DNA of 33,383 bases from a virus. Where the stretch lies: the IMG/VR virus record IMGVR_UViG_3300042344_000972, positions 1 to 33,383 of that record. One strand, given 5' to 3'. Position numbers and translations under genes: made by a program. Under the pieces are notes generated by a model, which ran no database searches, was not told where the DNA came from, and saw nothing but the letters and a program-made list of their open reading frames with translations. This document shows, in pieces, positions 1 through 33,383 of the stretch. Positions within the stretch are counted from its first letter, which is position 1. Each line of letters opens with the position of its first letter.

Positions 1-167
1 CCCGTGGCTTGGAGGATGATCTGCGTTAACCCCTGGATGTCTTTGGACTCCTCCAGTTTGTGCAGGAGTTCCTGAAGCACCGCGATTTCATCATCCGTCA
101 ACTTAGGCGCGGCGCTTCCGACGATGGCAGCACGGAGGTTTTGAGCGATTGCAGCTTGCCGATCCAT
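1..167 (-). CDS. Hypothetical protein, 3' end cut by window edge
   Basis: The minus strand opens with ATG at 167-165 and stays open to base 1 for 55 codons. The product begins MDRQAAIAQNLRAAIV and continues into a predicted helical, charged stretch (KLTDDEIAVLQELLHKLEES). I do not recognise a family. It is the first gene of its own transcription unit: a cassette-A promoter lies at 194-222, and the leader carries the recurring GAGTTGAG block and the CCACCCATG start context. There is no ordinary Shine-Dalgarno sequence at the usual distance. The open frame together with the conserved promoter and leader makes it a probable real gene. Confidence 0.65.
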   Translation of the reverse strand, partial: MDRQAAIAQNLRAAIVGSAAPKLTDDEIAVLQELLHKLEESKDIQGLTQIILQAT

Positions 168-193
168 GGGTGGTTTCTCAACTCGTTAAATCT

Positions 194-222
194 ATTATCT
201 ACGGTATCCCGCAGAATGTCAA
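194..222 (-). promoter_or_regulatory. Cassette-A promoter with embedded operator (copy A1)
   Basis: On the minus strand the -35 box TTGACA (222-217) and the -10 box GATAAT (199-194) are separated by exactly 17 bp. The spacer contains the near-palindrome CTGCGGGATACCGTAG at 214-199. The same arrangement recurs at 2397-2425, 2514-2542 and 3908-3936. A repressor bound here would occlude RNA polymerase. The cognate repressor is not identified. Confidence 0.75.
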
Positions 223-247
223 GGGGTTGAGCAAAATATTTTTGAGA

Positions 248-276
248 ATAAAAAACCGGGCCGTGATGACCCGGTT
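248..276 (-). terminator. Rho-independent terminator of the minus operon
   Basis: The inverted repeat ACCGGG/CCCGGT (255-260 and 270-275) is followed on the minus strand by a run of T (bases 248-255 read as A on plus). It lies just after the stop codon of the gene at 292-609. It is a slightly diverged member of the CCGGGCC terminator family seen throughout the window. Confidence 0.75.
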
Positions 277-291
277 GGGGATGGCTTGGGG

Positions 292-609
292 TTATTCAGC
301 GGGGACGTTTTTGATTAGCCAGTCGTAAACGTCATCAAAGCTTTCGGAAACAAACCCGTTTGGCGCGGGGGCGAGTGTTTCGTTGGCCGGTGAATCCACT
401 GATTGGCGCTGGTAGGTGATCACTTTCCATTGGCGATCAATCAACATACAGTCAACTACCCGCCCGTCAGGAGCCGACAGGAAGATGCGAGCATTGTCAT
501 GGCACTCCAGCTCCCAATTGGGATAGGTATCTTGCAGAACAGTAAGGATGCTGTGAATTGCGTCGTCTTGATTGCTGGCGCGAGAAGTCGGGCGGGATGG
601 GTCGTACAT
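292..609 (-). CDS. Small hypothetical protein, last gene of minus operon
   Basis: 105 residues starting MYDPSRPTSRASNQDD. It has no recognised family, signal peptide or membrane segment. The layout DTYPNWELE in the first half and DDVYDWLIKN near the C terminus matches the pattern of the gene at 1201-1485 (LYPNLDW, ALDWLGW) and the gene at 1482-1760 (RFPRLTW, ALDWLDG). These three probably form a diverged paralogous family with an aromatic core. The gene lies 22 nt downstream of the 632-928 gene, with a weak ribosome site, and is followed directly by a terminator. Confidence 0.6.
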   Translation of the reverse strand: MYDPSRPTSRASNQDDAIHSILTVLQDTYPNWELECHDNARIFLSAPDGRVVDCMLIDRQWKVITYQRQSVDSPANETLAPAPNGFVSESFDDVYDWLIKNVPAE

Positions 610-631
610 AGTGGCTTCTAGTCCTCAAAAC

Positions 632-928
632 TCAAGAATCTGGCAGGATGTTGACGAATTGAATGGTCAACTTTTTCCGTCGGTATACCCCGATCATCCC
701 CATTCCCATGAGCTGGTCTGGCGAGAGGCTTTCGCCCCGTGGCTCACCCAAAAAATACTCGTAGGTAGAGTCGTAGCGATTTGCGGACGTGGCATACACG
801 TTCGTGAACCACTCGAAGCCAGTGGGAGCGCCAGGTGCGGCGTAGTCTGGACGAATGCCTTTGTACTTTTTGGCGATTTCAATCGCGCTCGGTTTGTCTC
901 CGGGTGACAAAAAACTATCGCTGATCAT
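632..928 (-). CDS. Small hypothetical protein
   Basis: 98 residues starting MISDSFLSPGDKPSAIEIAKKYKGIRPDY. It is rich in Tyr and Gly in the middle (NRYDSTYEYFLGEPRGE). I recognise no family. The start is well supported by a strong ribosome site, AGGAGAT, 5 nt before the ATG. It sits 9 nt after the 938-1192 gene in the same minus operon. Confidence 0.65.
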   Translation of the reverse strand: MISDSFLSPGDKPSAIEIAKKYKGIRPDYAAPGAPTGFEWFTNVYATSANRYDSTYEYFLGEPRGESLSPDQLMGMGMIGVYRRKKLTIQFVNILPDS

Positions 929-937
929 GGTTATCTC

Positions 938-1192
938 CTAAAACCATCGGGTTCGCTTCACTTCAACGGTCACGGCTTCGATCTCATAGTCTGCATTGTC
1001 GAGGTCAAAGCCATCCAGCCCGCTAGCGTCCAGCTCTTCCTTCACCCATTCGACTTTCTCTTCATAGGTCGGACGGCGCTTGGTTATCGAAGAGAAGCTG
1101 CCCTCGATTTCCTCCTCGCCATCATCAGCGGTGTACAGCACGGCAGTTTCATAGGCCGTCTCGGTCTTGGGCAGTCTGAATAATCCAAACAT
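938..1192 (-). CDS. Small acidic MFG-type hypothetical protein
   Basis: 84 residues starting MFGLFRLPKTETAYET. It is acidic (Asp/Glu clusters DDGEEEIEG and DNADYEIEAVTVE) and ends KRTRWF. Its first residues resemble those of three plus-strand genes at 2826, 3214 and 3510, which start MFGWF, MFGSA and MFGLF. The leader reads ATCGAGTTGAG, then a short purine-rich stretch, then the ATG. No function can be assigned. Small acidic phage proteins are often host-takeover or anti-defence factors, but nothing here shows that. Confidence 0.65.
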   Translation of the reverse strand: MFGLFRLPKTETAYETAVLYTADDGEEEIEGSFSSITKRRPTYEEKVEWVKEELDASGLDGFDLDNADYEIEAVTVEVKRTRWF

Positions 1193-1200
1193 GGCTCACC

Positions 1201-1485
1201 TCAACTCGATTTGTTTGGGCCCATCGCCCCTTGATACCACCCAAGCCAATCCAGAGCATCGGCCAGATCGAAAAACTGAGGGCGCTGGCAACCCAGCACG
1301 TACAGATCAACGCGGCCGGCGTGGAACCCAGCGTTTTCACCCCAGGCGACTAGGGCAAAAACAGGCGTGTCGTGATCGCAATAAGTCGCGTATCCCGTCA
1401 GCTCAACATGGTTTGAAGCGGTTTGCTGTTGCCAATCGAGGTTGGGATAGAGATCGCGCAGTTTGGCTAAGAGTTGATCGGTCAT
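1201..1485 (-). CDS. Small hypothetical protein, paralogue of its neighbour
   Basis: 94 residues starting MTDQLLAKLRDLYPNLDWQQ. The N-terminal LYPNLDW and the C-terminal DLADALDWLGWYQG resemble the gene immediately upstream (RFPRLTW, SLQSALDWLDGFQ), which suggests tandem duplication and divergence. It starts with an ATGA overlap with the stop codon of the 1482-1760 gene, so translation is probably coupled. Function unknown. Confidence 0.65.
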   Translation of the reverse strand: MTDQLLAKLRDLYPNLDWQQQTASNHVELTGYATYCDHDTPVFALVAWGENAGFHAGRVDLYVLGCQRPQFFDLADALDWLGWYQGAMGPNKSS

Positions 1486-1760
1486 GGTTTTGGGTTCCGA
1501 GACAGCAGGGTTTGAAATCCATCAAGCCAGTCGAGTGCGGATTGTAGAGAGCGGAATGAGATAACCGACCCAAACCTAAACAGGTCAACATCGACAGACT
1601 GATCGCCCTTGACCTTGACTCGCAACATGACGGATGCATTGCAGTCGAGTATTGCGGCGGCTCCAATGCAAACACTGGCTCCATCGTCGCGAGGCTCACT
1701 AACCCACGTCAGGCGAGGAAAGCGGCGCTCCAATTCGTTGCGGATTTCATCGTGTTCCAT
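1482..1760 (-). CDS. Small hypothetical protein, paralogue of its neighbour
   Basis: I chose the ATG at 1760 (product MEHDEIRNELERRFPRLTW, 92 residues) because AAGGA lies 7 nt upstream. An in-frame ATG at 1793 would add 11 residues and would overlap the previous gene by 11 nt. The pattern of a short helix, an aromatic turn, a beta-rich middle (ASVMLRVKVKGDQSVDVDLFRFG) and a C-terminal ALDWLDG helix is shared with the 1201-1485 product. Its stop overlaps the next start by 4 nt. Function unknown. Confidence 0.6.
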   Translation of the reverse strand: MEHDEIRNELERRFPRLTWVSEPRDDGASVCIGAAAILDCNASVMLRVKVKGDQSVDVDLFRFGSVISFRSLQSALDWLDGFQTLLSRNPKP

Positions 1761-1782
1761 GATTTTGTCCTTTTGGGTGGGA

Positions 1783-2112
1783 TTACTGGCCATTTAGCCA
1801 GCGCTTAACGGCCGCATAGTCTTTGACGCTCGCAATCTTTCCGCAACAGAATCCGGGGCAATTCAGCCAGAAACGATGATGGATAAGGTCACATAACCGA
1901 ATCACGGTTTCTGCATGGTCTTTTTCCTTGACCACGAAAGCGAAGATGGGGCGAGCGTCACCCTTTGGGCTATTGGGTTGGCGCACCGGCTCGATCTGCC
2001 AAGTCTCGGACTGTTCACCTCCCAAGACGACCTGGGCCCGCTCAAGTAATGCGTCACCTTCGGTTTCAGGGTCGAATCGTTCACCGCGCGAGGTAGTGAC
2101 TTGAATTTTCAT
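1783..2112 (-). CDS. Small hypothetical protein
   Basis: 109 residues from the ATG at 2112 (MKIQVTTSRGERFDPETEG). An upstream in-frame TTG lies inside the GAGTTGAG leader block and is unlikely to be the start. The leader is ATCGAGTTGAGAATCTCC followed by ATG. The protein has a Cys pair (CPGFCCGK) and ends KRWLNGQ. I recognise no family. It is the second gene of the minus operon, 62 nt after the 2175-2357 gene. A small CCCC-GAAA-GGGG hairpin lies in the gap (2153-2164). Confidence 0.6.
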   Translation of the reverse strand: MKIQVTTSRGERFDPETEGDALLERAQVVLGGEQSETWQIEPVRQPNSPKGDARPIFAFVVKEKDHAETVIRLCDLIHHRFWLNCPGFCCGKIASVKDYAAVKRWLNGQ

Positions 2113-2174
2113 GGAGATTCTCAACTCGATTGGATTGGGTGAATCAGAGCGGCCCCTTTCGGGGACAGGTCGGT

Positions 2175-2357
2175 TTACTTCAGGCGGTATTCATTCAAGA
2201 AAGCGAGGTTCCCAATCGCAAATGCTCGCCCTTGGACTTTCACCTCGCCCCGCGTCGCGTCGGTCTTGGTGTACTTGGTGACCGTCACTTCTTCCCCGGT
2301 CTTGCGGTTGACGTAAATTTGACCGGCGGTGATGTTGTGGATGTTGTTGTAAGTCAT
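2175..2357 (-). CDS. Small basic hypothetical protein, first gene of minus operon
   Basis: 60 residues starting MTYNNIHNITAGQIYVNRKTG. Its beta-rich pattern (GQIYVNRKTGEEVTVTKYTKT, then GEVKVQGRAFAIGNLAFLNEYR) suggests a small barrel of the SH3 or OB type, seen by eye only. It is driven by cassette-A promoter A2 and carries a leader hairpin (GGAGC/GCTCC arms) just before CCCACCCAAG-ATG. The first codons and leader closely match those of the divergent gene at 2582, which starts MTYQQ. Confidence 0.7.
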   Translation of the reverse strand: MTYNNIHNITAGQIYVNRKTGEEVTVTKYTKTDATRGEVKVQGRAFAIGNLAFLNEYRLK

Positions 2358-2396
2358 CTTGGGTGGGAGCGGCTTGCTCCTGAACTCGATACATCT

Positions 2397-2425
2397 ATTA
2401 TCTGCGGTATCCCACAGAATGTCAA
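2397..2425 (-). promoter_or_regulatory. Cassette-A promoter (copy A2) for the leftward operon
   Basis: On the minus strand TTGACA (2425-2420), a 17-bp spacer and GATAAT (2402-2397). The spacer carries the near-palindrome CTGTGGGATACCGCAG. It faces away from copy A3 at 2514. The seven genes from 2357 down to 292 follow without another visible promoter. Confidence 0.8.
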
Positions 2426-2431
2426 CCCAGG

Positions 2432-2448
2432 AATCAATATTATTGATT
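2432..2448. repeat. Perfect 17-nt palindrome in the divergent control region
   Basis: AATCAATA, a central T, then TATTGATT form a perfect odd palindrome. It sits in the AT-rich gap of about 90 bp between the two outward-facing cassette-A promoters. It could bind a dimeric regulator or a bending protein. Confidence 0.6.
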
Positions 2449-2513
2449 ATCGTTTACAGGTAATCCCGCCTCAATCGATAAGCGATGATGATCAATTTAT
2501 TCCATCAAACCCC

Positions 2514-2542
2514 TTGACAATCTACGGCATACCAGTGATAAT
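2514..2542 (+). promoter_or_regulatory. Cassette-A promoter (copy A3) for the rightward operon
   Basis: TTGACA (2514-2519), a 17-bp spacer and GATAAT (2537-2542). The spacer has the left operator half CTACGG and a weaker right half. It is followed by ATCGAGTTGAG and a perfect GGAGCG/CGCTCC leader hairpin (2558-2572) before the ATG at 2582. Confidence 0.8.
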
Positions 2543-2581
2543 AGATTCATCGAGTTGAGGAGCGCAACGCTCCCACCCAAA

Positions 2582-2764
2582 ATGACCTACCAACAAAAGC
2601 ACCAAGCTCGCTACGAACAAGCCACCGCCGCTGGAAACCGCACGGTCGCGCTAGACGCGGTGTGGCGGGCCGCGAGTGCCGAAAACCTGATTAACGAGAC
2701 TCGGGAACGGGAATTGACGGAAGCCCGCGCCGCTGAAATCAAGATCCAGCTCGGTTGGAAGTAG
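2582..2764 (+). CDS. Small hypothetical protein, first gene of plus operon
   Basis: 60 residues starting MTYQQKHQARYEQATAAGN, almost wholly helical with alternating charges (LINETRERELTEARAAEIKIQLGWK). I chose the ATG at 2582 because it sits right after the conserved leader block CCCACCCAAA. The open frame could extend upstream to 2555, but that would run through the leader hairpin. No family recognised. It heads the rightward unit with the genes at 2826, 3214 and 3510. Confidence 0.7.
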   Translation: MTYQQKHQARYEQATAAGNRTVALDAVWRAASAENLINETRERELTEARAAEIKIQLGWK

Positions 2765-2780
2765 ACCCACCCGCCTCAAG

Positions 2781-2833
2781 TAAACCCTAGCCACCCCGCC
2801 CCGTGCGGGGTTTGGAGATTTCAAAATGTTTGG
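2781..2833 (+). repeat. 53-bp hairpin-and-start module, copy 1
   Basis: Nearly identical to 3169-3221. It contains TAAACCCTA, a hairpin with CCCCGC/GCGGGG arms (2794-2799 and 2805-2810), TTTGGAGATTTCAAA and the start ATGTTTGG of the next gene. The stem is conserved between the copies while the 5-nt loop differs (CCCGT here). Confidence 0.85.
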
Positions 2834-3155
2834 ATGGTTCAAAACAGAGAAAGAAGAAGTAGAGCCTTCCACGGGGCATAAGGTGCGATCCGGCGCTGTC
2901 GATAGTGCCCGCTACCCCGCGATTGATTTTGCTATGCAGGTCACGGATGCAAAGGGTGGATCCAAGACCACGATCCTTCAAACCAAAGACGGCAGCATGG
3001 CCACGGTTCGGGACATCCCAGGGGCTGGGCGGGTTGTTTCGCTTGATTTGACCCGAGAGGACGGGATCCACACGCCCCTTGCGGCCAGCCAGAAATCCAA
3101 GGATCGCCAGGACGTGATCGATCAATGCCGCGATTTTGATCGCCGTCTCGACTAA
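2826..3155 (+). CDS. MFG-type hypothetical protein
   Basis: 109 residues starting MFGWFKTEKEEVEPST. A charged N terminus is followed by a beta-rich part (SKTTILQTKDGSMATVRDIPGAGRVVSLDLTREDGI) and a short C-terminal helix (SKDRQDVIDQCRDFDRRLD). The end of the protein resembles the end of the 3510-3833 product (KELRDEAIDRLHQARKWW), so the two may be distant paralogues. The ribosome site GGAG is 11 nt before the ATG and follows a stable hairpin. Function unknown. Confidence 0.65.
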   Translation: MFGWFKTEKEEVEPSTGHKVRSGAVDSARYPAIDFAMQVTDAKGGSKTTILQTKDGSMATVRDIPGAGRVVSLDLTREDGIHTPLAASQKSKDRQDVIDQCRDFDRRLD

Positions 3156-3168
3156 ACCCACCACCCTA

Positions 3169-3221
3169 TAAACCCTAACCACCCCGCGTTATGCGGGGTT
3201 TGGAGATTTCAAAATGTTTGG
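3169..3221 (+). repeat. 53-bp hairpin-and-start module, copy 2
   Basis: Second copy of the module at 2781-2833. The hairpin arms CCCCGC (3182-3187) and GCGGGG (3193-3198) are unchanged and the loop is GTTAT. It again supplies the ribosome site and the first codons of the following gene. Confidence 0.85.
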
Positions 3222-3444
3222 CTCCGCAAAACCCCCTGAAAAACTGACCCCAGCAGAATTACGACAGCGCCTCGTTGCCAAGCACCCCGCGCCAATTTCG
3301 CGCCTTGAAGCCCTGGAGATCGCGCACGCCTACCTTGAGGCATCCGATCAACCGGAAGACCTCAAGGCGGCTGATGTTGTCAATGAAATGATCGGCGAAA
3401 TAATTGCTGCTGACTCGCCAACCTCAACCCATCGCCCCGGTTAG
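3214..3444 (+). CDS. Small helical MFG-type hypothetical protein
   Basis: 76 residues starting MFGSAKPPEKLTPAELRQRLVAKHP. It is predicted all-helical (SRLEALEIAHAYLEASDQPEDLKAADVVNEMIGEIIA) with a Pro-rich end. I recognise no family. Only the first three residues match the neighbouring MFG proteins, which suggests that the start module, not the protein, was duplicated. The TAG stop lies in the loop of a GCCCCGG/CCGGGGC hairpin (3434-3452). Confidence 0.65.
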   Translation: MFGSAKPPEKLTPAELRQRLVAKHPAPISRLEALEIAHAYLEASDQPEDLKAADVVNEMIGEIIAADSPTSTHRPG

Positions 3445-3481
3445 TCCGGGGCTTTCCCAGACCGGGCCGTGATGGCCCGGT
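3434..3481 (+). terminator. Tandem hairpins between genes (weak terminator or attenuator)
   Basis: The first hairpin has GCCCCGG (3434-3440) and CCGGGGC (3446-3452) arms and carries the upstream stop codon in its loop. The second has ACCGGGCC (3461-3468) and GGCCCGGT (3474-3481) arms. Neither is followed by a good T-run, so partial termination or 3'-end protection within the operon is more likely than full termination. Confidence 0.5.
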
Positions 3482-3509
3482 CAAAAGTCAACAAGTCGAG
3501 AGGATTACC

Positions 3510-3833
3510 ATGTTTGGTTTATTTGGATCGCGCAAAACAGACCCGGATGAAGATGTTTACAGCTCTGAGCTGCCTTTTCTAGCGGATCGCGATGGGAAGT
3601 GGGATGAATTAGCCCATGCGCTTTCCGGGTCATGTCGCGTTTCTGACGATTCGCGCCAAGCTCCTTTACCAGACGGAGCGCGGGGCATGGTTTACCGCGA
3701 TGGGCGGGTTGCTGCTGACTGGACGCGGGCCGATGGCACGTACTCGAAATATGCGAGCAAGGAAGCGAAAGAGTTGCGAGATGAAGCCATCGACCGATTG
3801 CACCAAGCCCGTAAGTGGTGGTTTGGTTGCTGA
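3510..3833 (+). CDS. MFG-type hypothetical protein
   Basis: 107 residues starting MFGLFGSRKTDPDEDVYSSELPF. The middle reads as a small beta sheet (GARGMVYRDGRVAADWTRADGTYSKY), followed by a helix (SKEAKELRDEAIDRLHQARKWWFGC). The arrangement resembles the 2826-3155 product. The ribosome site AGAGGAT lies 5-6 nt upstream of ATG. It is the last gene of the rightward cassette-A operon and is closed by the terminator at 3854-3881. Function unknown. Confidence 0.65.
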   Translation: MFGLFGSRKTDPDEDVYSSELPFLADRDGKWDELAHALSGSCRVSDDSRQAPLPDGARGMVYRDGRVAADWTRADGTYSKYASKEAKELRDEAIDRLHQARKWWFGC

Positions 3834-3853
3834 TTCTTGAGCTTTCCCTTCCC

Positions 3854-3881
3854 AAACCGGGCCGTGATGGCCCGGTTTTTT
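3854..3881 (+). terminator. Rho-independent terminator (CCGGGCC family)
   Basis: Arms AAACCGGGCC (3854-3863) and GGCCCGGTTT (3869-3878) with loop GTGAT and a T-run to 3881. It ends the 2582-3833 operon. Confidence 0.9.
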
Positions 3882-3907
3882 ATTCTCAAAAATATCTCGC
3901 TAACCCC

Positions 3908-3936
3908 TTGACATTCCACGGCATACCGCAGATAAT
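3908..3936 (+). promoter_or_regulatory. Cassette-A promoter (copy A4)
   Basis: TTGACA (3908-3913), a 17-bp spacer and GATAAT (3931-3936). The spacer includes CCACGGCATACCGCAG, the same operator core as the other copies. The GAGTTGAGG leader block follows, then the ATG at 3968. Confidence 0.8.
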
Positions 3937-3967
3937 GGTATGCATAAAGCGAGTTGAGGAACAACAA

Positions 3968-4198
3968 ATGCTGACCCCAGAACAAAAGACCGTCGCTGCT
4001 GAGTCTGGTGCAAAGTGGTACGTCGCACCCCCTGAAGGCCCTACTACGCTCCTCCGTTACGAAGTCAATCGCGGGCAAGTCCAGTGGGAAGGGCGCACCG
4101 TCGCCGCCGATGGAACCTTGTTAGGCGATGGATGGGAGTCGTTGATTGACCCCGACGAGCTGGCTCGCAACGAGTCCGAACAGCGGCGACGGATTTAA
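3968..4198 (+). CDS. Small hypothetical protein
   Basis: 76 residues starting MLTPEQKTVAAESGAKWYVAPPEG. It has a beta-rich centre (TLLRYEVNRGQVQWEGRTVAADG) and a charged C terminus (DPDELARNESEQRRRI). The start at 3968 follows the GAGTTGAGGAACAACAA leader; an upstream extension of the frame would overlap promoter A4. It is a single-gene unit between promoter A4 and the terminator at 4221-4246. I recognise no family. Confidence 0.65.
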   Translation: MLTPEQKTVAAESGAKWYVAPPEGPTTLLRYEVNRGQVQWEGRTVAADGTLLGDGWESLIDPDELARNESEQRRRI

Positions 4199-4220
4199 GT
4201 TAAACCCCACATCCCCCAGG

Positions 4221-4246
4221 CCGGGCCATCACGGCCCGGTTTTTTT
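4221..4246 (+). terminator. Terminator (CCGGGCC family) shared by convergent genes
   Basis: Arms CCGGGCC (4221-4227) and GGCCCGG (4233-4239), loop ATCAC, and a seven-T run on plus. It ends the 3968-4198 gene. The convergent minus gene reads into it, and its TGA stop is formed inside the hairpin. Confidence 0.85.
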
Positions 4247-4501
4247 GGGCCCGTCCCCAAGCGATCGCCTCAAATCAGGAACCAACACCAGCAAAGCAGA
4301 CAGGGCCCGCCCAAAGCGATCACCCAAAGTCCCGTCAACCTTGACCACTTCAACTTCGCCCCGTCCAATCGCCTCGATCAAAGCTGACTTGCTGGAATAG
4401 CCCAGTTGGGTGGCCACAATTTCCAGCCCGTCCCAACCCGTATCGGTGACGGTCAGCTTGTGATCTCTTGTTGCCTCTTCTCGATTTAGCGGTCGCCCCA
4501 T
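4229..4501 (-). CDS. Probable ribbon-helix-helix type regulator
   Basis: 90 residues from the ATG at 4501 (MGRPLNREEATRDHKLTVTD), with a GAGGGA ribosome site upstream. The short beta strand HKLTVTDTGWDGL followed by helices IVATQLGYSSKSALIEAIGRGEVEV fits a small DNA-binding protein of the ribbon-helix-helix kind, a form common in cyanobacteria. It is divergent from the ParM-like operon, with CGGGTT repeats between them, so it may regulate that operon. A longer frame to 4624 exists but would cover those repeats. The last residues (PKKTGP) are encoded by the terminator hairpin of the neighbouring gene. Confidence 0.65.
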   Translation of the reverse strand: MGRPLNREEATRDHKLTVTDTGWDGLEIVATQLGYSSKSALIEAIGRGEVEVVKVDGTLGDRFGRALSALLVLVPDLRRSLGDGPKKTGP

Positions 4502-4566
4502 GCCCAATCCCTCAAGTTCGCCCCCATTTTTGCAGGTTTTTTCAAGATTTTTGGGAAGGCAAAAAA

Positions 4567-4716
4567 CCGGGTGAATCCCTTGCTGCATAAGGCTTAGGCG
4601 ACCCGAAATGAACGGGTTACCCAATAGACGCGCGGCTTATTTTTGTTAACCGGGTTGACTTGACGGGTTAGGCGGGTGCATAATCATAAGTACCAAAGCG
4701 TACCGGGTTGAACCGG
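4567..4716. repeat. CGGGTT repeat cluster, candidate centromere/operator
   Basis: Six direct copies of a CGGGT core occur at 4568, 4613, 4651, 4664, 4673 and 4704, with one inverted copy (GACCCG, 4600-4605). Longer forms are ACCGGGTTG (4649-4657 and 4702-4710) and ACGGGTTA (4612-4619 and 4663-4670). The spacing is irregular. The position just upstream of a ParM-like gene is that of parC sites in actin-type partition systems, whose repeats also act as the ParR operator. Confidence 0.6.
4655..4684 (+). promoter_or_regulatory. Putative promoter of the partition operon
   Basis: TTGACT (4655-4660), an 18-bp spacer and CATAAT (4679-4684). The -35 box and spacer overlap three CGGGTT repeats, so binding there would repress the operon, as expected for autoregulated partition loci. 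The ATG lies 76 nt after the -10 box. Confidence 0.5.
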
Positions 4717-4759
4717 ATCGCACCAATTAGCCCCCTCATGTTGATTTTGGACTCTATAT

Positions 4760-5878
4760 ATGCCCGCTAAAATTGCATCGAAAGTCAGTACCGTATCGCC
4801 CCAAGCCGTACCGAACGGCTCCGTGTTGCCCCAGTGGAACGCATTGCCCTCCCCGGTTGCGGTCGCGGTGGATATTGGCAACAGCAGCACGATTGGCGCG
4901 GTTGGTGATCGCCATGTTTTGATTCCGTCGGCTCTGCTCGCGGCCACCCATCGCACTGAAATTCCCACCGATGATGGCTCGGTGTTGTTGCACATCGAAG
5001 GGGATGCCCCGCAATCCTGGCTAATCGGCAACATGGCCATCGCGGCCGCGCCGACTAGTCATGAAAAAGTAGTGAGCCGCACCGACGGCAAAATCCACTA
5101 CGCGCTGCCGTTGGTGTTGAGCCAACTGGCGTTGCTGTTTCCCGATACCACCGAGATCGCCCCGGCCGTTTTGGTCGTGGCTCTGCCCGACGCTCAGGTC
5201 TTGGGCATCAAGCTCCGGGAAAAGTTGCAAGGGTCGCACACCGTCACTGCCAACGGTCGCAAGATTCAGATCGTGATCGACCGCGTTGAGGTGATCGAGG
5301 AAGGGCGCGGCGCACTGTTACACGCGGTGAACCAGGGAGCCATCGCGGCTCAAGTCGTCACTCACAGCACGGCGCTGGTTCTCGACTTGGGCGGTGGCAC
5401 GACTTTGATCAGTGCGGCCGCGCGGGGTAAGTTCCTGCCTGAATCGCGGTTCGTCGTTCAGGCTGGGGTTTACGCCCTCTGGCGTGAAATCGCCCAAGAC
5501 AGCGACCCTGAAATGATCAGGAGCCGCACTCTGGAATACGGCGACCCGGCGGCCGTCGCTCGCTCATTCGAGCGCGGTATCGACCCCCTTGGCCGCGTTG
5601 AATATCTCAAGACCGGCATTGACTTGATGGGTAGCTACCGACGGGCTTTTGGCCCCTGGCTGCAATCCACGGTCGCGACGGCGCTGAATCAGGCCAAGCA
5701 ATGGCGTGACAGTGCAGAAGTAATCTTGGTTGGTGGCGGCGGTGCGATGCTGCCTGGACTAATCAGTGCTTTGCGTCAATCCGAGGTCGGCAGCAAGATC
5801 GTTTTGTGCCCCCAACCCCGCGTGGCCAATGCTTTGGGCATGTCCGCTTACGGTCAAACCTTGATCGGAGGTCGCTAA
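4760..5878 (+). CDS. ParM/Alp-like actin-family ATPase
   Basis: 372 residues. Three actin-fold motifs are visible: phosphate-1 AVDIGNSSTIGAVGD at about residues 36-50, phosphate-2 LVLDLGGGTTLISAA at about 204-218, and the adenosine motif VILVGGGGAMLPGL at about 321-334. This is the order and spacing of ParM, Alp7A or archaeal Ta0583-like filaments, which polymerise with ATP and push or stabilise low-copy plasmids. The coupled small gene downstream and the repeat cluster upstream support a partition role rather than a chaperone or MreB role. The start has no clear ribosome site, and a short N-terminal Ser/Val-rich tail precedes the fold. Confidence 0.8.
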   Translation: MPAKIASKVSTVSPQAVPNGSVLPQWNALPSPVAVAVDIGNSSTIGAVGDRHVLIPSALLAATHRTEIPTDDGSVLLHIEGDAPQSWLIGNMAIAAAPTSHEKVVSRTDGKIHYALPLVLSQLALLFPDTTEIAPAVLVVALPDAQVLGIKLREKLQGSHTVTANGRKIQIVIDRVEVIEEGRGALLHAVNQGAIAAQVVTHSTALVLDLGGGTTLISAAARGKFLPESRFVVQAGVYALWREIAQDSDPEMIRSRTLEYGDPAAVARSFERGIDPLGRVEYLKTGIDLMGSYRRAFGPWLQSTVATALNQAKQWRDSAEVILVGGGGAMLPGLISALRQSEVGSKIVLCPQPRVANALGMSAYGQTLIGGR

Positions 5879-6168
5879 TGAACCGCCCTGACTTGGGAAA
5901 TCCTGAAGTGTTTTGGCGGGAGAAATCCCGCCATCGGGCGGAAATCCCTGCTGATCTCGTACCTGCTCTGGCTGCCCTGGCCCGGGCCAACGGAATCGAC
6001 ACCCAAGGGGCACAGTGGGAAACCAAAACGGTCGAAACGATTCTGAGGCTGATCATCTTTGGGGGTCTCACTCCTCAAGCCATCGCAGCCCAAGCGACTA
6101 ACTCGACTCCATCCCGCCCTCCTAGCCCACCGCCCGCCGCTCCGATTGCCGTCCTGTCGTTGAGTTAA
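5878..6168 (+). CDS. Small protein coupled to the ParM-like gene, candidate ParR
   Basis: 96 residues starting MNRPDLGNPEVFWREKSRHR. Its ATG overlaps the ParM-like stop (TAATG), so the two are translated together. A predicted helical segment with IPADLVPALAALARANGI and TKTVETILRLIIFGG could form a small DNA-binding fold, followed by a disordered Pro/Ser tail (TPSRPPSPPPAAPIA). Position argues for the adaptor that binds the upstream repeats and caps filaments. No clear ribbon-helix-helix motif can be asserted by eye. Confidence 0.55.
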   Translation: MNRPDLGNPEVFWREKSRHRAEIPADLVPALAALARANGIDTQGAQWETKTVETILRLIIFGGLTPQAIAAQATNSTPSRPPSPPPAAPIAVLSLS

Positions 6169-6172
6169 GGCC

Positions 6173-6364
6173 ATGTTTCGTGCCCTCCTGAATCGGGGCC
6201 GCCCCTTCAACCCCGGCTCCGATTCGCACCTCATCACTATCGATATCCCGGCCGTTGCCGTCCCAGACAAGCCCCGCCCGATCACACGCTTCATCAATCG
6301 AGCTTGGGAAGTCCTGAAGGCGACCGCCGATGAAATTTTCCGCTTGCCCCTCCTGGAGACTTGA
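6173..6364 (+). CDS. Small hypothetical protein of the partition operon
   Basis: 63 residues starting MFRALLNRGRPFNPGSD. A Pro-rich centre (VAVPDKPRPITRF) leads to a helix (INRAWEVLKATADEIFRLPLLET). It begins 4 nt after the previous stop, with AAGG just before the ATG. I recognise no family. The compact spacing on both sides makes it a probable operon member. Confidence 0.55.
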   Translation: MFRALLNRGRPFNPGSDSHLITIDIPAVAVPDKPRPITRFINRAWEVLKATADEIFRLPLLET

Positions 6365-6365
6365 T

Positions 6366-6710
6366 ATGGGAACCGTCACCGTCGAAGGCTACGAATTTAT
6401 TCCATCAAAGAAAGACCCGACCTATTACACCGCCATCGCTCCGCACAATCCCAAAATCAGAATCTCCCTTTGGGACTGCGGTACTTGGCTTTGGCGAGTT
6501 GATGTGCGAGTGAAAGGCCGGTGGGTGGAAGTTGACACCGATGAAGGGTTGCCAAGTCTAGGTCGAGCGGCCTGCGCGGCAATCGAGCGAGTGGACGGAA
6601 TCCACGATTACCTAAAGCGACGAACCGCAAGTGCCATCGAATCTGCCAAATGGTGGCAACAGCAACACGAGCAACTTGAAGCTATCCGCAACGCAATCAA
6701 AAATCCCTAA
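6366..6710 (+). CDS. Hypothetical protein
   Basis: 114 residues from the ATG at 6366 (MGTVTVEGYEFIPSKKDPTYYTA), preceded by CTGGAG. The first 60 residues are beta-rich with several Trp (ISLWDCGTWLWRVDVRVKGRWVEVDTDEG) and the rest is a long helix (YLKRRTASAIESAKWWQQQHEQLEAIRNAI). Upstream extension to 6330 would overlap the previous gene. Function unknown. Confidence 0.65.
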   Translation: MGTVTVEGYEFIPSKKDPTYYTAIAPHNPKIRISLWDCGTWLWRVDVRVKGRWVEVDTDEGLPSLGRAACAAIERVDGIHDYLKRRTASAIESAKWWQQQHEQLEAIRNAIKNP

Positions 6711-6737
6711 CCCCCCCCAATCGAGTTGAGACCCGCT

Positions 6738-7076
6738 ATGAACTACGCCACCCACAAAACCCAATCCCCCACGCTGCCAATCCTGCCTTTTGAGGAGGCT
6801 CCGATCCTTCACCAGACCACCACGATCACCTATGCGCCCTCACCCCGTCCCGTTCCTGCGGTTCGAGGTGCAAAGATTTCCCCGCTCGAACGGGCGATGG
6901 CCTTCGCTGCCTTCACTGCATTGGCCGGGTTGATTTTCATCCCCGTGGGTGTGACCTTGGGGCGAGCGCAATCAGATGATCTGGTTAAGACCTCCCAGCA
7001 AGAGAAGGCCGCGGCCAATCAGGCGCTTCAAAAGCAGTCAGCCCAGATCGAAGCCTTCTGCAAAAGCGTTCGGTAA
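6738..7076 (+). CDS. Small single-span membrane protein
   Basis: 112 residues from the ATG at 6738, which follows the leader ATCGAGTTGAGACCCGCT. The N-terminal half is Pro-rich and probably cytoplasmic. A hydrophobic stretch (AMAFAAFTALAGLIFIPVGVT) at about residues 53-73 is a likely membrane span. The remaining helix (DLVKTSQQEKAAANQALQKQ) could be a coiled coil. It precedes another membrane protein and an FtsK-like ATPase, so it may help anchor a DNA-translocating machine. Confidence 0.65.
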   Translation: MNYATHKTQSPTLPILPFEEAPILHQTTTITYAPSPRPVPAVRGAKISPLERAMAFAAFTALAGLIFIPVGVTLGRAQSDDLVKTSQQEKAAANQALQKQSAQIEAFCKSVR

Positions 7077-7110
7077 GTTTCCGCCCCATCCCAAAAAATC
7101 GAGTTGAGCC

Positions 7111-7488
7111 ATGTACGTCCCAAATCCCACCCAACAATCCCCATCAGTGGTCAACTACAAGACCACGATCCAGTCCCCTGCAACCGAAGCGGCCCCGCGT
7201 ACTCTTGACTTGGTGAGCGAACGCGGTCTACTGGATCGCCTGTTGCCAAAGTCGAAAACCGACCTGATAGCCCGGGCCCTCGGAACCGTTTTGGCTGGCC
7301 TGTTTTTTGGCTCGATCCTGAAGGTATTGCCTTTGGGTGTCGTTCCCTTGTCGATTGCGCTGGTGGCCATCGCCATCGGAGCGGCCACGATCTGGGGTGC
7401 TGCGATCTACTCGCCTCAGTCCCGCCCGATCCTGTCGGCAGCGGTGATGTTGTTCGTGATCGGCTTCATTCTGACGGGAGTGGCGTAA
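7111..7488 (+). CDS. Small multi-span membrane protein
   Basis: 125 residues starting MYVPNPTQQSPSVVNYKTT, with the leader ATCGAGTTGAGCC directly before the ATG. Three hydrophobic segments can be read: ALGTVLAGLFFGSILKVL, VVPLSIALVAIAIGAATIW and ILSAAVMLFVIGFILTGVA. It ends 1 nt before the FtsK-like ATPase and is likely co-translated with it. A membrane partner of that ATPase is the simplest reading; no family is recognised. Confidence 0.65.
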   Translation: MYVPNPTQQSPSVVNYKTTIQSPATEAAPRTLDLVSERGLLDRLLPKSKTDLIARALGTVLAGLFFGSILKVLPLGVVPLSIALVAIAIGAATIWGAAIYSPQSRPILSAAVMLFVIGFILTGVA

Positions 7489-7489
7489 G

Positions 7490-9220
7490 ATGGCCAGTCA
7501 CCTCACCCCCCATGGTCGTTCGCTCGCCATCGGTTCCATTGGGGCCGCGTCACTCGCCCTGGTCACGGCCACTGCCATCCCGAACCCCATCGCCAAAGCT
7601 GTGATTTCAGGGTTTGGATTGGCCGCTTCCGTGGTGGCCAAGGTCAGTGACGACCGCCGCCGATCCTGGTCTCGCGTAGCCCAAACCATCTCGCAAGAGC
7701 AAGCCCGGATCTTCGCAGCGCAAATGGCCCGACCCGGTGCGCTTGGTACTGCCACCAACGCCATCACCCCAGCATTGCCCGTTTCGACTGCCCCCGGACT
7801 GGAAGGCGAGATCGAACGGTTTTTTGCAGAGCGCGGGCTAGGAGTTGGGGCCAAAGAGATGCCACCGGCCCCGGCCTTCCACCGGGTCGGTTTAGTTTTG
7901 GGCCGCAACGCCCAAGGCAAGCCTATCGACCCGGGCGCGATCACCCCTGCCTTGCTCTCAGGGTTGCAGCTCCAACTGGGCTTAGACCGGCCGCCGGCGG
8001 CCACAATCTCTTCGCTCGGGATGGTGCTGGAATTACCCCGCAAGGATCGTGAGATTTACCGTTGGGTGGCGATGGATCTTGCCCGACCCGATTCCTTCGT
8101 CCCCCATCGGTTGTTCGGTGTGGATATGAACGGGGCCCCCGTAACCGCGCCTTTGACTGAAGTCGTTGGCTCGCTATCTGCTGGTGAGTCCGGGTCGGGC
8201 AAGACCTCATGGGATACCGCCGCGATGGCCACGCTCTGCGATTGGTACTCCCCTGACGAGATTGAAATCTGGCCGGCTGATTTCCAGGGCGGCGCGTCGT
8301 TCGAGCTGGAGACCGAGCGCATCCCCCATGTCACGCGGCCGGTGACGAAAGATCCGATGGCGTTGTTGCAGATGCTGGCTGAACTGGATGCATTCTCCGA
8401 AGAGCGCCTGGCCCTGTACGCACAGGTTGGGGTCAAGTCTTGGGCCGAATACCGCGCTAAGTTCCCGGACGAACGCCATCCCTACGTGGTCTGCTGGATT
8501 GAGGAAGGATTCAGCTACCTGCAATCGACCAGCGGGAAGGCGCTCGCCAAAGAGCTATCAGCCCTGGCCTCTCGGATTCGGAAGACCGGGATTGCGCTGC
8601 ACTTGGTGATCCAGTCACCCAACAAAAAGGCCTTGCCCGATGACTTCGCAGCCCTACGCGACAACCTGCCAACACGCCATGTGGGTCGGTTGGAATCTGC
8701 GTTAGGTCGGGCTATCTTGGGCGAGTCGTCTATCCCAACGTTATCGTTGCTGGGCAAGGGCGATTCGTTGCTGCAATGCCCATCAATCGCTGGCGTGGTT
8801 CGGGTTCAGGGGCTGTTGGTCGCGCCCGAAGATCGAGGGACAATCACCGACCGGATCGCCGCGAAATGGGGTGAGCTGAAGCCCGACCCAGTGGCTCAAA
8901 CCCGCAAGGATTTGGACGCGGTGATCAATGCCCAGCCGACCGCGGCCCGTGCTGAATTGCTGCCGACGGATTGGGCCTTGGACAGCGAGATCCGACCGGC
9001 CGAGCGGGCCCGGGTTCTGGAAGTTTGGCGCGGGATGTCCGAGTCAACCCGCCCTTCTCAGGAGCGGCTGGTGACGCTCGTTTGGGATGTATCCAAGGGC
9101 GGTGGCATCACGGGCAAAAACGCAGCCTATCGGACGGCTTGCGTTAAGGCCTGTCAAGTCCTAAAGGAAGCCCACCCAAAAGGATGGCAACTGCCGAACC
9201 ATTGGAGGACTGAAGCGTGA
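7490..9220 (+). CDS. FtsK/TraG-like membrane-associated DNA-translocase ATPase
   Basis: 576 residues. Two hydrophobic stretches at about residues 12-31 and 35-50 suggest membrane attachment. The P-loop AGESGSGKTS is at about 231-240 and a Walker-B-like YVVCWIEEGF at about 332-341. A Lys-free turn LVIQSPNKKALPDDF and the end motif LGKGDSLLQ match the HerA/FtsK-type layout in which ring ATPases pump double-stranded DNA. The C terminus is winged-helix-like (SQERLVTLVWDVSKGGGITGKNAAYRTACVKACQVLKE), as in several conjugation or replication couplers. In this context it could move DNA during segregation or transfer. No relaxase is visible, so conjugation is not shown. Confidence 0.7.
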   Translation: MASHLTPHGRSLAIGSIGAASLALVTATAIPNPIAKAVISGFGLAASVVAKVSDDRRRSWSRVAQTISQEQARIFAAQMARPGALGTATNAITPALPVSTAPGLEGEIERFFAERGLGVGAKEMPPAPAFHRVGLVLGRNAQGKPIDPGAITPALLSGLQLQLGLDRPPAATISSLGMVLELPRKDREIYRWVAMDLARPDSFVPHRLFGVDMNGAPVTAPLTEVVGSLSAGESGSGKTSWDTAAMATLCDWYSPDEIEIWPADFQGGASFELETERIPHVTRPVTKDPMALLQMLAELDAFSEERLALYAQVGVKSWAEYRAKFPDERHPYVVCWIEEGFSYLQSTSGKALAKELSALASRIRKTGIALHLVIQSPNKKALPDDFAALRDNLPTRHVGRLESALGRAILGESSIPTLSLLGKGDSLLQCPSIAGVVRVQGLLVAPEDRGTITDRIAAKWGELKPDPVAQTRKDLDAVINAQPTAARAELLPTDWALDSEIRPAERARVLEVWRGMSESTRPSQERLVTLVWDVSKGGGITGKNAAYRTACVKACQVLKEAHPKGWQLPNHWRTEA

Positions 9221-9552
9221 AAGACCAAGACATCAACTATCACGCTTACATCAAGTCACCTGCGTGGTACGCGAGACGGCGCAAGGCGTTCCGGCTCTGG
9301 AAGGGGCGATGCGCCTTGTTCCCCTGGCTGAAAGCCCGGGATGGCCATCATCTGACCTATGCAAATTTGGGGCATGAGTGGCCGTTGCGCGATGTGTTGC
9401 CGCTATCCCGGTTTGCCCATCGGGTGGTTCACTGCCGACTGTTTTGGGCAAGGGGCAAGCCGCACTCTCATCGCAGGGTGTTTTGGGGGCTGGTCTGGAG
9501 GTGTTGGGCAATGATTGCTTGGGTGGTAGTCCGATTCTTGGAAGCTAAATAG
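9217..9552 (+). CDS. Degenerate HNH-like protein with a C-terminal membrane span
   Basis: 111 residues, GTG start overlapping the ATPase stop by 4 nt. The run YIKSPAWYARRRKAFRLWKGRCALF, then HHLTYANLGHEWPLRDVLPLSRFAHRVVH, follows the HNH endonuclease layout with its His pair and late His. The zinc-binding CxxC pairs of the usual family are missing. The end (VFWGLVWRCWAMIAWVVVRFLEAK) is hydrophobic and could insert in the membrane. It may be a structural derivative that no longer cuts DNA, or a metal-independent variant. Translational coupling ties it to the ATPase. Confidence 0.55.
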   Translation: MKDQDINYHAYIKSPAWYARRRKAFRLWKGRCALFPWLKARDGHHLTYANLGHEWPLRDVLPLSRFAHRVVHCRLFWARGKPHSHRRVFWGLVWRCWAMIAWVVVRFLEAK

Positions 9553-9563
9553 CAGGTACTAAC

Positions 9564-9920
9564 ATGGCTTACAACGTAACGACCTGGAAAACGAAAGAGC
9601 TGAAAAATCTGCGAATCCCAGTTGCCAGCCTGTACAAACAGGCTTACTGGTGTCCAGACAGAGAAGTCCAGGGGGCGACTTCCGTGTTTAGCGTCGGAGA
9701 AGCTTCCATCGAAGGGGTGATTGATGGCGATTACCTGAAGGTTACTGACATTGACATCAGTGGTGAATGCAGCGGGACGGCGCTGAGACTGATTTTTGAA
9801 CCGGCACTGGCCGATAGCCGCGGCCGGTTGGTGGCAACAAGGATTTGGGAGGGTGGCGACTCAATCGACCGATTAACGGTAGTTGATGGAGTGGTCACAA
9901 CGGAGCCGATAGAGATTTAA
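9564..9920 (+). CDS. Hypothetical protein
   Basis: 118 residues starting MAYNVTTWKTKELKNLRIPVA. It is beta-rich, with alternating hydrophobic residues (ASIEGVIDGDYLKVTDIDISGECSGTALRLIFEPAL) and a final strand pair. I recognise no family. It is the last gene before the bidirectional terminator at 9931-9964, 11 nt after the HNH-like gene, so it probably belongs to the partition/ATPase transcript. Confidence 0.6.
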   Translation: MAYNVTTWKTKELKNLRIPVASLYKQAYWCPDREVQGATSVFSVGEASIEGVIDGDYLKVTDIDISGECSGTALRLIFEPALADSRGRLVATRIWEGGDSIDRLTVVDGVVTTEPIEI

Positions 9921-9930
9921 GCCGATGAAT

Positions 9931-9964
9931 AAAAAAACCGGGCCGCGATGGCTCGGTTTTTTTT
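9931..9964. terminator. Bidirectional terminator (CCGGGCC family)
   Basis: Arms AAACCGGGCC (9935-9944) and GGCTCGGTTT (9950-9959) with one G-U pair. An A-run lies before and a T-run after, so it can act in both directions. Confidence 0.85.
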
Positions 9965-10001
9965 GGGCCCGTCATCGTCACCCTGGCTACCCAACCTTGA
10001 C

Positions 10002-10098
10002 CACCAAAAGTGATATGATGGGCACATAAACGACGCGCCCGACTGGTACTGCAAATACCAACCGGGCGCTGACCAGTGACTCCTTCAGGAGAGGAATC
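10002..10098 (+). promoter_or_regulatory. Promoter and structured leader of the KilA-N gene
   Basis: An extended -10 element TGATATGAT (10011-10019) has no good -35 box. The leader forms a long hairpin with GCGCCCG (10035-10041) and CGGGCGC (10063-10069) arms and an inner TGGTA/TACCA pairing (10044-10048 and 10056-10060). A second short hairpin, CTCC-TTCA-GGAG (10079-10090), includes the GGAG of the ribosome site. This looks like translational control of an antirepressor-type gene. Confidence 0.55.
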
Positions 10099-10806
10099 AT
10101 GGCTAACGAAAAGTTTATCACGCACATGCTCGAAGGTGTTGAGATTGGGCAGCGGTTCAAAGATGGGTACTTGAACGCGACATCTTTGAGCAAGGCGTTT
10201 CGAGCAAAAACGGGCAAGCGCCGGGAACCCAACGACTGGATTCGGCTGACCCGGACTCAGGAAATGATGGGGCATCTGTCCCAAACTACGGGAATCCCCG
10301 TAGTTTCTCTCGTGCAAACAATCGAGGGGCGCAACGGTGGCACTTACCTTCATCCCCGACTGTCGATCCGTTTTGCTATCTGGCTTGACGACGATTTCGG
10401 ACTGGCTGTCGAGGATTTCATCGCCACTCATGGGCGTGAATTTGCCGCGTTCGCAGCATCCCGCAACAAAGGCAAGGGAACGCGACGCATCGAAACCGAC
10501 GCAATCCAGCGGGCCGGTTTTGATAAGCCGGGTTACTACGTTTCGGCAACCGAAGCGGCCTATCGCGGGCTGTTTGGAATGGATGCAACCAAGCTCAAGG
10601 TGGCTCGCGGTGTTCCTGATGATGGGAGCTTGCGCGATCACATGACCTATGCCGAACTAAACGCTATCGAGTTTGTCGAGATGCTTGTGCCTCAGATTGT
10701 CGAAAAGTATCGCGGTCAAAGCTTCAGCGGGGCGTACAAAGAAATCCTCGACCGGAGCAAAGCGTTGCGAGCCGTGATGCTGCCATCTGAATCGAGCGAT
10801 TCCTAA
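10099..10806 (+). CDS. KilA-N domain protein (antirepressor-like)
   Basis: 235 residues starting MANEKFITHMLEGVEIGQRF. Residues about 8-110 carry the KilA-N signature: DGYLNATSLSKAF, then DWIRLTRTQEMM, then GGTYLHPRLSIRFAIWLDDDFGLAVEDFI. KilA-N is a DNA-binding domain found in phage antirepressors and in P1 KilA. The C-terminal part (GYYVSATEAAYRGLFGMD, then MTYAELNAIEFVEMLV) resembles the accessory region seen in phage KilA-N proteins. Expression is likely tuned by the structured leader. It forms its own unit, closed by the hairpin at 10817-10837. Confidence 0.85.
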   Translation: MANEKFITHMLEGVEIGQRFKDGYLNATSLSKAFRAKTGKRREPNDWIRLTRTQEMMGHLSQTTGIPVVSLVQTIEGRNGGTYLHPRLSIRFAIWLDDDFGLAVEDFIATHGREFAAFAASRNKGKGTRRIETDAIQRAGFDKPGYYVSATEAAYRGLFGMDATKLKVARGVPDDGSLRDHMTYAELNAIEFVEMLVPQIVEKYRGQSFSGAYKEILDRSKALRAVMLPSESSDS

Positions 10807-10816
10807 CCCCAACCCA

Positions 10817-10837
10817 GCCGGGCCATCACGGCCCGGC
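10817..10837 (+). terminator. CCGGGCC-family hairpin, weak terminator
   Basis: Arms GCCGGGCC (10817-10824) and GGCCCGGC (10830-10837), loop ATCAC. The tail (TTCATTC) is poor in T, so termination may be partial and the gene at 10873 may share the transcript. Confidence 0.6.
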
Positions 10838-10872
10838 TTCATTCAACATTCAACCCCACCCAAAGGAAAAAC

Positions 10873-11904
10873 ATGAGCCGTCATTCAAAAGCCAAAAAGC
10901 GCCGCAACTCTCGGTGGTTCAACGCAACCCCATTTGCCAGCCCCTTTGGAGTCGAGTTTTTGTCAGCACAGGAGTTGATTGAATGCGCTAGTGAAGGCAT
11001 CTTGCCGCGCTCAATTCACCTAAACTTCTTGCGGGTCTCCGATTATTTTGATGCCCAGGTTTTGGATATCCTCAAAAACATCTTTGATAAAAGTCGCATA
11101 GTTCTCGACTCTCCGTGGGCTGGTCATATTGCTGCCCAAATGGGGTGGGTGACACCAGCGAACTCGCTTCTCTGTAAAACTGTTTCGACACCACGAATTG
11201 CGGCAAACGGCTATCGAGCGCTGTATGGAATCGATGATGAAATGAATGGCGCGATTGCTCTAGCTGCATGGCAAAAGCCCGCAAAAGATGCCCTGGCGAG
11301 ATCAAAGGTTGTTGCGATGGTGTGGGAATCTGATGACTTTTTTGGGTTGGATGCCCCACACGGAAACGTTGCGCTGCAACTGGTTGGCGAGCACCAAAGG
11401 AGTCGAGAGCTTTACGAAAAAGTTCAAAAAGCAAGCGATGATTCGATCTTGTTTCTCTACTATGGGGCTGACCTTGAATCTGGCTGCGTTATTTTGCAGC
11501 CATCAGAAGACTACTCATTCCTTTTGAGTGCTAACAATCCTGCTCTTGTGGCAATGAATATTGGACGGCCTATTTACAATCGGCTCAACGAAACTCGCCA
11601 ATGCGTAGAGAAAAAAGGGCGAGTTCTTGAACGCAACGTCCAAGCTCAATTACACGCCCAGTTGGGTGGCAATATCGAAGTTGCAACACCAGCCGGAAGG
11701 ATTGATCTTCTGACGGAGACTCACATCATTGAAATCAAGACGGCTCGAAACTGGAAGTCGGGCATTGGACAGATTGCAACCTATTCGGCCTACTATCCGT
11801 CGCACATCAAAACGCTGGCGGTATTTGGAAGTTGCGACCCTGGCACTAGAGGGGTTATCGAGTCTCAGTGCGAGGCCCTTGGTATTGAGCTTTGGTGGGT
11901 CTGA
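10873..11904 (+). CDS. PD-(D/E)XK nuclease-fold protein
   Basis: 343 residues. The N terminus is strongly basic (MSRHSKAKKRRNSRWFN), like the proteins at 15173 and 15689. The C-terminal part carries a restriction-nuclease-like core: a helix with Glu (LERNVQAQLHAQ, about 251-262), Asp278 in GRIDLLTE, EIK at 287-289 and Gln300 in GQIATYSAYY. That is the order of catalytic residues in PD-(D/E)XK nucleases. Two Trp-rich regions fill the middle. It could be a phage DNA-processing or anti-host nuclease. The ribosome site AAAGGA is well placed. Confidence 0.7.
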   Translation: MSRHSKAKKRRNSRWFNATPFASPFGVEFLSAQELIECASEGILPRSIHLNFLRVSDYFDAQVLDILKNIFDKSRIVLDSPWAGHIAAQMGWVTPANSLLCKTVSTPRIAANGYRALYGIDDEMNGAIALAAWQKPAKDALARSKVVAMVWESDDFFGLDAPHGNVALQLVGEHQRSRELYEKVQKASDDSILFLYYGADLESGCVILQPSEDYSFLLSANNPALVAMNIGRPIYNRLNETRQCVEKKGRVLERNVQAQLHAQLGGNIEVATPAGRIDLLTETHIIEIKTARNWKSGIGQIATYSAYYPSHIKTLAVFGSCDPGTRGVIESQCEALGIELWWV

Positions 11905-11935
11905 TCTCCTAACCCCCATCCCCACACCCCCCAAC

Positions 11936-11966
11936 AAAAAACCGGGCCATCACGGCCCGGTTTTTT
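11936..11966. terminator. Bidirectional terminator between convergent genes
   Basis: Arms ACCGGGCC (11941-11948) and GGCCCGGT (11954-11961), loop ATCAC, with an A-run before and a T-run after. It separates the nuclease-fold gene from the convergent repressor gene. Confidence 0.85.
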
Positions 11967-12246
11967 AATCCGTCAATCGTTGCCATAGCCCAAGCGGCGT
12001 GTACCCTAGCGCGTTGGCTATCGCCTCCAGGGTCGTAAAAGGGACACTCTGGGCCTCACCCTCTTCGATCTTTTTCAGGTTCGAGGCGGAAACCACGCCT
12101 TTGGTCAATTCAGATAGTCGCGTCCGACTAATCGACCAGCCGTTCCGGGTTCGGAGCTGTTGCAATCGTTGGCCGCGTTCGGGTGACCAACGGAACGCGG
12201 CCACCTCAGTCAGGGGAATGTCCACAATCTGTCCAACAATCATCAT
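11965..12246 (-). CDS. XRE-family transcriptional regulator (repressor candidate 1)
   Basis: 93 residues starting MMIVGQIVDIPLTEVAAF. Residues about 26-80 form a lambda-repressor-like helix-turn-helix: RLQQLRTRNGWSISRTRLSELT, then SASNLKKIEEGEAQSVPFTTLEAIANALGY. It is divergent from the early genes at 12397 onwards, with two inverted site-B elements between them. Its own -10 (minus strand TAATAT, 12328-12323) lies next to one of these sites, so autoregulation is likely. It is the best candidate for the site-B binding protein. Confidence 0.8.
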   Translation of the reverse strand: MMIVGQIVDIPLTEVAAFRWSPERGQRLQQLRTRNGWSISRTRLSELTKGVVSASNLKKIEEGEAQSVPFTTLEAIANALGYTPLGLWQRLTD

Positions 12247-12322
12247 CGTCCCTCAGAGTATCCAAAAGGTGCATTTCAGGGGGCCGGAGTCTACCTTCTG
12301 ACGTAGGCTCCCGTCACCAAAA

Positions 12323-12370
12323 ATATTAGCACTTTCAGTAGCTTGACTTTGACACTCAGAGTGTTAATAT
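12323..12370. promoter_or_regulatory. Divergent promoters with inverted site-B operators
   Basis: Rightward: TTGACT (12343-12348), a 16-bp spacer and TAATAT (12365-12370), with the perfect palindrome ACACTCAGAGTGT (12352-12364) filling the spacer. Leftward: TAATAT on minus (12328-12323) flanked by an imperfect copy; ATATTAGCACTTTCAG (12323-12338) matches the complement of the right arm at 13 of 16 positions. This is the layout of a phage immunity-type switch. Confidence 0.75.
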
Positions 12371-12396
12371 GGATGCATCGAGTTCAGAGCCACCCA

Positions 12397-12783
12397 ATGC
12401 AAGCCGCCGTATTCAATCCCGTCCTGGAGCAATGGTATCCCGCTGACTGCCCCGAATCTTTTGATTGGCAAACCGAGATCGAGGAGATCGATCAAGAGAT
12501 TGAAGCGGTTGAAAGCGACCTGGGCAATAACGGTTGCGCTCAAGTCGCGGCCGAAAAACTCAAGAAACTGCAATCCCGGTTCGATGATTTTCTCTCGGAC
12601 TATGGGCACGAAATCAGCCGGACTCACGCTGACCTCACCCAATCCGCTATCAGCTCGCTCCTAAATTTCATCGAAATTACCGACACGATTATCGATGACC
12701 ATGGGCGTTCCCAAGTCGTCGTCATCGGCTACCACAACCCCAATTTGGATGACGTGACTGTTGACGGTGACGACGAATTTTAG
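12397..12783 (+). CDS. Early hypothetical protein with coiled-coil segment
   Basis: 128 residues from the ATG at 12397 (MQAAVFNPVLEQWYPADCPES). This start follows the promoter, the GAGTTCAGAG leader and the CCACCCA context; the longer frame from 12343 would begin inside the promoter. Residues about 25-85 are helical and charged (WQTEIEEIDQEIEAVESDLG, then VAAEKLKKLQSRFDDFLSDYG), likely a coiled coil. The C terminus is acidic. First gene under rightward site-B control. I do not recognise the family. Confidence 0.65.
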   Translation: MQAAVFNPVLEQWYPADCPESFDWQTEIEEIDQEIEAVESDLGNNGCAQVAAEKLKKLQSRFDDFLSDYGHEISRTHADLTQSAISSLLNFIEITDTIIDDHGRSQVVVIGYHNPNLDDVTVDGDDEF

Positions 12784-12792
12784 AGGCGAGCT

Positions 12793-12954
12793 ATGAAGAT
12801 CCATTTCCCACACGAATACTTAATCTGCTGGCGCGACGAAGCTGGCAATAAGCGGCGAACAGGGATTGAGTCAACCAAGATTCTCAACACTTCTGAGATC
12901 TCTTCCTTGCTGGGCGCTTCGCAGATTGACCAAGTTGAAATGTTTTTCCTGTGA
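12793..12954 (+). CDS. Very small hypothetical protein
   Basis: 53 residues starting MKIHFPHEYLICWRDEAGNKRR and ending QVEMFFL. The ATG is 9 nt after the previous stop, with GAGGCGAG before it. It reads as a small alpha/beta protein (a strand pair LICWRDEAGNKRRTGIES, then a helix ISSLLGASQIDQV). The close coupling and good ribosome site support a real gene of unknown function. Confidence 0.55.
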   Translation: MKIHFPHEYLICWRDEAGNKRRTGIESTKILNTSEISSLLGASQIDQVEMFFL

Positions 12955-12955
12955 C

Positions 12956-13066
12956 AAAAAAGGGGACGGCCGAAACCGTCCCCGTTAATCGAGTTGAGGG
13001 GGATTTATCCCACCCAATCCAAAGATTCTAACCTTCATCGCCCCGGTTCCGCCGGGATTTTTTTTA
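12956..13066 (+). ncRNA. Orphan leader and terminator without an ORF (small RNA candidate)
   Basis: A GGGGACGG/CCGTCCCC hairpin (12962-12983) is followed by the leader ATCGAGTTGAGG (12988-12999), a GGGATTTATCCC hairpin, the block CCCACCCAATCC and no start codon. A strong terminator (CCCGG 13042-13046, CCGGG 13052-13056, then eight T after an A) ends it. The segment may be the remnant of a deleted small-gene cassette or a short non-coding RNA. Confidence 0.35.
13042..13065 (+). terminator. Rho-independent terminator
   Basis: Arms CCCGG and CCGGG with loop TTCCG, followed by a run of T to 13065. The next gene starts only 5 nt later. Confidence 0.8.
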
Positions 13067-13069
13067 GCC

Positions 13070-13411
13070 ATGTCAGCGCCTAGCAAGTCATCTCGCCAAC
13101 TTTGGGAGCCGTGGGAGGAAGACCTAATCCTCAAATCCTTTCCCGAAGGTTACGACAAACGCAAGGCTGTTGAGATTTTGCCGCTGCTAGCAGGACGTTC
13201 GGTGACGGCAATTAAGACGCGATTATCGCAACTCAAAAAAGCCAATCGGCTAAATGCTGCACCAATTCCGGTCGAAAAAGTTACTGAGGCCATCACCCCT
13301 CTCAGCCCAGAGCGTAGGGCGATGGCCCTGAGCATCGCGCGGTATGACCGCGCATCGGCAATTCGTTACGCGCGGTTTTGCCAGGGTGAAAAACTTCGGT
13401 ACTGCGGGTAG
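13070..13411 (+). CDS. SANT/Myb-like small DNA-binding protein
   Basis: 113 residues starting MSAPSKSSRQLWEPWEEDLIL. The segment WEPWEEDLILKSFPEG, then AVEILPLLAGRSVTAIKTRLSQLKKANR, matches the helix arrangement and the three spaced aromatic positions of Myb/SANT-like DNA-binding domains found in phage and plasmid proteins. The C-terminal part is helical and basic. Its start lies 5 nt after a terminator, so its transcription must begin within or read through that region. It ends at the site-B promoter of the next gene (the TAG is part of the repeat). Confidence 0.6.
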   Translation: MSAPSKSSRQLWEPWEEDLILKSFPEGYDKRKAVEILPLLAGRSVTAIKTRLSQLKKANRLNAAPIPVEKVTEAITPLSPERRAMALSIARYDRASAIRYARFCQGEKLRYCG

Positions 13412-13412
13412 C

Positions 13413-13440
13413 TTGACTTTGACACTCAGAGTGCTAAAAT
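13413..13440 (+). promoter_or_regulatory. Site-B controlled promoter (copy 2)
   Basis: TTGACT (13413-13418), a 16-bp spacer and TAAAAT (13435-13440). The spacer holds ACACTCAGAGTGC (13422-13434). About 26 nt around it are identical to the promoter at 12343. It drives the 13479 gene. Confidence 0.8.
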
Positions 13441-13478
13441 TAGAGACAAGTTGAATAAGTTCAGTTGGAGCTTTTGCT

Positions 13479-14120
13479 ATGTTGACCGGAGCCATTAACC
13501 CTGTTGTCGATTCGATGTTTTTGCCGGACTCGGGGCCATTTTCCTTGCGTTTTAATTGTCAGGTTGGGCAATTGGCGCTTGACCAAAAAACCTACATCGC
13601 CAATGCTGGTGAGTTTGTTGTTTTGCACTCGGATAACTGGCGTGGCGCTTTGGGTAAAACCGAGGATGCCATCTGGACTCGGGTGATTTTTGTGCCGACC
13701 CCTCAATTCGCTGAGAAGACTGATGGCGAAGTTCCCGCTAACACCATCTGCCAAGCATTTATCAAGTCTGAATCGCGCGATGCGTTCGGCAAAGCATCGG
13801 TGATCGCGATGCAAAAGCATCAGGTTGGGCTGGCTCAGTTGGTTTGCGGCTTCAAGTCAGAGGGGCGTAGCTCGGATGGTAAAAACTACTTTGCCTTTGG
13901 GTTCGAGTTTCGCGAACCGACCAAAGATGAAGCGAAGTTCATGGGGATGGTGCTTGAATTTGCCAAGGGAGCATCGGCGGCAATGATCGCAAGTCACAAC
14001 GCTGGGTTGATTTGCATTGATGGCAAAACACCCGAAGAGATTGAGCGATTGTTCCCCGCCCCGGTCTCATCCCTTGCTGCTGAAAATCGAGTGGCATTGC
14101 CCGCGCTGGCCGCTGCCTAG
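13479..14120 (+). CDS. Early protein, candidate single-strand DNA-binding or annealing protein
   Basis: 213 residues starting MLTGAINPVVDSMFLPDSGPF. It is beta-rich in the first half (PFSLRFNCQVGQLALDQKTY, then GEFVVLHSDNW) and helical at the end (DEAKFMGMVLEFAKGASAAM). I do not recognise a defined family by sequence. The next gene is a RecB-like exonuclease, and phage recombination modules usually pair such a nuclease with an annealing or SSB-type protein, so that role is inferred. It has its own site-B promoter, a GGAG ribosome site and a terminator behind it (14145-14167). Confidence 0.5.
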   Translation: MLTGAINPVVDSMFLPDSGPFSLRFNCQVGQLALDQKTYIANAGEFVVLHSDNWRGALGKTEDAIWTRVIFVPTPQFAEKTDGEVPANTICQAFIKSESRDAFGKASVIAMQKHQVGLAQLVCGFKSEGRSSDGKNYFAFGFEFREPTKDEAKFMGMVLEFAKGASAAMIASHNAGLICIDGKTPEEIERLFPAPVSSLAAENRVALPALAAA

Positions 14121-14144
14121 TTTCAACCTCATCCACCATTGCAG

Positions 14145-14167
14145 GGCGGGTCTATCCCGCCTTTTTT
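14145..14167 (+). terminator. Rho-independent terminator
   Basis: Arms GGCGGG (14145-14150) and CCCGCC (14156-14161), loop TCTAT, followed by six T. It lies only 9 nt before the start of the exonuclease gene, so it probably reduces rather than abolishes transcription into it. Confidence 0.75.
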
Positions 14168-14175
14168 GATCACCC

Positions 14176-14982
14176 ATGAACACGACAACCATCCCAAGAA
14201 TTCAGCCCGTTCTGTTTGCAGGTGGCAAGGGGCAACCCTACTCGACCCCGCTGGGCGAGCTGCCATCTGTAACCACGATTCTGAGGGCAACCCAGCCTGA
14301 AGAAACCCGCAAGAAATTAGAGCAATGGCGCAAGGCTAACCCCAAAAACAATGCGGCCGAACGGGGCACGTTGGTTCACAAAGCCATTGAGGATCTGCTT
14401 ACGGGGAAACCGGCCTCGCTACCTGAATCCCTGGTGGGTTTCTACCACTCCATTGCCCCATTCCTCGCTACGATCCAGCCCCTCCTAATCGAGGGTGGTG
14501 TCTATCACCCACATGGCTACGCAGGGCGGCTGGATGCGCTGGCGATTGATGCTGATGGGCAAGTTAAATTGATCGATTGGAAGACCTCAAATAAGCCATT
14601 CCTGTACACCAGCCTGCAAGAATACGATGCTGAAATCCAGAACTGGGAAGAGCAGATTAACCAGCTTTGGCAGAAGGTGAGTGAAGGGACATTGAGCCAA
14701 TCGGCCGCCAATCGGTCGGCTTCAACGATTCGGAAACGTCACCTATCCCGCGTCACTGCGGATAAGGAAAAGTTTGAAGATTACTGCTGTCAAGTTGCGG
14801 CATACGCTCGCGCGGCCAATCACACCTATGCCGACCAGTTGAACGAAGCCATCACCAATGCGGTGATTGCGGTTGCGATTGATGGCGAGCCGTGCCAGGT
14901 GATTGAGTTGAATGAAGACGACCTCGATTATTTTTGGGATATTTTCGAGGCTCGGTTGGATCGTTTTTATTTGGAGCGTTGA
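14176..14982 (+). CDS. RecB-like PD-(D/E)XK exonuclease
   Basis: 268 residues. The motif series of RecB-family and MGME1-like exonucleases is present: GTLVHKAIEDLL (His68), YAGRLDALAI (Asp120), KLIDWKTS (Asp134, Lys136) and YCCQVAAYARA (Gln206, Tyr210). About 65 residues, mostly helix (YDAEIQNWEEQINQLWQKVS), separate the DWK and Q motifs, which is longer than usual. The enzyme probably resects DNA ends for phage recombination together with the preceding gene product. It is followed 2 nt later by another small gene. Confidence 0.8.
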   Translation: MNTTTIPRIQPVLFAGGKGQPYSTPLGELPSVTTILRATQPEETRKKLEQWRKANPKNNAAERGTLVHKAIEDLLTGKPASLPESLVGFYHSIAPFLATIQPLLIEGGVYHPHGYAGRLDALAIDADGQVKLIDWKTSNKPFLYTSLQEYDAEIQNWEEQINQLWQKVSEGTLSQSAANRSASTIRKRHLSRVTADKEKFEDYCCQVAAYARAANHTYADQLNEAITNAVIAVAIDGEPCQVIELNEDDLDYFWDIFEARLDRFYLER

Positions 14983-14984
14983 GT

Positions 14985-15203
14985 ATGGACAATTTGGACG
15001 CGATCAAAGCCTTGGAAGATGCGCGGGACGCACTGAATTGGTTGGGTGAAAATTACCCCAACATGGTTCCAGTACCTTGCATTGGGTTAGAAGAAATCCT
15101 GAATGCTTCAGTGTTCCTGGAATCGTTTTTAGCGGCAATTGGACAGGAAGGAATTAACGCGAGAGGTGAATTATGGGTGAAGCAAAACGACGGAAGCAAC
15201 TAG
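14985..15203 (+). CDS. Small hypothetical protein
   Basis: 72 residues from the ATG at 14985 (MDNLDAIKALEDARDALNWLG), with TTGGAG upstream. The helix-turn pattern (ALEDARDALNWLGENYP, then GLEEILNASVFLESFLAAIG) suggests a small helical protein. It overlaps the next gene by 31 nt, and that overlap carries the repeated start module. Function unknown. Confidence 0.6.
   Translation: MDNLDAIKALEDARDALNWLGENYPNMVPVPCIGLEEILNASVFLESFLAAIGQEGINARGELWVKQNDGSN
15148..15177 (+). repeat. 30-bp exact direct repeat, copy 1 (start module)
   Basis: Starts AAGGAATTAACGCGAGAGG and ends at ATGGG. It provides the AGAGGTGA ribosome site and the first codons of the 15173 gene. It is identical to 15664-15693. Confidence 0.9.
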
Positions 15204-15646
15204 GGTTGACGCATGAGGATCAGGCAAGGGAAGCAGGGAAAAACCTCGTAAGCAAGAAGGAGCTTGCAGGAAGAATGCAGAAATCCCTGGATCAGAAGGG
15301 GTTCTACACAGTTATCATCCCTCCATGTAAAAGCGCTGAGGACTTGCGAGGACTTGCGTACTGGCTGTCGTCTCATTGCGCAATTGGACTCTATATACCA
15401 TTCGATGAGACCCAAGGAGTCTTGCTGTGCTCGCGATACTTGCCTGAGTTGATTGCGCGATGCACATTTTTACGACAGATAGGCGATCTGTCATGGGAAA
15501 AAATGATAGCTGATGCGTTTGCCGTCCCTGTACCAAGTTTTTCGTCAACTCCTCTGGTGGTACTTGCTGACATGGGAACAGAAGATGAGCTGAAGCTTGA
15601 GGTGTACCCCGTTTCTGTTGTTCGAGTTCTCGCGCTAACCAGCTAA
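15173..15646 (+). CDS. Small protein with basic N terminus
   Basis: 157 residues starting MGEAKRRKQLGLTHEDQARE. The MGEAKRRK opening recurs in many unrelated-looking bacterial and phage small proteins. The body is mixed alpha/beta (YTVIIPPCKSAEDLRGLAYWLSSHCAIG, then LYIPFDETQGVLLCSRYLP). It resembles the 15689 product in layout: a basic start, then a segment ending in IPP, then a short repeat of strands. They may be duplicated genes that have diverged strongly. Function unknown. Confidence 0.6.
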   Translation: MGEAKRRKQLGLTHEDQAREAGKNLVSKKELAGRMQKSLDQKGFYTVIIPPCKSAEDLRGLAYWLSSHCAIGLYIPFDETQGVLLCSRYLPELIARCTFLRQIGDLSWEKMIADAFAVPVPSFSSTPLVVLADMGTEDELKLEVYPVSVVRVLALTS

Positions 15647-15663
15647 CTAACACCCAACGATCA

Positions 15664-15693
15664 AAGGAATTAACGCGAGAGGTGAATTATGGG
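15664..15693 (+). repeat. 30-bp exact direct repeat, copy 2 (start module)
   Basis: Identical to 15148-15177, 516 bp downstream, and again provides the ribosome site and the start codon of the following gene. Confidence 0.9.
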
Positions 15694-16138
15694 ACGGCAT
15701 TCAAAATTGAAGGCACGTGCAAAAAAACGTCGCGAGTTTTCTTCCCTCAAAGACCTGTTGGGCGCACTACAGCAAAGGCTTGAGACTTCTGCATATACCT
15801 CTATCGAACTAACGGGGTTTTCTTTTTCCTTGCAAAGCGAGAGATTCAGGGAGGCGGCGAACAGACTCCTTGAATCCGAGTTGGTTGGCGTGGTCATTCC
15901 ACCGCCTTTCAGCCCAAGTAAATATGCAACAATGTGGGTCTCTCGCAGCCCAAAAGATCTAGCTCCGGTATTTGCTGCCCTTGAAATGAGCCAAGACTAC
16001 GGACTGTTTTCCCCAGCGAAAGGGCTGTCTGTCCCGTTGATTGTGGTAACACAACAAATGCAAGTGTTTGTTCCTTGCATTTTTCGGGAGCGTGCTTGCG
16101 AAGATGGTTCGATCTATTACTCTGAACTGGATGACTAA
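15689..16138 (+). CDS. Small protein with basic N terminus
   Basis: 149 residues starting MGRHSKLKARAKKRREFSSL. The opening is like MSRHSKAKKRR of the 10873 nuclease-fold protein, so the basic leader may be a shared nucleic-acid-binding tail. The rest is helical, then beta-rich (FREAANRLLESELVGVVIPPPFS, then LSVPLIVVTQQMQVFVPCIF). The core order (a strand ending in IPP, then VWSR-like strands) matches the 15173 product. It ends the rightward unit, before a convergent terminator. Confidence 0.6.
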   Translation: MGRHSKLKARAKKRREFSSLKDLLGALQQRLETSAYTSIELTGFSFSLQSERFREAANRLLESELVGVVIPPPFSPSKYATMWVSRSPKDLAPVFAALEMSQDYGLFSPAKGLSVPLIVVTQQMQVFVPCIFRERACEDGSIYYSELDD

Positions 16139-16208
16139 CCCATCACCCCAACTACCTCAAACCTGCTACCCTAAGTAGCGACGGCTTTCTTGGTCGAGTG
16201 GAGCCTTT

Positions 16209-16236
16209 ACGCCCTGTTTCCGGGGCGTATTTTTTT
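16209..16236 (+). terminator. Rho-independent terminator between convergent genes
   Basis: Arms TACGCCC (16209-16215) and GGGCGTA (16223-16229), followed by seven T. It ends the early rightward unit just before the convergent baseplate gene. Confidence 0.85.
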
Positions 16237-16238
16237 GG

Positions 16239-16808
16239 CTAGATTTCAATCCCCTCATCACGGGTGATCGCGGGTGAAGTTCCGCCGGGATAGGTGGGCA
16301 GCGTGATCGTGGTGACGCGCTTGGCCTTGAGCGTGATATCCTCTACCGCCTCGATCAAAATCGTGCCTTCACTGCGAATCGTGGCATGGGACGCGGCCCC
16401 GCCTTTTAATTCGATCACCATGTGGTGAGCTTCAGCGTCGTAGAGGATAACCGAGCCGTCGGGAAATTTCACCCAAGTCGTTGACTCAGCAGGGGCAATT
16501 GCAGCCGGTTCCGATGGGGGCGCGGTCGATTCAGTCCACAGGGAACCAAGCCAGATCCCACGCTCGCCAGCCTCGTCGAGTAAAAATGCACCGAACTGGC
16601 CTTGCTTGGGTAGAGCGAAAACCGCTAGCCCGTCGCCGGCCCCTGGCTGTGGGATTTGCAGCCAGGGCGTGATCGCCCCATCCCGGTCGGACTGTTGGGC
16701 CCGCACGCGGCAATATTGCGGGTCAACTTCCGTGACTTGGCCAAAGCTCAGGGTCGTGCGGCCGGCTTCAGGTGACGCGGCCCGTTGTTGGGTAGGATGG
16801 CGACGCAT
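16239..16808 (-). CDS. Phage baseplate assembly protein V (spike) family
   Basis: 189 residues. The N-terminal OB-like part (FGQVTEVDPQYCRVRAQQSD, then ITPWLQIPQPGAGDG, then FALPKQGQFGAFLLDEAGE) matches the gpV/gp45-type spike protein. The C-terminal part (VKFPDGSVILYDAEAHHMVIELKGG, then EGTILIEAVEDITLKAKR) is the repeated-strand beta helix that forms the membrane-piercing needle. It is P2-like in length. It is separated from the hub gene by a short plus-strand gene, and its start codon overlaps that gene's start (CATG). Confidence 0.85.
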   Translation of the reverse strand: MRRHPTQQRAASPEAGRTTLSFGQVTEVDPQYCRVRAQQSDRDGAITPWLQIPQPGAGDGLAVFALPKQGQFGAFLLDEAGERGIWLGSLWTESTAPPSEPAAIAPAESTTWVKFPDGSVILYDAEAHHMVIELKGGAASHATIRSEGTILIEAVEDITLKAKRVTTITLPTYPGGTSPAITRDEGIEI

Positions 16809-17187
16809 GAATTTCCTCTTAAATATGCAAGCTCAACTTGGCTCGATCAAATCCCAATTTGTCCCGCTCCGAACCACCGAATCTAAGCAGATTTGGCAGC
16901 ATCGGGACTGTCCACTGATCCAGGTGATCGCGCCGCCAACGCTCGATCCTTGGTCGGGATGGGTGGCCCTGAAGGTCGGGATTCAGCGCGGGCAAAATCG
17001 GAATGGTTCCGAGTACGCTAAAGCGTTGCGGCTGCTTTTGGATCACCCAAGCCCAGAGGATCGAAAGGTCACGGTCTCGATTGAGTCCGACCGGGCCGCA
17101 CTGTTCGTCTCTCCCACCAACGCGATCCTGTTTGCAGTGATTCCGATGGGTGAGCGGCGGGCCATGCTGGTCACGATTGGGGGTTGA
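16807..17187 (+). CDS. Hypothetical protein inserted among tail genes
   Basis: 126 residues from the ATG at 16807 (MNFLLNMQAQLGSIKSQFV); an internal ATG at 16825 is an alternative. It is beta-rich (WVALKVGIQRGQNRNGSEY, then KVTVSIESDRAALFVSPTNAILFAVIPMG). No family recognised. It runs opposite to the neighbouring baseplate genes and has no visible promoter or ribosome site, so expression may be leaderless. It may have moved in as a separate cassette, with the structured element 17189-17319 behind it. Confidence 0.5.
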   Translation: MNFLLNMQAQLGSIKSQFVPLRTTESKQIWQHRDCPLIQVIAPPTLDPWSGWVALKVGIQRGQNRNGSEYAKALRLLLDHPSPEDRKVTVSIESDRAALFVSPTNAILFAVIPMGERRAMLVTIGG

Positions 17188-17188
17188 C

Positions 17189-17285
17189 GTTCGGGAATGG
17201 TTGTGGCAATATTCTACTCAAGCGCTACACCTCTGATGCCGAAAGGCGTTGAGCAACCGTAAGGCGTTCTAAATATTTCCCGAAC
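17189..17285. other. Stem-enclosed structured element with a possible 21-codon ORF
   Basis: A perfect 9-bp inverted repeat (GTTCGGGAA 17189-17197, TTCCCGAAC 17277-17285) closes the element. Inside are a GCC-GAAA-GGC hairpin (17238-17247) and a repeated AAGGCGTT (17243-17250 and 17261-17268). A short plus-strand frame (17197-17262, MVVAIFYSSATPLMPKGVEQP) also fits. It may be a structured RNA or an encoded micropeptide. Neither is proven. Confidence 0.35.
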
Positions 17286-17320
17286 CGCGTCCTCTGACCT
17301 CAGGGGCGCGGTTTGTTTTT
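17283..17320 (+). terminator. Terminator of the 16807 gene
   Basis: AACCGCG (17283-17289) and CGCGGTT (17307-17313) with an inner CCT/AGG pairing, followed by TTTGTTTTT. It lies between convergent genes. Confidence 0.75.
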
Positions 17321-18464
17321 ACCCATCCCGGTCAAACGCCCCCGCATCCAGCGCTGTGGACGTTGAACCGTACCGACGTTCGCATCGAAAGTTCGTCTTC
17401 CAGCCCGATCCCTTCTCCAGGGAATGACGACACTCCTGAATCAAGTAGTTGCCGCTCAATCGGCCCATCCCGGTTAGCTCGAACATCACACCAGCTTGAA
17501 TCCTGGGGTCTCCGATTAGGTCAATCTGCCACTCGATTTCATTGGCATTGGCCCGCCGCAACTTTTCCTTAGCCACCCGTCTGGCTTCATCATCGGATGC
17601 GACCGGCTCCGAAATCTTCAGGACGTTGGCGGTTTTCTTCTCACCCTCGGGCGGCTTCTCAGACTTGGGCTTATCGGCTCCATCGGGTTCCGCGCCCTCA
17701 CTGCCATCCCCTCGCACCTCAGAAGCCTTGACCGTCGCCTTGAACGTCTTGCCCGTCTTGGGGTCGGTGTAGCTCAACTCTGCTGAGTCATATTTTTCAG
17801 TGCTGGTGCGCTTCCATTGGGCATTGGTCAACTCAGCACGGTCAAGGGCAAAAGCGGCCGGCTGGGAGTCCAGATCCTCCAAGTCCCAGAAGACGATGTA
17901 CCTCGCATCCTGAACTTTCACGATTAGCCCGTGCTTCTCGGAGATCCGCTTCAAGAATTCAAGGGGCGTTTCATCCTTCTGCGAGACGCGTTCGATCACC
18001 ACGGGCTTGACCTTGCCCCTCAGCTCTAACCCAGCGCGTTTGGCCACGTCGGCAGCAATCTTGTCGAGCGTGGTTTTTTCGTACTCTTTCGAGCCTTTGG
18101 TGTTTGCCGGTTGGGTGATCGGGGTTGATTTGCAAGCGAACCGCACGGTATCCCCTGATGATGCTGAGATCGTGCCGGTCGGTTCATCTAGCTCATAGCG
18201 TGTGGTGGGCAGCGACCCACCGCCCTCATACCCGATGGCCACTTCCAGGGACGCACCCAATGGTGGGAACCAGTCATTGAGGAACCGACCGGAGCCGGGG
18301 CCCGCGTCCGGGTCGTACAGGTCAAGGTCAAGGGTGTCCGATTGCCCCTCTACTGAACTGGATAGCTCAATCCGGGTAGCGAGAAAGGCGATGTCAGCCG
18401 TAATGTCACGGCCCTGCATCACGAGCCTGAACCAGATTTTTGGGGCGATGGGGTCTAAAGCCAC
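17319..18464 (-). CDS. Phage late control D-type tail hub protein
   Basis: 381 residues. The sequence follows the gpD/gp27-like hub family: strand-rich first part (WFRLVMQGRDITADIAFLATRIEL, then DTLDLDLYDPDAG), the conserved SGDTVRFACKSTPI, the helix AADVAKRAGLELRGKVKPV, then TPLEFLKRISEKHGLIVKV. The end (IQAGVMFELTGMGRLSGNYLI) is also typical. A charged, disordered insert (GSEGAEPDGADKPKSEKPPEG, about 260-280) sits between the domains. It forms the platform on which the spike protein (16239) is mounted. It overlaps the tail X gene by 10 nt. Confidence 0.85.
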   Translation of the reverse strand: MALDPIAPKIWFRLVMQGRDITADIAFLATRIELSSSVEGQSDTLDLDLYDPDAGPGSGRFLNDWFPPLGASLEVAIGYEGGGSLPTTRYELDEPTGTISASSGDTVRFACKSTPITQPANTKGSKEYEKTTLDKIAADVAKRAGLELRGKVKPVVIERVSQKDETPLEFLKRISEKHGLIVKVQDARYIVFWDLEDLDSQPAAFALDRAELTNAQWKRTSTEKYDSAELSYTDPKTGKTFKATVKASEVRGDGSEGAEPDGADKPKSEKPPEGEKKTANVLKISEPVASDDEARRVAKEKLRRANANEIEWQIDLIGDPRIQAGVMFELTGMGRLSGNYLIQECRHSLEKGSGWKTNFRCERRYGSTSTALDAGAFDRDG

Positions 18465-18679
18465 GGCGGTTTGATCGAAGTCGTGACGGGTTCGGGTTCG
18501 GGCAAGGTCGGGATGATCAGGACTAGCCCCGGCGGAAGCAATGGCGATGGGCGCGGGGTGAATAACCCAGGATTGGCCCTGAGCAGCACTTGCACTCTTG
18601 CCACCGTCCCATAAGCAGCAAAGGAGATCGAGTCGAGCCGATCACCCTGCTTTGTTCGGTAGGTTCTATAGCTGGTCAT
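18455..18679 (-). CDS. Tail protein X, LysM-like
   Basis: 74 residues starting MTSYRTYRTKQGDRLDSIS. The motif TKQGDRLDSISFAAYGTVARVQVLLRANPG is the compact LysM fold of phage P2-type protein X, which contacts the baseplate hub. The Pro-rich end (LPPGLVLIIPTLPEPEP) also matches family members. It precedes the hub gene with a 10-nt overlap, the usual gene order. Confidence 0.8.
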   Translation of the reverse strand: MTSYRTYRTKQGDRLDSISFAAYGTVARVQVLLRANPGLFTPRPSPLLPPGLVLIIPTLPEPEPVTTSIKPPWL

Positions 18680-18900
18680 GTCTTCAGCCTACAAGACCCA
18701 CCCAATAAGCGTAGGTTAACCACGGGATGGGCATGGCGGCATCGGGTGGCTATGTAACAGCCAAAACCCTTACTGTATAAGGGTTTCAAAATCGATACCC
18801 CTCGAAAAATGCCGTTTGTAATTCTCATGTACCGAATCGTACCTTGTGTCAGGTAGGTTGCTAACAGCCAGGACTCCCACCCATCAAGGATTTCAGCCAT
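18676..18900 (-). CDS. Doubtful small ORF upstream of tail protein X
   Basis: 74 residues starting MAEILDGWESWLLATYLTQ. Its stop overlaps the next ATG (ATGA), which supports coupling. The C-terminal half (YIATRCRHAHPVVNLRLLGG) has an unusual Cys/His/Arg content. It spans a perfect 9-bp inverted repeat (AAACCCTTA/TAAGGGTTT, 18770-18792). It may be a real small protein or a leader with structure. No family recognised. Confidence 0.3.
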   Translation of the reverse strand: MAEILDGWESWLLATYLTQGTIRYMRITNGIFRGVSILKPLYSKGFGCYIATRCRHAHPVVNLRLLGGSCRLKT

Positions 18901-19335
18901 TTTTATTTTTGAAGCAACATTGTAATCATTTATTTTTATCTAGAACGAATTAGAGATAGATAAAAATATGGCCTCAAGTCGAGTGTCTTTTTATACCTTG
19001 GGTGAGTCCAGAATTTAGAGACTCTCAAAAACTTGGGGGCTTATTTTTGGGGACTGGTGACACAAGCCGAAACGCATATAGGGCAAGGGATAGCGACGTT
19101 GCGCAAAAATGCAACAGGCTTTTATCTCATGAGTTGATGACATAGCATGGGGGCTTGAGGGGTTTAGGTTGGCTCTATTGGGTGGGTTCTGGGGATGGTT
19201 TGGGGCTTGGGATGCCCTCCATATTCCGGAGGTCATCTGGTACATCGACTGTCACACCACGCCATCCTCTTTCGTTAACCTACCCACCCACTCCCAACCG
19301 GGACATGCTGGTGATGTTCGCTCCCTATTCGCACC
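18901..19335. other. Non-coding control region between tail gene blocks
   Basis: About 435 bp with no convincing gene. It holds a perfect 12-bp inverted repeat (TATTTTTATCTA 18931-18942 and TAGATAAAAATA 18957-18968), a GAGTC/GACTC repeat (19004-19024) and a GTTGC/GCAAC hairpin. AT-rich DNA at 18900-19010 lies upstream of the leftward tail genes and could hold their promoter. The rest is GT-rich and shows nothing clear. Confidence 0.55.
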
Positions 19336-19755
19336 ATGGCCATCATCACCACACCATCAACGCCCTACCCGGTGATCACCGCTCCTTACCAATCCGCTCG
19401 GTTGCAGCGAGTTGGGAATGAGGGAACTGGGAGTGCTGACACCTTGGGCCAGGTTCTGACCGACTACGACGATTTAGCCCAGAGCATCAAAATCATCCTG
19501 ACCACGCCCAAGGGAAGCGACCCGCTAAGGCCAGAGTTTGCGACCAATATCTATCGGCTGATTGACCGGCCGTTGGCAGAGGTACGACTTCTGTTGATCC
19601 GAGAAATCTTTGAAGCGCTGCGAAACTTTGAACCCCGGATCGCCGTGGTCAGCGCTGAAGTGCGTGAGGGCCCAACGCTCGACTCAATTTTGGCGGTCGT
19701 GACTTGGAGGGCTAACGGCCGGGACGTGACCACTCAAGTTGCGCTCACGCAATAA
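19336..19755 (+). CDS. Baseplate wedge protein, gp25/W-like
   Basis: 139 residues starting MAIITTPSTPYPVITAPYQ. The core (VLTDYDDLAQSIKIILTTPKGSDPLRPEFATNIYRLIDRP, then VRLLLIREIFEALRNFEPRI) is the GPW/gp25 signature, with the conserved T-P-K-G-S-D-P-L-R segment at about 56-64. gp25-family proteins start sheath polymerisation in contractile tails, so the phage tail is likely contractile. It is on plus, opposite to the spike, hub and tail X genes. No clear ribosome site precedes the ATG. Confidence 0.85.
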   Translation: MAIITTPSTPYPVITAPYQSARLQRVGNEGTGSADTLGQVLTDYDDLAQSIKIILTTPKGSDPLRPEFATNIYRLIDRPLAEVRLLLIREIFEALRNFEPRIAVVSAEVREGPTLDSILAVVTWRANGRDVTTQVALTQ

Positions 19756-19773
19756 AAAACCGCCATCAGGCGG
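19756..19773 (-). terminator. Terminator hairpin (acts on minus)
   Basis: Arms CCGCC (19760-19764) and GGCGG (19769-19773), loop ATCA, with a T-run on the minus strand. It ends the short minus gene or genes to its right. Confidence 0.7.
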
Positions 19774-19795
19774 TGGTCATTCGTCAGAGATTTGA

Positions 19796-19963
19796 TTAAT
19801 CGGGTGGTGTCTGGTAGGCAGTGATCACAGAAACCACCCGCAAAATCTCCACGATGGATCGAGTGCGAACGAAGTCCAGCAAGTCTTGCAATTGGGCTAT
19901 TCGCTCGGGTGGCCAGTCTGGTAAGAGTTTTGAGAGATTGACAGGGCGTGAAGTGAGTTGCAT
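19796..19963 (-). CDS. Small hypothetical protein
   Basis: 55 residues from the ATG at 19963 (MQLTSRPVNLSKLLPDWPPER); a TTG at 19984 would add 7 residues. One helix (RIAQLQDLLDFVRTRSIVEIL) dominates. It lies downstream of the repressor at 20008 and before a minus-strand terminator, which supports it being part of that unit. No family recognised; ribosome site weak. Confidence 0.4.
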   Translation of the reverse strand: MQLTSRPVNLSKLLPDWPPERIAQLQDLLDFVRTRSIVEILRVVSVITAYQTPPD

Positions 19964-20007
19964 CTCAAGCGAAAAAGTAAGCAACGGGACTTCTTATTGT
20001 AGCCTGT

Positions 20008-20361
20008 CTACTCAGGGCGGGTAATTTCGTGGACTAATCGGCGCAAATCATCCAATGGCAGTGATCGAGCTTGGCTAACCAGTGAATTAAATTGATTGGC
20101 CCTGGCTTTTCGTAGCTCTTCGATCTCAATTTCGCCATCAAGATACGAGTCTATCAAGTCCACAGGTAACTCCAGAGCAGCCGCAAAACTCAGGGCCCAA
20201 TTACCCGTAAACGGTGTTCTCCCTTCCTTGAGCGCCCAAAGAGAGGGACGGGACACCCTCACAGCCGTTGCCGCTTCTACCTGAGTTCCAAAGACCTCGA
20301 TCAAATATTCGACCAACCGAGTAGCCCGCCGCTTTCGATCCTCTGATGGTTTTTCTGCCAT
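20008..20361 (-). CDS. XRE-family transcriptional regulator (repressor candidate 2)
   Basis: 117 residues from the ATG at 20361 (MAEKPSEDRKRRATRLVEYLI), with AGGGG upstream; the TTG at 20376 is a less likely start. Helix-turn-helix residues FGTQVEAATAVRVSRPSLWALKEGRTPF (about 24-51), with the rest of the domain following. The C-terminal helices (DLIDSYLDGEIEIEELRKAR, then DDLRRLVHEI) may serve for dimerisation. It is divergent from the replication genes, and two TAGGnnnCCTA operators lie between them. It probably represses replication and lytic growth. Confidence 0.75.
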   Translation of the reverse strand: MAEKPSEDRKRRATRLVEYLIEVFGTQVEAATAVRVSRPSLWALKEGRTPFTGNWALSFAAALELPVDLIDSYLDGEIEIEELRKARANQFNSLVSQARSLPLDDLRRLVHEITRPE

Positions 20362-20392
20362 GCCGACCCCTGACAAATTTTAAAAAAAAAAA

Positions 20393-20432
20393 CTGTAGGC
20401 AACCTATCAAATCTGTGCTAGGATACCTACAG
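20393..20432. promoter_or_regulatory. Paired site-C operators over the replication promoter
   Basis: Two 11-bp palindromes, TAGGCAACCTA (20396-20406) and TAGGATACCTA (20419-20429), lie within a larger inverted repeat (CTGTAGG 20393-20399, CCTACAG 20426-20432). An extended -10 (TGCTAGGAT, 20416-20424) coincides with the second palindrome, and the first covers the -35 position (TAGGCA). Bound repressor would block the rightward promoter. Confidence 0.7.
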
Positions 20433-20459
20433 ACCAATTAGACAGCTCCATTTTAACGT

Positions 20460-20750
20460 ATGGCCGCCACAATCCGTGCAATGGCGCACCGAGTCCCCCG
20501 ACTCGCGAGCGCCCTAAGTGAAGACGCAAAGCGCAAGTCCAAGGCATGGTCTGCGATCAACGGATACTCCCTGAGAGAGGGGATCGCACAAATCATGGAG
20601 GATTGCGCGACTGCTAACGGGATCCCCACGGGCTATCCCTGTGAGGATCGATTTGCCGCCGCTGCCTGCCTGAAGCGAATGAAGTCGATTGACCTGCTTG
20701 AGCAGGCGATCGATCAAGCTTTTGCTCACCAATTCAGCCAAGCGGCCTAG
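20460..20750 (+). CDS. Small early protein
   Basis: 96 residues starting MAATIRAMAHRVPRLASAL. It is predicted helical and basic in the first third (SEDAKRKSKAWSAINGYSLR), with a Cys-containing middle. No family recognised. It is the first gene under the site-C promoter, with a 5' leader of about 30 nt and no ribosome site. Position between the repressor and the replication protein is typical for a regulatory partner such as a Cro-type or replication-accessory protein, which is inference. Confidence 0.55.
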   Translation: MAATIRAMAHRVPRLASALSEDAKRKSKAWSAINGYSLREGIAQIMEDCATANGIPTGYPCEDRFAAAACLKRMKSIDLLEQAIDQAFAHQFSQAA

Positions 20751-20760
20751 GGGGTTTCAT

Positions 20761-23700
20761 ATGGCGACAGCAACCAAGTGGACACGCCACACCCGTAGCA
20801 CCAAGCCTTGCCCTATCTGCGGATCGACCAAAGGTGAATGCCGTTCAGATGAGAGCCGCCCTGACGGTCGTGTTCAGACTTTTTGTCGCGGGAAGGCTGC
20901 AACCCCGAGTGGTTGGGGACATATCGGCTCCGATGCTCACGGCTTCGATATCTATTTAGATCAGTGGGATGGCGATGCTCGATCCTTATCCCCTGAAGAG
21001 ATCGAGCGCCGTGCAACCGAGCGGGCCGCTGCCCAGCAAGCCTATGTCGATGGGTTGGTGTCGTTGACCGAACGACACGCGGTGTTCTTTAGCCAAAAGC
21101 TTTTATCCACCCAAGCCTTGACCGAAGCACAGCAGGCGGAATTGACCCGGCGCGGTTGGTCTGCTGACTGGATTGCTTACTTTGAATCCCTTGGGTGGCT
21201 GCGGAATTGGAAGCCCGGTGTTTCGGTCAAGCACCCTAATAACTGTCCTGGCTTTGGCCGTGGCAAGGCCAGCGGCAATGCAGGACTCATGATCGCGGCC
21301 GTCCACAAGGGGATGGTTGCAGGCGGTCAAATCAAGCCCACCGATCCGATTGAGGGGGCCAAATATGTTTGGCTTTCTCGTGACGAGAATGCTGGGCTGA
21401 AAGAGTTTCAGGGTGAGATGCCCTTGTTCCTGTGGCGGCATCCTGACGCGCAACTGGACTCGGTTGAGATTACCGAGGGCGCTTTGAAGAGTGCCACGTT
21501 TGCTCAAAAACTTTGGAGCAATGGCCAGATCAACTCGCTTGTGATCGGCGCTGGTGGATCGAACTGGGCAAGCTCTGAACAGCAAATCCGCAAGCTGTTG
21601 GCGGCAATTAAGCCCCAACAGGTGATCTTGAATCCCGATTCGGGCGCTATTGCCAATGCCCATGTGTCCCGGCAGATGGGCAAGTTAGCCGCCCTGGTTA
21701 AGGATACTGGGCACGAACTCAAGGTTCGCTGGTGGGGACAGCTCGCAAAAGAACCGGGGAAAGATCCTGATGAAATTTCCTATGGTGAGCTATCCGCTGC
21801 AACCCTGATGACCTGGGAACAGTTTGTTGCGCTGTCAGACCAGCCCGACCCGACTAAATCTGAAGGGGTTAAATGGTCGATCCCCGCTTCCCATGAGGGA
21901 TTTCTGGGCTATTGGGTACTAGACAAAGCCAAGCTGGCAGAACTCAAGGCCCAAGGCCTTTGGGAAGATGGCGATCCGCAACCTCGGAAGTTTAACCCAG
22001 TCGCTAAATATGACTTCCAAGTTCATCGGGAAATTGCAGGTGAGAATGGGGGCGGGCTGGACTTGCTCGTACATGTTCAGGGGGCTTCGGAGCCTAAAGT
22101 ATTTTTCCTGCCTTCACATGAAACAATCGAAGCCCGTCAATTCAACCGTGCGGTAACTGACGGGATGGAGCGATTGGTTCCATCGAGCCTTTCTACCAAA
22201 GAATGCAACAACCTGCTTGCCAGCCGATTGGCTGACTACCATGCCCGTGGAGGCAAAACCTATCGCCATGTGGACGGGGTTGGCCGCCAAAAGGATGGAA
22301 CCTACGTTTTTCAGGGGATTCAGTTCAATCCCGACGGCACGATTGCCGACCCTGAAAAGACCCTTTGGGTGTATCGCAATCAGTTCCGACTGAACGACGG
22401 CGGCGATAAATCCCATGTTAAAGACCCCAAGATCGCTGCTCCCAATGACGCGGCTCTCACCCAATGGTGCAACGCCGTCACCAAGTTCTTTGGCCCGTCC
22501 GGTGCTTGCCAAGCGCTCTTCATGGCTGGGTTTGTCGCGGCCGGCTTGCACTTCGATGAAATTTTAGAGATCGAGGGGCGATTCCCAACCCTGAACGCCA
22601 TCGGCGCTGCTGGCACTAAAAAGACGATCGCCATGCAAGCGGCCATGAGCTTGTTCGGTGGCCATGATTCCAACGTGGTCACCCGCGTGACCACACCCCG
22701 GCTCTACGACTTAGGCCATCGCTACCGTAGCCTCTGCATTGGCTACGACGATCCCGACTCGCGGGATTCATCTCTGGAAGAAACGCTCAAGGCCTGGTAC
22801 AACGGGTCATCCCGTGAGGTGACGGGTAAGGTTCAGGAGCCGCACTCACCCATCATGGTCACGTCCAACCATGCGATTGGTGAGTCGCACCCGGCCACCA
22901 TGAGCCGGATCCTTCAGGTTCCATTCTTTACCGACCATCGTGGGAACGGTGAATGCTGGGATGAGTTGAAGGAGGCGATGGGCGGCGCATCCGGCGGGAT
23001 TGGCCAGTTGATCGCCTTGGGCTATCCCCGCAAAGAGATCAGAGAGTACGCCACGATGATTCGTTGTTTGCTCCCGCAAGCCCATGCTCGGGTTGCCGAC
23101 AACCTGGCCCTGATTGGCTGGTATGCCAAGGCAGTGGCTCGATTGGGTGGGTTCAGTGAGGATGCGATTGACGACTACATCTTTGCCACCCTTTGCCCCC
23201 TCTACAACGACGCTGATAAGGCCGGTGATCCGGTCAGGATCTTCCTGGGTCAGCTTTCCGCGCTGCGTTCGACCAACTCGGTCGGTCGCTGGAACGTCAT
23301 TCCCCACACTACGAGGGACGGGGAGAAATGGCTCGCGGTCAATCTAACCAGCGTTTGGCCCGAAATTGATCGCCAGTTCCGCAGCGTCTACTCACGCGAC
23401 ACGATCACCATGTCCGTATTGCAGGCAGGCGGCAAAAAGAGCACGGCGCGATTCCACGCCACTAAAGACGAATCGCTCACTTTTGAGCGTGACCATGCTC
23501 GCGGGCTTAACAACACCAAGGTTTCGACCGTCCCGGCCCGTTGCCTTTTTATTCCGATCTCGCTGGTTAAGGACTACAGCCTTGATCTGTCTGAGGCTCC
23601 CACCGCCCAAGACAAGGCTCACGAATCCCAGGCGGATCAGGCGGATGACGAACCGATTGAGGTTGAACCCACCCAATCCGAGTCCGTCGCACCCGTCACT

Positions 23701-23886
23701 CTGCCTACCCAACCCATCGCCCCTGGCACTGAGGTGATGGCCATGATCGCGGGACATGCCCGCCGCCGTCAGCTTGTCCAGTATTCAGACGATGGCTATT
23801 GGGCCGGCGTTGTCGATCCCAAGACAGGAGCGGGTGAATGGGTGGAGGTCAGCAAGATTTCACCAGCCCCGCCCAAGCCTCAGTAG
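20761..23886 (+). CDS. Large replication protein: zinc finger, toprim-like and P-loop regions
   Basis: 1041 residues from the ATG at 20761. A zinc finger CPICGSTKGECRS with a later Cys (Cys17, 20, 27 and 42) opens the protein, as in primases. A toprim-like region follows (ITEGALKSATFAQKLW, then LNPDSGAIANAHVSRQMG at about 285-305), resembling DUF3854. The P-loop-like NAIGAAGTKKTIAMQ (about 610-624) and the LCIGYDDPD stretch (about 657-665) belong to a DUF927-like helicase part. The end has an acidic linker and a small barrel (GYWAGVVDPKTGAGEWVEV). Cyanobacterial plasmid replication proteins (CyRepA1 type) have this combination. The protein likely primes and unwinds DNA at the origin. Confidence 0.75.
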   Translation: MATATKWTRHTRSTKPCPICGSTKGECRSDESRPDGRVQTFCRGKAATPSGWGHIGSDAHGFDIYLDQWDGDARSLSPEEIERRATERAAAQQAYVDGLVSLTERHAVFFSQKLLSTQALTEAQQAELTRRGWSADWIAYFESLGWLRNWKPGVSVKHPNNCPGFGRGKASGNAGLMIAAVHKGMVAGGQIKPTDPIEGAKYVWLSRDENAGLKEFQGEMPLFLWRHPDAQLDSVEITEGALKSATFAQKLWSNGQINSLVIGAGGSNWASSEQQIRKLLAAIKPQQVILNPDSGAIANAHVSRQMGKLAALVKDTGHELKVRWWGQLAKEPGKDPDEISYGELSAATLMTWEQFVALSDQPDPTKSEGVKWSIPASHEGFLGYWVLDKAKLAELKAQGLWEDGDPQPRKFNPVAKYDFQVHREIAGENGGGLDLLVHVQGASEPKVFFLPSHETIEARQFNRAVTDGMERLVPSSLSTKECNNLLASRLADYHARGGKTYRHVDGVGRQKDGTYVFQGIQFNPDGTIADPEKTLWVYRNQFRLNDGGDKSHVKDPKIAAPNDAALTQWCNAVTKFFGPSGACQALFMAGFVAAGLHFDEILEIEGRFPTLNAIGAAGTKKTIAMQAAMSLFGGHDSNVVTRVTTPRLYDLGHRYRSLCIGYDDPDSRDSSLEETLKAWYNGSSREVTGKVQEPHSPIMVTSNHAIGESHPATMSRILQVPFFTDHRGNGECWDELKEAMGGASGGIGQLIALGYPRKEIREYATMIRCLLPQAHARVADNLALIGWYAKAVARLGGFSEDAIDDYIFATLCPLYNDADKAGDPVRIFLGQLSALRSTNSVGRWNVIPHTTRDGEKWLAVNLTSVWPEIDRQFRSVYSRDTITMSVLQAGGKKSTARFHATKDESLTFERDHARGLNNTKVSTVPARCLFIPISLVKDYSLDLSEAPTAQDKAHESQADQADDEPIEVEPTQSESVAPVTLPTQPIAPGTEVMAMIAGHARRRQLVQYSDDGYWAGVVDPKTGAGEWVEVSKISPAPPKPQ

Positions 23887-23921
23887 GGCTATTCGGATCG
23901 TCAGGGTCTCTGCCTTTTGGA

Positions 23922-23972
23922 TTGACGATTAACACTTTGGGTGTCAAACTTGGGATAGCGAGAGTGGCAAAT
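23922..23972 (+). promoter_or_regulatory. Site-B-like operator before the methylase gene
   Basis: ACACTTTGGGTGT (23932-23944) is the reverse complement of a close copy of the site-B core (11 of 13 positions). The extended match covers 19 of 21 positions on the minus strand. TTGACG (23922-23927) could be a -35 box, but no good -10 was found. Confidence 0.5.
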
Positions 23973-24770
23973 ATGACCCAGTTTGTTTTGCGATGGCCCG
24001 GTGGAAAAACCCGAGAGGCGACAAGGCTATTCAACCTTTTGACCAATAACGGCAAATTCAAGGGTATGGTGATCGAGCCTTTTGCTGGTGGTGGCCCCGT
24101 GAGCCTGACCGCATTCGAGCAAGGTTATTCGGTTTGGCTCAATGACCTTCACTTGGGCCCGCTCTGGTACACCCTGCATTTCTACCCCAAAGAGTTGGTT
24201 GCAGGTGTGCGTTATTGGTTCAAGCGGTTCCAATCCGAGGGGGCTAAGACCGTCTTCAAAAAACTCGGGAGTCAGCCGTTAGGACATGGGCTTGGCGAAG
24301 CCGTCCGGCTCTACGTTCGCAACCGATTATCCTTCAGTGGATTAACAGATTGCGGTGGTGTCGGCAAAGGACAGCGATTTACCGAGTCAGCCATTCAACG
24401 ACTGGAAACGTGGGGAAACAGGCTCTGCAAATCCGAGCGATTCCATTCCACCCAAGTGGATTACCGCAAGATCATTTCCCACGAAATTGAAGACGCGTTG
24501 ATGTTTTTAGACCCGCCCTACGAAAGCGCGAAAGCGTCCAATCTCTACGGGACTAACGGCAGTTTGCATCGTTCCTATTCGCATGATGACCTTGCGAAAT
24601 CCCTCAAGCATTGCCCCAATCGTTGGTTAATGACCGTTGAAGATTCGCCACGAACCCGTGAGGTCTTTGGCGATTATTTCCTATCCCCTTGGGTGAAATC
24701 CTACGGCATGGCTCAAGGCAAGATCGGGAGCGAATTGCTGGTATCAAATTTTGAGCATGGTGGTTTGTGA
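23973..24770 (+). CDS. Dam-type (D12 class) DNA adenine methylase
   Basis: 265 residues from the ATG at 23973 (MTQFVLRWPGGKTREATRL). Motifs of the D12 class: RWPGGK at about 7-12, the SAM-binding FAGGG at 37-41, and the catalytic DPPY at 180-183. The distance between them and the overall size fit Dam-like enzymes that methylate adenine in short palindromes. It may protect phage DNA from host enzymes or time replication. The frame is open further upstream and overlaps the replication gene, but those codons would not be needed. It is coupled to the helicase (TGATG). Confidence 0.85.
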   Translation: MTQFVLRWPGGKTREATRLFNLLTNNGKFKGMVIEPFAGGGPVSLTAFEQGYSVWLNDLHLGPLWYTLHFYPKELVAGVRYWFKRFQSEGAKTVFKKLGSQPLGHGLGEAVRLYVRNRLSFSGLTDCGGVGKGQRFTESAIQRLETWGNRLCKSERFHSTQVDYRKIISHEIEDALMFLDPPYESAKASNLYGTNGSLHRSYSHDDLAKSLKHCPNRWLMTVEDSPRTREVFGDYFLSPWVKSYGMAQGKIGSELLVSNFEHGGL

Positions 24771-26395
24771 TGCTTGCAACTATTCCTGAATTTTCCGACC
24801 TTCTGCACATCCCTGTGACCCCCGTGAGTCGCAACGAGTGGCGACCCTTTGGAGAGGTGACCAGCCTGATTGCGAACGCCACAACCCCAACGGGTTCGCT
24901 TCAGTATCGAGATTATCAAGTTGGGCTGATCACCAATATTTACCGAGCGTGGCAACAACATCGCAACGTGATGGCTCAATTGCCGACAGCCGGGGGCAAA
25001 ACGGTTGTGTTTGCGGCCATCGTTCGTGAGTTTGTGGCTCGCGGTGAGGGCGTGTTAGTGCTAGCCCATCGCAAGGAATTGGTGCAACAGGCTGCGAGCA
25101 AGATTCGTGCTGAATTACCCAGGAACATCGGAGTTGGGGTTATCAAGGCAGGTATCCCGCCCGCTCCGTTAGCCCCGGTGCAAGTGGCTTCGATTCAAAC
25201 CTTGGTTAAGCGCCGTCCCCCCAATGCAGGGCTGGTAATTATCGATGAATGCCACCACGCCACAGCCGCGACCTATCAGGCAATTTTGAGCGCCTATCCT
25301 CATGTTTTTGTGTTGGGTGTGACAGCCACCCCATGCCGTACTGATGGGACGGGGTTCGATGACATTTTCGACACCCTCGTTTTGGGCCCATCTGTTGCTC
25401 AGATGTTAGCCGATGGCTATCTTTGCCCCGTGCGGATTCTCGCCCCAGCGAATCAGTCAGCTTTGCTGAACATGAAAGGAGTCAAGAAAAAGTCCACAGG
25501 TGACTATTCGGAGTCGCAAGTCGACGAACGCGTTGATCGAATCCTGGGGGCGATTGTCCCGGCTTGGCAAGAGTACCTATCGGGTAAGTCCACGCTGGTT
25601 TTCACCAGCTCGATCAAGTCAGCGGAAAGCGTCGCGGAAGAGTACCGAAAAGCCGGAATTCAGTGTGAGGTTCTCACGGGCAAAACATCGCCCAAAGAGC
25701 GTGATCGAATCCTAAAAGATTTCGAGAACCGCAAGTTTTTCGTGTTGATTAATTGCGGGGTGATTACCGAGGGAACCGATATCCCAATCGTTGAGGCGAT
25801 CCAATGTTTACGCCCTACAGCCTCACTCGCTTTATGGCTGCAAATCTTAGGGCGGGCGATGCGATTGCACCCAAGCAAGACCGAAGCGCTCGTACTCGAT
25901 CACACGGAAAACTGGATCGATCACGGTCGTCCTGAAGAAGAACGCATTTGGACGTTAGAAGGGGTGCGAATTCCTGAGAGTGATGAAGAGCGAATTGAGC
26001 GTGAACAAAAGGAGGTCAAGGAAGAACGGGAACGGGAAATTCGAGAAGAATTTGAACAGGCTGAAATCCCCCTAGAGGTGATGGAATTTGTTGATGTTTC
26101 CAACGACAGATCGGCCCGAGTTTGGCTGTCTTTGGCAACCTGGAAAGGACAGCAACAGAAGCGAGGCTATAAGCCAGGGTGGATTGTTTGCCGATTCAAA
26201 GACACATTCCCCGACGCAACCATTGAGGAATGTGGTTGTTTGCGTCGGGTGATGGGTTTCAAATATGGCTGGGAAAAGCATTTTTATAAGGATTTGCAAA
26301 CTCCAATCAGTCGTAAACCCCTCCCAATCCGCAAAGAGCCAATCGTTGCTGATCAGCTTGATTTTGTTAATACCATCGCCACTGAGGTTGCCTAG
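24770..26395 (+). CDS. SF2 DEAD/DEAH-box helicase
   Basis: 541 residues starting MLATIPEFSDLLHIPVTPV. Motif Q-like RDYQ, then Walker A QLPTAGGKT (about 70-78), DECHH (about 159-163), VTATP (about 184-188), the second-domain TLVFTSSIKSAE, and motif VI QILGRAMRLH. This is the organisation of RadD-like and ResIII-like helicases. The C terminus has charged helices (REQKEVKEEREREIREEFEQ) and a Trp-rich tail. It overlaps the methylase stop by 1 nt and probably works in phage replication or recombination. Confidence 0.85.
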   Translation: MLATIPEFSDLLHIPVTPVSRNEWRPFGEVTSLIANATTPTGSLQYRDYQVGLITNIYRAWQQHRNVMAQLPTAGGKTVVFAAIVREFVARGEGVLVLAHRKELVQQAASKIRAELPRNIGVGVIKAGIPPAPLAPVQVASIQTLVKRRPPNAGLVIIDECHHATAATYQAILSAYPHVFVLGVTATPCRTDGTGFDDIFDTLVLGPSVAQMLADGYLCPVRILAPANQSALLNMKGVKKKSTGDYSESQVDERVDRILGAIVPAWQEYLSGKSTLVFTSSIKSAESVAEEYRKAGIQCEVLTGKTSPKERDRILKDFENRKFFVLINCGVITEGTDIPIVEAIQCLRPTASLALWLQILGRAMRLHPSKTEALVLDHTENWIDHGRPEEERIWTLEGVRIPESDEERIEREQKEVKEEREREIREEFEQAEIPLEVMEFVDVSNDRSARVWLSLATWKGQQQKRGYKPGWIVCRFKDTFPDATIEECGCLRRVMGFKYGWEKHFYKDLQTPISRKPLPIRKEPIVADQLDFVNTIATEVA

Positions 26396-26396
26396 C

Positions 26397-26675
26397 ATGA
26401 ACCCCGCCGAATCCAATAACATCATCATCGCGCTAGAACGCGAGATTGCCGCCCTCAAGGAACGGAATCAAGCGCTGGAATACGGACTTTCTCGACTCGA
26501 CAAAGTTCGGGTTGATCAGTCCCGATTGCTTGAGATTGCATGGGCGGGCATCCAGTCAGCAACGGTGCATCTATCACCCGATCCGCTACCTTCAGAATTT
26601 GCCACAGCGAGAGAAGCCGTGGCGACCTATTTCCATCTAAAGGAGTCTGGCCATGAGTTTCTGGGATCTCCCTAG
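26397..26675 (+). CDS. Small coiled-coil hypothetical protein
   Basis: 92 residues from the ATG at 26397 (MNPAESNNIIIALEREIAAL). The N-terminal heptad-like helix (EREIAALKERNQALEYGLSRLDK) may form a coiled coil. It starts 1 nt after the helicase stop. The last 23 nt overlap the next gene, and that junction is repeated at the next one. Function unknown. Confidence 0.6.
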   Translation: MNPAESNNIIIALEREIAALKERNQALEYGLSRLDKVRVDQSRLLEIAWAGIQSATVHLSPDPLPSEFATAREAVATYFHLKESGHEFLGSP

Positions 26676-26934
26676 TCAAAAAGTCAAGTCATCGAGAGTC
26701 AATCGTCGGTGCTGTGGATGCGGGGTGCGTCTACCTATTGGCAGCTCTTTGATGAAATTAAGGTGTGTTATGGATGGCGAGTTTATGCAGCACATTTTGT
26801 GCATGGATTGCTCCGATTACCTTGAAAAAAATGCCGACGATCTTTACGACCCTAGCGAAGGACTGATCGACCTGAGCATGATTGGCAGCGAACGCAAAAA
26901 GGAGTCTGGGCATGAGTCAGTTTCACCTTTATGA
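26653..26934 (+). CDS. Small zinc-ribbon-like protein
   Basis: 93 residues starting MSFWDLPSQKVKSSRVNRRC. Four Cys and one His (RRCCGCGVRLPIG, then HILCMDCSDY) form a CxxC...CxxC zinc ribbon. The rest is acidic. The ribosome site AAAGGAGT is strong. It overlaps the previous and the next gene by 23 nt each. A nucleic-acid or protein adaptor role is plausible, but nothing more can be said. Confidence 0.65.
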   Translation: MSFWDLPSQKVKSSRVNRRCCGCGVRLPIGSSLMKLRCVMDGEFMQHILCMDCSDYLEKNADDLYDPSEGLIDLSMIGSERKKESGHESVSPL

Positions 26935-27184
26935 ACCTTATGAATTGCGAGTTGATTTGTTGGGAGGGCAGATCATCCTAAAAGATCTATGGGGACAGGT
27001 TTGGGTTGGCGAAACCCGGATCATGCCTCTCTACAACCCTCACCCACAAACCCTAGACCTTGCTGACAAGATTCAATCTGATTTTGCGACCTGGTACGAA
27101 TACTATGAATCCGAGCAAAAGCGCCTCCACCATGAACAAATCCAAGCCGACATCCTCTCCAACGTCTATGGACGCTTGGGTTAA
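26912..27184 (+). CDS. Small hypothetical protein
   Basis: 90 residues from the ATG at 26912 (MSQFHLYEPYELRVDLLGG), which carries the repeated start context AAAGGAGTCTGG followed by GCATGAGT. It begins with strands (LRVDLLGGQIILKDLWGQVWVGETRI) and ends in a helix (QKRLHHEQIQADILSNVYG). It overlaps the zinc-ribbon gene by 23 nt. No family recognised. Confidence 0.6.
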   Translation: MSQFHLYEPYELRVDLLGGQIILKDLWGQVWVGETRIMPLYNPHPQTLDLADKIQSDFATWYEYYESEQKRLHHEQIQADILSNVYGRLG

Positions 27185-27446
27185 AAAATACGAAGCGGCT
27201 GCGTATTTGGGATGCGTACCTGACGTGCTATCTCGGTGGAAAAATCCGTTACACCCTAACTACAAGGGGTGGATTGAAGGGGTGCATTGGCGCTCGGGTG
27301 TGTCCGCTACAGCCCCAACTGAGTACAACTTGACCGCCTTGCAACACTGGAGAGACACCGGGGGTGATCATCGCCACGATGCATGGGTTCTCGCTTATCA
27401 ATCCAGCAAGTCGAACGGATTGGAATCACCCAAGCTGTCAGCATAG
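27132..27446 (+). CDS. Excisionase-like DNA-binding protein
   Basis: 104 residues from the ATG at 27132 (MNKSKPTSSPTSMDAWVKKYE); ATG 27168 (MDAWVKK) is an equally possible start. The stretch KKYEAAAYLGCVPDVLSRWKNPL has the MerR/excisionase-type helix-turn-helix layout, and GWIEGVHWRSG is the small wing that follows in such proteins. It converges on the integrase gene with a 49-nt overlap, the usual xis position. Its role would be to reverse integration. Confidence 0.6.
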   Translation: MNKSKPTSSPTSMDAWVKKYEAAAYLGCVPDVLSRWKNPLHPNYKGWIEGVHWRSGVSATAPTEYNLTALQHWRDTGGDHRHDAWVLAYQSSKSNGLESPKLSA

Positions 27447-28489
27447 TACTGGTACAGAATCTTGACCGAATGCCCCGTGAAAGCTGCAATTTCCACGGGG
27501 CTTTTTCCATTGGCTAATGCGTGAGAAATTAGCGTTTTGCGCGTCGTGTACGGCCTACGGTAAGGGATACCTAAAGCATTCAAAGCTCGCTGCCAGTACC
27601 AGCCCAGTTGCCCTGCTGTCCAAAGCTCGCCAGAGGGATTTGGGAACACGATTTCCTGAATTGAATTAGCCCGGTACTGCTTGAGCCATTCCTGGATTGA
27701 GGGTGGCAAATTAATCAATCGAGGCTTGCGATTTTTGACCGGTTTTCTAACTCTTCCCACCACGGATTCCCCGATCCATGCTGTGCGGCAATCTCGATCC
27801 AAATGAGTCCACAACAATCCAATCGCCTCACCCGTGCGGCAACCTGTCGAAAACTGAAATCGAAATAGCCCAGCAGCCGGGCTATGGTGTGTATCAAGCC
27901 AGTCCAGGATCAGCCGGATTTCTTCGATGCTGAATGCCTTGGGCGGCTGCTTTTCGATCCCGCCGGACGCATCTTTTGTCACCCAAGGCAGGTTTGAAAC
28001 CAGCCCCTCTTCAATCGCCCAACGCCATACGGTTCCTAGAGATTCAACCCGATGGCGGATCGTTGACTGCGCCAACCCTCTAGCTCTCAACGACTGAATC
28101 AGCCGGCCGCCGTGGGAACGATCCAGAAATCGGCAATCGGCTGAAGCGAGTCCACACTGCTCAAGGTCGGATAGAATCCATCGGTATTTTTTCAGCCCGT
28201 CGGGATCTCGCAACCCCTTGTGGCTCTGCACGAATCGATCAATTAGGGACCGGGCCGTCAACACCCCGCCCGAGAGCTGTAGCCCAATCCCGTACTTGAC
28301 CAACGTGGGATCGAAGTTGCCGGTTTTTAGATCGGCCTCAATCCTTGCTGCAATCGATCTCGCAACAGCCCAATCAATTGCGGTGTTGCCTAGTCCCAAG
28401 GCCGGGCGATGCTGTTTGCCTTGGTATCGAAATCTCAGGTGCAATCGCCCCCGCTGTGCCCAAACTGTCACACTGCCTTTCGTCGCCAT
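27398..28489 (-). CDS. Tyrosine-family site-specific integrase
   Basis: 363 residues from the ATG at 28489. The N-terminal part is a small barrel (VTVWAQRGRLHLRFRYQGKQH), then the SAM-like core-binding domain. Catalytic residues: Arg218 in TGCRTGEAIGLLW, Lys255 in NRKPR, Arg317 in YTTRKT (with Tyr instead of the first His), His340 in TGHS, and Tyr348 or Tyr349 in YQYYAD as nucleophile. It integrates the element into the host chromosome. An attP candidate is not visible in the flanking DNA. Confidence 0.85.
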   Translation of the reverse strand: MATKGSVTVWAQRGRLHLRFRYQGKQHRPALGLGNTAIDWAVARSIAARIEADLKTGNFDPTLVKYGIGLQLSGGVLTARSLIDRFVQSHKGLRDPDGLKKYRWILSDLEQCGLASADCRFLDRSHGGRLIQSLRARGLAQSTIRHRVESLGTVWRWAIEEGLVSNLPWVTKDASGGIEKQPPKAFSIEEIRLILDWLDTHHSPAAGLFRFQFSTGCRTGEAIGLLWTHLDRDCRTAWIGESVVGRVRKPVKNRKPRLINLPPSIQEWLKQYRANSIQEIVFPNPSGELWTAGQLGWYWQRALNALGIPYRRPYTTRKTLISHALANGKSPVEIAAFTGHSVKILYQYYADSLGDSNPFDLLD

Positions 28490-28789
28490 GATGCTCAAAC
28501 GAGGCTCAATTACTCCTAGATTAGTCCCAAATAGTCAGGACTGATCAAGGCAAATCAAAAAGCGATGACGGCTCAAAAGCCTTAAGGGTATTGGGATTGG
28601 GTGGATTTATTGGGCTACATGTTGGGGGTATTAAAAACCCCATCCCAGTATTCTGGGAATCGCCACACTCTTGTCATGGCGGGCGGCTCAGGGGTTGCTC
28701 AAAATCATGATGCTCGAACGATGCTCGGTCTCAGGTTCAACCGGCTTAGTTAACCCGGTTGAAGGACGTGGAACCGGCACAATCAGGGC
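28490..28789. other. Intergenic region before the packaging operon
   Basis: No gene was found here. Features seen: an AGTCC/GGACT repeat at about 28523-28542, a TCCCAG-TATT-CTGGGA hairpin (28643-28658) and a perfect TTCAACCGG (28736-28744)/CCGGTTGAA (28755-28763) inverted repeat with a 10-nt spacer just before the terminase genes. The last may be a late-gene operator. No consensus promoter could be placed. Confidence 0.5.
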
Positions 28790-29224
28790 ATGGATATCCC
28801 CTTGGCTACCGCCAATAGCCCCAACCGAGACGACGGCTTGAATCACGCCGTCGTAGAGCAATTTTACGAGCAAATTTGTCAGGGGCGATTGCGGGGACAG
28901 ATTGCGCGATGGGCCAGGCAACGGTATAAGTTCGAGCCGTCCGAGGTTGATCTCTATTGGAAGGCAGCGGTTGCCGAGTGCCGAGCCGATTTTGATGGCG
29001 ACCTTGCGGACGTGAGGGCGGTGATCGCGGCGGGGTTGATGGCGACCATCCAGGAGTCCACTGAAGCCGGCCGGTTTGAGGCAGCGATGAAGGGCTGGGA
29101 AACGCTGATTAAGGCCACGGGCATCGGCTTCACTGATTCCGACATGATTCGTCATTTGACTCGCGAGGGCTATTTAGTCACGGTTGAACAGCAATTGGAG
29201 ATCCCGGGAATTGCCAGCAGTTAG
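28790..29224 (+). CDS. Terminase small subunit candidate
   Basis: 144 residues starting MDIPLATANSPNRDDGLNHAV. It is helical (QFYEQICQGRLRGQIARWARQRYKF, then WKAAVAECRADFDGDLADVRAV), ends in IGFTDSDMIRHLTREGYLVTVEQQ, and is placed directly before the large subunit. Small subunits bind the packaging site and are hard to recognise by sequence, so the call rests mainly on position and size. It overlaps the next gene by 14 to 41 nt. Confidence 0.6.
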   Translation: MDIPLATANSPNRDDGLNHAVVEQFYEQICQGRLRGQIARWARQRYKFEPSEVDLYWKAAVAECRADFDGDLADVRAVIAAGLMATIQESTEAGRFEAAMKGWETLIKATGIGFTDSDMIRHLTREGYLVTVEQQLEIPGIASS

Positions 29225-30728
29225 CGCACTCTCACCCAAAGACCGATTGCTCTTGGCCAAGAATGCTCAAAAGTTGGGCATCGGAACCACGCGGGATTGG
29301 TCAGGATGTGACCCGGTGGAATTCTTTCGGGATGCCCTTGGGGTTGAACTGACCTCAGACCAACGGGCTATTGTCGAGTCGGTGCTGTCCAAACCCGTCA
29401 CCCTGGTTCCCTCATCCCACGGACAAGGGAAGACTTGGGTTGCCGCGATGGTGTTGCTGTGGGGTGTGTTCTGCTGGCGCGGGCTGGTGATTTCCACGGC
29501 CCCAACGGCCCGTCAGATGAAGGAACTGCTGTGGCGGTACGTGCGACAGTCATGGGACAAGAATCGTGCCCAGTTGGGTGGTGAGCGGGGACAGACTTTT
29601 TTGAGACTGGATGAAATTGCCCAAGCCTATGGGTTTTCATCCCGCGATACCAGCGATACCAACTTCCAGGGCATCCACGCCGATCGCTTGTTGATCATTG
29701 CCGATGAAGCTTGCGGGATTAGCCCGGACGTGTGGACTGGGATGGTGAGCTGCTTGACCGATCTCGACAACAACCGGCTGTTGGCCATCGGCAACCCCAC
29801 TCGTACCCAAACGCCCTTCGCTGATGCCTGTGGCAAAAATCCCGACGCGGTGATCCGGCTGGGGGCTTGGCAGCATCCGAACGTTGCACCCTACTACCGG
29901 CTCGAACCCGATGGCGTGCATCGGCTCAAACCGGGATTGAGTGACGATCCGACCGCTCTGGCTAAGTTGCCGCGCGTCATCCCTGGTGCAATTACTCCGG
30001 CCTGGATTGAGGCGCGGCGGTCTGAGTGGGGCGAAAATTCACCACGATGGCAATCGCGGATCGAGGCTGTGTTCCCTGTGGACTCTGAGCATTCAGTGAT
30101 TCCGATTCAACTTTTGAGGGCAGCGCGGGCGCGGTTCGATGCCATCCCGTTCAAGCCGGCACGCTACGGTCTGGACGTTGGGGATGGTGGTGATGATTCA
30201 GCCATGGCCGAATGGCGTGGGCTGGTGCTGACCCGGGTGGGTGTGTTGCCAGGGCAAGGCGATTGGGAGGATGTGTTGCGGGCGGCTCAGTGGCTAAGGG
30301 GGCTGATCGAAAAGGGTTCAACTGTGGCCGTTGACCGTTCAGGTGTTGGGGCTGGTGCGCTTGGGGACTTGCGGCGAAATGGTGTGGCCGCGGCTCCCTT
30401 TGATTGGGGCGGCGCTGCAAAAGACCCCACCCAATATGCCAATGCCAAAGCAGAACAGTTTTGGAGTCTGCGGATTGCCCTAGAGAAGGGAGAGGTTGCC
30501 ATTGCTCCGTTGGGGACTCTTGAGGATCGGGCATTTGAGGAATTGAGCAGCATCTACTGGCGACTCACCCCAAACGATAAGATCCAGATCGAGCCAAAGG
30601 AGCAGACGATCAAACGGCTAGGGCGATCACCAGATCTCGCTGACGCGATTGTGGGTGGGTTCAACGCGCCGCGTGAATCGGCGAAAATCGTCAGCCCTTA
30701 CCGGGGGCGTTCGTTTGTGGGCTTTTAG
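29211..30728 (+). CDS. terL: Terminase large subunit
   Basis: 505 residues from the TTG at 29211, chosen because GGAG lies 10 nt upstream; another TTG at 29184 would add 9 residues. No ATG serves the N terminus. Walker A PSSHGQGKT is at about 67-75 and Walker B RLLIIADEA at about 159-167. The nuclease part has Asp residues in YGLDVGDGGDDSAMAEW, then STVAVDRSGVGAGALG, then LADAIVGGF, the RuvC-like layout of packaging terminases. It powers DNA entry into the capsid and cuts the concatemer. Confidence 0.9.
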   Translation: MPAVSALSPKDRLLLAKNAQKLGIGTTRDWSGCDPVEFFRDALGVELTSDQRAIVESVLSKPVTLVPSSHGQGKTWVAAMVLLWGVFCWRGLVISTAPTARQMKELLWRYVRQSWDKNRAQLGGERGQTFLRLDEIAQAYGFSSRDTSDTNFQGIHADRLLIIADEACGISPDVWTGMVSCLTDLDNNRLLAIGNPTRTQTPFADACGKNPDAVIRLGAWQHPNVAPYYRLEPDGVHRLKPGLSDDPTALAKLPRVIPGAITPAWIEARRSEWGENSPRWQSRIEAVFPVDSEHSVIPIQLLRAARARFDAIPFKPARYGLDVGDGGDDSAMAEWRGLVLTRVGVLPGQGDWEDVLRAAQWLRGLIEKGSTVAVDRSGVGAGALGDLRRNGVAAAPFDWGGAAKDPTQYANAKAEQFWSLRIALEKGEVAIAPLGTLEDRAFEELSSIYWRLTPNDKIQIEPKEQTIKRLGRSPDLADAIVGGFNAPRESAKIVSPYRGRSFVGF

Positions 30729-30731
30729 GCA

Positions 30732-31037
30732 ATGAAACTAAACAACCAACTGATTAATGTTGCGATCAACTTGCGAGGGGTGGGCTATCGCGTTCGGGTC
30801 AAGCCACCCTCTCCTGGTTTTCCGATAGGGCAGCTTGAGGTATGGGACAGGGTTCCAGCAGCGATCACGATCAATGGCAGTAGCGGAGTTGCACCCTATG
30901 CAACCGTCAATCGGTGGGTTTGGGCAAGGTGTGCGATTTGGCGAGATGAGCTTGGATGGGGGGCTAGCACCCACGAATTGCTAAAGCATCGCCCAATGAG
31001 CGATGCCCCGCTTTTGCCGGAGCGGATTCCGGGCTGA
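30732..31037 (+). CDS. Small hypothetical protein of the head operon
   Basis: 101 residues starting MKLNNQLINVAINLRGVGYRV. It is beta-rich (GQLEVWDRVPAAITINGSSG, then VNRWVWARCAIWRDELGW). It lies 3 nt after the terminase stop. No family recognised. Beyond it a structured gap of about 280 bp separates it from the portal. Confidence 0.55.
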   Translation: MKLNNQLINVAINLRGVGYRVRVKPPSPGFPIGQLEVWDRVPAAITINGSSGVAPYATVNRWVWARCAIWRDELGWGASTHELLKHRPMSDAPLLPERIPG

Positions 31038-31314
31038 ATGGCGTGGGGTATTGACTACGGGGATCTGCGTAGTCAACTTTGGTATCACGTGTTTTTTGTT
31101 GCCCCGTAAAGGTTTCAGGAGTTTTCCACAAGCCAAATCGGGATTTTGGTATCACGTGAATTCCTAGGTACTCAGAAATGAGTACCTAGAGGCAAAACCC
31201 TTGTGCCGTGCGGGTTCTGATTTTTCCGCAGAAATGCGGAAAAATACCCGAGCCATGTTAACCGCCCTCGATCCTCACCCAACGGCATGATGGCAACAGA
31301 GTCTAGCCCCTGCC
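31038..31314. other. Hairpin-rich intergenic region before the portal gene
   Basis: No gene is visible. It holds a 9-bp inverted repeat (TTGACTACG 31051-31059, CGTAGTCAA 31068-31076), an exact 14-nt direct repeat TTTGGTATCACGTG (31078-31091 and 31145-31158), and two perfect hairpins with 11-bp arms and GAAA loops (31164-31189 and 31220-31245). The second hairpin is also enclosed by CGGGT/ACCCG (31211-31215, 31246-31250). It may be a structured RNA, a packaging or processing site, or a regulator binding region. Confidence 0.7.
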
Positions 31315-33000
31315 ATGATCACCGCCGCCCGTCGTCTAATTGGCTTTGAAAATGACCCCAAGCTATGGCTGTCCGATGGAGCCATACCACTTGAGGACAC
31401 ACTGCTATCTCGACAGCTTGGCTCGGATGTTTCCCGCTACGAAAAGCTGCTGAATGATCCGCACGTTCGGGCCTGCATAGAGAATCGCTATCAAGCGGTG
31501 ATCGGACGTGAAGTGCGCGTTGTAGCCGCGTCGGATCGCAGGGTTGATCGCAAAGCCGCTGAATTAGTGGAAGAGCAGTTACTCGGGATTCGTTGGGCGG
31601 GCAAGGAACGACAGGCAGGGGCCCCGGCCTCAGTGAACTTTGACGCGGCCTGCTTGGCTTGGCTGTCGGCAATCCTCTACGGGTACAAGCCAATCGAGGT
31701 GCGATGGGCGCGGGATGGTTCCGGTTGGAAGATCGACTCATTGCGGCCCGTCCCCTCACGGCGAATCAAGTTCGATCTGGTTGGCAGTGACACACCCCGC
31801 AACGCCCAGACTCATCAGGACTACGCGATCAAGATCCTCACCAAGTCAAACCCGTTCCGAGGGGAGTTTTTGACCCAGCCTTACCGGATCCTGATCCACT
31901 CATGGGGGTCTCAGTCGGGCAATCCCTACGGTAGCGGGATCGGGTCGGCTCTATGGTGGTTTGCAGAATTCAAAAAAGATGCGCTCAAGGATTGGTTGGT
32001 AGCAGTGGCCCGGGCCGCGGCCTTGATCAGGGCTACCATGCCGGCCGGCGTTGATCAAAACCACCCAATCTATAAAGAGGTGCAATCATTCCTGGAAGTT
32101 TTTGCACCGGAGCATCACCTAATCGCCCCCGATGGTGTGGTGTTGGATTTTCTTGAATCATCGCGAAGTGATCGAGCGATTCAACAGGAAATGTGCGAGT
32201 ACCTGGACTCGCAAATCTCGCGATTGATCGGTGGGCAAACAGCCCTGGTCAATCAGTCCCAAGGTGGTGGTTCCCGTGCTCGTGATGAAGTAGCAGAACG
32301 GGTGGCAATGCGGTTGGCAAAAGCCGATGCTGATGCTCTTAGCTATGGGGTGCTAAATACCCTGGCTGAATGGATCGTCCGGCTCAATATGCCAGCAGCC
32401 AAACCCCCAACAATTTGGCGTGACTTTGATGATGTTGAGAACTTAACCGAGCGGGCGGATCGAGATCAAAAACTATCGCAGGCAACCGGGCTACCTTTAG
32501 ACCCAACTTACTGCGAAGAAATCTATGGGGTGAAATTTGCACCCAAGGAACCGGAGGCAATCCCTGATGTTTCATTGCGACCCAATGAAGGAAATCCTGA
32601 CGGGGTTACTCCTCAAAATCCTGCATTAAGCAGCAAGTTTGATTCAGTTTTCGATGCCCTATCTGTCGAGCGATTGCAACAGGAGCAACAGCGCCGACGC
32701 AATACATGGCAATCGATCCAGGGTGCGCCCTATGTCAGATACATCCGCATTCGTGAGGCCCAAAACCCGCGTGAATCCCACACAGCTTTAGAGGGTAAAG
32801 TTTTTCCGAACGATCCTGAGTTTTGGTCGAAAGCTTGCCCGCCCTCTGCGTTTAATTGTGGTCATTCTTTGGAACCAGTGGGGGCTGATTACGACGGAGA
32901 AATCACGCCACTACCGAGCGATGAAGAAACCTTGCGTCACCTGAACGAATGGCTTGGATACGATGATGCGAACCGCTCCTATTTTGACTTGGGAGAATAG
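31315..33000 (+). CDS. Portal protein (DUF935-like) fused to a MuF-like C-terminal domain
   Basis: 561 residues. The first 400 carry the Mu gp29/DUF935 portal pattern: DPHVRACIENRYQAVIGRE, then AILYGYKPIEVRWARDG, then RILIHSWGSQSGNPYGSGIG, and QISRLIGGQTALVNQSQGG. Residues about 462-515 (GAPYVRYIRIREAQNPRESH, then LEGKVFPNDPEFWSKACPPSAFNCG) match the core of the SPP1 gp7/Mu F head morphogenesis domain, with its final CxC changed to C-G-H. In Mu these are separate proteins, so this looks like a fusion with a reduced MuF part. Confidence 0.8.
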   Translation: MITAARRLIGFENDPKLWLSDGAIPLEDTLLSRQLGSDVSRYEKLLNDPHVRACIENRYQAVIGREVRVVAASDRRVDRKAAELVEEQLLGIRWAGKERQAGAPASVNFDAACLAWLSAILYGYKPIEVRWARDGSGWKIDSLRPVPSRRIKFDLVGSDTPRNAQTHQDYAIKILTKSNPFRGEFLTQPYRILIHSWGSQSGNPYGSGIGSALWWFAEFKKDALKDWLVAVARAAALIRATMPAGVDQNHPIYKEVQSFLEVFAPEHHLIAPDGVVLDFLESSRSDRAIQQEMCEYLDSQISRLIGGQTALVNQSQGGGSRARDEVAERVAMRLAKADADALSYGVLNTLAEWIVRLNMPAAKPPTIWRDFDDVENLTERADRDQKLSQATGLPLDPTYCEEIYGVKFAPKEPEAIPDVSLRPNEGNPDGVTPQNPALSSKFDSVFDALSVERLQQEQQRRRNTWQSIQGAPYVRYIRIREAQNPRESHTALEGKVFPNDPEFWSKACPPSAFNCGHSLEPVGADYDGEITPLPSDEETLRHLNEWLGYDDANRSYFDLGE

Positions 33001-33003
33001 GGC

Positions 33004-33383
33004 ATGAGTGAACGATTTGATAGCCGAATTATTCAGCCATCTATCGCTCAAGATGAGCGCACCCAAGCTCTATGGCAACTGATCAATGGGCTAGAGAATC
33101 TGCCGATTGAAAGGGCGACTATCTATGACATTGATCAGGTGGTCAGTTCTGCCATTCCTTCGCTGATCCGCCAGTTTTCGGCTCAAGAATTCGTCGTGCC
33201 CAACATGACCGAATCGGAGTATCGAGAGCTGATTTGGCGCTCGATTGAGTTGCACCGATACAAGGGGACATTGCACGCGGTGCGACGGGCCTTGGGGATT
33301 TTAGGCATCACAAGTGTGCTGATCTCGGAGTGGTGGCAATCCACACCCAAGCGGCAGGTTCACACTTTTCGGGTTGCAATTGA
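33004..33383 (+). CDS. Tail protein I, 3' end cut by window edge
   Basis: 126 complete codons starting MSERFDSRIIQPSIAQDERT. The segment AIPSLIRQFSAQEFVVPNMTESEYRELIWRSIELHRYKGTLHAVRRALGILG is the P2 gpI-like tail protein core. It begins 3 nt after the portal gene. The usual capsid genes between portal and tail are not present here, so the order is unusual. Confidence 0.75.
   Translation, partial: MSERFDSRIIQPSIAQDERTQALWQLINGLENLPIERATIYDIDQVVSSAIPSLIRQFSAQEFVVPNMTESEYRELIWRSIELHRYKGTLHAVRRALGILGITSVLISEWWQSTPKRQVHTFRVAI

What the first reader, a model, noticed from the sequence alone, without database searches (positions are those of the whole stretch)
190..3960. Four-copy promoter-operator-leader cassette controlling a small-gene island
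Copies at 194-222, 2397-2425, 2514-2542 and 3908-3936 share TTGACA, a 17-bp spacer and GATAAT. The spacer holds the near-palindrome CTGCGGGATACCGTAG or a close variant. Each copy is followed by the GAGTTGAG leader block. The promoters drive unrelated small unknown genes, so the cassette has been copied as a unit. This points to a phage regulon with a common repressor that is not yet identified, and whose members could include host-takeover or anti-defence genes.
Basis: partly seen in the sequence, partly recalled or inferred. Interest (0 to 1): 0.75.

Follow-up and report, generated by a model that had tools for sequence, protein, structure and literature searches.

The report
Cyanophage repeated promoter-operator cassette
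This cyanobacterial virus uses one repeated stretch of control DNA, a promoter with a probable repressor site built in, to run several groups of small unknown genes; related viruses keep the same switch at the same genes but carry a different repressor site in it, as if the lock had been changed on all copies at once.

Summary
Observation confirmed: four TTGACA-N17-GATAAT copies at the stated coordinates, none expected by chance. They drive four transcription units (about 13 small genes), most ending at a shared-sequence terminator. The leader element CGAGTT[G/C]AG follows each copy; it also precedes genes without a promoter, so it belongs to translation starts. The repeated unit is larger than stated: terminator, A+T-rich spacer, promoter-operator and leader, about 100-120 bp.

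Relatives give the key evidence. A complementary fragment (G001, probably the same phage) holds two more copies of this operator type (A). Two related prophages (G003, G004) hold twelve cassettes with the same -35, 17-bp spacer and a near-identical leader at most sites, but another spacer motif (type B, TTCCGATGCATACAGGA). Orthologous genes carry the A motif in A and the B motif in B. One promoter-plus-gene unit is present in G003 and absent in G004, with both breakpoints inside cassette repeats.

Best reading: dispersed operators of a phage-encoded, type-specific repressor, on a cassette that also serves as a seam for gene gain and loss. The repressor is not identified. Dyad symmetry is weak in A and absent in B. 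Anti-defence function is untested. Closest known analogue: SAS/ESAS of cluster K mycobacteriophages; no homology shown.

The parts
194..222 (-). promoter-operator copy 1: TTGACA-TTCTGCGGGATACCGTA-GATAAT, drives the gene at 1-167(-)
   Evidence: ortholog of its gene in G003 34533 and G004 2485 has the type-B cassette
177..185 (-). start-associated leader CGAGTTGAG of copy 1, ATG at 167
1..167 (-). small gene (at least 55 aa, cut by window edge), MDRQAAIAQNLRAAIVG...
   Evidence: 72-76% identical to G003 34533-34730 and G004 2485-2682
254..276 (-). intrinsic terminator closing the 2397 unit; part of the repeated block upstream of copy 1
   Evidence: block 170-284 repeated at 3847-3965
2397..2425 (-). 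promoter-operator copy 2: TTGACA-TTCTGTGGGATACCGCA-GATAAT, divergent from copy 3
   Evidence: divergent pair also in G003 33983(-)/34053(+) and G004 2360(-)/2430(+)
2380..2388 (-). leader CGAGTTCAG of copy 2, followed by a predicted hairpin before ATG 2357
292..2357 (-). operon of seven small genes under copy 2: 2175-2357, 1783-2112, 1482-1793 (or from 1760), 1201-1485, 938-1192, 632-928, 292-609
   Evidence: 1201-1485 and 1482-1793 are paralogues; no convincing Pfam, NCBIfam or PADLOC family among those tested
2514..2542 (+). promoter-operator copy 3: TTGACA-ATCTACGGCATACCAGT-GATAAT
2551..2559 (+). leader CGAGTTGAG of copy 3, followed by hairpin GGAGCG-CAA-CGCUCC before ATG 2582
   Evidence: z -2.5
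2582..3833 (+). four small genes under copy 3: 2582-2764, 2826-3155, 3214-3444, 3510-3833
3854..3878 (+). intrinsic terminator closing the copy 3 unit, start of the repeated block ending in copy 4
3908..3936 (+). promoter-operator copy 4: TTGACA-TTCCACGGCATACCGCA-GATAAT
3950..3958 (+). leader CGAGTTGAG of copy 4, ATG at 3968
3968..4198 (+). single small gene (76 aa) under copy 4
   Evidence: no relative found in the three relatives
4219..4245 (+). intrinsic terminator after the copy 4 gene
1200..1208 (-). leader element without promoter, before gene 938-1192
2120..2128 (-). leader element without promoter, before gene 1783-2112
6722..6730 (+). leader element without promoter, before the ORF of 112 aa starting at about 6738
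7100..7108 (+). leader element without promoter, before gene 7111-7488
12343..12387 (+). second operator class: TTGACT-N16-TAATAT over dyad TTGACACTC/GAGTGTTAA, with leader CGAGTTCAG; orthologous promoters in G003 44652 and G004 12435 carry the type-B operator
13413..13440 (+). second copy of the second operator class, upstream of gene 13479-14120
11965..12246 (-). XRE1, HTH regulator divergent from the second-class promoter; probable autoregulated repressor of that class
20008..20376 (-). XRE2, lambda-repressor-like HTH protein, conserved in G003 and G004; one unproven candidate for the cassette's regulator

Best explanation
A repeated regulatory cassette of a temperate cyanobacterial phage. 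Shown: each copy is a consensus sigma-70 promoter whose 17-bp spacer holds a motif shared by all copies of the same phage type, followed by a leader element that marks translation starts and, at several copies, preceded by the terminator of the upstream unit. Inferred: the spacer motif is the operator of one phage-encoded DNA-binding protein that blocks RNA polymerase between -35 and -10, so the small genes are silent in the lysogen (or shut off after an early burst) and expressed together on infection or induction. Between phage types A (window, G001) and B (G003, G004) the promoter frame and gene positions persist while the operator sequence has changed at all copies, as expected when the regulator's specificity changes. 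The near-identical cassettes also serve as sites of homologous recombination, so whole promoter-gene units are gained and lost between them; this is seen for one unit in G003 versus G004. The regulator is not identified. XRE2, the small putative RHH protein next to the G001/G003 island, the KilA-N and BRO proteins remain candidates.
For: 29-bp copies far beyond chance. Six type-A sites and twelve type-B sites, all with TTGACA, exactly 17 bp and a -10-like hexamer; leader at most. Spacers are more alike within a type than between types (0.71 and 0.76 against 0.53, label permutation p 0.0003; sites are not independent). Orthologous promoters differ in operator: MDRQ gene (G000 1-167, G003 34533, G004 2485) and SWIM-like gene (G001 16256, G003 27792). 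Type-B sites at G003 27394 and 27131 lack the leader and have unrelated upstream DNA yet keep TTGACATTCCGATG, which argues for selection on the promoter-operator and not mere recent copying. PWM scans find no further sites. No match to the type-A pattern in any cyanobacterium among 84,980 species genomes (three context-free matches in other MAGs), so it does not look like a host regulon. Unit gain or loss with breakpoints inside the 49-bp cassette.
Against: No regulator, binding or transcription data. Type B shows no dyad symmetry (permutation p 0.95) and type A only weakly (p 0.045). No cassette operator lies at a candidate regulator gene in type A; in type B one lies 118 bp from XRE1, which has another operator-like repeat beside it. 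G000 and G001 are complementary fragments and may be one phage, so the independent phage sets are two, not three or four. An activator or an early-expression timing element is not excluded.
Confidence: 0.7

Rival explanations
1. No operator: the copies are alike only because a strong promoter with its terminator and leader was recently duplicated within each genome, and the spacer has not had time to diverge.
For: Copies 1 and 4 share about 120 bp including the terminator at 80%; unit gain and loss at the cassette is seen.
Against: Type-B sites with unrelated upstream DNA and no leader keep the same -35 and left half spacer; conservation inside the spacer is uneven, left half and core high, right end low, in both types; orthologous promoters keep their place across A and B while spacers differ by type.
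Confidence: 0.15
2. The operator is bound by a host transcription factor, so the phage genes answer to host physiology.
For: Promoters are of the host sigma-70 type; no phage regulator has been tied to the motif.
Against: A scan of 84,980 species genomes found the type-A 29-bp pattern in no cyanobacterium; types A and B differ in operator although both phages appear to share an attachment target, judged by eye.
Confidence: 0.1
3. The bound protein is an early activator or a timing factor, not a lysogenic repressor (early-gene promoter set as in archaeal viruses, or Aca-type autorepression after a burst).
For: Genes are small, unknown and clustered, as in acr-type early regions (PMC11065993).
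Against: Full consensus -35 and 17-bp spacing need no activator (established promoter knowledge); no anti-defence hits (whose library holds defence systems, so this is weak).
Confidence: 0.2

Closest known systems
SAS/ESAS elements of cluster K mycobacteriophages (PMC3203893; PMC11373665)
   Same: Multi-copy intergenic SigA-like promoters (17-18 bp spacing) with an imperfect inverted repeat, followed by a conserved start-associated sequence; non-structural small genes; the repeat consensus differs between phage subclusters and the authors propose different protein specificities.
   Different: No sequence likeness; different host phylum. Here the motif lies inside the 17-bp spacer, is only weakly dyad in one type and not in the other, and the repeated block includes the upstream terminator.
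SPbeta SPBRE elements and master repressor MrpR (PMC10516654)
   Same: A short motif repeated in about ten promoter regions of mostly unknown phage genes, read by one phage repressor.
   Different: Repressor known there (tyrosine-recombinase fold); unknown here. I saw no leader element or terminator-promoter block in the passages read there.
Phage P1 C1 operators (PMC8546580)
   Same: Many (22) dispersed operators of one repressor; the 17-bp operator is asymmetric, as type B here appears to be.
   Different: C1 regulator is known; in this phage neither regulator nor lysogenic control is shown.
Conserved early promoters of archaeal viruses used to find anti-defence genes (PMC11065993)
   Same: Shared regulatory sequence before small, poorly conserved clustered genes.
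   Different: Archaeal promoter; expression timing is measured there and not here.
Lambdoid morons (from own knowledge)
   Same: Accessory genes bounded by their own promoter and terminator, gained and lost as units.
   Different: Here all units share one promoter-operator sequence, which is also the recombination seam.

Membership tests
SAS/ESAS (cluster K) | 13-bp start-associated sequence GGGATAGGAGCCC before start codons | tested here: not met
   element here is CGAGTT[G/C]AG, 11-32 nt before ATG
SAS/ESAS (cluster K) | a subset of start-associated genes has an upstream promoter with an inverted repeat | tested here: inconclusive
   promoter with shared spacer motif present; dyad weak in A (p 0.045), absent in B (p 0.95)
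Dispersed operators of one phage repressor (P1 C1, SPBRE-MrpR kind) | motif repeated at many phage promoters and not elsewhere in the phage | tested here: met
   6 A sites, 12 B sites, no further PWM sites
Dispersed operators of one phage repressor (P1 C1, SPBRE-MrpR kind) | bound by an identified phage repressor that maintains lysogeny | not testable with these tools
   candidates only: XRE1, XRE2, KilA-N, BRO, putative RHH
Aca-controlled anti-CRISPR locus | HTH gene in the operon, binding an inverted repeat in the shared promoter | tested here: not met
   no HTH family hit among the small genes tested (Pfam, PHROGs); binding not testable
Moron-type transcription units | own promoter and terminator, present or absent as a unit in relatives | tested here: met
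   terminators in the window; unit G003 34053-34477 absent in G004

The most novel reading that the evidence does not exclude
The cassette is a portable control platform of a new cyanophage group: one phage repressor governs a whole accessory, possibly anti-host gene set through near-identical promoter-operators; the operators of all units switch specificity together when a phage changes immunity type; and the same sequences are the recombination seams by which new genes are captured already under control.
Probability: 0.3. Interest if true: 0.7.

Novelty: new member of a known kind. Interest (0 to 1): 0.5.

Why it matters
It gives a sequence handle (TTGACA, type-specific 17-bp spacer, CGAGTT leader) for picking out co-regulated small genes in a cyanophage group with no counterpart found here among 50,697 deposited phage records, at least at the island DNA and the primase. 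It shows in related genomes how a promoter cassette can keep its frame while its operator is replaced, and it turns 'which protein controls these genes' into a simple binding experiment. The small genes under it are a defined short list to test for effects on the host.

Tried and rejected
DNA searches of phage and plasmid collections with the island and with a consensus cassette: nothing but chance hits. Viral-contig scans with tight and relaxed type-A patterns gave G001 only; a free-spacer scan gave G001, G003, G004 and six unrelated contigs whose single matches lack the context. Genome scan: three matches in non-cyanobacterial MAGs without leader context, judged chance. ParM as probe in viral contigs: no relative by the short-peptide method, although G003 and G004 do encode one. 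FtsK alignment as probe: only G003 and G004 again. Class-1 operator at XRE2: the upstream inverted pair has a GGATACC core like the operator, but that pair does not score in the PWM list, and type B has nothing like it; not counted as a link. Fold of the putative RHH protein: too low confidence to use (pLDDT 53). Rfam: no hit. Phylum-wide genome search: not available from a virus record.
Full report
What is in the window. The window is a virus record of 33,383 bases. It encodes an actin-like partition protein, an FtsK-like protein, a tyrosine integrase, a KilA-N protein and two XRE proteins, the terminase large subunit and others. Relatives of its partition protein by tblastn in the plasmid collection are mostly cyanobacterial, so a cyanobacterial host is likely. 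The island DNA has no match in the phage or plasmid collections and the primase-like protein none in the phage collection.

The observation. Four 29-bp copies are present exactly as stated, with 0 expected in shuffles and 0 for the reversed pattern. The unit is larger than a promoter: copy 1 with its upstream terminator (170-284) matches copy 4 with its own (3847-3965) at 80% over 120 columns, and matches G001 at 79% over 101 bp. Predicted terminators stand at 254-276(-), 3854-3878(+) and 4219-4245(+). Reading frames give four units: seven genes under the 2397 copy, four under the 2514 copy, one under the 3908 copy and one cut gene under the 194 copy.

The leader. CGAGTT[G/C]AG follows all four copies, but it also precedes gene starts without the promoter. 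Predicted pairing with the anti-Shine-Dalgarno end is weak to moderate (-2.5 to -7.8 kcal/mol). From the usual 6-8 nt between -10 and start, the transcript would begin at about this element; that is inference. In both copies of the divergent pair the leader also holds a predicted hairpin before the ATG, and so do both leaders of the G003 pair. I read the element as translation-start associated, separate from the operator.

Relatives. Pattern scans gave one more record, G001 (IMGVR_UViG_3300042344_000895), with two type-A cassettes. Its baseplate J protein led to G003 (65,558 bp) and G004 (31,483 bp). Against G003, the window matches about 33-65.5 kb and 0-4.5 kb, and G001 matches 11.8-32.4 kb. 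The window and G001 therefore do not overlap and may be parts of one phage; I count them as one type, A. G003 and G004 are about 83-94% alike over most aligned blocks and form type B.

Operator exchange. G003 and G004 carry twelve cassettes with TTGACA, 17 bp and a -10-like hexamer. Their spacer is TTCCGATGCATACAGGA or close, against TCTACGGCATACCGTA in A. The core GCATAC is shared; the flanks differ. Orthologous genes keep the cassette but with the operator of their own type: the MDRQ gene and the SWIM-like gene. A divergent pair of cassettes is present in all three island regions. The gene at 12398 in the window has instead a second operator class next to XRE1, while its orthologues in G003 and G004 have the type-B cassette, with the -35, -10 and leader recognisably the same. 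The second class (TTGACACTCAGAGTGTTA, 12349 and 13419) lies in the XRE1 intergenic region and before gene 13479; at the corresponding places G003 and G004 carry other repeats. XRE1 is thus the likely reader of the second class, not of the cassette.

Tests of the operator idea. Spacers are more alike within type than between types (the permutation p of 0.0003 ignores relatedness). Conservation is uneven: in B the -35-proximal eight bases are nearly invariant and the distal end varies; in A the pattern is similar. Dyad symmetry is modest in A (0.71 of pairs, p 0.045 after a search over centres and arms) and absent in B (p 0.95). PWM scans find no further sites in the same genomes. These facts fit a specific protein site, possibly read asymmetrically as for P1 C1, and do not prove it.

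Cassette as seam. G003 33694-34100 aligns with G004 2071-2478, and G003 34478-34790 with G004 2430-2742, both at 92%. The two alignments overlap in G004 on 2430-2478, which is the cassette. G003 thus has one extra unit, 34053-34477, a promoter with a 72-aa gene, between two cassette repeats. The direction, gain or loss, is not known.

Regulator. Orthologous DNA-binding candidates between A and B are XRE1 (36-37% identical), XRE2 (43-44%), KilA-N (44-46%), BRO (46%) and a 64-68 aa protein that I suspect, without a confident fold, to be ribbon-helix-helix (44%). XRE2 folds with good confidence as a lambda-repressor-like HTH, with Foldseek E-values of only 0.01 and above. No result ties any of them to the cassette.

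Known kinds. The nearest is the ESAS/SAS system of cluster K mycobacteriophages: repeated SigA-like promoters with an imperfect inverted repeat, a start-associated sequence downstream, and subcluster-specific repeat consensus (PMC3203893; PMC11373665). SPBRE/MrpR, P1 C1 and the archaeal early promoters are further analogues. It works like these; it is not shown to be homologous to any.

Verdict. A real, phage-specific, repeated regulatory cassette with good comparative support for a type-specific operator; regulator, timing and gene functions unknown.

Noticed in passing
12343-12370(+), 13413-13440(+), 23930-23947(-): Second operator class (TTGACACTCAGAGTGTTA and variants) next to XRE1 and before gene 13479; at the corresponding places in G003 and G004 there are different repeats (ACTATTG...ATAGTT type).
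   Followed up: partly
window 18979-19144 and G001 18568-18734; G003 30018-31187 and 53102-53700: A noncoding block is 77% identical between the window (upstream of the gp25-like gene) and G001 (upstream of baseplate J), inverted; G003 has similar repeated AT-rich noncoding DNA in the same two places.
   Followed up: partly
15148-15177 and 15664-15693: Exact 30-nt repeat AAGGAATTAACGCGAGAGGTGAATTATGGG at two gene starts, a second start-associated repeat.
   Followed up: no
20393-20432: Inverted pair CTGTAGGCAACCTATCA / TGCTAGGATACCTACAG upstream of XRE2, followed on the minus strand by a run of T; G003 has another inverted repeat (CTTGCCGTT / AACGGCAAG) at the same place.
   Followed up: partly
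2551-2582(+), 2388-2357(-): Predicted hairpins between leader and ATG in both members of the divergent promoter pair, also in the pair of G003.
   Followed up: partly
about 28.5-28.8 kb, near the integrase; G003 63.1-63.4 kb: A short stretch (GAATA[C/T]TGGGATGGG) is shared by the window beside the integrase and by a host-like coding sequence at the G003 end that looks like an adenylate cyclase by eye; possible attachment core.
   Followed up: no
1201-1485, 1482-1793; G001 20235-20609; G003 33131-33403; G004 1801-2073: A small-protein family (...FP.L.W...ALDWL...) recurs in the island of all four records.
   Followed up: partly
254-276, 3462-3480, 3857-3875, 4221-4239, 9938, 10818, 11942: One terminator sequence (CCGGGCCGTGATGGCCCGG type) recurs at many intergenic places of the window and three of G001, and rarely in G003 and G004.
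   Followed up: partly
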